From an uncultured Bacteroidales bacterium (GTDB lineage: Bacteria; Bacteroidota; Bacteroidia; Bacteroidales; Muribaculaceae): 64,000 nt of DNA. The stretch is from assembly GCA_945829225.1 (NCBI GenBank), contig CALZTY010000007.1:1-64000 (forward strand), given 5' to 3'. Shown here piece by piece: positions 1-64,000 of this stretch; the first letter of the stretch is position 1, and every line of letters starts with the position of its first letter. Under the pieces are notes generated by a model that saw only the letters and a program-made list of their open reading frames with translations, was not told where the DNA came from and did no database searches. The position numbers and the translations under genes were made by a program.

Positions 1-113
1 AAGCAATGGAGGAAACGAATTTTGACATGTATAATAGGGAAATGAGACCGTTAGTTATATTATATGGATTATTGAAAAATAAGACATCCAGTTTGTTCTA
101 TGTATCAAAGTGA
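1..113 (+). CDS. C-terminal fragment of an unidentified protein (cut by window edge)
   Basis: The frame beginning at base 3 is open from the window edge to a TGA at 111-113 and encodes 36 residues rich in charged and hydrophobic residues (ending FYVSK). Its AT-rich codon use matches the following element genes. Too little is visible to assign a family. It could be the tail of a real gene upstream of the window or a chance opening; the absence of any other gene in the first 420 bases makes a real tail plausible. Confidence 0.4.
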   Translation, partial: AMEETNFDMYNREMRPLVILYGLLKNKTSSLFYVSK

Positions 114-421
114 TTGATAATTGTATGTTATTGATTTTTAATAACTTATTGGATTGGCAATTTGATTGATAGGAAAATACATGTCAATGTCTGACCTTCT
201 GTGTGTCATTCACGACTTGGTTCTGAAACCTATATTTCACGTTTTTTAGGGGGTAATCTGTGTGAAGCAGGATATGGGTTGATTTAAGGTATATGACATG
301 CCCCCTCAAATAGACCACCTATACCATAAATCACATAACTTAATGAAAATGAATAATATATCAAAAATATTCCGTTTTGTTATATTTAAATCGATGGTTA
401 ACCCATTGACCAGATTTTAAT
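114..421. other. AT-rich intergenic stretch
   Basis: No convincing gene. It contains scattered GATTGATA and TTATTGATT-type AT-rich motifs and a GACATG hexamer, but no clear terminator or -7 box. The promoter of the 422 gene must lie here; only weak matches such as TATATTTA near 380 are visible. Confidence 0.5.
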
Positions 422-1567
422 ATGATTAAACATAAAATATACGAAGATTTTGATGGTATCAAGGAAGAAATAATTATGAGGGAAGATACCGTTAATGATT
501 TTATGAACCTCCCTTACACGGAACAGTTGAGGATGTATTTCCAAAAAGGATGTAAACCAATGAAGAATATCGTGAGGTATGAGAATTCTGAAAAGTATCT
601 TTCGCTGGAAAAAATACAAGGATCGGTAGAATTTACAGGAACTCATTTTTATGTGAAACATCAGATTGTGGACAAGTTCCTATACAAGAAAGAGAACAAG
701 AAAACTTTTTCGCGGTACGAAAGGCGAGGGCTACTTGATGACCTTATGTTGTTCCCCCGTTTTGACTGGATAAAGAAGGAACACGATAACGGACATGTCC
801 ACTTCAAGGTGTTCTCAAATTCAATTGTGCGGGATATTCTCGCAGGGAAACTGACTAATGTGGAGGAAGTGGTGAAGAAATATCTGAAATCTCTCCATCT
901 CAAAAACATTGACTGGAAGATATTCGTGCGATACCTTGTTAATGATTATACAATTCCTTTGAACTGGTTGAAAGTCGTGACAACTGACGTTAATGAGGCG
1001 ATGACAAAACTATGTGAACAACCGCAAGGACAATTCAAGGATATTATAGAACAATCACTGTCTTTGGGGAGAACTGTCAACCCAAGATGGTCAAAGAAGA
1101 GAATGGAAGAAGAACACTTGAAGATGACAAGGATGTTGATGAAGATGGAAATTGATGATAAGGAAAAGACGCCTGTATATAATGAATGTCCAACATTTGA
1201 CTATCCATGTCATATTCTCAACACAGAACAAGAGGTATTTCAAGAAGGTCTTGACATGCACCACTGTATATACACATGCTACTGGAAAAGAATAAAGAAC
1301 AAAGAATATCTGGGACTGTCGTTCTATGAGCCAGAAAGATTTACCCTCGGGTTGAATAGGACTAATGGTAAATTTGAGTTTGACCAAGCCTATCTGAAAT
1401 ACGACAAGGAGATTGGTCAGGCGTCAATTGATATGATTAATAAATTTCTTAATGATGATGTTGTGGTTGAGCAGATAACTAAATTTGGACAGGACAATCC
1501 AACTCTTACCTCTATTGTTCCCAAAGTTGAAGATGTTGAAGATGTTGATAACGACCTACCGTTCTGA
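422..1567 (+). CDS. PcfJ-like domain protein of the mobile element
   Basis: A 381-aa soluble protein. The C-terminal third carries the hallmark of the PcfJ family (named after a gene of conjugative plasmid pCF10): an EGLDMHHCIYTC segment, then short beta-strand blocks (YLGLSFY, FTLGLNR, KFEFDQAY) and a final helix. In the family this is the xMHHCIxxY-type core; no biochemical activity is established. The N-terminal two thirds are charged and unrecognised. No signal peptide or membrane segment is seen. It precedes a strong terminator at 1592-1630, so it forms its own transcription unit. PcfJ-like proteins are common on plasmids and phages, which fits the context. Confidence 0.6.
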   Translation: MIKHKIYEDFDGIKEEIIMREDTVNDFMNLPYTEQLRMYFQKGCKPMKNIVRYENSEKYLSLEKIQGSVEFTGTHFYVKHQIVDKFLYKKENKKTFSRYERRGLLDDLMLFPRFDWIKKEHDNGHVHFKVFSNSIVRDILAGKLTNVEEVVKKYLKSLHLKNIDWKIFVRYLVNDYTIPLNWLKVVTTDVNEAMTKLCEQPQGQFKDIIEQSLSLGRTVNPRWSKKRMEEEHLKMTRMLMKMEIDDKEKTPVYNECPTFDYPCHILNTEQEVFQEGLDMHHCIYTCYWKRIKNKEYLGLSFYEPERFTLGLNRTNGKFEFDQAYLKYDKEIGQASIDMINKFLNDDVVVEQITKFGQDNPTLTSIVPKVEDVEDVDNDLPF

Positions 1568-1591
1568 TTATAATACATACATATTTCTTTC

Positions 1592-1630
1592 ATCCCCAAA
1601 GAGAACTAAAAATCTCCTTGGGGATTTTTC
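1592..1630 (+). terminator. Rho-independent terminator after the PcfJ-like gene
   Basis: Stem ATCCCCAA..GAGA / TCTC..TTGGGGAT followed by TTTTT, 25 bases after the stop codon. Confidence 0.8.
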
Positions 1631-1657
1631 ATAATTGGCTGGTTGCGAAAATATTCG

Positions 1658-1665
1658 TAAATTTG
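1658..1665 (+). promoter_or_regulatory. -7 box TAAATTTG upstream of the 1699 gene
   Basis: Matches the Bacteroidales -7 consensus TAnnTTTG and lies 33 bases before the start codon, after the preceding terminator. Confidence 0.6.
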
Positions 1666-1698
1666 TATTCACAATAATCTTCAATATTATATTTCAAC

Positions 1699-2691
1699 AT
1701 GAGCCTTTGGTCGAAAGGAATAGAAAGAAGCAAGACTGGCGCCGTCAGAACAGAGGATGACAAGACCAATCCCATTGACGAGTTCTTCGCCAGTCAGCCT
1801 GACGTGCGTTCGTACGAAATCACGGACATAAAGAACGGGGTGGTTAATGTGGATGGTTCAATCCACCTCAATGAAGCAGACCTTGATGATGGAAAACTGT
1901 TCTTCAAGATAGCTAAACTTACAGGCAACCTTTACTGCCACTGCAAGCACATCAAACAGTCAGTAGTCCCCGCAGAACTTGGTGGAGAGATTGTATTCGT
2001 TCCCAACGAGGAAGAATTGTGGAAGAACAAGCAGGCAGCCGAGGGAGAGGATGACTTGGACATGGGTTATATTACGGCAAAAGACCGTACGAAAGATGAC
2101 CTCATAACAAACGTCAAACTGGCTTTTGCCGATTTAATTTCAGCAGCAGCAACAGAAGGTGTTGACCTTGAAGAACTATGGAAAAATGTTCTGGAACAAA
2201 ACGCCAACAAGGATAAGTATAAGTTGCGTATTGAATTTGAAAAGAATAAGTTAGGCAAAACCATAACAAATATCTATGTTTCTGACGATGACAATGACAA
2301 GCTGGAACTAAATCCAATTCAAACTGCAATATATCTTATGTTTGCCATGGATGAGAATGGCTTTACAGTAGATGACCTTAAAACCACGGACTGGATTGTG
2401 GCCAAACAGATATACAGCCAGCTTGCAAACACAGAACAGAAAACTTATATCAAAGACAAGGATACTGGCGAATATTTAAATTACACCGATGGTATTTTGA
2501 ACAAGGCATTTAAACCAACTACAGTCAATAGTTATATCAGTGAGATACGCAAGAAGCTGGAAAAACTCATCTGTGTCGAAGATGTCAGAAACGGTTTCTC
2601 GATAGTAGGTAAACGAGGTGAGGCTTTAAAGATAAGTCAATCAACACCTGAAATACGACAGCTCATCTGTGAGGAATTTGGGTTTGATTGA
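1699..2691 (+). CDS. Unrecognised 330-aa element protein
   Basis: Family not recognised. The N-terminal 115 residues include a beta-rich stretch (VVNVDGSIHL, LTGNLYCHCKHI, LGGEIVFVP) that looks like short repeated strand units. The C-terminal 110 residues (LNPIQTAIYLMFAMDENG onward) are helical and resemble the winged-helix-like ends of several Bacteroidales proteins of unknown function, but that is only an impression. There is no signal peptide or TM segment, so it is probably cytoplasmic. It is flanked by its own -7 box (1658) and terminator (2717), so it is probably monocistronic. Confidence 0.75.
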   Translation: MSLWSKGIERSKTGAVRTEDDKTNPIDEFFASQPDVRSYEITDIKNGVVNVDGSIHLNEADLDDGKLFFKIAKLTGNLYCHCKHIKQSVVPAELGGEIVFVPNEEELWKNKQAAEGEDDLDMGYITAKDRTKDDLITNVKLAFADLISAAATEGVDLEELWKNVLEQNANKDKYKLRIEFEKNKLGKTITNIYVSDDDNDKLELNPIQTAIYLMFAMDENGFTVDDLKTTDWIVAKQIYSQLANTEQKTYIKDKDTGEYLNYTDGILNKAFKPTTVNSYISEIRKKLEKLICVEDVRNGFSIVGKRGEALKISQSTPEIRQLICEEFGFD

Positions 2692-2716
2692 CCCTCCTTT
2701 ACATTATAATATATAG

Positions 2717-2750
2717 GCGAGGACATGTTAAAAGTGTTCTCGCTTTTTTA
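2717..2750 (+). terminator. Terminator after the 1699 gene
   Basis: Stem GCGAGGACA / TGTTCTCGC (one G-U pair) followed by TTTTTT. Confidence 0.8.
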
Positions 2751-2779
2751 TGCCCATTCACTACCTTGTTCTGTTGTTC

Positions 2780-2827
2780 AGCCAATATTGGCTCACGTGT
2801 ATCGCTGAGAACAATCCGTTAATTTTG
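2780..2827 (+). promoter_or_regulatory. Palindromic operator plus promoter of the C5 methyltransferase
   Basis: A perfect 14-bp palindrome AGCCAATATTGGCT (2780-2793) is followed after 26 bases by -7 box TAATTTTG (2820-2827) and then GCAGTGTCAAAAC. The same arrangement with identical spacing occurs at 4680 and 6180. The palindrome sits upstream of the -7 box, where an activator or a -33-occluding repressor would bind. Confidence 0.8.
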
Positions 2828-2875
2828 CAGTGTCAAAACAAAGAACAAATGTTTAACACTCAAATATATACAACT

Positions 2876-3754
2876 ATGAACAACTCAAACAACATCCTTG
2901 TGAACGACCAGAACAACGTACTCAACCAGAACACAGTCGAGAATATCGACTGGGATGGAACTCTGTGGAGAGACCGTGTCTTCTCCCACCCAGAACGTAC
3001 CATAACCATAGGAACCTCATGCAGTGGTATTGGTGCCCCCGAACAGGCACTCCGTCAACTTGGATTGAACAGTAAGATACTCTTCGCCGGGGACATAGAC
3101 CCCAACGTGAAGAAGTCCTACTTCGCCAACTACGACATCACGGAAGAACAATGGCACAATGACATGTTCAAGTTCGACGCCACTCCATTCAAGGGTAAAC
3201 TGACCCTATTCGTCTCAGGGATTTGCTGTCAGACATTCAGTAAGGCTGGTGGTCTGGCGGGTGTCAAGGACAAGAAACGCGGATGTCTTTATACGGCGTT
3301 CTCCCGTATCGTACGGGAGTGCGAGCCTGAGGTATGGATTATGGAGAACGTCGAGAACATGTTGAACTCCAACAAGGGTAGTGACTGGAAGATAATCAAG
3401 GAAGAACTTGACACTCTTGGTTATGACATACACTATCAGGTGCTCAACGCCAAGAGCTATGGTGTTCCCCAGAGCCGTGCCCGTCTGTTTGTGATAGGTT
3501 TCAAACGACCCACAGAGTTCCTTTACCCCAGACCAATCAAGCAGGAGAAGGTTATCTGCGATATCCTTGAAGATACGGAGCAGGGACTACGTCAGCTCAC
3601 ACCCCGTGAGGCACTGCGGCTTCAAGGGTTTGGAGAAGACTTCAAGATTGCGGTGAGTGATACCTATGCCTATAAACAGGCTGGCAACAGTATCGCCGTT
3701 CCGGTTCTCAAAGCATTGTATCAGCAGATGGATATCACAAAATACGGTTTCTAA
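2876..3754 (+). CDS. DNA cytosine-5 methyltransferase, lacking an obvious target-recognition domain
   Basis: A 292-aa C5-MTase transferring methyl from AdoMet to cytosine. Motifs in order: I (TSCSGIGAPEQAL), IV with catalytic Cys118 (GICCQTFS), VI (MENV), VIII (QSRARLFVIG), IX (LTPREALRLQGF) and X (QAGNSIAVPVLKAL). Motif IV reads C-C-Q where P-C-Q is normal. Only about 35 residues separate VIII and IX, so the variable target-recognition domain is essentially absent. An ATG at 2849 gives nine more residues; upstream starts are excluded because the -7 box is at 2820. The 3788 gene follows by 33 bases, probably in the same transcript, and carries a segment resembling the missing region. Confidence 0.93.
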   Translation: MNNSNNILVNDQNNVLNQNTVENIDWDGTLWRDRVFSHPERTITIGTSCSGIGAPEQALRQLGLNSKILFAGDIDPNVKKSYFANYDITEEQWHNDMFKFDATPFKGKLTLFVSGICCQTFSKAGGLAGVKDKKRGCLYTAFSRIVRECEPEVWIMENVENMLNSNKGSDWKIIKEELDTLGYDIHYQVLNAKSYGVPQSRARLFVIGFKRPTEFLYPRPIKQEKVICDILEDTEQGLRQLTPREALRLQGFGEDFKIAVSDTYAYKQAGNSIAVPVLKALYQQMDITKYGF

Positions 3755-3787
3755 TCAACATTATCCAACATCCTAAATTTAAGAGCT

Positions 3788-4582
3788 ATGACTACAAATA
3801 TTTCAGAGAAAAGTTTCAAAGAACTCAATACTCTTATGAGTGAAGTAAATGTTCAGATGGAGGAACTGAACAGAAAGAAGGAAGAAATTTCCGCTGCAAT
3901 CCAGCAGAGAAAAGAACAAGTTAAAGCGAATTTCGTTCTTCATTCAAATCAGTATATGGAGGCATACCGTCAGATGATGGAGGATACCCGCCTTATGATG
4001 GAGATGGGTATCGACCCCACCTCAATCTCTACAGAACCTGCCATTGAGGACAAGGTGGAAGAACCACTTGTTGTTCCCTCAGAAGATGTCGTGGAGGAAG
4101 AAGTGGCTGGACATGTATCTGCTGAACCTGATGTTCTGCAAGAAGAACTTGAAGAAGAAACTTCTGATGCTGAAATCATTGAGGACGTGGATACTGATGA
4201 CACGACTTCAATTGATGTCAAGGAGGAAGATAAGTGCTCTGAACCGAATGAATTGAAGAAGGGAGGGTACAAGCCGTTCTTCTACCTCTTGGGAAAAAGA
4301 AAGGGTGCTTTCCCCAAGAATGGGACCACGAATAAAATTCGTAAGTCAACAAGATTGCTGACACCTTACTATAAACTGACGGGGAGTGAACTCATCAACA
4401 GAAGCCTGCCTATGGGTAACTTGAAGTACCGCGACAGTTATCCAAATCCTGACGAGAGCCGTATCTATTCAGCAGACGGTATCGCACCAACCATCACGGC
4501 CATGCATAGTGATTTACACATCTGGGTGGGACCAAGGCTTGATACACCCACAGAGCCAACACCATTGACTGACGCAGCATGA
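3788..4582 (+). CDS. Coiled-coil protein with a C5-methyltransferase TRD-like C-terminal segment
   Basis: A 264-aa protein in three parts: a long helical coiled coil (about residues 1-75, Glu/Lys/Gln heptads), a very acidic linker (about 85-160), and a basic C-terminal part. The last contains SRIYSADGIAPTITA at about residue 225. That string resembles the R-x-YS-x-DGIAPTL element that intact C5-MTases carry just before motif IX, in the target-recognition region. The preceding gene is a C5-MTase lacking that region, so this may be its specificity partner in trans; this is inference. It lacks its own palindromic promoter and is followed by a terminator at 4617. Confidence 0.75.
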   Translation: MTTNISEKSFKELNTLMSEVNVQMEELNRKKEEISAAIQQRKEQVKANFVLHSNQYMEAYRQMMEDTRLMMEMGIDPTSISTEPAIEDKVEEPLVVPSEDVVEEEVAGHVSAEPDVLQEELEEETSDAEIIEDVDTDDTTSIDVKEEDKCSEPNELKKGGYKPFFYLLGKRKGAFPKNGTTNKIRKSTRLLTPYYKLTGSELINRSLPMGNLKYRDSYPNPDESRIYSADGIAPTITAMHSDLHIWVGPRLDTPTEPTPLTDAA

Positions 4583-4616
4583 TGTTCTGACAAAACAGTT
4601 CCGCTCATATTTTTCC

Positions 4617-4656
4617 AGAGGTAAGTCCATTGACATGTGGCCTTACCTCTTTTTTG
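4617..4656 (+). terminator. Terminator of the C5-methyltransferase operon
   Basis: Perfect 9-bp stem AGAGGTAAG / CTTACCTCT followed by TTTTTT. Confidence 0.88.
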
Positions 4657-4679
4657 TTCCCATCACTCATACTCATCGC

Positions 4680-4727
4680 AGCCAATATTGGCTCAGTTCA
4701 AAGGTTTGTTCTATTCCCGTAATTTTG
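4680..4727 (+). promoter_or_regulatory. Palindromic operator plus promoter of the adenine methyltransferase
   Basis: AGCCAATATTGGCT (4680-4693), 26-base spacer, -7 box TAATTTTG (4720-4727), then TAGTGTCAAAAC. This is identical in layout to 2780-2827. Confidence 0.8.
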
Positions 4728-4771
4728 TAGTGTCAAAACAAAAGTAATAATAAACTAAACGTCACTATATT

Positions 4772-6157
4772 ATGACACCTACAACAACCACAATCAATCC
4801 CGTCTGGACAGCCATTCATTCAGAACTGTTCAATGCCTGCAAAGACATGTTCTCGGTCAATCCCACCACTGGTGAAATAGAACAGAAGATGGACAAAACT
4901 GCTAAGGATAGTCTTAGGAGCACCCTTGTCCGTATTACTCTGGGGCGAGCAGAAAAAGAACAACACCAGTGTGCCAACAACTCATCCAACGCCGCCTCCG
5001 GACTTAAACAGATTGTCATCTGGCCCGGAGGCAAGAAGAACGAACTCAAATTCATACTCCCCAACCTCCCTTCGTACGACCGTTTCTTTGAACCATTCGT
5101 TGGAGGTGGTTCCGTGTTCATGGGTATAAACTCCAAAGAGCACTATATCAACGATTTCAGCCCCCGTCTGATTACCCTCTACAAACACATCGCTTCGTCA
5201 GACAAACGGTTCTTTCACTATCTTGAAGCAATTGACATGTCAATAGTGAAGGCTGGTGAGTTTGCACACAGGTATCAGGAAGTACTGGCCAATATATACG
5301 AACAGTTCAGAACTGATGTCATACCCAAAGAGGAAATGAAGAAAGCCGTATCAGAGTGGTGCGAAAGAAACAAAGGTGAGATCCTTGACATCATTGGTGA
5401 ATTCACATCCTTCCCATGTACTCTCGTGCAGGAGGTGAAAGACTATATCTGTGGAAAGTGGGGAAAGTTCCCAAGAATGAAAAAGAGAGGGACTGTTGGT
5501 GACTGGGTCTATAAGAACATTGAGACCGCAGTCAAGGGAGCGGTCTATAATAACTATCGTCGCCTTTTTAATGACAACGCGATTATGAGTATAAATGCTC
5601 CACTTCGGTCAGCTCTATGCGTTTATATTTGTAAGTTCTGTTACTCTGGCATGATGTCGTACAATAAAAAGGGAGAATATAAGACGGCCTATGGCGGTAA
5701 CGGATTGTCAACTAAACGACTTCAAAATGACATTTCGTACTACCAGTCAGAGCGTGTAAGAAAACATTTCATGAACGCCCATATATACAACTACGATTTT
5801 GAAGAATTCCTACTCAAGACCAATCCCACGGAAAACGATTTCATATTTCTGGACCCGCCCTATGACAGTAAATTCAGTTCGTACGATAATAATGAATTTA
5901 ATAGGAACGACCACAAGAGACTGGCTGACTATCTCCTGAATAAATGCAAGGCAAAATGGATGATGATTATCAGTAAGACTGACTTCATCTACGACCTTTA
6001 CAATCAGCCTGGCATTCATATACAGGAATATGACAAAAAATATACATGTAATACAAAGGGTTGGAAGAACAGGGATGTCATTCATCTACTTATCACCAAC
6101 TATGACACAAGTGAGGTTAGTGATAGCAAAGATATGGAACACAACCTTGCTGCCTGA
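4772..6157 (+). CDS. D12-class (Dam-like) DNA adenine-N6 methyltransferase
   Basis: A 461-aa protein with WPGGKKN near residue 90, AdoMet motif I FFEPFVGGGSVF near 105-115, the NKKGEYKTAYGGN block near 310, and catalytic motif IV FLDPPYDS near 358-365. This order (I before IV) is the alpha/D12 class, of which Dam is the type member, so the product methylates adenine N6. It is much longer than Dam (about 270 aa), with an N-terminal extension of about 85 residues and a helical insert of about 130 residues between motifs I and IV. The recognition site cannot be read from sequence. It is driven by a promoter sharing its operator with the C5-MTase. Confidence 0.93.
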   Translation: MTPTTTTINPVWTAIHSELFNACKDMFSVNPTTGEIEQKMDKTAKDSLRSTLVRITLGRAEKEQHQCANNSSNAASGLKQIVIWPGGKKNELKFILPNLPSYDRFFEPFVGGGSVFMGINSKEHYINDFSPRLITLYKHIASSDKRFFHYLEAIDMSIVKAGEFAHRYQEVLANIYEQFRTDVIPKEEMKKAVSEWCERNKGEILDIIGEFTSFPCTLVQEVKDYICGKWGKFPRMKKRGTVGDWVYKNIETAVKGAVYNNYRRLFNDNAIMSINAPLRSALCVYICKFCYSGMMSYNKKGEYKTAYGGNGLSTKRLQNDISYYQSERVRKHFMNAHIYNYDFEEFLLKTNPTENDFIFLDPPYDSKFSSYDNNEFNRNDHKRLADYLLNKCKAKWMMIISKTDFIYDLYNQPGIHIQEYDKKYTCNTKGWKNRDVIHLLITNYDTSEVSDSKDMEHNLAA

Positions 6158-6179
6158 TAGTAGAACAAGAGTATTGTTC

Positions 6180-6227
6180 TGCCAATATTGGCTGAATGGT
6201 TCATTCAACAGAAACCCACTACCTTTG
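6180..6227 (+). promoter_or_regulatory. Palindromic operator plus promoter of the NUMOD1 gene
   Basis: GCCAATATTGGC (6181-6192, a 12-bp palindrome; the outer pair is T/T instead of A/T), then -7 box TACCTTTG at 6220-6227, at the same distance as in the other two copies. The start region again contains TCACAAAAC. Confidence 0.78.
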
Positions 6228-6267
6228 TATCACAAAACAGAAATAACAAACTTAAAAACAATATTAT

Positions 6268-7068
6268 ATGAAGGAGTTTAATTCCACAGAGTTCTGTTCC
6301 AAAGTGAAGAGCCTCAAAGAAACAATGGTCAACATCACCTATGATTCACAGGTAAAGAACATCTTCTACCAAGTTATCCGTGACAATGACTACAACCCCA
6401 CGGATGTTCTCAACTTCCTCGCTGAAATCTGGAACAAGACCTATCCCAACTATGCCGACAAGTTCAACAGTCAGAAGTGGTCTGCTGTGTTCAACCGTTT
6501 CATCTCTGCTGCCGAGGAAGAGTATGACTGGGAACTTGCCAAGAAACTCAAGGACACAATGACATCTGTGTCCGGAAAAGGGAAGGAACGTGAAGCACTA
6601 CTTCATGACAAGTTCTTCGGTCTTATGGATGAACTGGGGATTTATACCCATCTGTTGAAGATTGACATGTCCATTGACCTATTCGGTTGGATGGCAACAC
6701 TTGACCTTGTCATCTCCATGGCAGACGGTATCACAGAGAAAAAGACGCTTGACGAAACAGTTTCGTCTGATTTGGAGGGGACAAAGTCAACTTCTACTAT
6801 CACAGAAGTCACCAAGACTGATAAGGTGGTGGAAGATAAGGAGAAGAAGACACGCAAAAGAACAAAGTGGACCGGCATACTTCAATATTCTCTTGATGGG
6901 AAACTGGTCCGTCAGTGGAAATCCATTACCGAGGCAGCCAAGACACTGAACCTCAATCACGCCAGTATCAGTAAATGTGTGAATGGCACTTACAAGAAGG
7001 CCGTGGGTTACAGATGGGAGGGCATAAAAGAACCAATGGAAGACATGACGTCCACGGCTGCCGCCTGA
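6268..7068 (+). CDS. Free-standing NUMOD1-type DNA-binding protein
   Basis: A 266-aa protein. The C-terminal part (about residues 205-255, ILQYSLDGKLVRQW ... SITEAAKTLNLNHASISK ... GYRWEG) is a NUMOD1-type module: two short strands followed by a helix-turn-helix, usually attached to homing endonucleases. No GIY-YIG, HNH or other nuclease motif is visible in the first 170 residues, which are helical and unrecognised, followed by a Ser/Thr/Lys-rich linker. It shares the operator of the two methyltransferases. It could be a sequence-specific regulator, or the specificity part of a modification or mobility function. Confidence 0.7.
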   Translation: MKEFNSTEFCSKVKSLKETMVNITYDSQVKNIFYQVIRDNDYNPTDVLNFLAEIWNKTYPNYADKFNSQKWSAVFNRFISAAEEEYDWELAKKLKDTMTSVSGKGKEREALLHDKFFGLMDELGIYTHLLKIDMSIDLFGWMATLDLVISMADGITEKKTLDETVSSDLEGTKSTSTITEVTKTDKVVEDKEKKTRKRTKWTGILQYSLDGKLVRQWKSITEAAKTLNLNHASISKCVNGTYKKAVGYRWEGIKEPMEDMTSTAAA

Positions 7069-7090
7069 TACAAGAACATACACTCACAAA

Positions 7091-7128
7091 AAGACCACTG
7101 ATAGGATTTTGTCCATATCTGTGGTCTT
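7091..7128. terminator. Hairpin between convergent element genes
   Basis: AAGACCACtGATA / TATCtGTGGTCTT. In the leftward direction the stem is followed by TTTTTG, so it best terminates the minus-strand cluster; rightward it also follows the NUMOD1 gene. Confidence 0.65.
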
Positions 7129-7158
7129 AAACATATACTTAGTCGTGTAGAGATGGAT

Positions 7159-7338
7159 TTAGTCATCCATGTATTCTTCAAATTTTTTCACTCGTTCTTT
7201 GTCGCTCAATGGTTTTATCTCCGTCATTTCAGAATACTTTTTAAGAGGTTTGATACCCTCATTTTTTTCATTCAATGACTGTTCGTTTACGAAATCTTCT
7301 CGTTTCAAAATATTCGTCATTCTGCCTGATTTATCCAT
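7159..7338 (-). CDS. Small 59-aa charged protein
   Basis: ATG at 7338, stop at 7159-7161. The sequence is lysine- and glutamate-rich (MDKSGRMTNILKRE at the start, EEYMDD at the end) with no membrane segment. The start lies 5 bases after the stop of the upstream 7343-7786 gene, which suggests translational coupling. No family is recognised. Its existence is supported by position and coding-like composition only. Confidence 0.5.
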   Translation of the reverse strand: MDKSGRMTNILKREDFVNEQSLNEKNEGIKPLKKYSEMTEIKPLSDKERVKKFEEYMDD

Positions 7339-7342
7339 AACT

Positions 7343-7786
7343 CTACTGTTGTTTTGTATTTGCTTGGTTTACATATCTGTCAATCAGTTTTTTGTTGATT
7401 ATCATTCTTGGTTCAGCATTGTCAAGTTCACCTTCTTCGGCTACGATGAAATCATCAAACTCATATTTCTTAACCTTGACCATATCTTTCATCAGATGTG
7501 TGATTATTCTATTCAATGCCGCATTATTGGCAAAAGAATGTATTCCATCAGGCAAGAACCAAATCTTACCGTCGTCTGAAACAGTGCCACCATTTTTTAT
7601 AAATTGTTCTGTCGCGACAAGGTAAGAGACATACTCCACTATATCCCCCATATTTTTCATTTTTAATAACTCTTCTTCGGCCTGATTGTATAGAACACCA
7701 TAAATCGGGATGTTGTCAATGATTATAGGTCGTTCGGGAACTGCAATCCCATTATAATAAGATGTGTCTATTTCGTCTTTTTCCAT
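7343..7786 (-). CDS. Unknown 147-aa element protein, paralogue of the 8179 gene
   Basis: I prefer the ATG at 7786 (MEKDEIDTSYYNG) over upstream starts because the extension to 7903 overlaps the preceding gene and looks non-coding. The protein aligns along its length with the product of 8179-8604: IPIYGVLYNQ with ISIYGLLFNK, FIKNGGTVSDDGKIWFLPDG with VQNNGGGLAPEVFYTPSG, and matching ends around EPRMIINKKLIDRYVNQ. No known fold or signal peptide is recognised. It is part of a leftward cluster of four small genes. Confidence 0.75.
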   Translation of the reverse strand: MEKDEIDTSYYNGIAVPERPIIIDNIPIYGVLYNQAEEELLKMKNMGDIVEYVSYLVATEQFIKNGGTVSDDGKIWFLPDGIHSFANNAALNRIITHLMKDMVKVKKYEFDDFIVAEEGELDNAEPRMIINKKLIDRYVNQANTKQQ

Positions 7787-7823
7787 CTCTATAAATATTT
7801 TTTGTATATGATATTTATGGGTG

Positions 7824-8162
7824 TTATTCTTCCTCCAAATCATCCTCATCGTCAAGACAACCAAAGTATGAGTGCACATTTGATGGTGTCCCCTTTTGCT
7901 CATTTATAAATCTATCGAACGACATTACATAACTATATGGGATGTCAAGAGGACTTATTCTGGCTGTATCTTTGATATTGTTCTCGTTCAGCATGTCCGT
8001 TATAATTTGTTCCACACCTTCACTTACCTTCGCTTGCTTTGGTTCGTCCGGCAGGTCTGTATTAATGTCCACTTGTTCACCGCCTTCATATTGTCCACGA
8101 TATTCTCCGGTGCCGTTGAACTGGTCTATGGTACTCAGTATTTCGCTTAATTTCAATCTCAT
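7824..8162 (-). CDS. Unknown 112-aa acidic element protein
   Basis: Starts at ATG 8162. The N-terminus looks like a helix (MRLKLSEILSTIDQFNG), followed by a Gly/Gln-rich patch and a very acidic tail (CLDDEDDLEEE). It lies between two paralogous genes in the leftward cluster. No family is recognised. Confidence 0.7.
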   Translation of the reverse strand: MRLKLSEILSTIDQFNGTGEYRGQYEGGEQVDINTDLPDEPKQAKVSEGVEQIITDMLNENNIKDTARISPLDIPYSYVMSFDRFINEQKGTPSNVHSYFGCLDDEDDLEEE

Positions 8163-8178
8163 ATTTTCCGTTTTGATT

Positions 8179-8604
8179 TTATAAAACTTGTGTTTGTATA
8201 CACTTGCCTATGAATTCATCTGATATAATAAAAATATCATCCGCTTCATCCGACCGTATTTCAAGCGGCTCGATGAATTCAATAATTCTATATCCTATAC
8301 ACTTGTCGATCATCAGTCGACAGATTAAGTTTTTAAGTCCTATGTCCAGTTTTATCATTCTGCCTGAGGGGGTGTAAAACACTTCCGGAGCGAGACCTCC
8401 ACCGTTGTTCTGAACCCTTTCAGCCCCCTGCAAATAACATAAAAATCGACCCAGCTCCCATATCCAAAGGTCATCTCCATGTCTCTCTTTTTTGTTGAAT
8501 AACAACCCATAAATTGATATATCTTCTTCGTTGTCATTTTTAATGTGGATTGGCATGTCAAAACTCACAATCCCATCAAAGTTTGATTTCTTGTTTTTGC
8601 CCAT
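8179..8604 (-). CDS. Unknown 141-aa element protein, paralogue of the 7343 gene
   Basis: First gene of the leftward cluster, starting at ATG 8604. It shares the block order of the 7343-7786 product (ISIYGLLFNK; YLQGAERVQNNGG; YTPSGRMIKLDIGLKNLICRLM; FIISDEFIGKCIQ). Two diverged copies in one cluster suggest a small family of element-specific structural or regulatory proteins. No catalytic motif is seen and it is probably cytoplasmic. Confidence 0.75.
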   Translation of the reverse strand: MGKNKKSNFDGIVSFDMPIHIKNDNEEDISIYGLLFNKKERHGDDLWIWELGRFLCYLQGAERVQNNGGGLAPEVFYTPSGRMIKLDIGLKNLICRLMIDKCIGYRIIEFIEPLEIRSDEADDIFIISDEFIGKCIQTQVL

Positions 8605-8820
8605 TTCTACTGTATGTTTTTATTATACGATATTTATGGGGGCTGCAAAATAATCTCTATACATAATTTTAAATGGACAATGGACTACGACAATTCTCGC
8701 ACGAAACCAATTTTCAGGGATAGGACATGCACTAATTTGCATTTCCGTACGACATGGCTAAACATTGATAACATATTGATATTTGCCGAATTATTCCTTG
8801 GTAGGCAATGTTAAAACGGC

Positions 8821-8828
8821 TACTTTAG
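8821..8828 (+). promoter_or_regulatory. Probable -7 box TACTTTAG before the 8883 gene
   Basis: Close to TAnnTTTG and followed by CAGTGTCAAAATAA, the same initial transcribed motif seen after the 2820 and 4720 boxes. The AGCCAATATTGGCT palindrome is absent here. The region 8605-8882 otherwise holds no gene that I can support. Confidence 0.5.
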
Positions 8829-8882
8829 CAGTGTCAAAATAATCTTACAAGATTAAATAACAGAACTAAATCAAGGAACATT

Positions 8883-9098
8883 ATGAAACCGAAAGAACTC
8901 ACGAAATGGAACGAACGCCATTTTCAAATCTGCCTCGCTCTCATCAGTCGCCCCAATTTCAATCCTTATGGGAACTCCACACCCGTCAACTTTGGAGACA
9001 TCATCAATAAGGCCGACAGGATGATATCACTTCTTCAAGAACGGGAAGCACAGCAGCCCCACGAAAACGAGAATATCGTACCGAAAGCCTCAAAATAA
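8883..9098 (+). CDS. Small 71-aa element protein
   Basis: ATG at 8883; first half MKPKELTKWNERHFQI, then a likely helix (INKADRMISLLQERE) and a polar tail. It resembles the small phage/plasmid proteins of Bacteroidales that end in an amphipathic ADxMIxLL helix, but no function is known to me. It is preceded by a plausible promoter at 8821. Confidence 0.55.
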   Translation: MKPKELTKWNERHFQICLALISRPNFNPYGNSTPVNFGDIINKADRMISLLQEREAQQPHENENIVPKASK

Positions 9099-9105
9099 CA
9101 GATAT

Positions 9106-9123
9106 CCCCAAAAATCGTAAAAT
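9106..9123 (+). repeat. First copy of CCCCA-N3-ATCGTAAAAT
   Basis: CCCCA (9106-9110) and ATCGTAAAAT (9114-9123); repeated in the same orientation at 9977-9994. The two copies flank the serine recombinase and its overlapping small gene, and each lies 50-70 bases before a start codon. They could be recombinase or regulator binding sites. Confidence 0.6.
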
Positions 9124-9191
9124 AATCTTATTAAACCCACTTTTGAAGGGGTAAAGGAACCTTCAAACAAATCTTTTAAGTTAAATTGAAC

Positions 9192-9824
9192 ATGGAACCA
9201 AGAACATCCGTAGTCATTTACTGTCGAGTGTCTACAAGCCGTCAGGATACGGAGCATCAGTTGAAGGCATTGAGGGACTATTCCAGGAAGAACCATTACA
9301 ATGTGGTCAAGGAATTTTCAGAACAAATCAGCGGAGCAAAGAAAATTCAGGAAAGACTGGCTCTGCGGGAACTGATGGATTATGTCAGGGAGAATAAGGT
9401 AGATAAAGTTCTCATCTTCGAGTGCAGCCGTCTTTCCAGACGTGCGAGTGATTTCCTCAATATCATAGAAGAACTAAATGAACTTGGCGTTTCACTTTAT
9501 ATCCTCCAAAATGGGTTGGAAACATTACTGCCTGATGGGAGTGTGAACCCAATCGCTCAGTTAGTTCTGGGAATTATAGGCCAGTTCAATGCGATGGAAC
9601 GAACCCTAATCAGAGCACGAATGTCAGCAGGATATGAGAACTACCGTGAAAAAGGCGGTGTTGTAGGCCGAAAGGAAGGGTACCGAAAGAAAGACCACGA
9701 ATACCATACACAGTATTCCCGTGAGCTTGACCTGCTTTCCAAAGGTGTCAGCCTAAAAGATTGTCAGGCACTCACAGGTACCAGCCAGAACACGCTTATC
9801 AAAATCCGTAGAAAATTTCTGTAA
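9192..9824 (+). CDS. Serine recombinase (resolvase/invertase family)
   Basis: A 210-aa protein with N-terminal catalytic domain VIYCRVSTSRQDTEHQ (nucleophile Ser14), the SRLSRRASDFLNII segment containing the conserved Arg residues near 75-82, and LGIIGQFNAMERTLIRAR leading into helix E. The C-terminus is a short HTH (SLKDCQALTGTSQNTLIKI). The size and layout are of small resolvases/invertases, which cut and rejoin short crossover sites. The ATG at 9192 is chosen; a TTG two codons earlier is possible. Direct repeats at 9106 and 9977 flank it. Its stop overlaps the next small gene. Confidence 0.95.
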   Translation: MEPRTSVVIYCRVSTSRQDTEHQLKALRDYSRKNHYNVVKEFSEQISGAKKIQERLALRELMDYVRENKVDKVLIFECSRLSRRASDFLNIIEELNELGVSLYILQNGLETLLPDGSVNPIAQLVLGIIGQFNAMERTLIRARMSAGYENYREKGGVVGRKEGYRKKDHEYHTQYSRELDLLSKGVSLKDCQALTGTSQNTLIKIRRKFL

Positions 9825-9964
9825 TGAAAACAATCATCCGCAATATCTATAACCTTGCCATTGACATTATGACATGTCTTATGAAGCTGGCTGTAATCAT
9901 ATCCCTGCCTGTTGTATTCATATATTATTTGTGTCATCCACGAATAACAGCTAACAAACGCTAA
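9824..9964 (+). CDS. 46-aa single-pass membrane peptide overlapping the recombinase stop
   Basis: The ATG shares one base with the recombinase stop (TAATG), a classic coupling arrangement. The sequence begins MKTIIRNIYNLAID and contains one hydrophobic span (LAVIISLPVVFIYYLC) followed by a basic tail. No family is recognised. The exact overlap argues for a real gene; a chance small frame remains possible. Confidence 0.5.
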   Translation: MKTIIRNIYNLAIDIMTCLMKLAVIISLPVVFIYYLCHPRITANKR

Positions 9965-9976
9965 ATATTCACCAGT

Positions 9977-9994
9977 CCCCAATCATCGTAAAAT
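9977..9994 (+). repeat. Second copy of CCCCA-N3-ATCGTAAAAT
   Basis: CCCCA (9977-9981) and ATCGTAAAAT (9985-9994), a direct repeat of the 9106 site. Confidence 0.6.
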
Positions 9995-10016
9995 TTGCTG
10001 TTATATTTAATTTACG
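9987..10016. repeat. Inverted repeat upstream of the HTH gene
   Basis: CGTAAAATT (9987-9995) and AATTTACG (10009-10016) form a near-perfect inverted repeat overlapping the second CCCCA-N3-ATCGTAAAAT copy, 28 bases before the HTH gene start. It is a candidate operator for that protein or a recombination site. Confidence 0.45.
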
Positions 10017-10044
10017 GAACCACCACTAACGGTGTAGTTTTAAA

Positions 10045-10374
10045 ATGATTAATACCTATTATAACAATCAAGTGTCCAACCCTCAGAACTCTTGGGGAGG
10101 ATTTTCAGAAGGATTGGTTTCCTTCATCAAATCCATTGTAAAGGAATCAATGGAAGAAGTGATTAAAGACAAAATGTATGAGAATGTTGTTCTTGACCAA
10201 AATCTCACAACACAACAATTGTGTGAAAGATGGAAAATCTGTAAGAACACTCTTCATACATGGGAGGATAAGGGAATTATCTCACCCGTTCAGACTGGTG
10301 GGAGAAAGAAGGTTTATTCTCTGAAAGACATTCGCGAGGTTGAAGTTAATGGTTTTGTAAAAACAGCTTGTTAA
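10045..10374 (+). CDS. MerR/HTH_17-type DNA-binding protein, probable excisionase or integrase regulator
   Basis: A 109-aa protein. Residues about 52-100 (LTTQQLCERWKICKNTLHTWEDKGIIS with a wing ending KVYSLKDI) form the helix-turn-helix typical of MerR-like recombination directionality factors in Bacteroidales. The N-terminal half carries an amphipathic helix (FIKSIVKESMEEVIKDKM). The stop overlaps the integrase start (TAATG), so both are made from one transcript. Role inferred: direction control of integration and excision, or regulation of the integrase. Confidence 0.8.
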   Translation: MINTYYNNQVSNPQNSWGGFSEGLVSFIKSIVKESMEEVIKDKMYENVVLDQNLTTQQLCERWKICKNTLHTWEDKGIISPVQTGGRKKVYSLKDIREVEVNGFVKTAC

Positions 10375-11726
10375 TGTTTGGATTACAAATTAGAACAACA
10401 CAAACGGAGGGAAGAACATCCCTCTTCACTAGAATTAAGATTGAAGGTAAATCCACATGGGTTGACCTTCGTCTTATTGTTGACATTGAGAAATGGAACA
10501 AGGTAAAAGACAGCGAGAGAAAGATTTCCAACTTTCTTGATGGTCTTGGGTATAGTAAGAAACTGTACGAGATTGAGGTTGGGATGAAAGACCTGCGGAA
10601 ACGTCATAGTCTTACCAAAGAAAGTATGGAGACACTAATCCAGAATGTAGTTCTTTCAGAAGTCAGAGAACAATTGAAAAAGGATGAAGACCTTGAAAAA
10701 GATATCCTTGAACGTAGGAGAAAGGATGTGAAAAACTTTATCAAGAACTACGTTGATGGTATTGTAAAAGGTGAAATCCTCAATACCAAAGGTAAGAAGT
10801 ATTCAAAGAACAGTATAAACTCATGGAGGCAGTTTAGGAGAATATTTTTGGAATGTTTTAAACATCAGTCGTTTACATGGGATGAATTATCTCAGCAACA
10901 TATCCATACTTATTTGAATTTTCTTGATAAGCAAGGATACATGCGGGAAACAAAGAACCGACATATTGGTGTTTTCAGCACTATCATCACTATCGCTGAA
11001 AAACAAAGACTTCACACAAATGGAATTGTGAGGAAATGGTTGAGTGCACCTTCGGCAATAGATGATGAGAAAAAAGCTTTGATTTACCTTACCAAAGACG
11101 AGTTGAAGCACATCTATGATTTACCGCTTACAGGGATGAAAGAGAAGGCGAGAGATTTGTTCCTTATCGCATGTTATACCGCATTAAGATACTCTGATTT
11201 CAGTAAGATAAAACGAGGATGTATAGGGGTGACGGAGAAAGGAACAACAGTCATTCGTCTAATTCAACAAAAGACATTAGGTCAGGTTGTTATTCCAATT
11301 ATCAATGAGGAATTGGAGATGCTGTTGAAGAAATATGATTATAATGTTCCCTCACTTTCTGAACAGAAAATCAACGATAACATCAAGTTGGTATGCGAGC
11401 AGGTTTCAAAAAATGTTCCAAGTCTTTGTAGAAAGGAACGAACTCTTCTTACGAAAACAGAACGGGAATTGTTGGATAAAGGCAAACGTGTGTTTGAATT
11501 TGATGACGAGGGATATCCAATTAAGCCTCGTTGGGAACTTGTATGTTGCCATACGGCCAGAAGAACAGCTATCACAAACATGTATCTGTCGGGTAAGTTC
11601 TCAACACGTCAGATAATGAGTGTCAGCGGTCATAAGAAAGAGGAAACGTTTCTGAAATACATAAGACTTTCTCTGGATGAGAAAGCAGATGATGTAGCCA
11701 GTGCAGCCTTTGACGGTTTGTTCTAA
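10374..11726 (+). CDS. Tyrosine recombinase/integrase of the element
   Basis: A 450-aa integrase with an N-terminal Arm/SAM-like region and a C-terminal catalytic domain. Catalytic residues visible: Arg272 (TALRYSDF), a Lys in the beta hairpin (QQKTLGQVV), His393 and Arg396 (CHTARRT), His420 (SGHKKEET) and nucleophile Tyr429 (FLKYI). It is of the phage/conjugative-element size class of Bacteroidales. The ATG overlaps the stop of the HTH gene. It lies 290 bases from the 3' end of tRNA-Leu, the expected position for an element inserted there. Confidence 0.95.
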   Translation: MFGLQIRTTQTEGRTSLFTRIKIEGKSTWVDLRLIVDIEKWNKVKDSERKISNFLDGLGYSKKLYEIEVGMKDLRKRHSLTKESMETLIQNVVLSEVREQLKKDEDLEKDILERRRKDVKNFIKNYVDGIVKGEILNTKGKKYSKNSINSWRQFRRIFLECFKHQSFTWDELSQQHIHTYLNFLDKQGYMRETKNRHIGVFSTIITIAEKQRLHTNGIVRKWLSAPSAIDDEKKALIYLTKDELKHIYDLPLTGMKEKARDLFLIACYTALRYSDFSKIKRGCIGVTEKGTTVIRLIQQKTLGQVVIPIINEELEMLLKKYDYNVPSLSEQKINDNIKLVCEQVSKNVPSLCRKERTLLTKTERELLDKGKRVFEFDDEGYPIKPRWELVCCHTARRTAITNMYLSGKFSTRQIMSVSGHKKEETFLKYIRLSLDEKADDVASAAFDGLF

Positions 11727-11927
11727 CAGAAATTTAGTTTGTGAATTAGGGAAGTACAATTTTCATAAATATACAGGGAGGCGACATAAAAGTTGGTCTC
11801 CTTTTTATTTATATAACTAAATATTAATCAAGAATATAAACAAAACGACAAAGCGGTGCTGACAAAAATGTACCTTAAAAATAAGAGGCTATCTATCTGA
11901 TTGTGAATTCCGTACGATATTTAAAAG

Positions 11928-11946
11928 GTGACCAAAAGTGACCAAA
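11928..11946 (+). repeat. Tandem GTGACCAAA repeat near the inferred right junction
   Basis: Two direct 9-bp copies with 10-base periodicity, 70 bases from tRNA-Leu. The helical-turn spacing suits paired binding of integrase or an accessory protein. Confidence 0.45.
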
Positions 11947-11967
11947 TCAGTGTGATGGAGATAAAAG

Positions 11968-12010
11968 AAAGAGAGATAACTAATTGATTTTCAATCGGTT
12001 ATCTCTCTTT
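11968..12010 (-). terminator. Terminator of tRNA-Leu
   Basis: Perfect 13-bp stem AAAGAGAGATAAC / GTTATCTCTCTTT with an inner ATTGA/TCAAT extension, immediately after the 3' end of the tRNA gene in its reading direction and followed by CTTTTATC. Confidence 0.8.
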
Positions 12011-12015
12011 TACTG

Positions 12016-12096
12016 TGCCCAGAACAGGACTCGAACCTGCACGCCTCGCAGCACTCGCACCTGAAACGAGCGCGTCTACCATTCCGCCACCTGGGC
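12016..12096 (-). tRNA. tRNA-Leu (anticodon CAG)
   Basis: Acceptor stem GCCCAGG / CCTGTTCTGGGC with discriminator A, anticodon stem CTCGT/GCGAG enclosing loop TTCAGGT (anticodon CAG), a short variable arm of the class II type, and GGTTCGAGTCC in the T arm. CCA is not encoded. Its 3' end faces the mobile element, making it the likely attachment target of the 10374 integrase. Confidence 0.95.
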
Positions 12097-12106
12097 TTTG
12101 CGACGA

Positions 12107-12114
12107 CAAAGTTA
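12107..12114 (-). promoter_or_regulatory. -7 box TAACTTTG of tRNA-Leu
   Basis: Reads TAACTTTG on the minus strand, 11 bases before the mature tRNA 5' end. Confidence 0.75.
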
Positions 12115-12157
12115 CTAATTTTTTTTGGTTTACAACGTCATTTGCAATTTTTTTTCG

Positions 12158-12165
12158 TATTTTTG
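12158..12165 (+). promoter_or_regulatory. -7 box TATTTTTG of rpiB
   Basis: Perfect TAnnTTTG match 22 bases before the rpiB ATG; it rules out the longer in-frame start at 12142. Confidence 0.7.
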
Positions 12166-12186
12166 TGCATCAAATCAGAAAGAGTG

Positions 12187-12639
12187 ATGGAAACTAAGAC
12201 TACTAACACCGTCGTGGGACTGTGCAGCGACCATGCCGGATATGAATTGAAGGCTGCTGTGAAGGCTCATCTTGAGGCTAAGGGCTATGCATGCCACGAC
12301 TTCGGCACTCATAGCGCCGACTCGTGCGACTATCCCGATTATGCTCACCCATGTGCCGCGGCTGTCGAAGCCGGAGAGTGTGCCTGGGCAGTTGCCATTT
12401 GCGGCACCGGCAATGGTATCGGCATCACGCTCAACAAGCACCAAGGCATCCGCGCTGCCTTGTGCTGGCAGCCCGAGTTGGCTGCCCTCGCGCGTGCGCA
12501 CAACAATGCCAATGTCATCGTCTTGCCGGCGCGTTTTATCGAGCCCGCCGTGGCTCTGCAATGTGTCGACGCGTTCATCGACACCCCCTTTGAGGGCGGT
12601 CGTCATCAGCGTCGCATTGACAAAATACCCGTAAAATAA
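12187..12639 (+). CDS. rpiB: Ribose-5-phosphate isomerase B
   Basis: A 150-aa RpiB/LacAB-family enzyme interconverting ribose-5-phosphate and ribulose-5-phosphate in the pentose phosphate pathway. Motifs: CSDHAGYELK near the N-terminus, DFGTHS, SCDYPDYAH, and AICGTGNGIGITLNK containing the active-site Cys of the family. The length is normal. It is first in a rightward run with a lipoprotein gene 15 bases downstream. Together with tkt and pgi it supplies the non-oxidative pentose and glycolytic steps encoded in this window. Confidence 0.95.
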   Translation: METKTTNTVVGLCSDHAGYELKAAVKAHLEAKGYACHDFGTHSADSCDYPDYAHPCAAAVEAGECAWAVAICGTGNGIGITLNKHQGIRAALCWQPELAALARAHNNANVIVLPARFIEPAVALQCVDAFIDTPFEGGRHQRRIDKIPVK

Positions 12640-12653
12640 TTAACAAAATTTAT

Positions 12654-13439
12654 ATGATTATGAGCAAATTAACAACACACATCGCTGCTATCGGCGTGGC
12701 TTGCGCCATGATGTTGGCAGGTGTCTCTTGTGGCAACTCACAAGACCAAAAGTATCAACAACTCGGCAATGCCGCCACTCAATTGGATAGTGTATTGAAC
12801 ACCAATGGAGTATTAGCCATGGTTGCCGTTGACTCGGTCAACGTTGCCATCTCTGCCGATATTGCACTTACCGACTCGGTAATTCATGTCGACCGCATCG
12901 GCAACGACCTTATGGAATACTTCGTGGCTCACGTCATCAAAGCCGCTCCCGCCGATGTTGTCAACAACTTGGTGAAGTCCTTGGAGCCTGAGAGCCAACT
13001 CTCTGTTTCGCTCAAAGATATCTATGACGGCAATAAGACATTTGTCTTCACTGCCGACGATCTCCGTCGTCTCTATAAGGCTAAGGGCTTGGATTTCAAC
13101 ACTCCGGCTGTTAAGCAACAACTCTTTGCCCTTCTTGCCGACCTACTCCCCATGGAGGTTCCCTACAACGACGCTACCGTCGAGGTGGGCATCTCCAGCG
13201 GCTTCCTCTGCTACGAACTCACCTTCCCCAACGACAAGATGCTCGCCAAGTCGGGTCAAGGCTTGATTACTCGCCTATATCTCCAACCTCTGATTACTCG
13301 CCTCGCCTCGCTCGGCTCGTTACAAGCCACGGTCATCGATGTCATGAACTCTCTCAATATCGATGGTATCGCCGTGACTATGTTGGCTAAGGATAGCGAC
13401 AAGAAAATTCACCAGGCTTTCCCCTGGCGCACACTTTGA
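12654..13439 (+). CDS. Hypothetical lipoprotein
   Basis: A 261-aa protein with a signal peptide and lipobox (CAMMLAGVSCGNS; Cys near residue 26 from the first ATG), so it is anchored to a periplasm-facing or surface membrane. A second ATG at 12660 (MSKLTTHI) is an equally good start. The mature part is helical/strand mixed, Asp/Ser/Val-rich, without recognised motifs. It lies between rpiB and pepT, possibly in the same transcript. Confidence 0.8.
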   Translation: MIMSKLTTHIAAIGVACAMMLAGVSCGNSQDQKYQQLGNAATQLDSVLNTNGVLAMVAVDSVNVAISADIALTDSVIHVDRIGNDLMEYFVAHVIKAAPADVVNNLVKSLEPESQLSVSLKDIYDGNKTFVFTADDLRRLYKAKGLDFNTPAVKQQLFALLADLLPMEVPYNDATVEVGISSGFLCYELTFPNDKMLAKSGQGLITRLYLQPLITRLASLGSLQATVIDVMNSLNIDGIAVTMLAKDSDKKIHQAFPWRTL

Positions 13440-13463
13440 TAGTAAATACATAATCCTATAACC

Positions 13464-14693
13464 ATGAAACTTATTGACCGTTTCCTTGAATATGTCAAAT
13501 TTGACACCCAGAGCGACGAACTCACCAATCTGACGCCGTCGACTCCCGGGCAGATGATTTTTGCTCGCTTCCTCCGCGACGAGTTGGAGCGCTTGGGACT
13601 CGAGGAGATTACCCTCGACGACAATGGCTACTTGATGGCTACCCTCCCGGCAAATGTCGCCGGCGATATTCCCACAGTCGGCTTCATCGCTCACCTCGAT
13701 ACATCGCCCGACATGTCGGGTCGCCATGTGTCACCGCGCATCGTCCAACAATATGATGGCGGCGATATCACCCTCAATGCCAAGGAGAATATCGTGCTCT
13801 CGCCTCGCGAGTTTCCCGAATTGACCTCATATACCGGGCAAGACCTCATCGTCACCGACGGCACCACCCTCCTCGGCGCCGATGACAAAGCCGGTGTTGC
13901 CGAGATTATCTCGGCTGTCGAGTATCTGATGGAGCACCCCGAGATCAAGCATGGCAAGGTGCGCATCGCCTTCAACCCCGACGAGGAAATCGGACGCGGT
14001 GCTCACAAATTTGACGTCGAGGCTTTCGCTGCCGATTGGGCTTACACCATGGATGGTGGCGAAGTGGGCGAACTGGAGTACGAAAACTTCAACGCTGCCG
14101 TTGCCAAGGTGACCTTCAAGGGTCGCAACGTCCACCCCGGATATGCCAAGCACAAGATGGTCAACTCTATGCGTATCGCCAACCAGTTTGTCATCATGCT
14201 CCCGCGCTGGGAGACCCCCGAACACACCGAGGGCTATGAAGGCTTCTACCACCTCGTGGGCATGGAAGGCACCGTGGAGCAGTCGTCGCTCACTTACATC
14301 ATCCGCGACCACGACCGCGACCGCTTCGAGCGCCGCAAGAAGGAACTCGAGCACCTCACTCGCAAGATTAACAACGAATTCCCCGGTTGCTGCACCCTCG
14401 AGATCAACGACCAATACTACAATATGCGCGAGAAAATCGAGCCGGTGATGCACATCATCGACATCGCGCAGAAGGCTATGGTAGATGCCGGTGTCACCCC
14501 CAAGGTGCAACCCATCCGTGGCGGAACAGACGGCGCTCAACTCTCGTTCAAGGGTCTGCCTTGTCCCAACATCTTTGCCGGCGGCTTGAACTTCCACGGC
14601 AGATACGAATTTGTGCCCATCCCATCCATGGAGAAGGCTATGTCTGTAATCGTGGAAATTTGCCGCATCGTCGGTGCCGGTCAATACAAGTAA
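13464..14693 (+). CDS. pepT: Peptidase T (tripeptide aminopeptidase)
   Basis: A 409-aa M20B zinc peptidase removing the N-terminal residue of tripeptides in the cytoplasm. Motifs in order: HLDTSPD (metal His/Asp, near residue 78), [11 protein letters not shown] (bridging Asp near 140), [10 protein letters not shown] (general base and metal Glu), [17 protein letters not shown], and [13 protein letters not shown] with [12 protein letters not shown] at the C-terminal metal site. Full length. The stop TAA is followed after 3 bases by the putative AUC start of miaA. Confidence 0.97.
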
Positions 14694-14696
14694 GCC

Positions 14697-15611
14697 ATCG
14701 ACACCACTGCTAAAACGCTAATCGTCATAACGGGCGCCACTGCCTCGGGCAAGTCGGCGCTCGCTGTGGCTGTGGCGCAACGCCTTGGCTGTGAGATAGT
14801 TTCTGCCGACTCGCGTCAGATTTACCGCGACATTCCTATCGGCACCGCCGCTCCGACTCTCGCCGAGATGGGTGGTGTCACTCACCACTTTGTGGGCACT
14901 AACGCCTTGGACCAAACAGTATCTGCCGCAGTCTACGCCGACGAGGTCCTCGCTCTGCTCACTCGGCTCTGGGAGCACAACGACTATGTCATCCTTTGTG
15001 GCGGCTCGATGCTGTATATCGATGCAGTCACCGACGGCATCGCGCGTATGCCCGATGTCAGCGAAGCAACCCGTAGCCGTGTCGCCGATATTCTCGCCAC
15101 CCAGGGGCGCGAGGGTGCCCTCGCGGTCCTCGAGACCTACGACCCCGATGCCCCGGCAAGCATTGACATTGCCAATCCGCGTCGCATCGCCCGTGCCCTC
15201 GAGATTGTAATGACCACAGGTCTACCCTTGGCACAGGTGCACACCGGCGAGAGCGCCTCACGACCATTCAAGATCCTCAAAGTGGCTATTGATATGCCTC
15301 GCGAGCAACTCTTCGCGCGTATCAATGCGCGCGTTGGCTCGATGATGGCTGCCGGGCTCCTCGACGAGGCGCGCCGTGTCCTCCCGTATCGCCACTTAAA
15401 CTCGCTTAACACTGTGGGGTACAAGGAGTTATTTGATTACTTTGATGGCGCTATCGACCTCGACGAAGCCCTCCGGCGCATCGCTCGCAACACCCGAGTG
15501 TATGCCAAGAAACAACTCACTTGGCTCGCTCGACCATCGGTCCGCCCCTCTATTTGGCTCAAAGATGCTAATGCTGATGTTGTCATAGCATTGCTGAACG
15601 AAAAAAAATAA
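14697..15611 (+). CDS. miaA: tRNA dimethylallyltransferase, apparent AUC start
   Basis: MiaA adds the dimethylallyl group to A37 of tRNAs reading UNN codons. The frame contains P-loop GATASGKSA, then SADSRQIYRDIPIGT, THHFVG, CGGSMLYIDAVTDGI and NPRRIARALE, the standard order. The first ATG/GTG/TTG in frame is a GTG at 14766, which would delete the P-loop. The frame is open upstream only to the pepT stop (14691-14693). The only start-like codon in between is ATC at 14697, in the context TAAGCCATC, matching TAAGCCATG before the helicase gene at 52520. So either AUC initiation or a one-base sequence error. Confidence 0.9.
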   Translation: MDTTAKTLIVITGATASGKSALAVAVAQRLGCEIVSADSRQIYRDIPIGTAAPTLAEMGGVTHHFVGTNALDQTVSAAVYADEVLALLTRLWEHNDYVILCGGSMLYIDAVTDGIARMPDVSEATRSRVADILATQGREGALAVLETYDPDAPASIDIANPRRIARALEIVMTTGLPLAQVHTGESASRPFKILKVAIDMPREQLFARINARVGSMMAAGLLDEARRVLPYRHLNSLNTVGYKELFDYFDGAIDLDEALRRIARNTRVYAKKQLTWLARPSVRPSIWLKDANADVVIALLNEKK

Positions 15612-15612
15612 G

Positions 15613-15620
15613 TAACTTTG
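15613..15620 (+). promoter_or_regulatory. -7 box TAACTTTG just before the TamL gene
   Basis: Perfect consensus, but only 4 bases before the GTG start at 15625. If active, the transcript would begin within or after that codon, favouring the ATG at 15655. Confidence 0.5.
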
Positions 15621-15624
15621 CCGA

Positions 15625-17937
15625 GTGAAAAGCCCGAAGTTGACATATATAATAATGTGTGCGGTGTTAGCAATGATACTGTCTTGTTGCAGTTCGGTCA
15701 AGCACGTACCGCAAGGGCAATATCTGCTCGACAATGTCGAGATTGATGTCAACGGCGACCGCACTATCAAGTCGGCTGACTTGATCAACTTCTTGCGTCA
15801 GCAACCCAACCACAAGGTCCTCGGCTTCGCTCGCATTCAATTGGCTACTTACTCTCTCTCGGGGCGCGACTCCACCAAGTGGTACAACAAATGGCTGCGC
15901 CGCCTGGGGCAAGCCCCGGTCATCTACGACACCGAGATGACCAACGCCTCTTGTCGCCAATTGCGCCAAGCCCTTATCAACAAGGGCTATATGGATGCGA
16001 CTGTCACGGTCGATACCACCTTCAATGACAAGCGCCGACGTGCCGATGTCGTTTTCCACGTCAACACCGGCGCTCCACACTATGTCAATACCTTCAGATA
16101 CAATATCGCCGACCCGGCTGTCGACTCTATCATGCGTGCTGATAGCACCATCGTAGATATTGTCCCGGGTATGGCTTTCGACCGCAATCGCCTCGACCAA
16201 GTGCGCACTACCATCACCACGCACCTCCGCGACAAGGGCTACTACGCCTTCAAGCGCGAGAATATCACTTTCACTGCCGACACCCTGCGTGGCAGCAAGA
16301 TGATAGGGCTCACCCTCAATATCGCCAATCCGACCCCTGCCGCGACTACGCCTCACCGCATCTACGTCATACGCAATGTGACCTTCATCACCGAGGAGGC
16401 GCGCAATGCCGAGGCTGTCGACACGGTGGAGTATCGCGGTATGTCGTATGTGTATGCCTCCGACGACCATTATATCAAGCCATCGGCACTCTATGATATG
16501 TGCTTTATCGAGCCCGGCGACATTTACAGTTCGGCTGCTGTCGATCGCACTTACTCGTCGCTGTCGCGCCTGAGCATCTTGCGCTTTATCAGCATCGAAA
16601 TGGAGCCGGTGGGCGCTGTGGGCGACACCGAGTTTCTCGATGCCACCATTGCTATATCGCGCAATCGCAAGCAGAGTATAGCCCTCGAATTGGAGGGCAC
16701 CAACTCCGAGGGCGACTTGGGCTTTGGAGTCGGCGCTACATACCAAAATCGCAACCTTACTCACCGTAGCGATATGCTCACCGTGAAGTTCCGCGCCTCC
16801 TACGAGAGCCTCTCGGGCAAGGTTGAGGGGCTTATCAACAACCGTTACACCGAGTATGCCGGTGAGGTGGGCATCACCTTCCCCAAGTTTGAGTTGCCCT
16901 TTGCGTCGCGCAGTTTTAAGAAGCGCATGCAAGCCACTACCGAGGTTGCGCTGTCGTTCAACTACCAGGAGCGCCCCGAGTACACCCGCATCATCGCCGG
17001 TGCCGCCTGGCGCTGGAAGTGGAACAATCGTCGCGGTGACTACAATCGCCGCTATACCTTTGACCTTGTGGATGTTAACTTGGTACGCTTGCCTCGTTCC
17101 ACTATCAATTTTATCGAAGAAATTGCCCCCGACAACCCCTTGCTCAAGTATTCCTATGAGGACCACTTCATCATGCGCATGGGCTTGCAATATTACCGCA
17201 CCAACCGCCGCATACCCACTGCCGATGTCAATGCCTTCGCCATGCAGCCGCATGTCAATACCTTGCGTCTGAGTCTCGAGACCGCCGGCAACGTCCTCTA
17301 TGGGCTATCCCACATCTTCTCGGGCAGCAAGGATGGTGATGCGTACAAGGTCTTCGGTGTGCAATACTCCCAGTATGTCAAGGGCGAGTTCACCTACACC
17401 TACACCCGCAACTTCAACTCACGTAATGCCTTGGCGTTCAGGGTAGATGCCGGTATCGCTTACCCCTATGGCAACTCGTCGATGGTGCCGTTTGAGAAAC
17501 GCTTCTATGCCGGTGGTGCCAATGGTGTCCGCGGCTGGGGTGTGCGCACCCTCGGTCCCGGCTGCTACGACGCCCACAACTCGGTGACCGACTTCATCAA
17601 TCAATGTGGCGATATCTCTATGATACTGAGCATGGAATATCGCGCAAAACTCTTCTGGGTCTTTGAGGGCGCTCTCTTTATAGATGCCGGCAATGTGTGG
17701 ACCATGCACAACTATCCCAATCAGCCCGGTGGTAAGTTCAAGTTCAACGAGTTTTACAAGCAGATAGCCGCCTCCTATGGCTTGGGCTTGCGTATGGACT
17801 TTACTTACTTCTTGTTGCGCTTCGACCTCGGCTTCAAGGCTCACAATCCGGCAATGAATCAAGAGCCTTGGCCTCTGCTTCACCCCAAGTGGGGACGTGA
17901 TGCCACATTCCACTTCGCGGTGGGCTATCCATTCTGA
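15625..17937 (+). CDS. TamL-type BamA/TamA-family outer-membrane lipoprotein
   Basis: A 770-aa protein. A GTG start gives a sensible signal peptide MKSPKLTYIIMCAVLAMILSC with a lipobox Cys; the ATG at 15655 gives a shorter one lacking lysines. POTRA-like segments occupy about residues 30-390 (repeated GxxFDxxxL/RTxxTxxLRDKGYYAF patterns). A 16-strand Omp85 barrel fills the C-terminal half, with FYAGGANGVRGWGVRTLGPG being the loop-6 VRGY-like motif, and the protein ends in a barrel-type aromatic residue (FAVGYPF). Bacteroidetes carry a lipidated TamA (TamL) that works with TamB in outer-membrane assembly. Confidence 0.88.
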   Translation: MKSPKLTYIIMCAVLAMILSCCSSVKHVPQGQYLLDNVEIDVNGDRTIKSADLINFLRQQPNHKVLGFARIQLATYSLSGRDSTKWYNKWLRRLGQAPVIYDTEMTNASCRQLRQALINKGYMDATVTVDTTFNDKRRRADVVFHVNTGAPHYVNTFRYNIADPAVDSIMRADSTIVDIVPGMAFDRNRLDQVRTTITTHLRDKGYYAFKRENITFTADTLRGSKMIGLTLNIANPTPAATTPHRIYVIRNVTFITEEARNAEAVDTVEYRGMSYVYASDDHYIKPSALYDMCFIEPGDIYSSAAVDRTYSSLSRLSILRFISIEMEPVGAVGDTEFLDATIAISRNRKQSIALELEGTNSEGDLGFGVGATYQNRNLTHRSDMLTVKFRASYESLSGKVEGLINNRYTEYAGEVGITFPKFELPFASRSFKKRMQATTEVALSFNYQERPEYTRIIAGAAWRWKWNNRRGDYNRRYTFDLVDVNLVRLPRSTINFIEEIAPDNPLLKYSYEDHFIMRMGLQYYRTNRRIPTADVNAFAMQPHVNTLRLSLETAGNVLYGLSHIFSGSKDGDAYKVFGVQYSQYVKGEFTYTYTRNFNSRNALAFRVDAGIAYPYGNSSMVPFEKRFYAGGANGVRGWGVRTLGPGCYDAHNSVTDFINQCGDISMILSMEYRAKLFWVFEGALFIDAGNVWTMHNYPNQPGGKFKFNEFYKQIAASYGLGLRMDFTYFLLRFDLGFKAHNPAMNQEPWPLLHPKWGRDATFHFAVGYPF

Positions 17938-17955
17938 TAATCAAATATTTAAGAT

Positions 17956-18603
17956 ATGAAACAACTCGCCATCTTTGACCTCGACGGCACCTTGCTCAAT
18001 ACGATTGCCGACCTCGGCACCGCCACCAATGCGGCGCTGGAGGCTCGCGGCTTCAATCCGCATCCTATTGATGCCTATCCGCAGATGGTGGGCAACGGTG
18101 TGCGTCGCCTGGTGCAGCGTGCCCTGCCTGCCGAGAGCCGCGATGATGCTACTGTCGATAGCGTATTAGTCGAGTTTAGAGCCTATTACGATGCTCACCT
18201 CGACGATTTCACCACCCCTTATCCGGGTATGGAGGACTTGCTCGCCGAGTTGCGTCGTCGCGACGTGGCGCTCGCTGTGGCTTCCAACAAGTATGAGAGC
18301 GCTGTTAATCGCTTGATATCGCGCTTTTTCCGCGGCATATCCTTCGTATCGATTTGCGGACAAATCGAGGGTGTGCCCGTCAAGCCCGACCCCTCGGTGG
18401 TGTTCCGCATCCTCTCCGACCGCCCGACTCCCAAGAGTGATGTCATCTACATTGGTGACTCGGCTGTGGATATGGAGACCGCTCGCCGTGCCGGCATTGA
18501 GAGCGTCGGTGTCTCCTGGGGCTTCCGCTCCGTTTCCGAGTTGACCGGAGCATATGCCGACCATATCATCAACAAGCCCGAAGACCTCCTAAATCTCCTG
18601 TAA
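17956..18603 (+). CDS. HAD-family phosphatase, phosphoglycolate phosphatase-like
   Basis: A 215-aa HAD subfamily IA hydrolase with motif I FDLDGTLLNT (nucleophile Asp), a helical cap, motif II VASNK, motif III Lys in KPDPSVV and motif IV YIGDSAVDMETA. It resembles Gph, which dephosphorylates 2-phosphoglycolate, but the substrate cannot be fixed from sequence. It begins 18 bases after tamL and ends 7 bases before the sensor kinase gene, so it is likely in one operon. Confidence 0.9.
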   Translation: MKQLAIFDLDGTLLNTIADLGTATNAALEARGFNPHPIDAYPQMVGNGVRRLVQRALPAESRDDATVDSVLVEFRAYYDAHLDDFTTPYPGMEDLLAELRRRDVALAVASNKYESAVNRLISRFFRGISFVSICGQIEGVPVKPDPSVVFRILSDRPTPKSDVIYIGDSAVDMETARRAGIESVGVSWGFRSVSELTGAYADHIINKPEDLLNLL

Positions 18604-18610
18604 AGCCGCT

Positions 18611-19702
18611 GTGAACTCCTCAAAATCAAATACTTGGCTGTCAGTACTACCTGCCCACCTCATCTTGGTGACTATTATCTGCATCCTCCCCGAGATGCTC
18701 ATGGGTTATGCTGCCGCCGGGCGAATGGGAGAGACCTCTACGCCGTGGTGGTTCTATGCCAAGAGTGCCCTGATGATTGCCGTCTTTTATCTCAATTATT
18801 ACTTCATCATAGAGCGCACAGTCGTTCGTCGCCACAACTGGTGGTCGTTTACAATAATAAACATAGTGTTGGTCGTTGCGACGGTCATGCTTATGTGGGT
18901 GTTTATTGAAATCGGGCACAATTGGGAGCCTCGCCACGCACGCCCCACACCGCATGATGGTGATGTAGTGCATCATATATTGATGTCGGCATCGTTTATG
19001 ATGCGAGATGCTATTGTGTTGCTATTGGCGATAGTCTTGGCAGTGGTGCTGCGCTTGTCGCAGCGTTGGAAGGATATGGAGCGCCACCGTGCCCAACTCG
19101 CCGACGAGCACCGTGCTGCTGAACTCAACAGCCTCCGCAGCCAACTCAATCCCCACTTTCTGTTCAATACACTCAACAGCATATACGCCCTCATAGAGAT
19201 TTCGCCCACTGATGCGCGTTCTGCGGTGCACGACCTCAGCAATATGCTGCGCTATGTGGTATATGAGAACCCCGAGCGAGTTGACTTGCAACGCGAAGTC
19301 GACTTCATCAACAATTATGTCGACTTGATGCGCCTGCGACTGGGCGACCGCCCTATTAAGGTGGATATCAACATCCCGGCAGGAGTAGCCGTCACCGTGC
19401 CGCCGTTGATTTTTGTGTCGCTTATTGACAATGCCTTCAAGTATGGCAATACCACGCGCCACAGCGACCCCATCGAGATTTCATTGCATGTGACTGGCAC
19501 CGTGTTGCAGTTCCGCACCGTCAACGTTATCGACCGGGAGGCGCGCCACGAGCAGCACTCGGGCGGTGTGGGACTTGTCAATCTGCGTCGTCGCCTCGAG
19601 TTGATATATGGCTCGCGGGCTACCCTGAGCACATCGTCGGACAACGGCATATTCACCGCCACTATCACAATTGACGACCCATGTCGAAGTTTAGATGCAT
19701 AA
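18611..19702 (+). CDS. LytS/YehU-type sensor histidine kinase
   Basis: A 363-aa inner-membrane kinase with a GTG start. Four hydrophobic segments (about residues 12-30, 45-65, 78-100, 132-148) are followed by a coiled coil and the His_kinase (PF06580-type) box LRSQLNPHFLFNTLNSI, with the phosphorylated His. An ATPase domain follows, with N-box VSLIDNAFKYG and G-box GVGLVNLRRRLELIY. There is no large periplasmic sensor, so the signal is likely sensed in or near the membrane. Its last 22 bases overlap the response-regulator gene, showing tight coupling of the pair. Confidence 0.95.
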   Translation: MNSSKSNTWLSVLPAHLILVTIICILPEMLMGYAAAGRMGETSTPWWFYAKSALMIAVFYLNYYFIIERTVVRRHNWWSFTIINIVLVVATVMLMWVFIEIGHNWEPRHARPTPHDGDVVHHILMSASFMMRDAIVLLLAIVLAVVLRLSQRWKDMERHRAQLADEHRAAELNSLRSQLNPHFLFNTLNSIYALIEISPTDARSAVHDLSNMLRYVVYENPERVDLQREVDFINNYVDLMRLRLGDRPIKVDINIPAGVAVTVPPLIFVSLIDNAFKYGNTTRHSDPIEISLHVTGTVLQFRTVNVIDREARHEQHSGGVGLVNLRRRLELIYGSRATLSTSSDNGIFTATITIDDPCRSLDA

Positions 19703-20373
19703 TCGCCGATGATGAGCCCCTGGCTCTGCGACTCATTCGCTCCTATGTCGAGCGCATTGACTCGCTGGAACTTGTAGGCGCATATGAATCGGGCGCAGAG
19801 GTGCTCAGCGCCCTCACAGCCGGGCAAGCCGATATCGCAATCTTGGATATTCAGATGCCTCATATCACGGGCATCGAGATAGCGCGTGCCATTGCTGAGG
19901 CTCCCATAGATGTGATTTTTGTCACCGCTTATCGCGACTATGCCTTAGAGGGTTTCCGGGTCCATGCCGCCGACTACTTGCTCAAGCCGGTGAGTTACGA
20001 GGAGTTTGCTGCCGCTATCGAGCGAGTGACCTCGCGGCGCCGCGGTCAGCGTCCCGAGTTTATCACCGTGCGCAGCGACTATCGCTCGGTGCGCATCGCC
20101 ATCGCCGATATCCTGTATGTCGAGGGCCTCAAGGACTATGTGAAGATATACACTGACGACCGCGAGCGCCCCATAATCACGCAGATGAGTATGAAGTCGA
20201 TCGAGGGCATGCTCCCCGAGGAGGACTTTGTGCGCGTGCATCGCTCGTATATAGTGTCGCCGCGGCATGTGAGCACCTACGACCGCTCGCGCTTGGTGGT
20301 GGGCAATACCGAGATACCGGTAGGTGACACCTATCGTGCGCGTGTGATTGAGAAACTGAATTCTGGGGCGTGA
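19681..20373 (+). CDS. LytTR-family response regulator
   Basis: A 230-aa protein. The receiver domain (1-120) has acidic pair ADDE, phosphoacceptor Asp in LDIQMPHITG and Lys in LLKPVSYEEF. The LytTR DNA-binding domain (about 130-230) includes ILYVEGLKDYVKIY and FVRVHRSYIVS. It is the partner of the overlapping LytS-type kinase. LytTR regulators bind direct-repeat sites upstream of a few targets; the target here is unknown. Its stop codon directly abuts the stop of the convergent yycJ gene with no intergenic base. Confidence 0.95.
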   Translation: MSKFRCIIADDEPLALRLIRSYVERIDSLELVGAYESGAEVLSALTAGQADIAILDIQMPHITGIEIARAIAEAPIDVIFVTAYRDYALEGFRVHAADYLLKPVSYEEFAAAIERVTSRRRGQRPEFITVRSDYRSVRIAIADILYVEGLKDYVKIYTDDRERPIITQMSMKSIEGMLPEEDFVRVHRSYIVSPRHVSTYDRSRLVVGNTEIPVGDTYRARVIEKLNSGA

Positions 20374-21384
20374 CTATAGCACGTACAGAGGCGTAGTCTC
20401 GTGGCGAGGCAATGCCGTGATGAATACTCGCTTGTCGGGAATATCCAATATCGAGGTGGCAGGGCGTATATCGCGAGTGCGCAGTGCATTGATAGTTGTG
20501 GCGACTGCCGTCTCGGGGGTGTTGTTGTCCTCGCTGAGGTGACATAGGAAGATGTGGCGCAGCGAGGGTGTGTAGATGTCGGTTAAGTACTTGGCGGTGA
20601 CGCTGTTGTTCATATGTCCGCGAGGCGAGCGTATGCGTGCCTTGAGATACTCGGTGTAGCGGCCGTTCTCGAGCATGTCGGCGTCGTAGTTGCTCTCGAT
20701 GACTATGGTGGATGCTTGTTGCATATAGTGGTCGGCACGCTCGGTCACTATGCCCATGTCGGTGGCGATGACCAGGCGAGTGTCGCCCAGCGTAATGGCA
20801 AATCCGCAGTTGTCGGTACCGTCGTGCGAGGTCTCAAATGGGATGACAACCATGCCGTCAAATACATACTCGTGCTCCTTGAAGATAGGCGAGTGGTATT
20901 CCTTGATGCGACGCGAGATGTTGTGGCGGCGCAGTAAGCCCTCGAGGACCTTGAGCGTAGAGTAGAGGCGCATGTGGGGGTGTCGGCGCAGTATCGAGTA
21001 AGCAAACTTGACATGGTCGGCGTGGTCGTGAGTGAGGAAAATACCCTTGATGGTGTTGATGTCGATGCTGTTGCGAGCCAACTCGGTATCCACCTTTTTG
21101 TTGTCAACACCGGCATCGATGAGAATGCCGGCATCGGGGGAGCCCACATACGCGCAGTTGCCACTGGAGCCACTGCCAAGCGACATGAAGCGCAACTCGC
21201 GTCGCGGACCGCGATACTCGTCGGGTACGCTCATTTCCTCAGCGGGAGTCTTGGTAACGGCACGTTTTTTACTATCCTCGATGGTCTGCAAGGTGAGTTC
21301 GTGCAGAAGTTCGGTTTCTTCTCCACCAAACAGGTTGGGTAAATCCTCCAGGGGACGTGTCGAGCGACGATTGTGACGTGCCAT
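20374..21384 (-). CDS. YycJ/WalJ-like metallo-beta-lactamase-fold hydrolase
   Basis: A 336-aa protein. A charged N-terminal extension of about 65 residues precedes the hydrolase core: MSLGSGSSGNC at the first strand, metal motif FLTHDHADHV, DMGIVT and VIESNYD, with RIRSPRGHMNN and CHLSEDNN further on. This order is typical of YycJ/WalJ phosphoesterase-like proteins, proposed to act on DNA ends or in cell-wall-linked genome maintenance. The extension is unusual compared with the roughly 265-aa family size. The downstream methyltransferase gene begins 1 base beyond its start, on the same strand. Confidence 0.9.
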   Translation of the reverse strand: MARHNRRSTRPLEDLPNLFGGEETELLHELTLQTIEDSKKRAVTKTPAEEMSVPDEYRGPRRELRFMSLGSGSSGNCAYVGSPDAGILIDAGVDNKKVDTELARNSIDINTIKGIFLTHDHADHVKFAYSILRRHPHMRLYSTLKVLEGLLRRHNISRRIKEYHSPIFKEHEYVFDGMVVIPFETSHDGTDNCGFAITLGDTRLVIATDMGIVTERADHYMQQASTIVIESNYDADMLENGRYTEYLKARIRSPRGHMNNSVTAKYLTDIYTPSLRHIFLCHLSEDNNTPETAVATTINALRTRDIRPATSILDIPDKRVFITALPRHETTPLYVL

Positions 21385-21385
21385 A

Positions 21386-22102
21386 TCAACTGCAAATTAG
21401 GAAAATAGTGGGAATCTTAGCGTAGTCGTATCGCTTGGAGCGCCATTGAGCCGCCGAGGCGGTGATTATCGACTGGCGAGCGCCGGTGACGTCCGAGGCG
21501 ACACACAAGCGTGTGTCGTCGGCGAGGGTGCGTGCGAGTAGGTCGACCAAGCGGTTGTTGCGATAGGGGGTCTCGATGAATATCTGAGTGCACCGGTGCT
21601 GCCGGGCGGCACGTTCCATATCGCGGATGGCACGCACGCGTGCCGGCTCCTCGATGGGAAGGTAGCCGTGGAAGGTGAACGACTGCCCGTTGGAACCCGA
21701 AGCCATTAGCGACAGCAGTATGCTCGAGGGACCCACCAGGGGCACCACTGTGTATCCGCGGCGCTGGGCTATGGCGACGAGGTCGGCTCCGGGGTCAGCC
21801 ACGGCGGGACAGCCGGCTTCGCTGATGATGCCCATGTCGTTGCCTGCCTCCAGGGGCGCGAGCATAGCCTCCACAGCCGCTGCCGGGGTGTGCTCGCTGA
21901 GTTCCTCAAAGTGGAGGTCGTCAATGACTATGTCGCGCGAGGCGGCACGGAGAAATCGCCGTGCCGAGCGCACATTTTCCACCACGAAATATTTAACATT
22001 TTTTAATAATTCGATGTTTCTTGCCGGCAACACCTCGGTGGGGTCGTTGTCGCTCAATGGCACCGGGAAGAGATATAATTTGCCTGCCTGTGCCATGGTC
22101 AT
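21386..22102 (-). CDS. SAM-dependent methyltransferase of the tetrapyrrole-methylase/RsmI superfamily
   Basis: A 238-aa protein. It has the TP-methylase layout (KLYLFPVPL at the N-terminus, MGIISEAGCPAVADPGADLV, VPLVGPSSILLSLMASG, FTFHGYLP, IFIETPYRNN). RsmI methylates C1402 ribose of 16S rRNA, but this protein lacks the usual TPIGNLxDIT start and is shorter, so it is the divergent Bacteroidetes version with uncertain substrate. The ATG overlaps the murI stop by 2 bases (ATGA), so it is translated from the pgi-murI transcript. Confidence 0.85.
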   Translation of the reverse strand: MTMAQAGKLYLFPVPLSDNDPTEVLPARNIELLKNVKYFVVENVRSARRFLRAASRDIVIDDLHFEELSEHTPAAAVEAMLAPLEAGNDMGIISEAGCPAVADPGADLVAIAQRRGYTVVPLVGPSSILLSLMASGSNGQSFTFHGYLPIEEPARVRAIRDMERAARQHRCTQIFIETPYRNNRLVDLLARTLADDTRLCVASDVTGARQSIITASAAQWRSKRYDYAKIPTIFLICS

Positions 22103-22947
22103 AGGACTTCGTGTTGAGACGATACCGAGTGTCCCAGGAATAGGGTAGCCAAGTCGTTGAACTTGGCGGTGTCGTCGGTGGTGAGATACTGTGAGGAGCC
22201 GCCGCGGCTAAGACGAGCCTCCATCTCGGGGTGGCGATGCAGATAATCGGCGAGGGAGTCGGCAACGATATGCCCTTGGGATAGGAGGGTGACCCCCTCG
22301 GGGGCATATTTGGCGATTTTGGGGAGCAGCAGTGGGTAGTGAGTGCAGCCGAGGATGATGGTGTCGATGAGCGGGTCGCTCTGCATCAGCGTGGATAAAT
22401 CCTTGGCAACAAAGTAGTTGGCGCCATCACTATCGGCTTCGCAGCATTCAACCAGCGGTACCCACATGGGGCAAGCATGCGACGATACCTTGATATGGGG
22501 GTGGAGGTGAGCGATTTCGATGTCGTAGGACTGCGAAGTGACGGTACCCACGGTGCCGAGGATGCCCACATGTCCGCTGCGGGTGATGCTACCGACAGCT
22601 TCGACGGTGGGGCGTATCACACCGAGGACGCGACGGTCGGGGTCGATGCCGGGGAGGTCGCGCTGCTGGATACTGCGCAAAGCCTTGGCAGAGGCGGTGT
22701 TACATGCCAAGATGACGAGGTGGCAGCCGCGCTCGAAGAGACGGCGCACCGCTTGTAGTGTAAATTCGTATACCAAGTCGAACGAGCGCGGACCATATGG
22801 TGCGCGAGCGTTGTCGCCGAGGTATAGGTAATCACATTGAGGCAGAGCCTCTTGCAGGGATTTCAATACAGTGAGACCACCGTAGCCCGAGTCGAAAACT
22901 CCTATCGGCCCGGGCTGCGATGGTAACGATGTATTGTGGGCAATCAA
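22099..22947 (-). CDS. murI: Glutamate racemase, TTG start
   Basis: A 282-aa enzyme making D-glutamate for peptidoglycan. Motifs: [24 protein letters not shown], the first catalytic Cys in [12 protein letters not shown] and the second in [13 protein letters not shown]. No ATG exists before the conserved N-terminus; TTG at 22947 overlaps the pgi stop as TTGA, the same overlap logic as ATGA. Translation is therefore probably coupled to pgi. The C-terminal residues overlap the next gene. Confidence 0.95.
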
Positions 22948-24272
22948 AGGCGCGACTTGATTGCTGCGGTTTCTTCTTCGTAACCGGGTTTCTCGAGGAG
23001 GGCAAACATATTGCGCTTGTATGCCTCAACACCGGGCTGATTGAAGGGGTTGACACCGAGGATGTATCCGCTGATGCCGCAAGCCACTTCAAAGAAGTAG
23101 ATGAGTTGACCGAGGTACTCTTCGTTGACCTCGGGGAGGATAATCTGGAGGTTGGGAACGCCACCGTCGACGTGAGCGATGCGAGTGCCGAGTTCAGCCA
23201 TCTTGTTCACCTGGTCGACGCGCTTGCCGGCGAGGTAATTGAGACCGTCGAGATTGTCGGCATCAGAGGGGATAACGACTGTGTGGTTGACCTTGTCGAC
23301 CGAGATAACAGTCTCGAAAATCGAGCGTTCGCCGTCTTGAATCCATTGACCCATCGAGTGGAGGTCGGTGGAGTTGTCGACCGAAGCGGGGAAGATGCCG
23401 AGGTGGTCCTTACCTTCGCTCTCGCCGTAGAGTTGTTTCCACCATTCCGACACGAAGTGGAGTCGAGGATTGTAGTTGACGAGGATTTCGATTTTCTTGC
23501 CTGCGCGATAGAGAGCGTTGCGGGTGATAGCGTATGTGAATGCAGCGCTGTCGGTGCCCGAGAGGGTTGCTTTCTCCATAAAGCGAGCGCCATCGACAAG
23601 AGCGTTGATGTCGTAGCCGGCAACGGCGATGGGGAGCAAGCCTACGGGAGAGAGGACTGAGAAGCGACCGCCGACGTTGTCAGCGATAACAAAGGTCTTG
23701 TAGCCCTCGGTGGTAGCCAAGGAGCGCAGAGCGCCACGCTTGGCATCGGTGATAGCGACGATGCGCTTGCCGGCTTCGGCGCGACCCACTTGAGCCTCGA
23801 GTTGCTCCTTGAGGAGGCGGAAGGCGATAGCGGGCTCGGTGGTTGTACCCGACTTGGAAATAACGATGATGCCGAAGCGCTTGCCTTGCAGATACTGTTG
23901 CAAGTCGTAGAGGTAGTCCTCGCCGATGTTGTGACCGGCAAAGAGCACTTCGGGGCAACCGGGCTTGGTCAAGCCGAGCGAGTTGCCCAGAGCCGAGATG
24001 ACAGCCTTGGCGCCGAGGTAACTACCGCCAATGCCGATACAAACGACCACGTCGCATACCTCGCGGAGTGTGGCGGCGGCAGCGTTGATGTCATCGAGCA
24101 GAGCCTTGTCGGTCTCGCCGGGGAGTTTCACCCAGCCCAGGAAGTCGTTACCGGCACCGGTGCCGTCTTGCAACTTGCGCAGAGCGTCTTTTGCTTCATC
24201 ACTAAGTGACTCGATGGCATTGAGAGATACCATCGAGAGTACGTCTTTAATATTTACCTGAATTTTCTCCAT
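22944..24272 (-). CDS. pgi: Glucose-6-phosphate isomerase
   Basis: A 442-aa cytoplasmic isomerase linking glucose-6-P and fructose-6-P. Visible features: [34 protein letters not shown] (phosphate-binding SxT loop), [16 protein letters not shown], the catalytic region [14 protein letters not shown] and a Lys-rich C-terminus. The short (about 445 aa) form is the type found in Firmicutes and Bacteroidetes. It leads a leftward operon pgi-murI-methyltransferase from a clear -7 box at 24293-24300. Confidence 0.97.
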
Positions 24273-24292
24273 TGTGTGTAAAGATTTTAGTG

Positions 24293-24300
24293 CAAAGGTA
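24293..24300 (-). promoter_or_regulatory. -7 box TACCTTTG of pgi
   Basis: Minus-strand TACCTTTG, 20 bases before the pgi ATG. Confidence 0.75.
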
Positions 24301-24348
24301 CAAAAAATCGGTCAACCATGAAACAAAAAATCTGCCATAATGTACATT

Positions 24349-24388
24349 AAAAAACAACAAAAGGGCCTGCGAGGAGCAGACCCTTTAT
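24349..24388 (-). terminator. Terminator of the OmpA gene
   Basis: On the minus strand AAAGGGTCTGC / GCAGGCCCTTT forms a stem with a short loop, followed by TTGTTGTTTTTT. Confidence 0.8.
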
Positions 24389-24410
24389 GTTGGATATCTT
24401 TGAAGTGGAA

Positions 24411-25613
24411 TTATTCAGCTTCTTCGATGGTCACAGCGCGGTCGAGAGCAACGTAAGCGTCGCTGCCGAGGTCGCAGAGGCTACCATTGTTGATGGTGGC
24501 GGTGAGTTGTGATTCGGGCACGCCGAGCTTCACGAGGCGGTTGTAAACGCCGTTAACACGGTTGTGACGGAGGGTTTCGTTGTACTCGGGGGTACCGGTG
24601 TAGTTATCAGCCCAGCCGGTGAGGACATACTTGGTGTCGGGGTTAGCCTTCATAACGCTGGCGATAGCCTCGAGGACGTTGTTGTCTTCCTTGGTCAAGC
24701 GATAAACGTTGATGGGGTAGTAGATAGTAGCGAGGGCGCTCTTCTCTTCAACGGTCTCAACAACAACGGGACGGTTCATACACTCGCGGAGTGAGTTCTC
24801 GAGTTCGTCGATACGAGCATCGGCGGTAGAGAGGCGAGCAACGACAGCGTCGCAGTTCTTTTCGGGAGGACAAACGGGAACGATGGGGTGGTTCCAAGCC
24901 TTGTTGTTGATAGCCCAGGTGAGGCCGAGGTAAGCCTGCACGTCGAGGTAAGTGCGGTTGCCCATCTCATAGATGTCGTCGGTGGTGCCGTCATAGGCGG
25001 TAGCACGCAAGTCGAGAGAGATGGCAAAGTCCTTGGTTACGTTGAACGAGTTGATGAAACCGGCACGCCATGAGAGAACGCCGTCGGCAGCATCCCAGCT
25101 ACGGTCGCCATTGGCTGCAACCTGACGGTTGAAAGTCATATAAGCGCCACCACCGGCATAGAAGGTGAAGTTGTATACACGACCGGGCTTGTAGCCGCAG
25201 AACAAGTTGGTGAAGTTCACCATCAAGTCGAGAGCGGGACCTACAGCGAGTTGGCTGGTCTTGTAGTAGTTGTCGGTGCAGTGTTCGTCGGGCAAGAAGC
25301 CGGCAGCGTCCACAGTACCCATGCCCTTGAGCCAGAGCAGGTCAGCGCCCAAGCGAGCACCGAATACGGGGGTGAACCACTTGCCTACATATACAGCGGC
25401 ATTAGGTGAGAAGCGGTCGCTGAGTTGGCGAGCCACGTCGTGACGAGAAAAGTTGACATTGACACCGCCTTGTACTGTTACGAACCAGTTATCTTTAACC
25501 GAGTTCAACAGATGACCCTGGCTGGCATCTTCAACGTACTGAGTTTCCTGAGCAGTCATTGCCGGTGCGGCAAGAAGAGCGCAGGCGGCTGCAAGTAGAG
25601 TAATCTTCTTCAT
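24411..25613 (-). CDS. OmpA-family outer-membrane protein
   Basis: A 400-aa protein with a signal peptide (MKKITLLAAACALLAAPAMTA). An 8-strand-like beta barrel spans about residues 40-245 (FVTVQGGVNVNF, VYVGKWFTPVFGARLG, LDVQAYLGLTWAIN), then a short coiled-coil linker and the OmpA_C peptidoglycan-binding domain near 290-400 (YVLTGWADNYTGTPEYNETL, HNRVNGVYNRLVKLGV). It anchors the outer membrane to peptidoglycan and is probably abundant. It is monocistronic, with its own promoter (25688) and terminator (24349). Confidence 0.93.
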   Translation of the reverse strand: MKKITLLAAACALLAAPAMTAQETQYVEDASQGHLLNSVKDNWFVTVQGGVNVNFSRHDVARQLSDRFSPNAAVYVGKWFTPVFGARLGADLLWLKGMGTVDAAGFLPDEHCTDNYYKTSQLAVGPALDLMVNFTNLFCGYKPGRVYNFTFYAGGGAYMTFNRQVAANGDRSWDAADGVLSWRAGFINSFNVTKDFAISLDLRATAYDGTTDDIYEMGNRTYLDVQAYLGLTWAINNKAWNHPIVPVCPPEKNCDAVVARLSTADARIDELENSLRECMNRPVVVETVEEKSALATIYYPINVYRLTKEDNNVLEAIASVMKANPDTKYVLTGWADNYTGTPEYNETLRHNRVNGVYNRLVKLGVPESQLTATINNGSLCDLGSDAYVALDRAVTIEEAE

Positions 25614-25687
25614 AGGAAAATTAGTTTGTTTATGGTTGAGTTATTAAATTATTTTTGTCTCTTTACGAGTGTACATATTTTCGGGCG

Positions 25688-25695
25688 CTAAGTTA
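25688..25695 (-). promoter_or_regulatory. -7 box TAACTTAG of the OmpA gene
   Basis: Minus-strand TAACTTAG, one mismatch to TAnnTTTG, 75 bases before the start codon; the long leader may be regulatory. Confidence 0.55.
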
Positions 25696-25800
25696 CGAAC
25701 AATTCTTGATATAAGAACTAAAAAATTCAAAAAAATGTTGGTCAAAAGTGCATTTTTTTGCTCAATGACCCAAATTTTTAACATTTAAGCCCTTATACGG

Positions 25801-27831
25801 TCAATTTTTCACCTGCGCGAGCACGTGTTCGAGGATATTTGCGGCGGTGAAGCCGAATTTTTGGTCGAGCACTTTGTAGGGAGCCGAGGCACCGAAGCGA
25901 CTGAGTCCATAAACTGCGCCATCAAAGCCGCGGATGGATTGAATGGTCGAGGGTAGCCCGGCTGTGAGACCGAAGTGGGGCACGCCGGCGGGAAGTACCT
26001 CGCGGCGATAAGCATCGGCTTGCTCGTTGAACAGCCCGATAGACGGCACGGATACCACTCGAGCGCTGACGCCTTGCTCGGCGAGGAGCCCGGCGACTTC
26101 GCATAGCAGAGATACTTCCGAGCCATTGGCTACCAATACCACATCGGCATGCTCCGGGGCGATGACTGCATATCCGCCGCGGCGGGCACCACAGGCATCG
26201 GCGGCGCGATTGCCGCTTGCCGAGGGCAGGTCGGGGATATCCTGGCGAGTGAGGATGAGAGCTGTGGGGGTGGCATCGTTGCGGATTGCCATATCCCAGC
26301 ACACAGTGGTCTCGGCGGCATCGGCAGGGCGGAGCACCAATACCGAGGGGCGACCCTCGAAGTTGTGCATTTGCTCCATCAGGCGTATCTGGGCTTCGTG
26401 CTCGATAGGCTCATGAGTGGGTCCATCCTCGCCCACGCGGAAGGAGTCGTGGGTCCACACATACTTGACGGGCAATTCCATCAGTGCAGCCATGCGCACT
26501 GCCGGCTTCATATAGTCGGAGAATACGAAGAATGTGCCGCAAGCACCGATGAGACCGCCGTGCAGGGAGATGCCATTCATGATGGCTGCCATGGTGAGCT
26601 CGCTGACGCCGGCATGGAGGAAGCCGCCGGCAAAGTCGTGGTGACCGAGGGCTCCTACCACCTTGAGGAAGGCATCAGTTTTGTCGCTATTTGCCAAGTC
26701 GGCAGACGAGACAATCATATTGGGCACGTTCTTTGCCAAGTATGAGAGCACATTAGCCGAGGCGGCACGGGTGGCGATACCGGGTTTGTGTTCTATTGTT
26801 GAGAGGTCTATCTCGGGTAAGTGTCCGCAAATCCAGTCGTTGAGTTGAGCATGCTTGTCGGGGTTCTCGGCAGCCCAAGCGGCATGTGCGGCGCGACGCT
26901 CGGCGACGATGCTACGCAACTGAGCGTTGCGCTCGTCGTATAAAGCCTTGACGTCGTCGAAGACGTGCCACGGTTCGTCGGGATTACCGCCGAGGTTGGC
27001 GATAGTGGCGGCAAAGTCGGCACCGCTCTTGCTCAGGGGCTGCCCGTGAGTCGAGCATTTGCCCTCGAAAGATGAGCCGTCGGCAGTGACGCAACCCTTG
27101 CCCATGGCGGTGCGACCGATGATGAGGGTGGGGCGCTCGCTCTCGGCGCGAGCGGCGGTGAGAGCGCTGTCGATGGCTTCGGGGTCGTTGCCGTTGATAT
27201 CGATTACGTTCCAGCCCCATGCACGATACTTGGCGGCATAGTCCTCGGTGTCGACGGCATCGACATCGGTGGATAGTTGCACACCGTTGCAGTCGTAGAA
27301 CATGATGAGGTTGGAGAGCCCCAGGTAGCCGGCGATGCGCCCGGCGCCCTGGGAGATTTCTTCTTGGATACCGCCGTCCGAGATGAACGCATAGGTCTTG
27401 TGGGCGATAGACTCGCCGAAGCGTTCAACCAAGAATCGCTCGGCAATGGCAGCGCCGACAGCCATCGCGTGTCCTTGACCGAGGGGTCCGCTGGTGTTCT
27501 CCACGCCACGGCGTTTGTCCACCTCGGGGTGACCGGGGGTAACGCTACCCCACTGGCGGAATTGTTGCAATTCGTCGAGGGTATATTTGCCGGTGAGGGC
27601 GAGTACGGCATAGAGCATGGGCGACATGTGTCCGGGGTCAAGGAAGAAGCGGTCGCGGGCAATCCATGTAGGATCGTCGGGGTCGGTGACGAGGTGACGC
27701 GAATAGAGAACGTTGACAAAGTCGGCGCCGCCCATCGCTCCACCGGGGTGTCCCGAGCGGGCTTTTTCGACCATAGAGGCTGCTAAGATGCGGATATTAT
27801 CCGCTGCGTGATTCATTAACCGGGTATCCAT
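25801..27831 (-). CDS. tkt: Transketolase
   Basis: A 676-aa thiamine-diphosphate enzyme of the non-oxidative pentose phosphate pathway. Motifs: ARSGHPGGAMGGAD, GPLGQGHAMAVG, the ThDP-binding region AFISDGGIQEEISQGAG, THDSFRVGEDGPTHEPIEH and a C-terminal domain ending HVLAQVKN. ATG 27831 (MDTRLMNHAADNIR) is chosen; the frame extends upstream into the transporter gene but that extension is not coding-like. It lies 28 bases after the MFS transporter and is probably co-transcribed with it. Confidence 0.97.
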   Translation of the reverse strand: MDTRLMNHAADNIRILAASMVEKARSGHPGGAMGGADFVNVLYSRHLVTDPDDPTWIARDRFFLDPGHMSPMLYAVLALTGKYTLDELQQFRQWGSVTPGHPEVDKRRGVENTSGPLGQGHAMAVGAAIAERFLVERFGESIAHKTYAFISDGGIQEEISQGAGRIAGYLGLSNLIMFYDCNGVQLSTDVDAVDTEDYAAKYRAWGWNVIDINGNDPEAIDSALTAARAESERPTLIIGRTAMGKGCVTADGSSFEGKCSTHGQPLSKSGADFAATIANLGGNPDEPWHVFDDVKALYDERNAQLRSIVAERRAAHAAWAAENPDKHAQLNDWICGHLPEIDLSTIEHKPGIATRAASANVLSYLAKNVPNMIVSSADLANSDKTDAFLKVVGALGHHDFAGGFLHAGVSELTMAAIMNGISLHGGLIGACGTFFVFSDYMKPAVRMAALMELPVKYVWTHDSFRVGEDGPTHEPIEHEAQIRLMEQMHNFEGRPSVLVLRPADAAETTVCWDMAIRNDATPTALILTRQDIPDLPSASGNRAADACGARRGGYAVIAPEHADVVLVANGSEVSLLCEVAGLLAEQGVSARVVSVPSIGLFNEQADAYRREVLPAGVPHFGLTAGLPSTIQSIRGFDGAVYGLSRFGASAPYKVLDQKFGFTAANILEHVLAQVKN

Positions 27832-27859
27832 ATATATAATAATGTGTTGAGTGTTCTTT

Positions 27860-29185
27860 TTAGGCTTTGCGAGGCTTGGAGAGCACCAGTGCGTAGAGAA
27901 GCAGGTAGGCAGTGAGCCCGGCGATGAGCCAGAAACTGCTGAGCACCGAAGTCTTGGCAATCAAGCCCTGGAGAGCGGGAAGGATGCCGCCGCCGCACAC
28001 CATAGCCATAAACAAGCCCGAGGCGATGGCAGTGTACTTGCCGAGACCCTCAACGGCGAGGTTGAAGATAGCGCCCCACATCACCGAGGTGCACAAGCCG
28101 CAGCATACAAAGAGGATGGCGCTGGTGGGCACGTTGAAGGTGCCAAAGGAGAGGGTCGAACTGTCGAAGCCGATGAATGGCAGATAGTCGTTGCCGATAT
28201 TGATACCAACCACGGTGAGGATGATTGCGCCCACCGAAGTGGCGATGAGCATGGCGCGCGATGAAACATTGCCACCGATGATACCGCCGCAGAGACGACC
28301 GATGAGCATAAACAGCCAATACATACCCACGATGGTGCCGGCAATGGTGGTGGCTACAACCTTGGGGTCGGTGCCGATACCGGGATTGTTGGCGCTGATG
28401 GCTTCGGCGCTACCGGTGAGGTACTGCAGGGTCCAGTTGGCGATACCAACTTCAATGCCTACGTAGCAGAAGATGGCTACCAAGCCCCACACCAGATGCG
28501 GATATTTCAGCGCGTCGGCAACGCGGGGTTGCTCGCCGGCTTTCTTCTTGCCCAAATCGGGCGACTCGGGGAGTTTGCTGAAGAATATTACGATGAATGC
28601 TACGGCAAAGATGCCCATAGCCATGTAGAATACGGGATTGGCTGAGGAGATTGTCGAGGCTGCGCCACCGATAAGACCGCAGACGATGACCGGCGCCAGT
28701 GTAGCGCCGAGGGAGTTGCAAGTGCCACCGAATTGTACCAATTGGTTGCCTTGTTTTTGGTCGCGACCTAGCGAGTTGAGCATGGGGTTAACCACAGTGT
28801 TGAGCATACACATCGAGAAGCCGGCAACGAAAGCGCCGATGAGGTAGATGATGACGGCTGTAGTTTGGTCAACAGGAAGCAACCCCGAGAGGTATGTGAT
28901 GAATACGCCGATGAAGCCCACGGTGACAGCCAACAGGGCGGTGAAGCGGTAGCCCTTGGCTTCCAAGAGTTTGCCGGCGGGATAACCCATAAAGGCATAG
29001 GCTATGAAGTTGGCGAGGGTGCCCAATTGCGACAATACGACGTTGCCGCCGGTCATCTCTTTGATGACCTCGCCTAAGGGATTTTGGTAGCCGGTTACAA
29101 AGGCAATCATGAAGAAGAGTGCAAACATAATCGCAATCGGCAATGTGTAGTTGCGCTTGGCAACTGTTTTCTGGTCTTGTGACAT
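27860..29185 (-). CDS. MFS sugar transporter, FucP/GluP-like
   Basis: A 441-aa inner-membrane protein with about 12 hydrophobic spans. It matches the FHS (fucose/glucose/galactose:H+ symporter) family: FFMIAFVTGYQNPLGEVIKE, FMGYPAGKLLEAKGYR and NQLVQFGGTCNSLGATLAP are family hallmarks. The substrate is probably glucose or galactose; N-acetylglucosamine is also possible given a GH20 gene nearby. It is the first gene of a leftward unit with transketolase. Confidence 0.92.
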   Translation of the reverse strand: MSQDQKTVAKRNYTLPIAIMFALFFMIAFVTGYQNPLGEVIKEMTGGNVVLSQLGTLANFIAYAFMGYPAGKLLEAKGYRFTALLAVTVGFIGVFITYLSGLLPVDQTTAVIIYLIGAFVAGFSMCMLNTVVNPMLNSLGRDQKQGNQLVQFGGTCNSLGATLAPVIVCGLIGGAASTISSANPVFYMAMGIFAVAFIVIFFSKLPESPDLGKKKAGEQPRVADALKYPHLVWGLVAIFCYVGIEVGIANWTLQYLTGSAEAISANNPGIGTDPKVVATTIAGTIVGMYWLFMLIGRLCGGIIGGNVSSRAMLIATSVGAIILTVVGINIGNDYLPFIGFDSSTLSFGTFNVPTSAILFVCCGLCTSVMWGAIFNLAVEGLGKYTAIASGLFMAMVCGGGILPALQGLIAKTSVLSSFWLIAGLTAYLLLYALVLSKPRKA

Positions 29186-29239
29186 TACTGGTTATGGTTT
29201 TATGGTTATAGTTATAAGGAGTTTTGTAGATTGTTAGTG

Positions 29240-29247
29240 CAAAGGTA
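29240..29247 (-). promoter_or_regulatory. -7 box TACCTTTG of the MFS transporter gene
   Basis: Minus strand TACCTTTG 54 bases before the ATG. Confidence 0.7.
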
Positions 29248-29274
29248 AGATTATTTTTTTACAAAATAAAATAA

Positions 29275-29312
29275 AAGTTATGGATTAACGTTAAAGCGCT
29301 AATCCATAACTT
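29275..29312 (-). terminator. Terminator of the two-domain secreted protein gene
   Basis: Perfect 13-bp inverted repeat AAGTTATGGATTA / TAATCCATAACTT with a 12-base loop, followed leftward by TTATTTTATTTTG. Confidence 0.85.
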
Positions 29313-29335
29313 ATTAAGCGTGTTATATGATTGCG

Positions 29336-30520
29336 TTAAATATCGTTGTTGCTCTGTTTCTCGCGTGTATTGAGGTCGCAATTGACGGTATCCTCATACG
29401 AGATTTGTACCTGCATATACTTCGATACCTTGAGCATCACATTGCCGTTCTCGGCATCGTAGAATGCCGAGTAGTGGCACTTATCTGCCTTGATGCCTTC
29501 CACTTCCTTGCCGTCGCCCTCTTCATAGGGGTCTGAGAAGAAGTCGTAACTACTGGTGAGTGTATATTTGTTATTGGTATCAAACTTTGACTTGTACTCC
29601 AAATACTCAGCCTTGATGGCACGCCAAGTCGATTGCTCGGGCAGATATACGGTGACTTTCCACACTTGCTTGGTTTGAGGAGTGCCGAAAACATAAATCT
29701 CGCAATCCTTGCCGGTGAACTGACCGCGCATGCTGATACTGTTGCTGCCCTCGTTGACACGGACGATGGTGCAACCCTTTTGGTTTACCAATTGCTGAGC
29801 GAAGTCGTTGATAGTGCCGCGCATAGGTATATTCAAGAATGTCATTGCGGGGCTTGTGCTGGGAGCCGGAGTGGGAGCGGGAGTGGGAGCGGGAGTGACT
29901 GTGCCGCCTGTGCCACCCGTGCCGCCGGTTCCACCGATAGCGCCCGAGCCACCACCGTTTTCACTGTCGTCAAAGGGGTAATTGGCTACATCATAGAAAG
30001 ATAATTCTACCTGCATATAGCGCGATATTTGTATCTTCAACAAGCCACCATTGAAAGTGAAGTAGGTGTAATAGTCGACTTTGCCCTCTTTCACAGCCTC
30101 GACTTCGTTGCCTCCACCCTCGCGATAGGGAGATGAGAAGGTCGCTTTATCCTCATCAAAGGTGTATGTGCTATTGGTGCGGTAGTCATTCACAATGCGC
30201 TTGTATTGGTTGAGAATGCCGCGCCAGGTCGATTGCTCGGGCAGATATACATCTATATGATAGGTTTGCTTGGTATTGTCATTGTCAAATACATAGAACT
30301 CGCAATTGTTGTAGTTCATAAATTTGCCGCTGAGGGTGTATACGCCTCGGCTGTCGTCTTTTTCGACTATTGTCAGCCCTTTCTGCGACACTAATTTGTT
30401 GCAGAACTGCGAGAGCCTTCCATTGATGGGTATGCCCAAGAAAGTGGCATGCTCTTGGGCTTTCATCGTTGGTGATGCAAGCGCCAAGATGGTGAGGATT
30501 AGTGAGATAACCTTTTTCAT
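29336..30520 (-). CDS. Secreted protein with two copies of an unknown domain
   Basis: A 394-aa protein with a signal peptide (MKKVISLILTILALASPTMKA). Two homologous domains of about 165 residues, residues 24-185 and 225-385, each begin ATFLGIPINGRLSQFCNKL or MTFLNIPMRGTINDFAQQL. Each contains EFYVFDNDNTKQ or EIYVFGTPQTKQ, VYLPEQSTWR and RYMQVELS or KYMQVQIS. They are joined by a low-complexity linker, GGTGG repeats and PTPAPTPAP repeats. Function unknown; probably periplasmic or surface-exposed. It originated by internal duplication. Confidence 0.88.
   Translation of the reverse strand: MKKVISLILTILALASPTMKAQEHATFLGIPINGRLSQFCNKLVSQKGLTIVEKDDSRGVYTLSGKFMNYNNCEFYVFDNDNTKQTYHIDVYLPEQSTWRGILNQYKRIVNDYRTNSTYTFDEDKATFSSPYREGGGNEVEAVKEGKVDYYTYFTFNGGLLKIQISRYMQVELSFYDVANYPFDDSENGGGSGAIGGTGGTGGTGGTVTPAPTPAPTPAPSTSPAMTFLNIPMRGTINDFAQQLVNQKGCTIVRVNEGSNSISMRGQFTGKDCEIYVFGTPQTKQVWKVTVYLPEQSTWRAIKAEYLEYKSKFDTNNKYTLTSSYDFFSDPYEEGDGKEVEGIKADKCHYSAFYDAENGNVMLKVSKYMQVQISYEDTVNCDLNTREKQSNNDI
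29861..29897. repeat. GGGAGC/GGGAGT hexanucleotide repeat in the linker
   Basis: Short in-frame repeat encoding the PTPAPTPAP linker of the 29336 gene; prone to length change without loss of frame. Confidence 0.6.
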
Positions 30521-30541
30521 AATTAAATTATTATTGGTTTT

Positions 30542-32746
30542 TTATTTAATATACAATATTGATGTCACAGAGTGGCGCCCATGGTCCACAGCGATGGCTC
30601 GCACGTGGCTGATGCCCGAGGCATCAATGGGACATGTGTAGATTGGCGAGTCGGCTGTGGGCTCGCTGCCATCGGTGGTGTAGTGTATGTCGCAGCCGTT
30701 TTGGCTATTCATTGTTATCTTGTTGTCAATCACTGCGATGCCGGGTTGCTCGATGTGGTAGTTGTAGCCTTGTGACAGCCAATATGGCATTTCGCGCTTT
30801 ACCACGACGCTGTTGAAGGCTGCATCGCTGTAGGTGGGTGCGCTGTTCCAGGCGCGTTCGGCAAGCCCTAACATCTTGGGAAGCAGGAAGGACTCGAGCA
30901 TCTCGCCCGAGCGGATGGTCTCGGCAAACAGGTGCCCCGAGATGCCTATGACGTTGGCATATGCGGCGCTGTCTACGCGGCACAACTCCTCGGGATAGCC
31001 GTGCAGAGCATCGTATTGGTCGACATATCCGCCCCACGACAAGCCACGCTCGTAGGGGTGGGGCGTGTAGCACATATCCATATAGAAGTGGTCGACATTG
31101 CTCAGCACGGTGGGGTAGCCCGCCTCGGCACACTGTGCCGGCACAGAGCCTTCGCGCCCGAGGGTGCTCCAGCAGTTCACGCTGTATATCGCCGGGCGCA
31201 CCTTATTACTATATGTGTCGTCGTGTCCTACGGCGATTTCTTGCCATCCCGATACCTTGATGCCCAAGGCGCTCAGGCTGTCGACCACCTCGGTGACGAA
31301 TTTTAGATGAAGTAGTCGCTCGTCGGTGATGCCATGCTCTTGCATATATTGCCGGGCGATGGGGCTACCGCGCCATGCTCCCATTGCGACCTCGTCGCCG
31401 CCGATGTGTAGGGCGACAAGTTCGGTGCCCGCCTCGCGGTACATATCCTGCAACTCGCGTGCAACGACGGTCATCAGTCGTGCCGGACCGGGTAGCACGG
31501 GATTCATCACATTGTCGTGGAACGCCTGTGCCGAGGTGTATATCGAGGTGTCTTGAGGGTCAATAAGTCGGTAAGTGTCATCGCCGGTGAGGCGGTAGCG
31601 ACGCTCCATCGCCTTGATTGCGGCGCGGGCATGCCCCGGCGATTCAATCTCGGGAATAATGCAGATGCCGCGTTCGTGGGCATATGATACGATGGATACA
31701 AATTCGGCGCGTGTGTAGTAGCCGTTGGATGTGCCCTCGTGGCTGTCGGGGTCGCCGTTGCCGGTGAATAATTGCGCCATATACTCGTGCTCGTCGGTGG
31801 TGTAGCCACGGCGCGAGCCTACCGAGGTCAGCTCGGGCAACTCGCCGATTTCGATGCGCCACGCCTCGTCGTCGGCAATATGGAAGTGTAGCACATTGAG
31901 CCCGTAGCGAGCCATCAAGTCGATGATGCGCTTCATCTGTTCCTCGCTCTGGAAGTTGCGCGCCACGTCAATCATGATGCCGCGGTAGTCGAAGTCGGGG
32001 TAGTCCTCGATGTCAGCCGCCGGCACTGTGTCGCCGATGTTGATGCCCAATGTTGCCATGCGTTGGCGTGCCATAGGCATATTCTCGGCGCTCGCCTCGA
32101 CGACAATGTTCCCGTCGCTGATATGTGCTCGCCAGCCGTTTGCCGTTTGGCAACTCGGGCTTTCGATATAACTGATGGCTTTAATTACTTGAGCGCCTTC
32201 GGGTAGCAGGTCTACGCGCTTGAGCGAGGGTATGATGTCGTAGAATCCCGGCTCGGCAGGTGCCAGGCGCGCGTGACGGGCATATATTGAGTCGCCATAG
32301 GGCATTATATCTTTGCCGGCGGGTGTCACCCACTGCTCGCGTCGCTCGGTGATATTCTTGCGAACGAATGTCGCCGGTGACGCTACATTATTTATAATAG
32401 CGTGCACACCGTCGGGCGCGTAGCATATGTTGCACAGGTCGCCTCGGGTGACGATGTCTATTTCGATGGTGGCGCCGGGTGTCAGTCGCGCCGACGTCAG
32501 CCGGTAGTAGCCCGGGATAATCTCGGTGAGGGTGTCAGCCTCGTTCATCACACTCATGCGACGCGCAAACTGGTTGAAGGCTATGCCATCGATGGCTGTG
32601 TCGCTGTGGATGCTGAAACGCTGAACATATACATTGTTATTATCAATAACACTATTGCCGAGAGTCGACCACGTCACTGTGGTTGTGGCTCCGGCGCTTA
32701 AGGCAATCGCTGAGACTGCCGCTATTGTTGTTTTGCGTATATTCAT
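30542..32746 (-). CDS. GH20 beta-N-acetylhexosaminidase
   Basis: A 734-aa exported enzyme (signal peptide about residues 1-19) releasing terminal GlcNAc/GalNAc from glycans. A GH20b-like N-terminal domain is followed by the catalytic TIM barrel from about residue 250 (YRGIMIDVARNFQ, HFHIADDEAWRIEI). The catalytic Asp-Glu pair lies in ALHIGGDEVAMGAW near residue 451. A C-terminal CHB_HEX_C-like domain (HYTTDGSEPTADSPIY) follows. This fits a mucin- or host-glycan-using gut bacterium. The promoter is TAACTTTG at 32778-32785. Confidence 0.95.
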   Translation of the reverse strand: MNIRKTTIAAVSAIALSAGATTTVTWSTLGNSVIDNNNVYVQRFSIHSDTAIDGIAFNQFARRMSVMNEADTLTEIIPGYYRLTSARLTPGATIEIDIVTRGDLCNICYAPDGVHAIINNVASPATFVRKNITERREQWVTPAGKDIMPYGDSIYARHARLAPAEPGFYDIIPSLKRVDLLPEGAQVIKAISYIESPSCQTANGWRAHISDGNIVVEASAENMPMARQRMATLGINIGDTVPAADIEDYPDFDYRGIMIDVARNFQSEEQMKRIIDLMARYGLNVLHFHIADDEAWRIEIGELPELTSVGSRRGYTTDEHEYMAQLFTGNGDPDSHEGTSNGYYTRAEFVSIVSYAHERGICIIPEIESPGHARAAIKAMERRYRLTGDDTYRLIDPQDTSIYTSAQAFHDNVMNPVLPGPARLMTVVARELQDMYREAGTELVALHIGGDEVAMGAWRGSPIARQYMQEHGITDERLLHLKFVTEVVDSLSALGIKVSGWQEIAVGHDDTYSNKVRPAIYSVNCWSTLGREGSVPAQCAEAGYPTVLSNVDHFYMDMCYTPHPYERGLSWGGYVDQYDALHGYPEELCRVDSAAYANVIGISGHLFAETIRSGEMLESFLLPKMLGLAERAWNSAPTYSDAAFNSVVVKREMPYWLSQGYNYHIEQPGIAVIDNKITMNSQNGCDIHYTTDGSEPTADSPIYTCPIDASGISHVRAIAVDHGRHSVTSILYIK

Positions 32747-32777
32747 GTCGTGCAGGTATAGATTGTTTAGTCGCTTA

Positions 32778-32785
32778 CAAAGTTA
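32778..32785 (-). promoter_or_regulatory. -7 box TAACTTTG of the GH20 gene
   Basis: Minus strand, 32 bases before the ATG. Confidence 0.7.
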
Positions 32786-32872
32786 ATAATTTTTTGTTAT
32801 AGCGAGCAAACTATTCCCGCCTTTTTTGACCAACCCCTCGCCTTTAATGACGAACCCCACTCAATTCTCACC

Positions 32873-33172
32873 TCACTGCACCAATGTCCCTGTCTTTACA
32901 ATATCTGCATACAATGGATTATTTGAGTCCTCTGTAAGTAATACCGGCTCTATGAGATTGCTTATTTTGCGCCTAATTCTCCATAACAATGGTGTGTCGT
33001 CGAAATAATTGTCACTCAATTTATCCACGACAACCGCAATGTCTATGTCACTATCAGCATTGTAATTGCCTTTGCTGTAGGAGCCATAAAGGTAAAGAGC
33101 CTTTATGGGAAGTTGTTTAGAAATAGCTTCCTTATATTGCCTTGCCAATGTTATAGCTTGCTCTTTATCCAT
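32873..33172 (-). CDS. MNT-type minimal nucleotidyltransferase (antitoxin of a HEPN/MNT pair)
   Basis: A 99-aa protein with the Pol-beta-like signature GSYSKGNYNADSDIDIAVV (GS...DxD) near residues 30-48. In HEPN/MNT modules the MNT protein neutralises the HEPN RNase toxin, in studied cases by adenylylating it. It overlaps the upstream HEPN gene by 22 bases. Its codon use is more AT-rich than the surrounding chromosome, suggesting acquisition. Confidence 0.9.
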   Translation of the reverse strand: MDKEQAITLARQYKEAISKQLPIKALYLYGSYSKGNYNADSDIDIAVVVDKLSDNYFDDTPLLWRIRRKISNLIEPVLLTEDSNNPLYADIVKTGTLVQ

Positions 33173-33537
33173 ATTCTTAACTCGTTAGTCTGTTTGAGTA
33201 ACTTTGTGCAATGTTCATCACTTAGGCTTTTTAAAAGACGCTCCTTGTAAGAAGGGTATCGAGCCTCAATATTTAAAGGTTCAAGTTCATCAATAAATTC
33301 CAATTGTTCTTCAGATAAGTGCTTATACAGCCCACATTTTTCTGCTAATCTGGACAAACTATGTATTTTTAAGGGCGGCTCTTCTGAAAACTTGCTCCAA
33401 TAAGCTTTTATGATTTTTTCTATTGTCTGGTGACACATAAAAGCTACATAAAGATGTCTTCTGGTTTCGAACATAGCTAACGCTGTCTCAAAATCGTAGT
33501 CAGACATTTCGATCCAATAATCTTCTTTCTTGCCCAT
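33151..33537 (-). CDS. HEPN-domain protein (probable RNase toxin of a HEPN/MNT pair)
   Basis: A 128-aa all-helical protein. The segment FMCHQTIEKIIKAYWSKF matches the HEPN core around the AaEKaLKA helix, with HSLSRLAEKCGL next. The canonical R-x4-6-H catalytic motif is not obvious at the usual C-terminal position; candidates are RYPSYKER and DEHCTKLL. It is the first gene of the pair with the overlapping MNT gene. It could instead be a non-catalytic substrate-binding HEPN. Confidence 0.85.
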   Translation of the reverse strand: MGKKEDYWIEMSDYDFETALAMFETRRHLYVAFMCHQTIEKIIKAYWSKFSEEPPLKIHSLSRLAEKCGLYKHLSEEQLEFIDELEPLNIEARYPSYKERLLKSLSDEHCTKLLKQTNELRIWIKSKL

Positions 33538-33614
33538 AACAATGCTTGTAGAGATTTCTTTTGCAAATGTAACTATTATTTTTGAAAGTGATTACATTGT
33601 TGAAAATATTTTTT

Positions 33615-33622
33615 TAACTTTG
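33615..33622 (+). promoter_or_regulatory. -7 box TAACTTTG of the 33650 gene
   Basis: Perfect consensus 28 bases before the ATG at 33650, excluding the longer in-frame start at 33530. Confidence 0.75.
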
Positions 33623-33649
33623 TGTTGCAATAACATAAATCGTTCTTCG

Positions 33650-35224
33650 ATGGTAACACGCACAATATTATTACCTGTTCTCCTTTTATTTGCGCTGGGA
33701 AGTTCGGCTCAGGCACTTCCTGATTTTAAAATTGAAAAGATTGGCAGGCAAGTCAAGGAGTTTCAACTTGACTCTATCAATCTTTCTTCTCCCATAGATT
33801 ATTATTTGTCAAAAACACAGGTGCGTTTGTCCGGTAAATACAAAAACTGGGGTCCTATATCGAGTTCGATGTTTGATTACAGCGCCGATGTCCCCGACGA
33901 AGAAATCAAAGATGATTTTCGCAACTATATACTCAATGAAACAATTGATTATATTGTTACATATCGCGACTCGGCTGCTTCTATTGTAACGCACAACGAG
34001 GGTGACGACTTGCTTTTGCTCAATAATTGCTGGCTTGAAAACGGGAAATGGCTTAACCGCGGTCAGGGAATTGCTGATGATTGGAACGAAGCACAGGCTA
34101 TATTGAAGGTCCAATTGCCCGAGGCTTTATATGATCTGCCACGCATTGACGTTATTAACAATTTGCCCGATGATGTTGCGCCTTTCCTTGATTTTATTGC
34201 CAATATAGATCTTTCACCGGAGGCATTTCTCCTTGAAATGTTACGCACTCACAAGGTCGTTGTCAATGGCGAATATCATAGGCGTAAGGTGTCTTGGGAT
34301 ATGTTGAAACGCTTGATTTCCTTGCCGGGCTTTGCCGACGTCGTGGGCTGTGTATTTTTGGAATTGCCGTCATGGCATCAGCCTACTATGGACTCTTTTA
34401 TGAGTTCGGATACACTCAACTCCGAGCTAGTATTCCGAATATTCCGCGATGAGCAATTGAATGGCTGGTGGGATAGAGGCGAATATGAATTCCTATGTGA
34501 CCTTTGGCTGTTAAATCAATCTCTACCTCAACACAATAAGGTAAAAGTGGTGTTGGCTGATTATCAGTTGCCCTATTCAAATATCACCATGAGAGAAGAA
34601 GCACGAGAATTGGAGGATAGAAATAGTCATATGGCTGAGGTTGTGGTGAGCACTATCCATAATTCCACTGATACCAGAAATTGCCTGTTCCTCGTCGGTT
34701 GTGCCCATGCTTATAAATCCAATCAAGCCGGATTTGCCTCAGCCGCGTATGGGGCTCAGCCGCAACTGACAGCCGGCGCACAAATTGCCCGCGCGCTCGG
34801 TAATGACATGGTATTCACTGTTTTCCAGCACGTTTTGCCCGGCGATAATCATGGTGCAAACAAATCTCCTATTCGCGGTGGAATATTTGATGCTGCTTTT
34901 GAGTTGAATGGTAACAAGCCTATCGGCTTCGCCTTGGCGGGCTCGCCTTTTGGTGCGGAACCGTTCGACGGCATTTATGAAATTAAATACAAAACGGCTA
35001 CCGGTCGGTATCAAGATAATTTTGACGGCTACCTCTTCCTTGCTCCGCCGGCTGATGAGCCCAAGGCTGTCCCTCTGATCGAGATTTTTACCGACGATTT
35101 TGTCTGCGAAATGCAACGAAGGGCTTCTGTTTTGGGCTGCGAGAGATTTCGCCACATATGGTTTGGTCGCACTGCACCCGAACTTACCAAGGAGTATATT
35201 ACCGAGACGCTTCTCGGGGAATAG
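33650..35224 (+). CDS. Secreted protein, possibly of the TIKI/EreA/ChaN-like superfamily
   Basis: A 524-aa protein with a signal peptide (about residues 1-20, LLPVLLLFALGSSAQA). Residues about 190-390 suggest the TIKI/EreA/ChaN-like fold: VVVNGEYHRR (Glu and His at the end of a strand), VFLELPSWHQPTMDSF, KVVLADYQLPY and LFLVGCAHAYKS (second His). The similarity is by motif order only, so a haem-binding or hydrolase role is unproven. The N-terminal 150 residues and the C-terminal 100 are unrecognised. It is transcribed divergently from the HEPN/MNT pair. Confidence 0.8.
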   Translation: MVTRTILLPVLLLFALGSSAQALPDFKIEKIGRQVKEFQLDSINLSSPIDYYLSKTQVRLSGKYKNWGPISSSMFDYSADVPDEEIKDDFRNYILNETIDYIVTYRDSAASIVTHNEGDDLLLLNNCWLENGKWLNRGQGIADDWNEAQAILKVQLPEALYDLPRIDVINNLPDDVAPFLDFIANIDLSPEAFLLEMLRTHKVVVNGEYHRRKVSWDMLKRLISLPGFADVVGCVFLELPSWHQPTMDSFMSSDTLNSELVFRIFRDEQLNGWWDRGEYEFLCDLWLLNQSLPQHNKVKVVLADYQLPYSNITMREEARELEDRNSHMAEVVVSTIHNSTDTRNCLFLVGCAHAYKSNQAGFASAAYGAQPQLTAGAQIARALGNDMVFTVFQHVLPGDNHGANKSPIRGGIFDAAFELNGNKPIGFALAGSPFGAEPFDGIYEIKYKTATGRYQDNFDGYLFLAPPADEPKAVPLIEIFTDDFVCEMQRRASVLGCERFRHIWFGRTAPELTKEYITETLLGE

Positions 35225-35336
35225 ACCTGCAATCCACAGTGGATATTTACCCTTAAAATATGTAGATATGTGTTAAAAATGGCTAACGTGATGAAAAAAG
35301 TTGGTAAAAATTGTTGCGCAGAGCCAAATATATGCT

Positions 35337-35344
35337 TACCTTTG
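35337..35344 (+). promoter_or_regulatory. -7 box TACCTTTG of a short non-coding transcript
   Basis: Perfect consensus; the next feature downstream is a terminator about 50 bases away, not a gene. Confidence 0.65.
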
Positions 35345-35350
35345 TGCGTG

Positions 35351-35427
35351 TGTTTTTTATAGTATTAGATTAAGATAAAGGTTTAAAGGATGAGCCAAGT
35401 TGTGAAACTTGGCTCTTTCGTTTTTAT
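35351..35427 (+). ncRNA. Candidate ~75-nt small RNA
   Basis: Transcription from the box at 35337 would start near 35351 and end at a perfect 10-bp hairpin GAGCCAAGTT / AACTTGGCTC (35392-35415) followed by TTTCGTTTTT. No start codon with a meaningful frame is present. It is also possible that this is an attenuated leader of the 35603 gene. Confidence 0.5.
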
Positions 35428-35574
35428 ATACTTCACCTTAAGTACCTGTATATCAGCCCTCAGCCTCGTTTTTGCTTTTTTTACGTTTTTTCAAATTCAT
35501 TTGTCCCAAGGGCGGTTGGTCGGCATTTTTGTCCCGTTTGTCTATTAAACTTGCTTCTTTCCATTTTTTCTTAT

Positions 35575-35582
35575 TACCTTTG
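35575..35582 (+). promoter_or_regulatory. -7 box TACCTTTG of the 35603 gene
   Basis: Perfect consensus, 21 bases before the ATG. Confidence 0.75.
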
Positions 35583-35602
35583 CGTCGTAAAACAGAAAAA
35601 GT

Positions 35603-38392
35603 ATGAAGAGAATAGCCATTATAAGTGTGATTGGCGCGGCTGCGGTCACTGCGGCGGCATACACCATCAACGGTGTCATTTACGACACCTTGGGCGAGCC
35701 ACTGCCTGCCGCCTCGTTGCGTTTGTTGGCTGGCAACGACAGCACTGTCGTCAATGGTGTGGTCGCCGATGCCAATGGCGTATTCTCATTCCCTAACATC
35801 ACCCGCGGTAAGTATATCGTCGAGGCTTCGTATGTAGGGTATAATACTAATTATATTAATGTGGACTTGCACTCGTCGGTCACTTTGGACACCATCAAGA
35901 TGGTCGAGAGTTCGGTGATGCTACACGAGACCACAGTCTACGGCATCAAGACCCCGATTACCGTCAAGGAAGATACCATTGAATTCAATGCCGACTCCTA
36001 TCGCACCGCTCCCAATGCCGTGGTTGAGGACCTGCTAAAGCGCCTGCCGGGCGTTGAGGTTAGTTCTGACGGTACCATCACTGCCAACGGTCAGCAAGTC
36101 ACCAAGATACTCATCGACGGCAAGGAATTCTTCAGCGACGACCCCACCGTGGCATCGCGCAACTTGCCCGTCAATATGGTCGACCGCTTGCAAGTGGTCA
36201 ACCGCAAGAGCGACCTCGCACGTATCACCGGTGTGGACGATGGAGAGGACGAGACCGTAATCAACCTTACCGTCAAGAAGGGCATGCAGAATGGCTGGTT
36301 CGGCACCATCGAGGGCGGATATGGCAGCAACGATCGCTACCGTGGTCAGTTCAATGTCAACCACTTCTGGGACGGCAACCAAGTGACCTTCATCGGCGCA
36401 ATTAATAATGTCAATGACTTGAGTTTCAATGACGGCACGGCATCGCGCTTCCGCCGCTTCGGTGCCACCAGCGGTGTCACCACATCTCAAGCCCTCGGCA
36501 TCAACTTCAACGTGGGCAATGGCGAAATTTTACGCGTCGGTGGCGACGTGATGTACTCGCGCAGCGACCGCGACACCCGCCAGCGCACTGCTCGCCAATA
36601 TCTCTTGGAGGGCAATACTCCCTTCTCCAACACGGGCAAGATGGCTCGCGATATCGGCAACAACATCCGTGCCGACTTCCGCATCCAGTGGAAGCCCGAC
36701 TCGCTCAACACCCTCGACTTCCGTCCCAACTTCTCATATAATCATAGCAACTCGTGGAGCAACGACTCGTCGCTAACATCTATGATGGAGGACGGCTCCC
36801 AACCCATCACCCGTAGCCGTAATATCCAGGGCGCTCATGGCGACTCCTATGAGTTTGGTGGTCGACTTATTTATAATCACCAATTTGCCTCGCATCGCGG
36901 TCGCTCGATGTCGCTATTCGTCAACTACCGCTACAGCAACGTGCAGGAGCGTAGCACCAACTACTCGTGGAACCAATTCTACCAGTACAACGACTCGATC
37001 GACCTCTACGACCAATTCGAGACCAACAATACCCTCACCAACAATATCTCGGCTCGCCTCAGTTGGACCGAGCCATTAGGCGACCCCTCCAAGGGTAACT
37101 TCCTCACAGTGGCTTACCGATTCCAGTATCGTTGGAACAATGCCGACAAGTTGGTATATGACCACCCCGTGTCATTCCCCGAGGGGTGGGGCGGTCCGGC
37201 TATCGTCGACCCCGACTTGGTGTTCAGCGAGGACCTCTCCAATCAGTACCGCAACGAGTATATGAATCAAGATATCCGCTTGGGTTACAAGCACGTGGCT
37301 CGCCAGTCATCTGTCGATGTGGGCATCTCATTGGTGCCGCAGAAATCCACAAGCATCGACTTGCTCAACTCGGCGCGCAATATCTCGCGTAGCGTGTTCA
37401 ACTTCGCTCCATACCTGCGCTACCGCTGGAAAGCATCCAAAACCAAGGGTATGAACCTCGACTATATGGGCCGCTCATCGCAACCGACCATCGCTCAGTT
37501 GCAGCCCGTTGTCGACCGCAGCAACCCTCTCAATATTGTCGTCGGTAACCCCGCTTTGAAGCCCTCGTTTACACACAACATCCGCCTGCGATTCAACGAC
37601 TTCAACGCCGACGCTCAGCGCTCGATCATGACCATGTTTGATGCACGCGTGGTGCAAAATTCCATCATCTCGATGACTCAATATGATACCACGACCGGCG
37701 GGCAAACTACCACTTACACCAACGTCAACGGCGTGTGGAACGTCCGTGCCATGAATATGGTGTCTTTCCCCTTCCGCAACAAGCATTGGACTTTCAACAA
37801 CCACCTCATGTTGTATGTCTCAAACACCATCGGTTACAACAACGGATTGCGCAACCGCTCAACCTCGTTCTCGGTTGACCTCATGCCGGGTGTAGCCTTC
37901 CGTCCCGATAATTTCGAGTTTGAACTCCGTCCGCGATACAACTTGCAGAACGTCCACAACACTGTGCAAGTTACCGGCAACCGCACCGTCCACTCCTATG
38001 GCGGCGAGATGTACCTCTCCTACACCACTCCCATCGGCGTTATTCTCAATAGCGACCTCGGATACACCGCCACCAGCGGATACTCCCAGGGCTACGACGA
38101 AAGCCGCTGGACCTGGAATGCCGAAATCTCCTACCAGTTCCTGCGCAACCGCCAACTCACCATCTCGCTCAAGGCTTATGACATCCTCGGTCAGCAAGCA
38201 GACATCCGCCGCAGCGTTACCGCTAACTATATCGACGACAGCGAGACCAATGCCCTCGGACGCTATGTGATGGTGACTCTGGCTTACAAGTTCAATACTT
38301 TCGGCGCGGGCAACATCCCGCAGAGCCGCAACGACTATGGCGGTCCTCCCGCTCCTCCTGCCGGTGCACCGCGTCCTCCGCGACGTATGTAA
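35603..38392 (+). CDS. TonB-receptor-like outer-membrane beta-barrel protein
   Basis: A 929-aa protein. After the signal peptide, a CarboxypepD_reg-like domain (about 22-110, INGVIYDTLGEPLPAASLRL) is followed by a plug-like region (VVEDLLKRLPGVEVSSDGTI, KILIDGKEFFSDDP, TVINLTVKKG) and a large OMP_b-brl_3-type barrel from about 230. It ends with an unusual Pro/Arg tail (GGPPAPPAGAPRPPRR) instead of a terminal aromatic residue. Family members are TonB-dependent-receptor relatives without a SusD partner; none is encoded next to it. The substrate is unknown. Confidence 0.92.
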   Translation: MKRIAIISVIGAAAVTAAAYTINGVIYDTLGEPLPAASLRLLAGNDSTVVNGVVADANGVFSFPNITRGKYIVEASYVGYNTNYINVDLHSSVTLDTIKMVESSVMLHETTVYGIKTPITVKEDTIEFNADSYRTAPNAVVEDLLKRLPGVEVSSDGTITANGQQVTKILIDGKEFFSDDPTVASRNLPVNMVDRLQVVNRKSDLARITGVDDGEDETVINLTVKKGMQNGWFGTIEGGYGSNDRYRGQFNVNHFWDGNQVTFIGAINNVNDLSFNDGTASRFRRFGATSGVTTSQALGINFNVGNGEILRVGGDVMYSRSDRDTRQRTARQYLLEGNTPFSNTGKMARDIGNNIRADFRIQWKPDSLNTLDFRPNFSYNHSNSWSNDSSLTSMMEDGSQPITRSRNIQGAHGDSYEFGGRLIYNHQFASHRGRSMSLFVNYRYSNVQERSTNYSWNQFYQYNDSIDLYDQFETNNTLTNNISARLSWTEPLGDPSKGNFLTVAYRFQYRWNNADKLVYDHPVSFPEGWGGPAIVDPDLVFSEDLSNQYRNEYMNQDIRLGYKHVARQSSVDVGISLVPQKSTSIDLLNSARNISRSVFNFAPYLRYRWKASKTKGMNLDYMGRSSQPTIAQLQPVVDRSNPLNIVVGNPALKPSFTHNIRLRFNDFNADAQRSIMTMFDARVVQNSIISMTQYDTTTGGQTTTYTNVNGVWNVRAMNMVSFPFRNKHWTFNNHLMLYVSNTIGYNNGLRNRSTSFSVDLMPGVAFRPDNFEFELRPRYNLQNVHNTVQVTGNRTVHSYGGEMYLSYTTPIGVILNSDLGYTATSGYSQGYDESRWTWNAEISYQFLRNRQLTISLKAYDILGQQADIRRSVTANYIDDSETNALGRYVMVTLAYKFNTFGAGNIPQSRNDYGGPPAPPAGAPRPPRRM

Positions 38393-38469
38393 CACTCTAA
38401 TTGATAGCATCTTTACTTTTTAAATATCCCGGTTCATAATAGAATTTTTTTCATAAGTTGATTTGTGTG

Positions 38470-38505
38470 AATGGTCGGCGTTCGTGAGAATTCCCGGCCA
38501 TTTTT
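38470..38505 (+). terminator. Terminator of the barrel gene
   Basis: AATGGTCGG / CCGGCCATT (one G-U pair) followed by TTTTT. Confidence 0.75.
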
Positions 38506-38537
38506 GCTTTTTATTTGTTTTGAACAAATTAATTGCT

Positions 38538-38545
38538 TAATTTTG
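38538..38545 (+). promoter_or_regulatory. -7 box TAATTTTG of the 38581 gene
   Basis: Perfect consensus 36 bases before the ATG. Confidence 0.75.
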
Positions 38546-38580
38546 CAGTGAATAATAACCTCTAAGATACCATTATTACC

Positions 38581-40995
38581 ATGAAACAATTATTACTTTC
38601 ATTGCTTCTCATCGCCGGCGTCATCTCGGCATCGGGGCGTGGCACCACTGTTACCACCGGTTCGGGCGTGTACGACGTCGACACCGTGTTCCATGCCAAG
38701 GTAGGTCCCGGCACCACTCAGACCTCACTGCGTCTCACCGGTCCTTACTCGCTCAACGTGTTCTACCTCACCATCGACCGCACTGTCCCCGGTGTATCCT
38801 TGCGCTGCCTTAGCGGTGGCGACAAACTCGCCGGAAATGCCCGCACTTCGGTCATGGCTCAAAACCACACCCACGACGGCTTGCACTACTTCGCCGGCTC
38901 CAATGGCGACTTCTATGTGACCTCCGGCAACGCCTCCAATGGCTCCAGCATCGTCGGTACTCCCGTCAATGCCTTCGCTGTCGATGGCGAAATCTTCCGC
39001 ACATCTTACGGTTCCTACCAGTTCTCGGTCGACATGGAGGGCATCGCTCGCATCTGCCGCCTCAGTTTCCTCACCGGCACTGCCACCTGTGGCGAGACCA
39101 CTGTGAGTTTCCAGTCTATCAACGAGGGCGCCCGCGACAACTCTGTGTCGCTCTTTACCTCCAAATATTATGGCTCTACCAACCATCCACAACTCGCCGA
39201 CAACTGCTCGGAAGTGACCGCACGTCTCGTCGAGGGTGACCAATTCACCGCCGGCGGAACTTATCGTATGGAAGTCACTTCAACAGCCACTCACACCGGC
39301 GACCTTGACATCCCCGCTGATGGCTTCGTTATCCTCGGCCGTGGCACCGCCAACGACTTTGTCAACAACCTCCAAGTTGGCGACATCGTTACTTTTGACA
39401 ACATAACCCTCACCCCCGAGGGCGAGCGCATCTATCCCTCCTGTATCATGTCGGGCAACCCCAAGAATGTGGGCGGTGGCATTAACCTCAACAGCGAGAG
39501 CGAGCGCGGTGATGCATCCGACCGTCATCCCCGCACCGGCATCGGCTTCAGCGAGGACGGCAGCAAGGTGGTCATCATGGTCATTGACGGCCGCACCGTC
39601 GCTTCGGTCGGCGTTACAACTGGCACCCTCGGCGACGTGATGATGTTCGCCGGCTGCCACGAGGCTGTCAACCTCGACGGCGGTGGCTCTTCGACTCTAT
39701 ACACCGAGGCGCTCGGCGTCCGCAACCACTGCTCCGATGGCAGAGAGCGCGCCGTCTCCAACGCTATCTATGCTGTCCTCGAGGCTCCTGAGGATAGCGA
39801 AGTTGCCGAAATACAATTCTACGACTACAATCCCATTATGCCATATCTCGGGCTCTATACCCCGCGCATCATGGCGTTCAACAAGTATGGCTTGTGCATC
39901 GACACCGACTACAAGGACTATACCCTCACCTGCGAACCCGAGTTCGGCGAAATCGTTGACGACGGTCACACCATCTTCATCACCGGCAGTGGTATGCATG
40001 CCCTTACCGCTCACGTGGGCGACCTCACTTGCTCGGTGCCCATCGAAATCGCCAATGCCAGCGAGGCTACCCTCTCCATCCCCTCGGTAATCATCGACAA
40101 TACTCACCCCTACACCATCGGTCTGTATTCGATGGTCAAGGGCGCACAAGTAGGTCTCAATCCCGCTGCCCTCTCATGGACCAGCAACGACGAGTCAATC
40201 GCCACTGTTGATGCCTCCGGCGTCATCACAGCCGTTGCCAACGGCACCACCACAGTGGTTGGTCGCCTCGACGACATCGTCGTTGAGCAGACTGTCGTTG
40301 TCGAGAATCACGACAACTACATCCTCCCGTTGTATGCCGAGGATGCCGTATCGTCATGGCGCTCGTCCAAGACTGATATTGCCAACCTCGTAGTCACTCC
40401 CGAGGGCGAGGGCTTCAACGTGCAGTTTACCATCTCCAAGACTCGCAACCCCAAGTTGCAACTCACCATGGTCAACGAGTCTTTCACATATGGCATTCCC
40501 GAGGCTTTCGACTTCGTCATCAACTCGGGCAACACCGTGCTCACTCGCCTCTTGCTCAATGTGATTACCGCCAATAATGCCGCTGTACAGACTATGGAAC
40601 TTGCCGACATCCCCGCCGGCGAGTCTACTGTCCGCTTCCTCCTCTCCGACTTCATTGACAGCGAGGATATTACCTCGTTCCCCATCCAAATCAAGTCTAT
40701 GGTATTCAACTTCGGCAACGAGGTCAACGCCGCTTGCTCGTTCGATGTCAAGGCTATCTACCAGAATTACGACATCACCCAGGGCGTGCGCGGCATATCC
40801 GTCGAGCCTACCCGCCTGTGTGTCGCCGTTAACGGTGGCGTGGCTCATCTCGCCGCTCCCGCTGAGCGCATCGTCCTCACCGACCTCGCCGGGCGCGTCA
40901 TTGCCACATCCACAGGCTCCGAAATCGCCTTGCCCGCCGGGCACGGCATCGTGCTCCTCACCGCCGATGGCGCCACCATCAAGGTCGCTTACTAA
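38581..40995 (+). CDS. Secreted phosphodiester glycosidase (NAGPA-like) with Ig-like and sorting domains
   Basis: An 804-aa protein with a signal peptide (MKQLLLSLLLIAGVISASG). The NAGPA domain (about residues 50-400) shows FAGSNGDFY, HPRTGIGFSEDGSKVVIMVIDG, CHEAVNLDGGGSSTLYTEAL and ERAVSNAIYAVL. The family cleaves GlcNAc-1-phosphodiesters or related sugar phosphodiesters. Ig-like/Big_2 domains follow near 480-580 (LSWTSNDESIATVDASGVIT). The end (IVLTDLAGRVIATSTGSE ... GHGIVLLTADGATIKVAY) resembles a T9SS type-A sorting domain, suggesting surface export. Single-gene unit. Confidence 0.9.
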   Translation: MKQLLLSLLLIAGVISASGRGTTVTTGSGVYDVDTVFHAKVGPGTTQTSLRLTGPYSLNVFYLTIDRTVPGVSLRCLSGGDKLAGNARTSVMAQNHTHDGLHYFAGSNGDFYVTSGNASNGSSIVGTPVNAFAVDGEIFRTSYGSYQFSVDMEGIARICRLSFLTGTATCGETTVSFQSINEGARDNSVSLFTSKYYGSTNHPQLADNCSEVTARLVEGDQFTAGGTYRMEVTSTATHTGDLDIPADGFVILGRGTANDFVNNLQVGDIVTFDNITLTPEGERIYPSCIMSGNPKNVGGGINLNSESERGDASDRHPRTGIGFSEDGSKVVIMVIDGRTVASVGVTTGTLGDVMMFAGCHEAVNLDGGGSSTLYTEALGVRNHCSDGRERAVSNAIYAVLEAPEDSEVAEIQFYDYNPIMPYLGLYTPRIMAFNKYGLCIDTDYKDYTLTCEPEFGEIVDDGHTIFITGSGMHALTAHVGDLTCSVPIEIANASEATLSIPSVIIDNTHPYTIGLYSMVKGAQVGLNPAALSWTSNDESIATVDASGVITAVANGTTTVVGRLDDIVVEQTVVVENHDNYILPLYAEDAVSSWRSSKTDIANLVVTPEGEGFNVQFTISKTRNPKLQLTMVNESFTYGIPEAFDFVINSGNTVLTRLLLNVITANNAAVQTMELADIPAGESTVRFLLSDFIDSEDITSFPIQIKSMVFNFGNEVNAACSFDVKAIYQNYDITQGVRGISVEPTRLCVAVNGGVAHLAAPAERIVLTDLAGRVIATSTGSEIALPAGHGIVLLTADGATIKVAY

Positions 40996-41016
40996 TCCCC
41001 ATCCGGTCACATAATA

Positions 41017-41053
41017 GCGAGGGGGCTGCGTCGCAATTCGCAGTCCCCTCGCT
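41017..41053 (+). terminator. Terminator of the phosphodiester glycosidase gene
   Basis: GCGAGGGGgCTGCG / CGCAGtCCCCTCGC hairpin, 22 bases after the stop; the U-run is poor. Confidence 0.7.
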
Positions 41054-41165
41054 CATTTACCACAAGAATACGGGATGAAACGCCACAAGAATACCGAATG
41101 ACTTGCCTAATTCATTATAAATAAATATCTTAGCCTGTGGTTTGTGCTCTGGACGACGAGTTATT

Positions 41166-41209
41166 AAAAAAGCGGGTGCTGTCATCAAAAACAGCGCCCG
41201 CCTTTTTTA
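41166..41209 (-). terminator. Terminator of dnaK (bidirectional)
   Basis: AAAAAAGCGGGtGCTGT / ACAGCgCCCGCCTTTTTT, with U-runs on both strands. Confidence 0.9.
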
Positions 41210-41227
41210 TGATTGTGTTTCAGTGGG

Positions 41228-43153
41228 TTATTTTACTTCTTCGAAGTCCACGTCGGTCACACCATTGTCGTTGCCGCCGTTGTTATTGGCTTGGCTGAAG
41301 CCCCCGGCTGCACCTTGGTTGAAGCCTTGCTGAGCACCCTGCTGGGCTTGTGCCTGGGCGTTGAGGATATCCTGCTGTGCCTGACCGAAGGCAGTCTCTA
41401 TCTCCTTGATGCCTGCCTCTATGCCGGCGATATCTTGGTTCTTGTGGGCTTCCTTCAAGTGGTCGACAGCGGCTTGGATGGCGCTGCGGTGGTCGGCTGA
41501 CAGTTTGTCACCCATCTCGCCCAGTTGCTTCTCGGTCTGGAAGATGATTGCATCTGCCTTGTTGAGGGTGTCGATGCGCTCCTTCTCCTTGGCGTCGGCG
41601 GCGGCGTTGGCGGCTGCCTCGTCCTTCATACGCTTGATTTCGGCGTCGGTAAGACCGCTGGAGGCTTCGATGCGGATCGATTGCTCCTTGCCGGTGGCTT
41701 TATCCTTGGCAGATACGTTGAGGATGCCGTTGGCGTCGATTTCAAAGGTTACCTCGATCTGAGGAATACCGCGGGGTGCGGGAGCGATGCCATCGAGGTG
41801 GAAGCGTCCGAGCATCTTGTCATCCTTTGCCATGGGGCGCTCGCCTTGCAGGACGATAATCTCTACCGAGGGCTGATTGTCGGCTGCGGTGGAGAATACT
41901 TCGCTCTTGCGAGTCGGGATGGTGGTGTTGGCATCGATGAGTTTGGTCATCACGCCACCGAGGGTCTCGATACCCACCGACAGAGGTACTACGTCGAGCA
42001 GCACTACGTCCTTCACGTCGCCCGAGAGGACACCGCCTTGGATTGCGGCACCTACGGCTACCACTTCGTCGGGGTTGACGCCCTTCGACGGGGTGCGACC
42101 GAAGAATTTCTCAACTATCTGCTGGATAGCGGGGATACGGGTCGAGCCACCCACGAGGATTACCTCGTCGATATCGCGAGCGGTGAGACCTGCATCGCGC
42201 AGAGCGTCTTCGCAGGGCTTGAGGGTGCGATGGATGAGGTTGTCGGCGAGTTGCTCAAATTTGGCGCGGGTGAGGGTCTTCACCAAGTGCTTGGGCACAC
42301 CGTTCACCGGCATGATGTACGGCAGGTTGATTTCGGTCGATGTGGTCGACGAAAGTTCGATTTTGGCTTTCTCGGCTGCCTCTTTGAGGCGCTGGAGTGC
42401 CATCGGGTCTTGACGCAAGTCAACGCCTTCCTCTGCGAGGAACTCGCCGGCGAGCCAGTCGATGATCACGTGGTCGAAGTCATCGCCACCGAGGTGTGTG
42501 TCGCCGTTGGTCGACTTCACCTCAAATACACCGTCGCCCAACTCAAGGATGGAGATATCAAATGTACCGCCACCGAGGTCAAATACGGCGATCTTCTGGT
42601 CTTTATTAGTCTTGTCCAAGCCATAGGCGAGGGCTGCTGCGGTAGGCTCGTTGACGATACGGCGCACCTTCAATCCGGCGATCTCGCCGGCTTCCTTGGT
42701 GGCTTGGCGCTGAGAGTCGTTGAAGTATGCCGGCACGGTGATCACTGCCTCGTCGACTGTGGTGCCCAGGTAGTCTTCGGCGGTCTTCTTCATCTTCTGA
42801 AGTATCATTGCCGAGATTTCCTGCGGTGTGTATTCGCGACCTTCGATGTCGATGCGCGGGGTGTTGTTGTCGCCGCGTACCACGTTGTAGGGTACACGTT
42901 CGATTTCCTTGGTTACTTGGTCATATGTTTCGCCCATGAAGCGCTTGATCGAGTAGATGGTGCGCTTGGGGTTGGTGATTGCTTGGCGCTTGGCGGGGTC
43001 ACCCACTTTGCGCTCGCCTCCTTCAACAAAGGCTACCACCGACGGGGTGGTGTTACGGCCTTCGCTGTTTGGAATTACTTGGGGCTCTTTGCCCTCCAGG
43101 ACTGCGACGCACGAGTTGGTCGTGCCTAAGTCGATACCTATAATCTTTCCCAT
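41228..43153 (-). CDS. dnaK: Chaperone DnaK (Hsp70)
   Basis: A 641-aa Hsp70. The ATPase domain has [40 protein letters not shown] and [15 protein letters not shown]; the linker is [19 protein letters not shown]. The substrate domain and helical lid end in a Gln/Gly/Asn-rich tail and the EEVK-type terminus ([10 protein letters not shown]). The start at 43153 is fixed by homology; the in-frame extension is leader. No dnaJ or grpE is nearby, and I see no CIRCE element. It is divergent from the kinase gene at 43364. Confidence 0.98.
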
Positions 43154-43323
43154 AATCTTGTAGTTTTTATTGTTTTTTCTTGTTAATATTCGTTGTTTTG
43201 ATGTTTCTGCTTTGAATACTAACAAAACTTGTGCCATCATAGTTGCACATGTCACACTTCTGCCAATCTGTCACCATCCCCCAAATTTCCTCCCATTTTC
43301 TTGCCTCATATCTCTTTCTTTCT

Positions 43324-43331
43324 TACCTTTG
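43324..43331 (+). promoter_or_regulatory. -7 box TACCTTTG of the first receptor-kinase gene
   Basis: TACCTTTGCACTCA motif 40 bases before the ATG; duplicated exactly 2000 bases downstream. Confidence 0.8.
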
Positions 43332-43363
43332 CACTCAGTAATAATACATTATCTCATTGATTT

Positions 43364-45184
43364 ATGCACCTCTCTAACGACACTCTCCTCCAAGGAGGAA
43401 AATATAAGATTATCCGCTTCATTGCAGCCGGAGGCTTCGGCTGCACCTACGAGGCGATGCACGTTATGCTCAATAAGCGCGTGGCTATCAAGGAGTTCTT
43501 CGTCAAGGACTTTTGCAATCGCGACGAGCAGTCGGGGCATATCTCCATCGGCACCAACAGCAAGCGCGACTTGGTAGCCAAACTCAAGCGCAAATTCCTC
43601 GACGAGGCTCGCGCTGTCAGCGCTATGTCTCACCCGGGCATCGTCCACGTTAGCGACGTGTTCGAGGAGAACGGCACCGCATATTTTGTGATGGATTTTA
43701 TCAAGGGTCGTTCGCTTGCCGAAATAGTTAAGGCTGAAGGACCGATGAGCGAGCCTCGCGCCCTGGGATACATCAGACAAGTGTGCGCCGCCCTGCACTA
43801 TGTACATTCGCAGAACCGCCTCCACCTCGATATCAAGCCCCAAAATATCATGGTCGATGGAGCCGACCGAGCCATCCTTATTGACTTCGGAGCCTCGAAA
43901 CAGTATGACGAGGAAAGTGGCGAAAACACCTCCTCGCTCCTCGGCTTGACCCCCGGCTATGCGCCGCCCGAGCAGTCCTCGCAGGACCTTCAGCACTTCT
44001 ATCCCGCGACCGACATCTACGCCCTGGGTGCCACATTATATAATATACTCACCGGCAGTACGCCTCCCGACAGCGCCCGCCGCATCAGTGGCGACGACGT
44101 TCAGCCACTGCCGCCCTATGTAAGCGCCTCGACTCGCACAGCAGTCGATGCCGCACTCGAACTCAACAAGAAGAAGCGCCCGCAATCTGTCGCCGCCTTC
44201 GCCGCCCTCCTCGATAACACCCCGGCACCTGCCCCGGCACCTCAGCCAATAAAGCCCAGGGACAATGGCGAGACGCAGCCGCTTGTGGCAAAGCCGATGA
44301 CGCCGTGGTACAAGCGCTATGCAGCGTTGATAGCCATCGTCGCCGTAGTAGCAGTAGCCGGCATCATCGCCTTGCTGAGCGGTGGCAACAACGTGAAGCC
44401 TTCTGACGTTGAAGAAGACACTCTCGCAGAGGTAGTGGAACTTGGCGACACAGCAGTAGCGACCATAGACGTCAGCGAGTACACAGCGCAGCCACAAGCG
44501 CAACCGGTGATGCCCGAGGCGACGCCCGAACCACAACCGACGCCGGCACCGCAACCGCAACCACAAACACAGCTACAACCGACCCCGGCACCACAACCGC
44601 AGCCACAACCACAACCCGCCCCGGAACCTGCATGTACCCCCACAGGCTCGTACAATGGACGTGACTACGTAGACCTGGGCTTGTCAGTTAAATGGGCGAC
44701 TTGCAATGTAGGTGCGAGCAGTCCCACAGGTTATGGCGACTTCTATGCCTGGGGTGAGACAAGCGCCAAGACTGAGTACACCGAGAGCAACAGCAACACA
44801 TATGGCAAACAGATGGGTAGTATTTGCGGCAACCCATCTTACGATGTAGCAAGATTAAAGTGGGGTAGCCACTGGCGTTTGCCATCAGCATCAGAGATAA
44901 AAGAATTAGAAGACAACTGCACCTGGGAATGGACGACGATGAATGGTGTTAACGGCTACAAGGTAAAGAGCAAGCGCAACGGCAATTGGATCTTCCTCCC
45001 TGCTGCCGGTCGGCGCTTTGGATCGTCGCTCATCGGCCGTGGTTCTGACGGCTACTATTGGAGTGGTTCGCCCAACGAGAGCGGTTCCTACAACGCCTGC
45101 TACCTCGTCTTCATTTCGGGCGCCCATCGCCGGGCTTGGAACTACCGTTACAACGGTCGATCGGTCCGTCCTGTGGCAGAATAG
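43364..45184 (+). CDS. Receptor-like Ser/Thr protein kinase with FISUMP extracytoplasmic domain (copy 1)
   Basis: A 606-aa protein. The kinase domain (about 12-270) has glycine loop FIAAGGFGCTYEA, VAIKEFF (Lys43), catalytic loop LHLDIKPQNIM (His154-Leu-Asp156, so non-RD) and ILIDFGASK. A TM helix lies at about 322-342 (ALIAIVAVVAVAGIIALLSG), then a Pro/Gln-repeat linker and a C-terminal FISUMP domain (WATCNVGASS, FYAWGE, WRLPSASEI, IFLPAAGRR, YYWSGS, SVRPVAE). The kinase faces the cytoplasm and the FISUMP domain the periplasm, probably as sensor. Tandem near-copy at 45364. Confidence 0.93.
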   Translation: MHLSNDTLLQGGKYKIIRFIAAGGFGCTYEAMHVMLNKRVAIKEFFVKDFCNRDEQSGHISIGTNSKRDLVAKLKRKFLDEARAVSAMSHPGIVHVSDVFEENGTAYFVMDFIKGRSLAEIVKAEGPMSEPRALGYIRQVCAALHYVHSQNRLHLDIKPQNIMVDGADRAILIDFGASKQYDEESGENTSSLLGLTPGYAPPEQSSQDLQHFYPATDIYALGATLYNILTGSTPPDSARRISGDDVQPLPPYVSASTRTAVDAALELNKKKRPQSVAAFAALLDNTPAPAPAPQPIKPRDNGETQPLVAKPMTPWYKRYAALIAIVAVVAVAGIIALLSGGNNVKPSDVEEDTLAEVVELGDTAVATIDVSEYTAQPQAQPVMPEATPEPQPTPAPQPQPQTQLQPTPAPQPQPQPQPAPEPACTPTGSYNGRDYVDLGLSVKWATCNVGASSPTGYGDFYAWGETSAKTEYTESNSNTYGKQMGSICGNPSYDVARLKWGSHWRLPSASEIKELEDNCTWEWTTMNGVNGYKVKSKRNGNWIFLPAAGRRFGSSLIGRGSDGYYWSGSPNESGSYNACYLVFISGAHRRAWNYRYNGRSVRPVAE

Positions 45185-45257
45185 TTTGATTTATTTAATT
45201 CATTAAAAAGACTTTGATTCATTCAAAGGAGCAAATTAAAAATACAAAAAAAGCAAA

Positions 45258-45301
45258 GCCGCGACGACACCGCGCTGTTTACGGCGCGCAGTCGTTGCGG
45301 C
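45258..45301 (+). terminator. Large hairpin after kinase copy 1
   Basis: GCCGCgACGAC / GTCGTtGCGGC with inner CGCGC/GCGCG pairs; no strong U-run, but it lies between the two kinase genes. Confidence 0.5.
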
Positions 45302-45318
45302 GCCACAAGCGAGGTAAT
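45298..45318 (+). repeat. Duplication-boundary repeat, copy 1
   Basis: The 21-base string CGGCGCCACAAGCGAGGTAAT also occurs at 47276-47296, after kinase copy 2; it marks the ends of the tandem duplication unit. Confidence 0.7.
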
Positions 45319-45323
45319 TTTCT

Positions 45324-45331
45324 TACCTTTG
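45324..45331 (+). promoter_or_regulatory. -7 box TACCTTTG of the second receptor-kinase gene
   Basis: Same TACCTTTGCACTCA context as 43324, 40 bases before the ATG. Confidence 0.8.
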
Positions 45332-45363
45332 CACTCAATAATATTCCAATATCTCATTTAATT

Positions 45364-47232
45364 ATGCATCTCTCTAACGACACTCTCCTCCAAGGAGGAA
45401 AATATAGGATTGTGCGCTTCATTGCAGCCGGAGGCTTCGGCTGCACCTATGAGGCGGTGCTCATTATGCTCAATAAGCGCGTGGCTATCAAGGAGTTCTT
45501 TGTCAAGGACTTCTGCAATCGCGACGAGCAATCGGGGCATATCTCCATCGGCACCAACAGCAAGCGCGACTTGGTCGCCAAACTCAAGCGCAAATTCCTC
45601 GACGAGGCTCGAGCCGTCAGCGCTATGTCTCACCCGGGCATCGTCCATGTCAGCGACGTGTTTGAGGAGAACGGCACCGCATATTTTGTGATGGACTTCA
45701 TCAAGGGCCGCTCGCTTGCCGACATAGTCAAGGCAGAGGGACCGATGAGCGAGGCTCGCGCACTGGGATACATCCGCCAGGTGTGCGCTGCCCTGCACTA
45801 TGTACATTCGCAAAACCGCCTACACCTCGATATCAAGCCGCAAAATATCATGGTCGATGGCAACGACCGCGCCATCCTCATTGACTTCGGCGCCTCCAAG
45901 CAGTATGACGAGGAGAGCGGCGAAAATACCTCCTCGCTCCTTGGCTTGACCCCCGGATATGCGCCGCCCGAGCAGTCCTCGCTGGACCTTCAGCACTTCT
46001 ATCCCGCGACTGACATCTACGCCTTAGGTGCCACACTATATAATATACTCACCGGCAGTACACCTCCAGACAGCGCCCGCCGCATCAGTGGCGACGACCT
46101 TCAGCCTCTGCCGCCCTATGTGAGCGCTGCGACACGCACAGCCGTCAATGCCGCCCTCGAACTCGTCAAGAAGAAGCGCCCGCAGAGCGTTGCCGCCTTC
46201 GCCGCCCTCCTCGATAACACCCCGGCACCTGCCCCGGCACCTCAGCCAATAAAGCCCAGGGACAATGGCGAGACGCAGCCGCTTGTGGCAAAGCCGATGA
46301 CGCCGTGGTACAAGCGCTATGCAGCGTTGATAGCCATCGTCGCCGTAGTAGCAGTAGCCGGCATCATCGCCTTGCTGAGCGGTGGCAACAACGTGAAGCC
46401 TTCTGACGTTGAAGAAGACACTCTCGCAGAGGTAGTGGAACTTGGCGACACAGCAGTAGCGACCATAGACGTCAGCGAGTACACACCGCAAGAGGAGCCA
46501 GAGCCACAAGAGCAAGCGCAACCGGTGAAGTCCGAGGCGACACCCGAATCACAAGCGACGCCGGTATCACAACCGCAGCCACAGCCACAACCACAGCCAC
46601 AACCACAACCACAACCACAACCGGCACCGCAGCCAACACCTCAACCAACACCACAGCCCGCCCCGGAACCTGCATGTACCCCAACAGGCTCATACAATGG
46701 GCACGATTGTGTAGACCTGGGTCTATCAGTAAAGTGGGCGACCTGCAATGTAGGAGCCTCATCCCCGAGCGGTTATGGCGACTACTACGCTTGGGGCGAA
46801 GTAAGCACCAAGAGCGAGTACACCAAGGAAAACAGCCGTACATATGCCAATATCAACTACTACTTCAATATCTGCGGCAACTACTCATACGACGTGGCAA
46901 GATGTAAGTGGGGAAGTCCCTGGCGTTTGCCATCAGTATCAGAGATAGACGAGTTGTTAAATAACTGCACCTGGGAATGGACAACTGTGAATGGCGTTAA
47001 CGGCTACAAGGTGAAGAGCAAGTGCAACAGCAACTATATCTTCCTTCCTGCTGCCGATTTTCGCAGCGGGTCGTCGCTCCGCGATCGTGGTTCTTACGGT
47101 GACTATTGGAGTGGTACGCCCTACGAGAGCAGTTCCTACGGCGCCTACGGCCTCTACTTCGATTCGGGCGGCCGTTACCGGGGTTGGAGTTACCGTTACG
47201 GCGGTTGGTCGGTCCGACCCGTGGCAGAATAA
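45364..47232 (+). CDS. Receptor-like Ser/Thr protein kinase with FISUMP domain (copy 2)
   Basis: A 622-aa tandem paralogue of the 43364 gene with the same architecture: kinase (LHLDIKPQN, IDFGASK), TM helix, Pro/Gln linker and FISUMP domain (DYYAWGEVSTKSEY, WRLPSVSEIDELL, IFLPAADFRSG, DYWSGT, SVRPVAE). The ATG at 45364 is equivalent to copy 1; the longer in-frame start is not needed. The linker is longer and more repetitive than in copy 1. DNA 46192-46485 is identical to 44192-44485 while flanking kinase and FISUMP parts differ. The diverged FISUMP surfaces suggest different ligands. Confidence 0.93.
   Translation: MHLSNDTLLQGGKYRIVRFIAAGGFGCTYEAVLIMLNKRVAIKEFFVKDFCNRDEQSGHISIGTNSKRDLVAKLKRKFLDEARAVSAMSHPGIVHVSDVFEENGTAYFVMDFIKGRSLADIVKAEGPMSEARALGYIRQVCAALHYVHSQNRLHLDIKPQNIMVDGNDRAILIDFGASKQYDEESGENTSSLLGLTPGYAPPEQSSLDLQHFYPATDIYALGATLYNILTGSTPPDSARRISGDDLQPLPPYVSAATRTAVNAALELVKKKRPQSVAAFAALLDNTPAPAPAPQPIKPRDNGETQPLVAKPMTPWYKRYAALIAIVAVVAVAGIIALLSGGNNVKPSDVEEDTLAEVVELGDTAVATIDVSEYTPQEEPEPQEQAQPVKSEATPESQATPVSQPQPQPQPQPQPQPQPQPAPQPTPQPTPQPAPEPACTPTGSYNGHDCVDLGLSVKWATCNVGASSPSGYGDYYAWGEVSTKSEYTKENSRTYANINYYFNICGNYSYDVARCKWGSPWRLPSVSEIDELLNNCTWEWTTVNGVNGYKVKSKCNSNYIFLPAADFRSGSSLRDRGSYGDYWSGTPYESSSYGAYGLYFDSGGRYRGWSYRYGGWSVRPVAE
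46568..46622 (+). repeat. CCACAA/CAGCCA hexanucleotide repeat encoding a (Gln-Pro)n linker
   Basis: In-frame low-complexity tract in the linker of kinase copy 2; copy 1 has a shorter, different tract. Confidence 0.8.
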
Positions 47233-47250
47233 CTTAATTCATTGATTCAT

Positions 47251-47280
47251 CGTCGTCGGGCATTTAAGAGCCCGACGGCG
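47251..47280 (+). terminator. Terminator hairpin after kinase copy 2
   Basis: CGTCGTCGGGC / GCCCGACGGCG with an 8-base loop; poor U-run. Confidence 0.6.
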
Positions 47281-47296
47281 CCACAAGCGAGGTAAT
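47276..47296 (+). repeat. Duplication-boundary repeat, copy 2
   Basis: Second copy of CGGCGCCACAAGCGAGGTAAT (first at 45298-45318). Confidence 0.7.
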
Positions 47297-47684
47297 CATG
47301 CGCTCGCCAGCCGGCGAGCGCCAAAATTTACCAAAGTAAACACCAATGCCGACACACCGGTAATGACGTGATACAACACGTCGGTGGATGCCGTGCCTTA
47401 AGCAACCCACGTGTGAGTTGTGCTTGTTTTTTGGGGGGTTCGCATGAGCAACCTGCTCCGCAGGTTCTCGCCAGGGTCGGGTGCATGCGCGGACGCGATG
47501 TATCGCGTCCCTACAAGTTGTTGGTAATCAATGTGTTGTCTGTGGGAATTTGCAACCCCGCCAGGGTCTTGTTCCGGAGGAGGTGAATTAGACCAATTAG
47601 ACCAATTCCCAACCTTGCTCCAGACACTGCGTGTTAAGAAGTGTTGTAAAATATATAGTAGTGTTAACCATTAACACTCCAATG

Positions 47685-47815
47685 CCAAAAACATTTTGCG
47701 ATTTCCGACAAAAACCACCAAAAACATTTCCCGATTTCCGACAAAAACCGCCAAAAACATTTTGCGATTTCCGACAAAAACAGCCAAAAACATTTTGCGA
47801 TTTCCGACAAAATGC
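47685..47815 (+). repeat. Four tandem 33-bp repeats before an AAA_14/DUF4143 gene
   Basis: Units start at 47685, 47718, 47751 and 47784 and share CCAAAAACATTT, then CGATTTCCGACAAAA. The last unit ends at the -7 box of the ATPase gene. Each unit contains TTTTG...CAAAA arms (degenerate in unit 2). The period of 33 keeps one frame open across all units (PKTFCDFRQKP-like peptide), but no ribosome-binding context supports translation. Confidence 0.9.
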
Positions 47816-47816
47816 T

Positions 47817-47824
47817 TAATTTTG
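47817..47824 (+). promoter_or_regulatory. -7 box TAATTTTG of the AAA_14/DUF4143 gene
   Basis: Perfect consensus directly after the fourth 33-bp repeat and 23 bases before the ATG. Confidence 0.75.
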
Positions 47825-47846
47825 CGGCAGTTAAAGCCTCACTACT

Positions 47847-49211
47847 ATGAAAGAGAAAATCTTCAAGCGAAAACTATACGACAAAATGCTCCAATGGAAG
47901 CAAGATAGCAATGGAAAAACTGCGCTTTTGATCAAAGGTGCCCGTCGTGTCGGTAAATCCACGCTTGCCGAAGAATTTGCCATAAAAGAGTATAAAACTC
48001 ACATCCTCATTGACTTCTCTATCGCTGATGCTGCGGTCAAGGAACTTTTCTCGCATATTTCCGACTTGAACTTCTTCTTCCTGCGCCTTCAATCGTTATA
48101 CGGCATTACTCTCCATGAGCGAAAATCAGTGATAGTTTTTGACGAGGTGCAGTTATTTCCTCCTGCTCGGCAGGCTATCAAGCACCTCGTCAAGGACGGT
48201 AGATATGACTACATTGAGACAGGGTCGCTACTTTCAATCAAAAAGAATGTTCAAGGAATAGTGATACCCAGCGAGGAGACACGCATATCGATGTATCCTC
48301 TTGATTACGAGGAGTTTTTGTGGGCAATAGACAAAGAGCCTACTTATCAGTTGATAAAGTATTCTTACGAGCACCTCAAGCCCCTGGGCGATGCCGTTAA
48401 TCGAGATATGATGCGATATTTTCGCTTGTATATGCTCATTGGTGGTATGCCTCAGGCAGTTAATGCCTATCTTGACTCCAACGACTTCATGGCTGTCGAT
48501 AAGGTCAAGCGCAATATTCTTGAGTTATATATTGATGATTTTCGCAAGATTGACCCTACCGGAAGGGCGTCGCGCCTGTTTGCATCAATTCCCGGCGAAC
48601 TCGCCCGCAATGCTTCGCGCTACAAGGTGGGTAGTGTCATTGAAAATGCCACTGCTACACGTCTCGGCGAACTATTAATGGATATGTCCGACTCAATGAC
48701 CGTCAATTTTGCCTATCACGCCAATGACCCGAGCGTAGGCTTTTCGCTCCACGCCGATTACAATCACTTCAAAATGTTTATTGCCGACACCGGTCTGTTT
48801 GTTACCTTGGCATTTATGGACCGCAATTATACCGACAACGAGATTTATCGCAAACTCCTCTCCGACAAACTTGGAGCCGATTTGGGATATGTATACGAGA
48901 ATGTAGTGGCGCAGATGCTCCGTAGCGCCGGAAACGAACTATTCTACTATACCTTTAAGCAAGAAATCATTAAGGATGGTGAACAGGCTCCGGTAGAGAG
49001 AACCTACGAGATTGATTTTCTGTTATCACGTCGTGGCAAAGTTTGCCCCATAGAGGTGAAATCATCGGGCTATCGCTCTCACAAATCCTTGGATATGTTC
49101 TTCGAAAAGTACTCCGATCGAACACTCAACCGCTACTTGCTATTCACCAAGGACCTCGGCAAGGACCGCGATGTCATCTGTCTCCCCATCTACATGGCGC
49201 CTTTTCTCTAA
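47847..49211 (+). CDS. AAA_14/DUF4143 ATPase
   Basis: A 454-aa protein with Walker [14 protein letters not shown] near residue 35, Walker [12 protein letters not shown] near 95, [11 protein letters not shown] as sensor region and [11 protein letters not shown], then a winged-helix region. The C-terminal DUF4143 nuclease-like domain has YENVVAQML and the ID-x-L...IEVKSSG motif ([20 protein letters not shown]). This family of stand-alone P-loop ATPases is very common in Bacteroidales and has no firm function. The TTTCCGACAAAA repeats lie immediately upstream. The C-terminal region looks like a PD-(D/E)XK-type core, by motif only. Confidence 0.93.
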
Positions 49212-49278
49212 ACCCTAACCCCTCAATCTTTCATACGTTAAAAGTTTATAATTGTTTGTCGGAGTGGGGCGAAGTCCG

Positions 49279-49286
49279 TAACTTTA
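49279..49286 (+). promoter_or_regulatory. -7 box TAACTTTA of lolD
   Basis: One mismatch to TAnnTTTG; 20 bases before the ATG at 49307. Confidence 0.65.
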
Positions 49287-49306
49287 CATTTCAATTGCGA
49301 ATCGCT

Positions 49307-49984
49307 ATGATTAAGGCTCAAGGAATACACAAACGATATGGCTCGCTCGAGGTGCTGCGCGGTGTCGACTTGGAGATACGCTCCGGCGCCGTCACCTCGA
49401 TTGTCGGTCCCAGTGGCGCCGGCAAGACCACTCTGCTGCAGGTGCTCGGCACGCTCACCAAGCCCGACAGCGGCTCGGTGCGCTATGGCGACACCGATGT
49501 CTTGGCGCTCAACGACCGAGCACTCTCGCGCTTCCGCTGTGACAATATCGGCTTCGTATTCCAGATGCACCGCCTGCTCCCCGAGTTCTCCCTGCTCGAG
49601 AACGTGGCGATGCCCGCCCTCATCGCCGGGCGCAGCCACGACGATGCCTTCGGCGAGGCGCGCCGGCTCATCGACTACATGGGCTTGGCTTCGCGTGCCG
49701 ACCATCGCCCCGCCCAATTGTCAGGCGGCGAGTGTCAGCGCGGTGCCGTCGCGCGTGCCCTGATTAATCGCCCGAGCGTAATCCTCGCCGACGAGCCCTC
49801 GGGTAGCCTCGACTCACACAACCGCCGCGAGTTGCACCGCCTATTCTTCGACCTCCGCCGCGATATGGCTGCCACTTTCCTCATCGTCACTCACGACGAG
49901 AGCCTCGCCGCCGATTCCGACACTATCATCTCCATGGCTGACGGACTTATTGTCTCTCACACCGATAACACATCAATTGATTAA
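49307..49984 (+). CDS. lolD: LolD-like ABC transporter ATP-binding protein
   Basis: A 225-aa ATPase with Walker [14 protein letters not shown]-loop [18 protein letters not shown], signature [16 protein letters not shown], Walker [12 protein letters not shown] and switch His VTHDES. The LLPEF/ENVAMP pattern is that of LolD/MacB-type subunits. These energise extraction of lipoproteins from the inner membrane (LolCDE) or related export. No permease gene is adjacent, which is common in Bacteroidetes. The -7 box excludes the longer in-frame start at 49043. Confidence 0.9.
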
Positions 49985-50005
49985 TTATTAACTACTTAAC
50001 CAACG

Positions 50006-50665
50006 ATGAAAAAATTAAAATTTTTAGCCTTTATTTTGTGCGTAGTAATGATGCCGATGCTCACCGCTTGCAACGACAACGATGAGCCGACCCCCTCCTT
50101 CCTCATCTTTGCCACTTATAGCGAAGCCACCTCGGCTGGCTCGGTATTCACCGCCCAACGCAATCTCGACTCGCCCCTGGTGACATACACTACCAGCGTG
50201 GTGCTCGACGGCGAGCACTACAAGGTGGGCAACCGTTATATCATCAACTTCACCAACGACACCAACCGATGCTACGAGAGCGGTCCCATCAACCTGCTCT
50301 ACATCGTCGATGTGTGCAACGGCGACATCACCGAGGCTTCGCGTGAAGAAATCGCCAAGGTATCGACCGACCCGCTTGAGTTCTTGATGATTCAGCGCGA
50401 GGGTCACTACATCAATGTGCAGGCTGTCGCTTATGTGCACACTCAGCCCGCATTATTTAATATGTATGTCGACCGCGAAACAGTCAACAACGAGATACCC
50501 GACGTGTATTTCGGCTTCAAGAGCGATGTGCTCAGCAGCCAGAAGCAACTCTTCGGCTCCTTCGACATCGCCTCGGTGTGGGACCTTCCCACCTGCAAGG
50601 GTATCTGCATCCACTACGGCGCTAACAACGAAAATAAGACCCTCACATTCTCCAAGGAGCAATAA
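50006..50665 (+). CDS. NigD-like lipoprotein
   Basis: A 219-aa lipoprotein with a signal peptide and lipobox (MMPMLTACNDND, Cys near 22). The mature part has the two beta-rich halves of NigD-like proteins (FLIFATYSEATSAGSVFTAQ, YKVGNRYIINFTND, and FDIASVWDLPTCKGICIHY at the end). NigD-like proteins are abundant in Bacteroidales, sometimes in bacteriocin operons, but mostly of unknown role. It is probably in the lolD transcript, 21 bases downstream. Confidence 0.85.
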   Translation: MKKLKFLAFILCVVMMPMLTACNDNDEPTPSFLIFATYSEATSAGSVFTAQRNLDSPLVTYTTSVVLDGEHYKVGNRYIINFTNDTNRCYESGPINLLYIVDVCNGDITEASREEIAKVSTDPLEFLMIQREGHYINVQAVAYVHTQPALFNMYVDRETVNNEIPDVYFGFKSDVLSSQKQLFGSFDIASVWDLPTCKGICIHYGANNENKTLTFSKEQ

Positions 50666-50680
50666 TTCCCGTTTTTTTCG

Positions 50681-50688
50681 TACCTTTG
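50681..50688 (+). promoter_or_regulatory. -7 box TACCTTTG of the DUF3467 gene
   Basis: Perfect consensus 41 bases before the ATG; starts the DUF3467-cysS-helicase-eamA run. Confidence 0.75.
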
Positions 50689-50728
50689 CCCTCGAAATAG
50701 TTTAAAAATCATTAAAATACATAAGACA

Positions 50729-51028
50729 ATGGATAACAACAAGAAAGAATTGAAGATAGAACTCACTCCCGATGTAGCAACCGGCGCTTACAGCAACCTC
50801 GCTGTCATCGCTCACTCCGCCCAGGAGTTCTACCTCGACTTCGTGGCTGTGGCACCCAATATGCCACAAGCCAAGGTCGTGAGCCGCATCATCATGACTC
50901 CCGAGAACGCCAAGAACCTCCTCTTTGCTCTCCGCGACAATGTCGCCAAGTATGAGTCGACTTTCGGCGAAATCACCCGCAAGCAGCCCAAGAACGGCGG
51001 CGAACTCCCCAACCCCTTCCAAGCCTGA
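50729..51028 (+). CDS. DUF3467 protein
   Basis: A 99-aa small cytoplasmic protein. ELKIELTPDVATGAYSNLAVIAHS, FYLDFVAVAPN, AKVVSRIIMTPENAKNLLFAL and NVAKYESTFG match the conserved DUF3467 family. Members have no established function and often lie near housekeeping genes. It is followed by cysS after 9 bases. Confidence 0.92.
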   Translation: MDNNKKELKIELTPDVATGAYSNLAVIAHSAQEFYLDFVAVAPNMPQAKVVSRIIMTPENAKNLLFALRDNVAKYESTFGEITRKQPKNGGELPNPFQA

Positions 51029-51037
51029 TAATTAGCC

Positions 51038-52516
51038 ATGCTCGACAACAATCTGTGCATCTACAACTCGATGTCGCGCGTCAAGGAGTTCTTCCGCCCG
51101 CTCCACGACGGTAAGGTAGGTATGTATGTCTGCGGTCCAACCGTCTATGGCGACGGTCACCTGGGTCACGCGCGCCCGGCTATCACCTTCGACGTCCTCT
51201 TCCGCTACCTCACCCACCTGGGATACAAGGTGCGCTATGTGCGCAATGTCACCGATGTGGGGCACCTGGAGCACGATGCCGACGAGGGCGAGGACAAGAT
51301 CGCCAAGAAAGCACGCCTCGAGCAACTCGAGCCTATGGAAGTGGTGCAGTACTACCTCACTCGCTACCACCACGCCATGGAGCGCCTCAATGTGCTGCCC
51401 CCCTCGATCGAGCCGCATGCCTCGGGACACATCATCGAGCAAATTGAATATATCAAGAAAATCCTCGACTCGGGATATGCCTATGTGAGCGAAGGCTCGG
51501 TGTACTTCGACGTGCCCAAGTTCAATAAGGAACACGGCTACGGCAAGTTGTCGGGTCGAAATATCGACGAACTCCTCTCGGCGACCCGCGAACTCGACGG
51601 CCAGTCCGAGAAGCGCAATCCCGCCGACTTCGCCCTCTGGAAAAAGGCTGCCCCCGAGCATATCATGCACTGGCCGTCGCCTTGGAGCGAGGGCTTCCCC
51701 GGATGGCACCTCGAGTGCTCGACAATGGGCGAGAAATACCTCGGCACTCAATTTGACATCCACGGCGGTGGCATGGACCTCAAATTTCCCCACCACGAGT
51801 GCGAAATCGCTCAATCGGTGGCTCACAACGGCTGCCCGAGTGTCCGCTACTGGATGCACAATAATATGATTACCATCAACGGCAAGAAGATGGGCAAGTC
51901 GCTGGGCAACTTCATCACCCTCGATGAGTTCTTCACCGGCTCGCACCCCCTGCTCGAGCAGGCTTACTCGCCGATGACCATCCGATTCTTCATCCTCCAA
52001 GCACACTATCGCGGCACTGTCGACTTCTCCAACGAGGCGCTCAAGGGCGCCGAGACCGCCTTGGCTCGCCTCCTCGAGGGTTGGAACCGCATCAAGGAAC
52101 TCAAGGCTTCCGACTCCTCGTCTATCGACGTCGCCGACCTCCGCCGCCGCTGCTACGAGGCTATGGACGACGACCTCAACACTCCCATCGTCATCGCTAC
52201 CCTCTTTGACGCTTGCCGCGTAATCAACCGCGTGAACGACGGCGCCGCTACCGCCACCGCCGCAGATATCGAGGCACTCAACGACTTGATGAAGACCTTC
52301 GCGGGCGACATCCTCGGTATTCGCGCCGAAGATGCCGAGGGCGCCGATGCCCTCAAGCCTTACCAAGAGGCTGTCGACCTCCTCCTCGAGATTCGTCGCC
52401 AAGCCAAGCAGAACAAGGACTGGACCACCAGCGACCGTATCCGCGACCGCCTCGCCGCCATCGGCTTCAGCGTTAAGGATACTAAGGACGGCGGCTGGGA
52501 GTGGAGCCTCAAGTAA
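51038..52516 (+). CDS. cysS: Cysteinyl-tRNA synthetase
   Basis: A 492-aa class I synthetase charging tRNA-Cys. The start is normal. Features: [18 protein letters not shown] (zinc Cys and HIGH-like GHLGHARP), [10 protein letters not shown] and [11 protein letters not shown] (zinc ligands), [13 protein letters not shown] (KMSKS variant KMGKS), and a C-terminal helical tRNA-binding domain ending [12 protein letters not shown]. Full length. The helicase gene begins 3 bases after the stop. Confidence 0.98.
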
Positions 52517-52519
52517 GCC

Positions 52520-53944
52520 ATGACTGCGCGAGACTTTGCCGTAGATATGCTGGCGCGGCTCCCCTTCACGCCCAACGACCAGCAGATGCAAGTGGCGCTC
52601 GCTCTCGCGCGTTTTTGCTTCCAGGACCCCTCGGCTGTTAGCGCCGACCGTGTTTTTATTCTCAATGGATACGCCGGCACCGGTAAGACTTCTCTTACCG
52701 GTGCCTTGGTGCGTGCCCTCGCCGCCCACCACATCGAGACAGTGCTCCTGGCTCCAACCGGGCGTGCCGCCAAGGTGCTCGGCGCTTATGCCGGGCGTCC
52801 CGCCTCGACCATCCATCGACGCATTTATCGCCACGCGCTGCCCGGTGAAAATGCCGCCACCACACCGCGCGAAAATACCGCGCGCGACACCGTCTTTATC
52901 GTCGATGAGGCATCAATGATCGGCGCCGGAGACGAGAACGGCCGCAACCTCCTTCGCGACCTCATCTTTTACGTCTATTCGGGGGTCAACTGCCGTCTCC
53001 TCCTCCTCGGCGACACCGCCCAGTTGCCCCCTGTCGGGCAGGTCATTTCGCCCGCTATGGACCCCGAGGAACTACGCGGTTATGGGCTCAAGGTCACTCG
53101 CGCTACCATCACCGATGTCGCCCGCCAGAGCGCCCTCTCGGGCATCCTATCCAATGCCACGCGCCTGCGTCAAGCCCTCGCTACCGGTGACGACAGCCCC
53201 ACCTTAGTGCCGCTCGCCGTCTCCGGGCTCAGCGACGTCGATGTGGTCACCGGCGAGGACCTCCCCGACCTCCTCGACACCCTCTATCGCCGCGACGGGC
53301 TCGACAACACTATCGTCATCACTCGCTCTAACCGCTCGGCTGTCGATTTCAACCGCGGTATCCGCTCGGTGGTCCTCGGCTACGAGGAGGAATTGGTCAA
53401 GGGCGACCTGCTCATTGCAGCCAAGAACAACTACAACTGGACCGGCGGCATCCGCGGGCTCGAATTTATCGCCAATGGTGAAATTTTGCAGATGCAACGC
53501 CTTGTAGGCGAGGAAATTAAGTATGGCATGCGCTTCGCCGATATCGCCTTCGGGCTCCCCGACCGCGAGGATATTTCCTTCACCGCCAAGGTGGCGCTCG
53601 GATGCCTCTCCTCGCAGTCGGTGGCTATGGACCGCCCCGACCTCGAGCGACTCTACACCTCGGTGTACAACGACCCCGACCTTTGCGACCCTCTCGCTAC
53701 CCACCAAGAGCGCATCCGTGCCATGCAGAAGTCCCCTTACTGGAACGCCCTCCAGATGAAGTATGCCTACGCCGTCACCTGCCACAAGGCACAGGGCGGG
53801 CAGTGGCGCAATGTGTTCATCGACCTCTCTTACATTCCGCCCGAACTGGTCGGACGCGAGTTCAACCGCTGGCTCTACACTGCTGTCACCCGTGCCATCG
53901 CCCACCTCTATCTCATCAATCCTCCAGAGCAGTTAATACGTTGA
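52520..53944 (+). CDS. RecD/Dda-like SF1B DNA helicase
   Basis: A 474-aa helicase. Motif I ILNGYAGTGKTSLTG, motif Ia APTGRAAKVL, motif II FIVDEASMIG, motif III LLLGDTAQLPPVG, motif IV region TRSNRSAVDFNRG, motif V/VI YAYAVTCHKAQGGQW and WLYTAVTRAI. It matches the AAA_30 plus UvrD_C_2 layout of RecD2/Dda enzymes, moving 5'-3' on DNA. The ATG follows TAAGCC, the same context as the putative AUC start of miaA. Confidence 0.95.
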   Translation: MTARDFAVDMLARLPFTPNDQQMQVALALARFCFQDPSAVSADRVFILNGYAGTGKTSLTGALVRALAAHHIETVLLAPTGRAAKVLGAYAGRPASTIHRRIYRHALPGENAATTPRENTARDTVFIVDEASMIGAGDENGRNLLRDLIFYVYSGVNCRLLLLGDTAQLPPVGQVISPAMDPEELRGYGLKVTRATITDVARQSALSGILSNATRLRQALATGDDSPTLVPLAVSGLSDVDVVTGEDLPDLLDTLYRRDGLDNTIVITRSNRSAVDFNRGIRSVVLGYEEELVKGDLLIAAKNNYNWTGGIRGLEFIANGEILQMQRLVGEEIKYGMRFADIAFGLPDREDISFTAKVALGCLSSQSVAMDRPDLERLYTSVYNDPDLCDPLATHQERIRAMQKSPYWNALQMKYAYAVTCHKAQGGQWRNVFIDLSYIPPELVGREFNRWLYTAVTRAIAHLYLINPPEQLIR

Positions 53945-53945
53945 T

Positions 53946-54833
53946 ATGAGCATTAATAGCAATTCGGTAGTCGGTTATACCGCCGGCGTTGTCACCGGTG
54001 TCGCCTATGGGCTCAATCCCCTCTTTGCCATGCCCTTGATGAGCAATGGCGCCTCGGTTGACTCCATTCTATTCTTTCGTTACTTTATCGCCGTGGCGCT
54101 CCTGGGGTTATACCTCGCATGGCGCCGAGCATCGTTTAGAGTTACCCTGCAGCAAGGTGCCCTCTTGGCGGTCCTGGGCTTGCTCTTCGCCGCCAGCAGC
54201 ATCCTCCTCTTCGAGTCCTACCGTTACATTCCCTCGGGCTTGGCTACCACGCTCATATTCCTGTTCCCCGTGATGGTAGCCTTGATTATGGTGCTCCTGG
54301 GCGTCTATCCCACCTGGCAGGTGTGGCTCTCGATAGCCATCAGTTTCGTCGGCGTCATAGCGATGACCGGCGTAGGCACCGGCACCGCAGCACACCCCGT
54401 CGGAGTGCTCCTGTCCATTGGCTCGGCACTCTCCTATGCCATATTTATCGTCATCGTCAATCGCAGCCGCAGCATCGCGCGAGTCAGCAACACTGTGCTC
54501 ACCTTCTATGCTCTCGCGGTAGGCTCCATAGTCTTCGGACTCCGCATCATAGCCTCCGACTCAGCACCCATGGTAGGCATATCCGGCACCGTGGCGTGGG
54601 TCAACCTCATCGGCTTAGCACTGCTGCCGACAATCATCTCCACCGCCACCCTCTCGGTAGCCACCCGCCGCATCGGCGCGGCAAAAGCATCAGTCCTTGG
54701 CGTCTTCGAGCCCATCACAGCCATCATCGTTGGCGTAGCAGTCCTTGGCGAGCCCCTGACCCTCAACATCATCCTCGGCATCTCCCTCGCCATCGCCGCA
54801 GTCCTCTTCATGGTCATCTCCTCCCGCCACTAA
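53946..54833 (+). CDS. EamA/DMT-family transporter
   Basis: A 295-aa inner-membrane protein with about ten hydrophobic spans arranged as two five-helix repeats (SILFFRYFIAVALLGLYLAW; LGVFEPITAIIVGVAVLGEPL, the typical EamA end motif). Substrate unknown; family members export amino acids or metabolites. It starts one base after the helicase stop and is the last gene of the rightward run. Confidence 0.93.
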   Translation: MSINSNSVVGYTAGVVTGVAYGLNPLFAMPLMSNGASVDSILFFRYFIAVALLGLYLAWRRASFRVTLQQGALLAVLGLLFAASSILLFESYRYIPSGLATTLIFLFPVMVALIMVLLGVYPTWQVWLSIAISFVGVIAMTGVGTGTAAHPVGVLLSIGSALSYAIFIVIVNRSRSIARVSNTVLTFYALAVGSIVFGLRIIASDSAPMVGISGTVAWVNLIGLALLPTIISTATLSVATRRIGAAKASVLGVFEPITAIIVGVAVLGEPLTLNIILGISLAIAAVLFMVISSRH

Positions 54834-54868
54834 ACCCTCATCTCCCGCACCACCTACAACAAAAAAAA

Positions 54869-54910
54869 GAATGAGAAACCCAGACCGAAGTCTGTAGTGG
54901 TTTCTCATTC
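54869..54910 (-). terminator. Terminator of tRNA-Asp (bidirectional)
   Basis: GAATGAGAAACC / GGTTTCTCATTC perfect 12-bp stem with an inner CAGAC/GTCTG hairpin; leftward it is followed by a run of eight T. Confidence 0.88.
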
Positions 54911-54924
54911 TCCTCTCTCCTCAG

Positions 54925-54998
54925 CGGTGCGGACGGGACTCGAACCCGCGACCCCAGGCGTGACAGGCCTGTATTCTAACCAGCTGAACTACCGCACC
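54925..54998 (-). tRNA. tRNA-Asp (anticodon GTC)
   Basis: 74 nt: acceptor GGTGCGG / CCGCACC with discriminator G, D-arm AGTTCAGCTGGTT, anticodon loop CTGTCAC (anticodon GTC), T-arm GGGTTCGAGTCCC. CCA is not encoded. Confidence 0.97.
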
Positions 54999-55061
54999 TT
55001 TTTTTCGAGGCGCTCTCGCCTCTTGTGGGAGTGCTTAGGGCTTATCGCCCGTTTGCGAGTG

Positions 55062-55069
55062 CAAAGTTA
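55062..55069 (-). promoter_or_regulatory. -7 box TAACTTTG of tRNA-Asp
   Basis: Minus-strand consensus about 64 bases before the mature tRNA 5' end. Confidence 0.65.
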
Positions 55070-55154
55070 CGACCAAGTTTTCATCTGTGCAAATATTTTG
55101 GCAACTTTTTTTCAAAAAAAATGCATTTTTTGCCTTTATTTGCCCTTAAACCGC

Positions 55155-57110
55155 TTATATGCGCAGTTGTTGGAAGCCTCCGGTCACTGTCCCCGGATTA
55201 TTGAGGTTGTTGTTGCGACGTCGATTCACCGGGTCGTTGGGGTTTCCCAGCAACGGATCTTCTTCTTCGTCTTCGGTCGGCTGTTCATCGCCGCGCTTGG
55301 TCTTTGGCTTATTCTTGAGGATGGCGCGTGGCTTCTGCTGGTCGAGCGGGGTGGCATAGATGTCCCAATCCTGCTCTACGTCCCAGTTGCGCTTGAGGTC
55401 GAGTTTGCCGGGGTAGTAAGCCACTTCCTCGGGTTGGATGGAGTCCATCATTCCCGTGGTCCACTTGCCGTCGCCATTACTGTCGAAGTACAATCGGGCA
55501 TAGTAGGTGCCCGGATTGACAAAGCGGAACGTGGCTCTGCCATTGATTACCGGCACCGACATCACCGGCGCATCGCTTCCATTCAGCAGTTCCACAATGG
55601 CTGTGGAGTCGGCTCCGCTCACATTGAAGTACAGGTTGGCGTATTCTTCCAACGCCTTGACGGTGAAGTCGCGCTTGACGGGCGGATTGTGCTCGCCGTA
55701 GATACCGACGATGGCTGCCGAGTCGATGCTCAAGCGGTATTTGGCACCGGGGGTCCACTCGACCGGTATGCGCCGCCCCAATAGCGGCGCGAGCGAGTCG
55801 GCGAGCAGTCGCAATGGCTCCACTGCTTCCCACAGCGTATCCACTTGCATCTCGATGTGGATGCCGGTGGTATCTATCGACTCAATAGGTTGATTGAAAC
55901 TAAATTGCAAGGGCATATGTACGTCCTGCGTAGTTGAGCCCGGGAAGGTCAACTGCAACAGGTCGTAGCGGGGAGGCACCGTGTCGGCTTCGGCTTTCTT
56001 CTTTTGCTTGGGCTCGCGATAGAAGAAACGCAGAGTGTCGGTCTGCCAGAAGAGGTTTTCCAGCGAGTCGAGCCGTCGATATGTGACTGCCAGGGAGAGC
56101 GAGTCGTTGGCAAGGGCTACTGAGTCGCGGAGCCATAGCACCAGGGAGTCGCCCGTGGCATTGTACTCCTCGACAGCCCAATCGCGCGCCGGAGCACCGT
56201 CCATGGCGGTGCCGACGATACGCACCCGCGTGAGCGAGTCGGGTGGGGCGCCCATCACGATGGTGGCACGGCGACGATCCACGCGCTTGTAGTCCTTGAG
56301 GTATTGCGCTTGGTAATTCTCATTAAACCAGGTGAGTAGCACGTCGTTGGGCAGATAGCGCACGCCTTGGCGCGAGGTGAGCGAGTCGCCGCCTCCGCTG
56401 TCATAGAGGGTGTCAGTCACCACGATTGCCTCCACCGACGGGCTTAGCACGGTGTCGAGAAACGCACCATCCTCGCTGCGGTCCCAGTGGTAGTCGCGGT
56501 TGACATCGTTGAACGCGTATACGCGATAACTGCCCGGGGCAAGGTTGCGGATGGTGAATTGTCCCAACTGATTGGTGCGCGCGATGCGGTCGGGCGGCAA
56601 GGTGCGGATTGCCGAGTCGGCATGGTTGGAATATGCCCCCACCAACACGCCCTGTGCAGGCTCCAGGTTGGAGGCGGCAAGCACTAAGCCCGACAGGCGA
56701 AGTGAGTCGATGCTCTCGCCGGTCGAGAAGTCTATGGCAAAGCCGTCGAGGATATTACCCTCGTTGAGGTCCTTGATGGCATCGCCGAAGTCTATAGTAT
56801 ACGTCACTCCGGGCACCAATGTGTCGCGCAACTCCACCGACACGCGCCGTCCGTTGGCGCTCACTGTCGGTGCTTGTATCTGCACAGGCGAGATTACCAC
56901 CTTGTTGAAGGCGTCCTCCAACTGCACATTCTCGTCAAAGAACAACTCGAAGGTGGTGCGGTCGACACCCACGGCTCCCGGGGAGGGATTGGAGCGCACA
57001 AACACCGGTGGGGTCTCGTCGCGCGGCCCACCCTCGGGGCGACCGATGCTCGCGCAAGCTCCCACTATAGCCCCCAGGGCTATCACCGGCAGTGTCCGCA
57101 GTAAATTCAC
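55155..57110 (-). CDS. Big_5 (Ig-like) domain lipoprotein
   Basis: A 651-aa protein, GTG start 2 bases after the pfkA stop. Signal peptide with lipobox (IALGAIVGACAS, Cys near 19), then RPEGGPRDETPPVFVRSNPSPG, the conserved opening of the Big_5 lipoproteins of Bacteroidetes. Several beta-sandwich segments follow (GQFTIRNLAPGSYRVYAFND; FRFVNPGTYYARLYFDSNGDGKW), then an acidic/Lys patch and an Asn/Arg-rich tail. It is likely a surface or periplasmic structural protein. The close spacing to pfkA suggests co-transcription. Confidence 0.9.
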   Translation of the reverse strand: MNLLRTLPVIALGAIVGACASIGRPEGGPRDETPPVFVRSNPSPGAVGVDRTTFELFFDENVQLEDAFNKVVISPVQIQAPTVSANGRRVSVELRDTLVPGVTYTIDFGDAIKDLNEGNILDGFAIDFSTGESIDSLRLSGLVLAASNLEPAQGVLVGAYSNHADSAIRTLPPDRIARTNQLGQFTIRNLAPGSYRVYAFNDVNRDYHWDRSEDGAFLDTVLSPSVEAIVVTDTLYDSGGGDSLTSRQGVRYLPNDVLLTWFNENYQAQYLKDYKRVDRRRATIVMGAPPDSLTRVRIVGTAMDGAPARDWAVEEYNATGDSLVLWLRDSVALANDSLSLAVTYRRLDSLENLFWQTDTLRFFYREPKQKKKAEADTVPPRYDLLQLTFPGSTTQDVHMPLQFSFNQPIESIDTTGIHIEMQVDTLWEAVEPLRLLADSLAPLLGRRIPVEWTPGAKYRLSIDSAAIVGIYGEHNPPVKRDFTVKALEEYANLYFNVSGADSTAIVELLNGSDAPVMSVPVINGRATFRFVNPGTYYARLYFDSNGDGKWTTGMMDSIQPEEVAYYPGKLDLKRNWDVEQDWDIYATPLDQQKPRAILKNKPKTKRGDEQPTEDEEEDPLLGNPNDPVNRRRNNNLNNPGTVTGGFQQLRI

Positions 57111-57112
57111 GA

Positions 57113-58093
57113 TTAGATGGAGAGTCGACGCAAGGTGTTGAGCAACTCGCGATTGATGGGCTTGTCGTTCTTAATTGCCTTGGTGAATGGCACATAGACG
57201 ATCTCGTCGTTCTTGATGCCTATCATCACATTGCGCTGGTCTTCCATGAGGGCATCGATGGCGGCTGCTCCCATGCGCGAGGCGAGGATGCGGTCGTGGG
57301 CTGTCGGCGAGCCACCGCGCTGCAGGTGACCAAGGATGGTCACGCGTACATCGTAGCCCGGAAACTCGGTCTTGACACGCTCGGCGAGTCCCATAGCACC
57401 GCCGGTCACCGGCGACTCGGCTACCAACACGATCGACGAGTTCTTCGACTTGCGGAAACCGTTCTGGATAAGTTCTGCCAACTGGTCGACCTCGGTCGAA
57501 ATCTCGGGAATAATCGCTGCCTCGGCACCGGTGGCGATTGCGCCATTGAGCGCCAAGAAGCCGGCGTCGCGTCCCATTACCTCGATGAAGAACAGGCGCT
57601 CGTGGCTCGTGGCGGTATCGCGTATCTTATCGACACACTCCATGATGGTGTTGAGGGCTGTGTCATAGCCGATTGTGGTGTCGGTACCATAGAGGTCGTT
57701 GTCAATGGTACCCGGCAAGCCTATGATGGGGAAGTTGAATTCGTTGGCAAAAATGCGGGCGCCGGTCAGTGAGCCGTCACCGCCGATGACCACCAAGGCA
57801 TCAATCTCGTGGCGCTTGATCACGTCATATGCCAATTGGCGCCCCTCGGGGGTCTGAAATTCCTTGCAACGGGCGGTCTTGAGGATGGTACCGCCCTGCT
57901 GGATAATATTTGAAACGTTTTGTGTGCGGAAATCGACTATCTCGTCGGCAATCAAGCCACGATAGCCACGATATATACCTTTGACTTTCAGTCCGCTGAA
58001 TATTGCGGCACGTGTGACGGCACGTATCGCCGCATTCATCCCGGGTGCATCACCGCCCGAAGTGAGAATACCTACACATTTAATTTCTGACAT
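57113..58093 (-). CDS. pfkA: ATP-dependent 6-phosphofructokinase
   Basis: A 326-aa glycolytic enzyme phosphorylating fructose-6-P. Features: [37 protein letters not shown] (the Gly after GGDG context indicates ATP rather than PPi use), [22 protein letters not shown] with catalytic Asp, [11 protein letters not shown], and [13 protein letters not shown]. Normal length. It is driven from -7 box TAAATTTG at 58128-58135 and followed by the Big_5 lipoprotein gene. Confidence 0.98.
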
Positions 58094-58127
58094 ACTATTG
58101 GCTATAAGTGAATGTTGAATTAGACTG

Positions 58128-58135
58128 CAAATTTA
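58128..58135 (-). promoter_or_regulatory. -7 box TAAATTTG of pfkA
   Basis: Minus-strand consensus 34 bases before the ATG. Confidence 0.7.
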
Positions 58136-58243
58136 GAAAATTTTAGCCACATTTCCCCATCACCGCCCATCTTTTTCAAGCCCATTTTCACAAAAATAAC
58201 ACTTCACACCAACCTCCCCACCCAATTTGTCGGTATTAATGCG

Positions 58244-58271
58244 CGAGGGGCTGCCACACGGCAGCCCCTCG
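58244..58271 (-). terminator. Terminator hairpin of the korAB operon
   Basis: Perfect 12-bp stem CGAGGGGCTGCC / GGCAGCCCCTCG, 4-base loop, 19 bases after the korB stop; no strong U-run. Confidence 0.75.
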
Positions 58272-58290
58272 TTATATAGAGATAGTGGTA

Positions 58291-59301
58291 TTATTCTACG
58301 GTCCAGGTGTCGCCGGCGAGTATCATCTCGCGCAGGGAGTTGAAGCCCTTGGCGCTCTTCACTTGCTCGACTTGGGCGGTGAGTGAGGCATCATAGGTCG
58401 GTGCCTCGACATCGCGAATGACACCCAGGGCGAGTGGCAGGCTCTTGCCGTCCATCATAGCGAGTTGCTGGTGGAGGAAGTTGCTCGGGGTGTGAGCGTC
58501 GTGCACGAGCACGTCGTCGATGGTGTAGCCATCTACTCCGAGCTCGACAGCCTTCAGTCCGAAGCCGTCTTGGACGATACCCTTGTTGAGGTCCTTGCCA
58601 AAGAGCATCTTCTCGCCGTGACGCAGGTGGATGGTGCGGTCGGCACGTACTTCCTTGTCAGTGATGGGGTTGTGGATGCCGTTGTTGAAGATTACGCAAT
58701 TCTGCAGTATCTCGGTCACCGAGGTGCCATGGTGGGCTGCGGCGGCAACGAGCACTTCCTGCGAGATAGCCAGTTCAACATCGATGGAGCGGGCAAAGAA
58801 GTTGCCGCGAGCACCGAATACCAGTTCGGCAGGAATGAACGGGTCCTCGACAGTGCCGTAGGGCGATGACTTCGACACGAAGCCACGGTCGCTGGTGGGC
58901 GAGTATTGACCCTTGGTGAGGCCGTAAATCTTGTTATTGAACAGGATGATATTGATGTCGATATTGCGACGCACTGCGTGGATGAAGTGGTTGCCACCGA
59001 TGGCGAGTCCGTCACCGTCGCCCGAGATTTGCCATACTGTCATGTCGGGGTTGGCGGCTTTGAAGCCGGTAGCCACGGCGGCGGCGCGTCCATGGATGGT
59101 GTGGAAGCCGTAGGTATTCATGTAGTAGGGCAGACGCGAGGAGCATCCGATGCCCGAGATTACGGCAATCTTGTGGGGCGCAATGCCGATGGTTGCCATA
59201 GCCTTGTGAAGCGAGTTGAGGATAGCGTGGTCGCCGCAACCGGGGCACCAGCGCACTGATTGGTCGCTCTTGTAGCAGGCTGCTGTATAGTTGTTTTCCA
59301 T
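58291..59301 (-). CDS. korB: 2-oxoacid:ferredoxin oxidoreductase beta subunit
   Basis: A 336-aa subunit carrying thiamine diphosphate. RWCPGCGDHAILNSL (Cys pair), VISGIGCSSRLPYY, FHTIHGRAAAVATGFK, the ThDP/Mg motif ISGDGDGLAIGGNHFIHA with NNKIYGLTKGQYSPTS. This is the KorB type (2-oxoglutarate), acting in the reductive or oxidative TCA branch under anaerobic conditions. It begins 4 bases after the korA stop; both subunits form the enzyme. Confidence 0.93.
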   Translation of the reverse strand: MENNYTAACYKSDQSVRWCPGCGDHAILNSLHKAMATIGIAPHKIAVISGIGCSSRLPYYMNTYGFHTIHGRAAAVATGFKAANPDMTVWQISGDGDGLAIGGNHFIHAVRRNIDINIILFNNKIYGLTKGQYSPTSDRGFVSKSSPYGTVEDPFIPAELVFGARGNFFARSIDVELAISQEVLVAAAAHHGTSVTEILQNCVIFNNGIHNPITDKEVRADRTIHLRHGEKMLFGKDLNKGIVQDGFGLKAVELGVDGYTIDDVLVHDAHTPSNFLHQQLAMMDGKSLPLALGVIRDVEAPTYDASLTAQVEQVKSAKGFNSLREMILAGDTWTVE

Positions 59302-59305
59302 AATG

Positions 59306-61156
59306 TCAGGCTTGTTGGATGAGACGTGTGAGTTCTTCCTTCACCTCGGTGACGGTGAACGGCTGTCCTTGTATCTTGTTGATGCGCAACACGTTGACAC
59401 CGGGGAGTTTGCTCTGCAGATAGTCGGCAAACATGCCGGTGTTGAGCTCGGCGACAACCACGCGCTTGTACTTGCGCAGGATATCGAGGGCATTGGTAGG
59501 CAGAGGATTGATGTAGCGGAAGTGAGCCAAAGCCACGGGAGTGCCCTCGGCATTGAGTTCCTCGGTAGCGGTGTTGAGGTGACCGAAGGTGCCGCCCCAG
59601 CCCACGAGCAGGGTGTCGGCATCGGGGTTGCCGAGCACTTCTTGTGCGGGGATATTGTCGGCGATGCGTGCTACCTTCTCGCGACGGATGTTGACCATCT
59701 TCTCGTGGTTGACGGGGTCGGTGGAGATGGCACCGGTGACACAGTCCTTCTCCAAGCCGCCCAGGCGATGCATAGCGCCCTCGGTGCCGGGGATAGCCCA
59801 ATAGCGCACCTTGGTGGTCTCGTTGCGGTCGTAGGGACGCCAGCCGGCGGCGAGTTGCTCGGCGCTGACATATGGCGGGTTGATGGCGGGGAACTCATCG
59901 TCCTCGGGGATGCGCCAGGCGCTGGAGCCGTTGCCGATGAAGGCGTCGGTGAGCAGCACCACGGGAGTCATATGCTCCAGGGCGATGCGAGCGGCTTCAA
60001 AAGCCATAGTGAAGCAGTCGGTGGGGGTAGCAGCGGCTACGACGGCTACGGGCGACTCGCCGTTGCGCCCGTACAGGGCTTGCAACAGGTCGGTTTGCTC
60101 GGTCTTAGTGGGCAGACCGGTGCTGGGGCCGCCACGTTGTACGTCGATGACTACCAAGGGCAACTCAGCCATCACAGCCAAGCCGATGCCTTCGCTCTTG
60201 AGGGCGAGACCGGGACCCGAGGTGGAGGTCACGGCAAGGTTGCCGGCAAAGGAGGCTCCGATTGCCGAGCACACGCCGGCTATCTCGTCTTCCATCTGTA
60301 TTGCCTTGACACCGAGGTCTTTGCGCTTGGCGAGTTCGTGGAGAATATCGGTTGCCGGGGTGATGGGGTAGGAGCCGAGGAACAGCGGACGTCCCGACTT
60401 CTGCGATGCCATAATCAAGCCCCATGCGGTGGCGGTGTTGCCGTTGATATCGGTATAAACGCCCTTGACGGGAGCGTCGCTCTCGATGCGGTAGGTCGAT
60501 ACCGTGGCGTGAATATTGTGGCCGTAGTCGTATCCGGCGTTGATTACCTTGGCATTAGCCTCGTAGACAGCCGGCTTGCGAGCAAATTTGGTCTTGAGGT
60601 GGTGGAGGGCAGCCTCGAGCGGGCGGTCAAAGAGCCAGCACACCAAGCCGAGGGCAAAGATGTTGCGGCACTTGAGGACGCTCTTGTTGTCCAAGCCCGA
60701 GTCGGCGAGAGCAGCCTTGGTCATCGAGGTGACGGGCACTTGCACCACTTGGGCTTTGATGTTCAACTCGGTGAAGGGGTCGTCGGTGACAAACAGAGCC
60801 TTGCGCAGGTCTGCCTCCTTGAAGGAGTCGATGTCGACGATAGCCACGCCACCGGGCTTGAGGAACTTCACATTCTGCTTGAGCGCAGCGGGATTCATGG
60901 CAATAAGCACGTCGCACAAATCACCGGGAGTGTATACGCCGGTGCCGACACTCACTTGGAAGCCGGACACACCGCTGAGCGACCCCTGGGGAGCGCGAAT
61001 TTCGGCAGGATAATCGGGGAAGGTGGACACTTGGTTGCCCACGCCTGCCGACACGTTGGTGAAAATGTTACCCGCAAGTTGCATACCGTCGCCCGAGTCT
61101 CCCGAGAAACGGACAACTACCTTGTCGAGAACTTTTACGTTGGTCTTTTCTAACAT
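59306..61156 (-). CDS. korA: 2-oxoacid:ferredoxin oxidoreductase, fused gamma-alpha subunit
   Basis: A 616-aa fusion. The gamma domain (1-190; VVRFSGDSGDGMQLAGNIF, FPDYPAEIRAPQGS, LIAMNPAALKQN) precedes the alpha domain (from about 200; FLGSYPITPATDILHELAK, MEDEIAGVCSAIGASFAG, TSTSGPGLALKSEG, RGGPSTGLPTKTEQ). The C-terminal domain includes VGWGGTFGHL. This fused form is usual for Bacteroidetes KorA. No separate ferredoxin subunit gene lies in the window. Promoter TACCTTTG at 61206-61213. Confidence 0.95.
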   Translation of the reverse strand: MLEKTNVKVLDKVVVRFSGDSGDGMQLAGNIFTNVSAGVGNQVSTFPDYPAEIRAPQGSLSGVSGFQVSVGTGVYTPGDLCDVLIAMNPAALKQNVKFLKPGGVAIVDIDSFKEADLRKALFVTDDPFTELNIKAQVVQVPVTSMTKAALADSGLDNKSVLKCRNIFALGLVCWLFDRPLEAALHHLKTKFARKPAVYEANAKVINAGYDYGHNIHATVSTYRIESDAPVKGVYTDINGNTATAWGLIMASQKSGRPLFLGSYPITPATDILHELAKRKDLGVKAIQMEDEIAGVCSAIGASFAGNLAVTSTSGPGLALKSEGIGLAVMAELPLVVIDVQRGGPSTGLPTKTEQTDLLQALYGRNGESPVAVVAAATPTDCFTMAFEAARIALEHMTPVVLLTDAFIGNGSSAWRIPEDDEFPAINPPYVSAEQLAAGWRPYDRNETTKVRYWAIPGTEGAMHRLGGLEKDCVTGAISTDPVNHEKMVNIRREKVARIADNIPAQEVLGNPDADTLLVGWGGTFGHLNTATEELNAEGTPVALAHFRYINPLPTNALDILRKYKRVVVAELNTGMFADYLQSKLPGVNVLRINKIQGQPFTVTEVKEELTRLIQQA

Positions 61157-61205
61157 TTGATTCTAAGGTCTTTAGTGCGAGGCGGATTTTGCCTCAATTG
61201 CTCGG

Positions 61206-61213
61206 CAAAGGTA
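61206..61213 (-). promoter_or_regulatory. -7 box TACCTTTG of korAB
   Basis: Minus-strand consensus 49 bases before the korA ATG. Confidence 0.7.
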
Positions 61214-61264
61214 TGCAATATTTTTGATTAAATAAAATAAAACGCTGATAAAAAGCAAATAAAA

Positions 61265-61294
61265 AGCACCCCGCCGAGTAGTTGGCGGGGTGCT
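61265..61294 (-). terminator. Terminator of the 61332 gene
   Basis: Perfect 11-bp stem AGCACCCCGCC / GGCGGGGTGCT, followed leftward by TTTTTATTTG. Confidence 0.88.
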
Positions 61295-61331
61295 ATGGTG
61301 GAAATGTGCTAATTCAGCACATCATTTGGGC

Positions 61332-64000
61332 TTATTTTACAAGCACCTTGGTGGCTGTGGTGCCGCACACCTTGACATAGATGCCGGGGGTGAGGTTGGA
61401 GGCAGGCACTTGCACGCCTTGGAGGTTGTAGAACACTGCGTTGGTGGCTGCGGCAGCCTCCTCGGTGGTGATGTCGCGGATAGCGCTCTCGCTGCCGTAG
61501 AAGGTGTACTTGGCGGCGGCGGGAGTTACAGCCTCAGGAGCGGCATTGGGAAGGGTGTACACGCGGTAGCCGCCCTCGCGCAGGTAAGCGTGGAGGTTGC
61601 CGGCGGCGTCGAAGCGCATATGAGCCCATGAGTTGGTGTCAATCTCGAATGTGTACTTGAGGGTAAGCGCGGGCTTGTTCTCTTCCCATGCTACGTCGAA
61701 GATGGCGATGCTCTTGTCAAAGCCTACGGCGAGGGTCGAGCCATCAACAGTGATAGCGATAGCAGCGTTGCTGCCGGCGGTGATGCTCTCGCATACACCT
61801 TCGTCGGCTGAGGTGAGTACGCAGTCGGGAGCGGTGAGCACGTCGGCGATGTAAGCGAAGTAGGGAGTGCCTACTTGGTTGTTGCCGGCGCCACGTACTT
61901 GGGCGCACCATACACCGTCGCCGTAGGTGAGCACGTCGACGTTGGTGTTAGCCAACAGACCACCGTAACCGATGGATTCGGGAGCAGTGGTGATTTCCCA
62001 GCCCGAGCCGAGATAGTAGCGCACGAGGGTGTTCTCGGTAGAGCCGCTACCGTTGGAGCCTTCGTGGTCTTCGCTGAAGGAGATTACATAGGTGTCGTCG
62101 CCTTCGCCGATGAAGTCAAAGCCGGCGTTGCCACCACCGAGCTTGACGCCGTCGTAGGTGAAGCAACCTGTTCCATCCTTATCGCCTGCAAAGAGGGTGA
62201 AGGGTTCGGTGGTTACATCAATCGGGTTGACAGCCACGATGCCATAGCCGGCGTCGCCCCAAGTAGCAAATACTGCCATACCTTCGCGTTCGTTACCGCG
62301 GAAGGGGTTGGACTGGTTGGAGGTCACGCCACCAAACATAGCGTGGTCCTTAAATACTCGGTCGGCAACTTTGACACCGGTGGGGTCGTAGATGTCGATA
62401 CCGGCGTTCTTGCCATGACCTACGGTCACGTAGCCGAACGACTCGGCTTCGGGGTCGGTGATAACGACAGCACCACCACGAACGGTGAGACCGCTGGCGT
62501 CAGCGCTGTAGACACCTGCCTGGGCGATGGGTGCCGAAGTGACGTTCACGCTCCATGTGTAGTTAGCCTCTTGGTTGAGTTCGCTCTTGTTGATGACGTA
62601 TGTCTGCTCGCCGGCTGCAAGTGCGCCCATCGGGTAGGTGATTACGTCTTCGGCGTTCTCGGTGTTGGTGAGGACGATGTTTACGTCGGTAGCGTCGCCG
62701 GTGAGTTTGAAGGTGATATCATATGTCTCATCGTTTTCGGCGGCTACTACGTCGTAGGCAAATTCGTTGCGACCCTGAGGTTGCTTAACGTTCTGGGTGG
62801 TGAGTTTGGTGAGTTTGCCGTTGCGCAGCAGGTAGAGGTTGATCCAGCCACCTACGGGCTCGAGGCTGTATTCGTCGCGAGTAACGACGGTCTCGCCGGC
62901 GGCTGCAGTGGCAGCGGCTTCTACCTCGGTGAGTTCAACGGGAACGGTCAATTCGGTCTCAACGGCACCGTCGAGGTTGTCGCTGATGTTGACCATGCGC
63001 ACGCCGCGGTTGATACCCTCGGCATTGTCGGGCATTACCAGGAAGGCTGCACCGGCATAGCGGAACATACCGGCATTGCCATCGGCTACCGACAGCACTT
63101 CGTTGCCGCTGGCTATAGGCTCGCGGTCGAAGGCTTCGCCGAATGTCCATGAGCGAACACCCTTGGTGGAGTCGATCATGATAACTTGGTCGTCGGCGAG
63201 GGGCGATGTGAAGACGTTGACGTCGGCAGCGGTTTCCGAGAACTTGGTAGTGTTGGCGCTGCTGCGGTAGTCGGTCTCGCCTTGCTTCTCGCCATCCATC
63301 ACTGAGATGAGTGTGGCGCGTACAGTGCGAGCGGCGCTGACGGTAGGCATGGGCACTACGATATTACCCTCTTGGGTGGTGCCACTGTAGACGAAGCGCG
63401 AAGGATATGCACGGAACCACAAGCCGGATGCTTGGGTGGTTACCCATGCTGCGGGGTCGCCGGTAGGCAAGCCTGCCTCGTCGTTTGCCCACTTATATAT
63501 AGTATATGTGCCACGACCGGCATCACCGGCTTCAATCTGGTCATCGCTATATTGGTCCTTGGTACCATTGGAGGCGAGGAGCACACCGTCGGCAGTCACT
63601 TGGATGTCGGCGATAGCGGCAAATGAGCCGGCAGCACCCTCGGTGGATACTGTGGCTACCACAGCCTTGGCTTCGGGGTCATAAACGATGATGGTGGGCA
63701 CAGCCTGTTCCTCAACAGCGACGTTGGCGGCTTCTTCGATAGCCTTGTCGAGGGCGAGGATGTAGAGCTTGCCATTGTGAGCGATCATACGCTTGATTAC
63801 CTTGCCCTCGAGTTCGGCGATAGGCTCGTCGATGTAAGATGCTTCCACGGTGTATTGAGCGGCGGGGAGCAATGAGCCGAGGTCTGCCAGGTAGTCGGGA
63901 TAGTTGTAGTATACCTCAGTGTCGGGTACCCAGTCCTTGTTGACGAGTTGAGCCGAGGGATAGGAGATTTGAGCGGCTTTCACCTCAACCTCGACGGGGT
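61332..64000 (-). CDS. Large secreted protein with T9SS-like C-terminus (start beyond window)
   Basis: At least 889 residues; the frame is still open at base 64000 (a GTG at 63983 is unlikely to be the start), so the N-terminus is missing. Repeated strand-rich blocks (GKLYILALDKAI, PTIIVYDPEAKAVVATVS, LLASNGTKDQYSDD, TYTIYKWANDE, TLAVGFDKSIAIFDVAW) suggest beta-propeller-like repeats with an Ig-like insert (TYDITFKLTGDATDVNIVLT). The end, FYNLQGVQVPASNLTPGIYVKV...TKVLVK, is a type-A sorting/secretion signal-like tail. Function unknown; probably surface-exposed. Confidence 0.8.
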   Translation of the reverse strand, partial: PVEVEVKAAQISYPSAQLVNKDWVPDTEVYYNYPDYLADLGSLLPAAQYTVEASYIDEPIAELEGKVIKRMIAHNGKLYILALDKAIEEAANVAVEEQAVPTIIVYDPEAKAVVATVSTEGAAGSFAAIADIQVTADGVLLASNGTKDQYSDDQIEAGDAGRGTYTIYKWANDEAGLPTGDPAAWVTTQASGLWFRAYPSRFVYSGTTQEGNIVVPMPTVSAARTVRATLISVMDGEKQGETDYRSSANTTKFSETAADVNVFTSPLADDQVIMIDSTKGVRSWTFGEAFDREPIASGNEVLSVADGNAGMFRYAGAAFLVMPDNAEGINRGVRMVNISDNLDGAVETELTVPVELTEVEAAATAAAGETVVTRDEYSLEPVGGWINLYLLRNGKLTKLTTQNVKQPQGRNEFAYDVVAAENDETYDITFKLTGDATDVNIVLTNTENAEDVITYPMGALAAGEQTYVINKSELNQEANYTWSVNVTSAPIAQAGVYSADASGLTVRGGAVVITDPEAESFGYVTVGHGKNAGIDIYDPTGVKVADRVFKDHAMFGGVTSNQSNPFRGNEREGMAVFATWGDAGYGIVAVNPIDVTTEPFTLFAGDKDGTGCFTYDGVKLGGGNAGFDFIGEGDDTYVISFSEDHEGSNGSGSTENTLVRYYLGSGWEITTAPESIGYGGLLANTNVDVLTYGDGVWCAQVRGAGNNQVGTPYFAYIADVLTAPDCVLTSADEGVCESITAGSNAAIAITVDGSTLAVGFDKSIAIFDVAWEENKPALTLKYTFEIDTNSWAHMRFDAAGNLHAYLREGGYRVYTLPNAAPEAVTPAAAKYTFYGSESAIRDITTEEAAAATNAVFYNLQGVQVPASNLTPGIYVKVCGTTATKVLVK

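Follow-up and report, generated by a model that had tools for sequence, protein, structure and literature searches.

The locus raises the question of what the C-terminal domains of two adjacent receptor kinases recognise, and whether one ligand serves them and their relatives. Both genes lie within the window (the whole stretch of DNA analysed, 64,000 nucleotides), and the genome from which it derives encodes eight such kinases in dispersed positions. The probable answer is that these proteins are single-pass receptor kinases with a periplasmic lectin-fold sensor, and that the last 61 codons of the eight paralogs constitute the variable region (VR) of a diversity-generating retroelement (DGR). 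DGRs are best known from phage tail proteins and adhesins.

Both gene products are Hanks-type Ser/Thr protein kinases, with Pkinase scores above the curated cut-off of 31.7 bits and with the VAIK Lys, the catalytic Asp and Asn, and DFG all present (Table 1). Motif inspection of both copies also identified PPEQ and a catalytic loop of HLDIKPQN, in agreement with the non-RD loop described in the initial annotation, and catalytic residues are conserved in relatives, HLD being retained in 8/8 of those inspected. The kinase is followed by a single hydrophobic helix. K/R precede this helix and acidic residues follow it, a pattern that reads as an N-in/C-out orientation by the positive-inside rule. 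The C-terminal domain, carried on a stalk of short Pro/Gln repeats in series, is predicted from this charge pattern to be extracytoplasmic and presumably faces the periplasm. The order of kinase, helix, stalk and C-terminal domain proposed earlier is therefore borne out by the two ORFs, the Pkinase scores, the helix and the repeats, and ligand sensing is supported as the likely role of the C-terminal domain.

Table 1. Coordinates of features of the receptor kinase pair, numbered from the first base of the window
Feature	Coordinates	Strand	Basis
Promoter-like element TACCTTTG, before copy 1	43324..43331	+	Alignment; fits TAnnTTTG
Gene for receptor kinase copy 1 (product of 606 aa)	43364..45184	+	ORF call, domain search
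Kinase domain copy 1, residues 14-273, HLD catalytic loop	43403..44182	+	Pkinase 133.8 bits; motifs
Transmembrane helix copy 1, residues 320-338	44321..44377	+	Hydropathy
Linker and Pro/Gln stalk, copy 1	44378..44668	+	Tandem repeats; between TM and C-terminal domain
Sensor domain copy 1 (Lcl_C-like, probable C-type lectin fold)	44669..45181	+	Domain search; family comparison
DGR-type VR, copy 1, last 61 codons	44999..45181	+	Codon-position and template-site tests
21-bp repeat, 3' flank of copy 1	45298..45318	+	Exact repeat
Promoter-like element, same as that of copy 1, before copy 2	45324..45331	+	Alignment
Gene for receptor kinase copy 2 (product of 622 aa)	45364..47232	+	ORF call, domain search
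Kinase domain copy 2, residues as in copy 1 (Pfam: 14-236)	45403..46182	+	Pkinase 132 bits; motifs
Transmembrane helix copy 2, residues 320-338	46321..46377	+	Hydropathy
Linker and Pro/Gln stalk, copy 2	46378..46710	+	Tandem repeats; between TM and C-terminal domain
Sensor domain copy 2 (Lcl_C-like, probable C-type lectin fold; the modelled copy)	46711..47229	+	Domain search; structure model
DGR-type VR, copy 2, last 61 codons	47047..47229	+	Codon-position and template-site tests
21-bp repeat, 3' flank of copy 2	47276..47296	+	Exact repeat

The layout resembles that of the PASTA receptor kinases (Stk1/PknB), which also have a cytoplasmic Hanks kinase, a single TM helix and a sensor outside, but no PASTA model is among the Pfam matches and the NF033483 match (167.6 and 163.6 of 450 bits) is limited to the kinase part; assignment as a PASTA kinase was rejected. 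Assignment as an anti-phage kinase was also rejected, as the best PADLOC matches (where many kinases are listed, e.g. mad6 and PD-T4-6) are to the kinase portion and have no diagnostic value. The two neighbour genes scanned (HSP70; AAA/DUF4143) gave no sign of a defence operon.

The FISUMP label given to the C-terminal domain by the initial annotation did not hold. PF09603 is absent among Pfam matches up to E 10 for either copy, while TIGR02145 falls under its cut-off in copy 1 (13.9 of 41.65 bits, E 0.068) and is absent from the best 25 of 34 matches in copy 2. The nearer family is Lcl_C (PF07603), which we take to be the former DUF1566, with 22.5 and 24.6 bits (E 1.4e-4 and 3.4e-5) for copies 1 and 2, both likewise below the cut-off of 34.9; it was matched at E 1e-3 by 66 of the 74 proteins of the set. 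The model of the copy 2 sensor (mean pLDDT 96.6) has a probable C-type lectin fold, and a structure search with this model gave a best Z of 7.8 (8q4e), which is below 8, with CLec-type structures in the top 18 rows. Foldseek alone returned no significant structure for the model, and a PDB sequence search gave no match for the sensor.

The last 61 codons differ from the sequence just upstream in that codon positions 1 and 2 are more variable and position 3 less, third-position differences being 0.36-0.39 upstream versus 0.15-0.17 in the VR. Six of the eight paralogs were compared at sites defined by the Asn codons (AAC/AAT) of the DGR template of a relative, L087. At least three residues occur at 18/18 of these Asn sites versus 6/43 other sites (Fisher 1e-10), and the third base at the 18 sites is C or T in 104/108 cases. 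Sliding the mask by 1-6 codons as a control gave 5-11/18, and none of 10000 random masks reached 18. As in DGR variable proteins, the C-terminal region of the window's genes varies at AAC/AAT-derived codons. The share of pairwise differences involving A was rejected as a DGR measure, being no higher in the VR (22/39 between copies 1 and 2) than upstream (40/77), whereas the codon-position and template-site tests do discriminate. Both the dispersed family of eight and the DGR-type VR at the sensor end had been missed in the initial annotation.

Kinase-TM-lectin proteins are the targets of complete DGRs in two relatives, L087 and L148. These targets are identified as DGR variable proteins by a TR/VR pair mismatched at A (20/20 and 25/26 mismatches at a template adenine, respectively), an RT and an Avd-like gene, the Avd matches being below the curated cut-off. 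The codon pattern is seen again in three kinases of G077. The template of the nearby RT does not fit them, which weighs against the DGR reading. The window's copies would have been written by a DGR of the L087 and L148 kind, acting in trans.

No cognate template for the kinase VRs was found in the window's assembly (85 contigs, 99.87% completeness). Neither a cognate RT nor Avd was found in this genome, whose sole RT is part of a prophage DGR on C1; that DGR was rejected as the source because its template does not match the kinase VRs. A match on C22 was rejected as a template, being the 3' relic of a paralog. The cognate system is therefore lost, unassembled or elsewhere, and the failure to find it weighs against the DGR reading.

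The explanation that survives best beside the main reading is a variant of it, so that the likelihoods of the two overlap: DGR diversification took place in the past, the RT/template cassette was lost, and the eight sensors are now fixed and under ordinary mutation. We rate this at slightly under an even chance. It is favoured by the failure to find template, RT and Avd despite the high completeness, and by a search of 297 genomes of the family, in which the window's genus showed no RT of the L087 type. By a partly circular count over the 116 non-A sites of the rebuilt template, changes have accumulated in paralogs C30, C15, C5 and C28 (10, 12, 23 and 40 sites), while copy 1, copy 2 and C13 differ at only 3, 6 and 5. 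The many changes away from template-A sites in C8, C28 and C5 count against the DGR reading as such. Against fixation, copy 1, copy 2 and C13 retain 95-97% of non-A sites while their upstream third positions have diverged (approximately 0.36-0.39), which puts the most recent writing later than the origin of the paralogs, and in an assembly of 85 contigs the cassette could sit in a gap.

Ordinary paralog divergence would dispense with a retroelement, with positive selection acting on exposed ligand-binding residues and gene conversion on the remainder. Binding faces of lectin folds do tend to vary, and other parts of the pair have probably undergone gene conversion (294 identical bases in the alignment of copies 1 and 2). 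Positive selection does not produce the third-position drop, however, conversion would also level the variable codons lying among conserved ones, and the variable codons coincide site by site with the Asn codons of real DGR templates, which makes this explanation highly improbable. The view of the initial annotation, a FISUMP-type sensor with a common, possibly glycan, ligand and a duplication for dosage, has the confirmed architecture, the predicted topology and a probable lectin-like fold in its favour and is nevertheless the least credible, since FISUMP models are below their cut-offs, the presumed binding face is unlike between all paralogs, and the DGR-type VR in the sensor's last 61 codons makes one fixed ligand for the whole kinase family unlikely.

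Under the DGR reading, the kinase would lie in the cytoplasm and the C-type-lectin-fold sensor in the periplasm on its Pro/Gln stalk. A template RNA would be copied by an error-prone reverse transcriptase, and the eight kinase genes would each receive the copy at their 3' end, the adenines of AAC/AAT codons being randomised in writing to give each kinase a different binding face. Switching of the non-RD kinase would then depend on ligand binding at the sensor. The hypermutation marks in the sensor suggest that such cells are able to rewrite what their signalling receptors recognise. The broadest form of this proposal, that a single trans-acting DGR template diversifies the extracytoplasmic lectin-like sensors on all eight dispersed non-RD receptor kinases and yields a clonally variable receptor set in a gut Bacteroidales population, comparable in its logic to a repertoire of immune receptors or lectin receptor kinases, is tentative and rather doubtful.

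Cyanobacterial DGR variable proteins combine an N-terminal Ser/Thr kinase with a C-terminal CLec and are mostly predicted to be cytosolic (Vallota-Eastman 2020, PMC7517822). They share with the present family a C-terminal VR-bearing domain (in the present family a probable CLec), dispersed paralogs per genome and a proposed role in sensing and signalling, but differ from it in that the proteins described here have a TM helix and stalk, a VR predicted to lie outside the cytoplasm, a CLec of probable Lcl_C type and a Bacteroidales host, and in that the window's genome yielded no cognate DGR. For the human microbiome, the FISUMP/DUF1566 DGR targets described are lipoproteins, Ig-like and other surface proteins, and the word kinase is absent from the accessible text (Ye 2014, PMC4159848); a related C-terminal domain is diversified there, and the B. 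ovatus structure 4EPS serves as model in both cases. In Thiohalocapsa PB-PSB1, putative antigen sensors are DGR-diversified and protein kinase is among the domains listed in a figure (Dore 2024, PMC10907252). Those VR-bearing CLec sensors are likewise part of multi-domain signalling or conflict proteins, but they belong to gammaproteobacterial conflict systems, mainly with STAND and MoxR ATPases, and the receptor-kinase layout was not seen in the part of that source available. The word kinase is also absent from the accessible text of PMC8144416 and PMC6642488. No kinase DGR target in Bacteroidales was found in the open-licence literature searched, in which the kinase cases are those of cyanobacteria and Thiohalocapsa; the new element relative to published kinase DGR targets is a receptor kinase with a predicted extracytoplasmic VR in Bacteroidales.

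If DGRs do rewrite the sensing ends of receptor kinases, bacteria could evolve new signal inputs through changes limited to template adenines at a single defined location, with the output untouched. Such a family would offer a natural library of kinase-coupled binding faces and a direct test bed for the evolution of signalling specificity.

The tandem duplication described in the initial annotation is supported. The two start codons are exactly 2000 bases apart and the 21-bp repeat is exact at both sites (chance expectation 0). Its position after each copy would fit the 3' flank of the duplicated unit. The element TACCTTTG, present before both copies, fits the consensus TAnnTTTG of the Bacteroides -7 promoter element and is a candidate for it.

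The two tandem receptor kinase genes of the window each encode a Hanks-type kinase domain (Pkinase, 133.8 bits in copy 1 and 132 bits in copy 2 against a cut-off of 31.7), a single hydrophobic helix at residues 320–338 flanked by basic residues on its N-terminal side and acidic residues on its C-terminal side, a stalk of short Pro/Gln tandem repeats and, at the C-terminus, a domain of approximately 172 residues. This bears out the layout proposed in the initial annotation of kinase, one transmembrane (TM) helix, stalk and C-terminal domain. The catalytic loop is HLD in the window kinases, as that annotation had it, and in 8/8 relatives examined, and the non-RD state is therefore a family trait. 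The start codons are spaced 2000 bases apart, as first described, and each copy is followed on its 3' side by an exact 21-bp repeat; because of these two features the duplicated unit looks like a tandem duplication with the 3' flank included. The copies are identical over 294 bases (44192–44485 and 46192–46485) that span the end of the kinase, the TM helix and the start of the stalk, but diverge on either side of this stretch, which was probably homogenised by recent gene conversion. A 33-bp tandem repeat (3.9 copies, 47684–47812) directly precedes an AAA ATPase/DUF4143 gene at 47847.

Coordinates of the tandem kinase genes and of the prophage-type diversity-generating retroelement (DGR) in the same genome
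Feature	Coordinates	Strand	Remark
Receptor kinase gene copy 1, 606 aa	window 43364–45184	+	ORF
Receptor kinase gene copy 2, 622 aa	window 45364–47232	+	ORF
Prophage-type DGR, contig C1 of G000 (locus L026)	variable region (VR) 5561–5675; template repeat (TR) 5820–5934		reverse transcriptase (RT) = L001 1285–2337

The C-terminal domain had been labelled FISUMP, and this label is not upheld: PF09603 (FISUMP) has no match up to E 10 in either copy and none at E 0.001 anywhere in the window's genome (G000), and TIGR02145 reaches 13.9 of the required 41.65 bits in copy 1. Lcl_C (PF07603) was detected with E-values of 1.4e-4 (copy 1) and 3.4e-5 (copy 2), both below cut-off. Searching named genomes for the sensor-type domain returned 79 loci. 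Among 74 domain proteins (copy 2 and 73 of the loci, the other six being left out because the domain is not at the end of the open frame over the match), there are matches to Lcl_C in 66, to Pkinase in 10 and to Fib_succ_major in three; one of the 74 bears a TIR domain. The structure model of the copy 2 domain, from an alignment of 57 sequences (two from the window and 55 from the 79 loci), has a mean pLDDT of 96.6. Foldseek returned no significant match to this model. Among the Foldseek candidates, VIA-align gave a Z of 7.8 (rmsd 2.5, 98 aligned) for 8q4e, the C-terminal domain of Lcl, and its first 18 matches include C-type lectins, Bd2740 and 4eps of B. ovatus alongside 8q4e; because this list is coherent, the modelled domain is likely to have a C-type lectin fold despite a Z under 8. 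The lectin-like domain of locus L124 (85–807) contains, in its variable part, a tandemly expanded Tyr/Phe/Asp/Ser-rich stretch.

The kinase and sensor-type domain occur together at eight places in G000, on contigs C7 (the window pair), C13, C15, C5, C28, C8 and C30. Kinases of up to 58% identity are present in other genomes of the genus, and DNA matches to the variable end are found only in the window's own genome among 49 of the genus (own included). The C30 paralog is frameshifted, with its domain split across two frames (23570–24087), and a 3' relic of another paralog lies on C22 (10781–10835); these may reflect either decay or assembly error. The C28 paralog (L030 1072–2724) is without a predicted TM helix and has the most decayed variable region. 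On contig C61 (L033), distant copies of the domain are present in three of four large open frames that follow one another.

Compared with each other, copies 1 and 2 differ at 18/114, 18/113 and 41/113 sites of codon positions 1, 2 and 3 upstream of the end part and at 15/53, 16/54 and 8/54 in the last 61 codons (the VR), a drop at position 3 (Fisher p 0.006) and a rise at positions 1+2 (p 0.008). Such differences were tabulated for all 15 pairs of six paralogs and four pairs were tested statistically; three of the four show both effects, and the position 3 drop of the C15–C5 pair is not significant (p 0.11). The share of differences involving A in pairwise paralog comparison is the same in the end part and upstream, and it is left out as support for this reason.

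The same architecture is a DGR target in relatives. A kinase match in the same open frame as the domain is present in 11/79 loci (two of them, L078 and L079, from one genome and with like ends) and an RT match within 3/79 (L087, L148, L150) and within 1/7 viral loci (L157), all three counts being lower bounds as contig ends cut many loci. A template repeat is present in all four RT loci, with mismatches at template adenine of 20/20 (L087), 25/26 (L148), 22/22 (L150) and 24/25 (L157). L087, from a Prevotellaceae MAG, and L148, from a Bacteroides sp. MAG and truncated N-terminally at the contig end, encode kinase–TM–stalk–lectin proteins, followed by a small gene (weak MutS_I match in L148), an Avd-like gene (NF033474, under cut-off in both, with E 4.1e-14 in L087 and 1.4e-9 in L148) and the RT. 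In both, the template forms part of the RT reading frame, in phase with it and towards the N-terminus (L087 9577–11073, L148 2492–4048), so that the RT protein may include the template in translated form.

The L087 template was mapped on six G000 paralogs, leaving out the most diverged, C8 and C28. At least three residues occur at 18/18 template Asn sites versus 6/43 others (Fisher 1e-10). Variable sites number 18/18 versus 15/43 in all eight paralogs (1.3e-6) and 13/19 versus 3/44 in the closest four (1e-6). Sliding the Asn-site mask by 1 to 6 codons leaves only 5–11 of 18 sites variable, and 0/10000 random masks reached 18. In the six paralogs, the codons at template-Asn sites end in C or T in 104/108 cases, which is what AAC/AAT templates predict. 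The VRs themselves served to rebuild a template, so its difference counts are partly circular. Of its 116 non-A sites, 3, 6 and 5 differ in copies 1, 2 and C13, and of its 49 A sites 24, 27 and 22; 10, 12, 23 and 40 non-A sites differ in C30, C15, C5 and C28. Three kinases of another genome, G077 (L088, L092, L110), also show DGR-type variation, with mean pairwise differences of 0.70/0.63/0.14 at positions 1/2/3 of template-Asn sites and 0.06/0.13/0.09 elsewhere, which repeats the G000 codon pattern. The window proteins are probably DGR-diversified receptor kinases.

The one RT of G000 belongs to the prophage-type DGR, which targets a tail-type gene of its own (18/18 TR/VR mismatches at A); the template of this DGR has no match to the kinase VRs and is rejected as their source. 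A search of G000 with the rebuilt template recovers the paralogs and the relic on C22, all other matches being ≤33 bits, and Avd was not found in this genome. Twelve of the 79 loci were selected and their 12 genomes searched for RTs: seven of these genomes have an RT match, and three a close one; the template of the close RT in G077 (L164) does not fit the three kinases there. RTs of the L087 type (E 1e-30) occur in 11/297 genomes of the window's family, 0/11 belonging to the window's genus. Around these RTs, 7/11 stretches contain a TR/VR pair whose mismatches fall almost exclusively at A; one (L192, 25/25 at A) has a target of the window's domain type, and none has a kinase match. Living and fossil versions of DGR-diversified receptor kinases are close to evenly balanced.

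In the proposed mechanism, a DGR would have written the kinase VRs in trans, the sensor domain would be periplasmic and ligand binding would control the non-RD kinase. FISUMP/DUF1566 domains are named as DGR targets in PMC4159848, and the target domain list for Thiohalocapsa in PMC10907252 includes a protein kinase domain. Kinase-CLec targets are known in cyanobacteria, where relief of autoinhibition by ligand binding has been proposed (PMC7517822). Those proteins are mostly cytosolic, whereas the variable face of the window's kinases is predicted to lie outside the cytoplasm. As far as the literature searched shows, what is new is a single-pass receptor layout that combines a putative extracytoplasmic variable face, occurrence in Bacteroidales and eight copies within a single genome.
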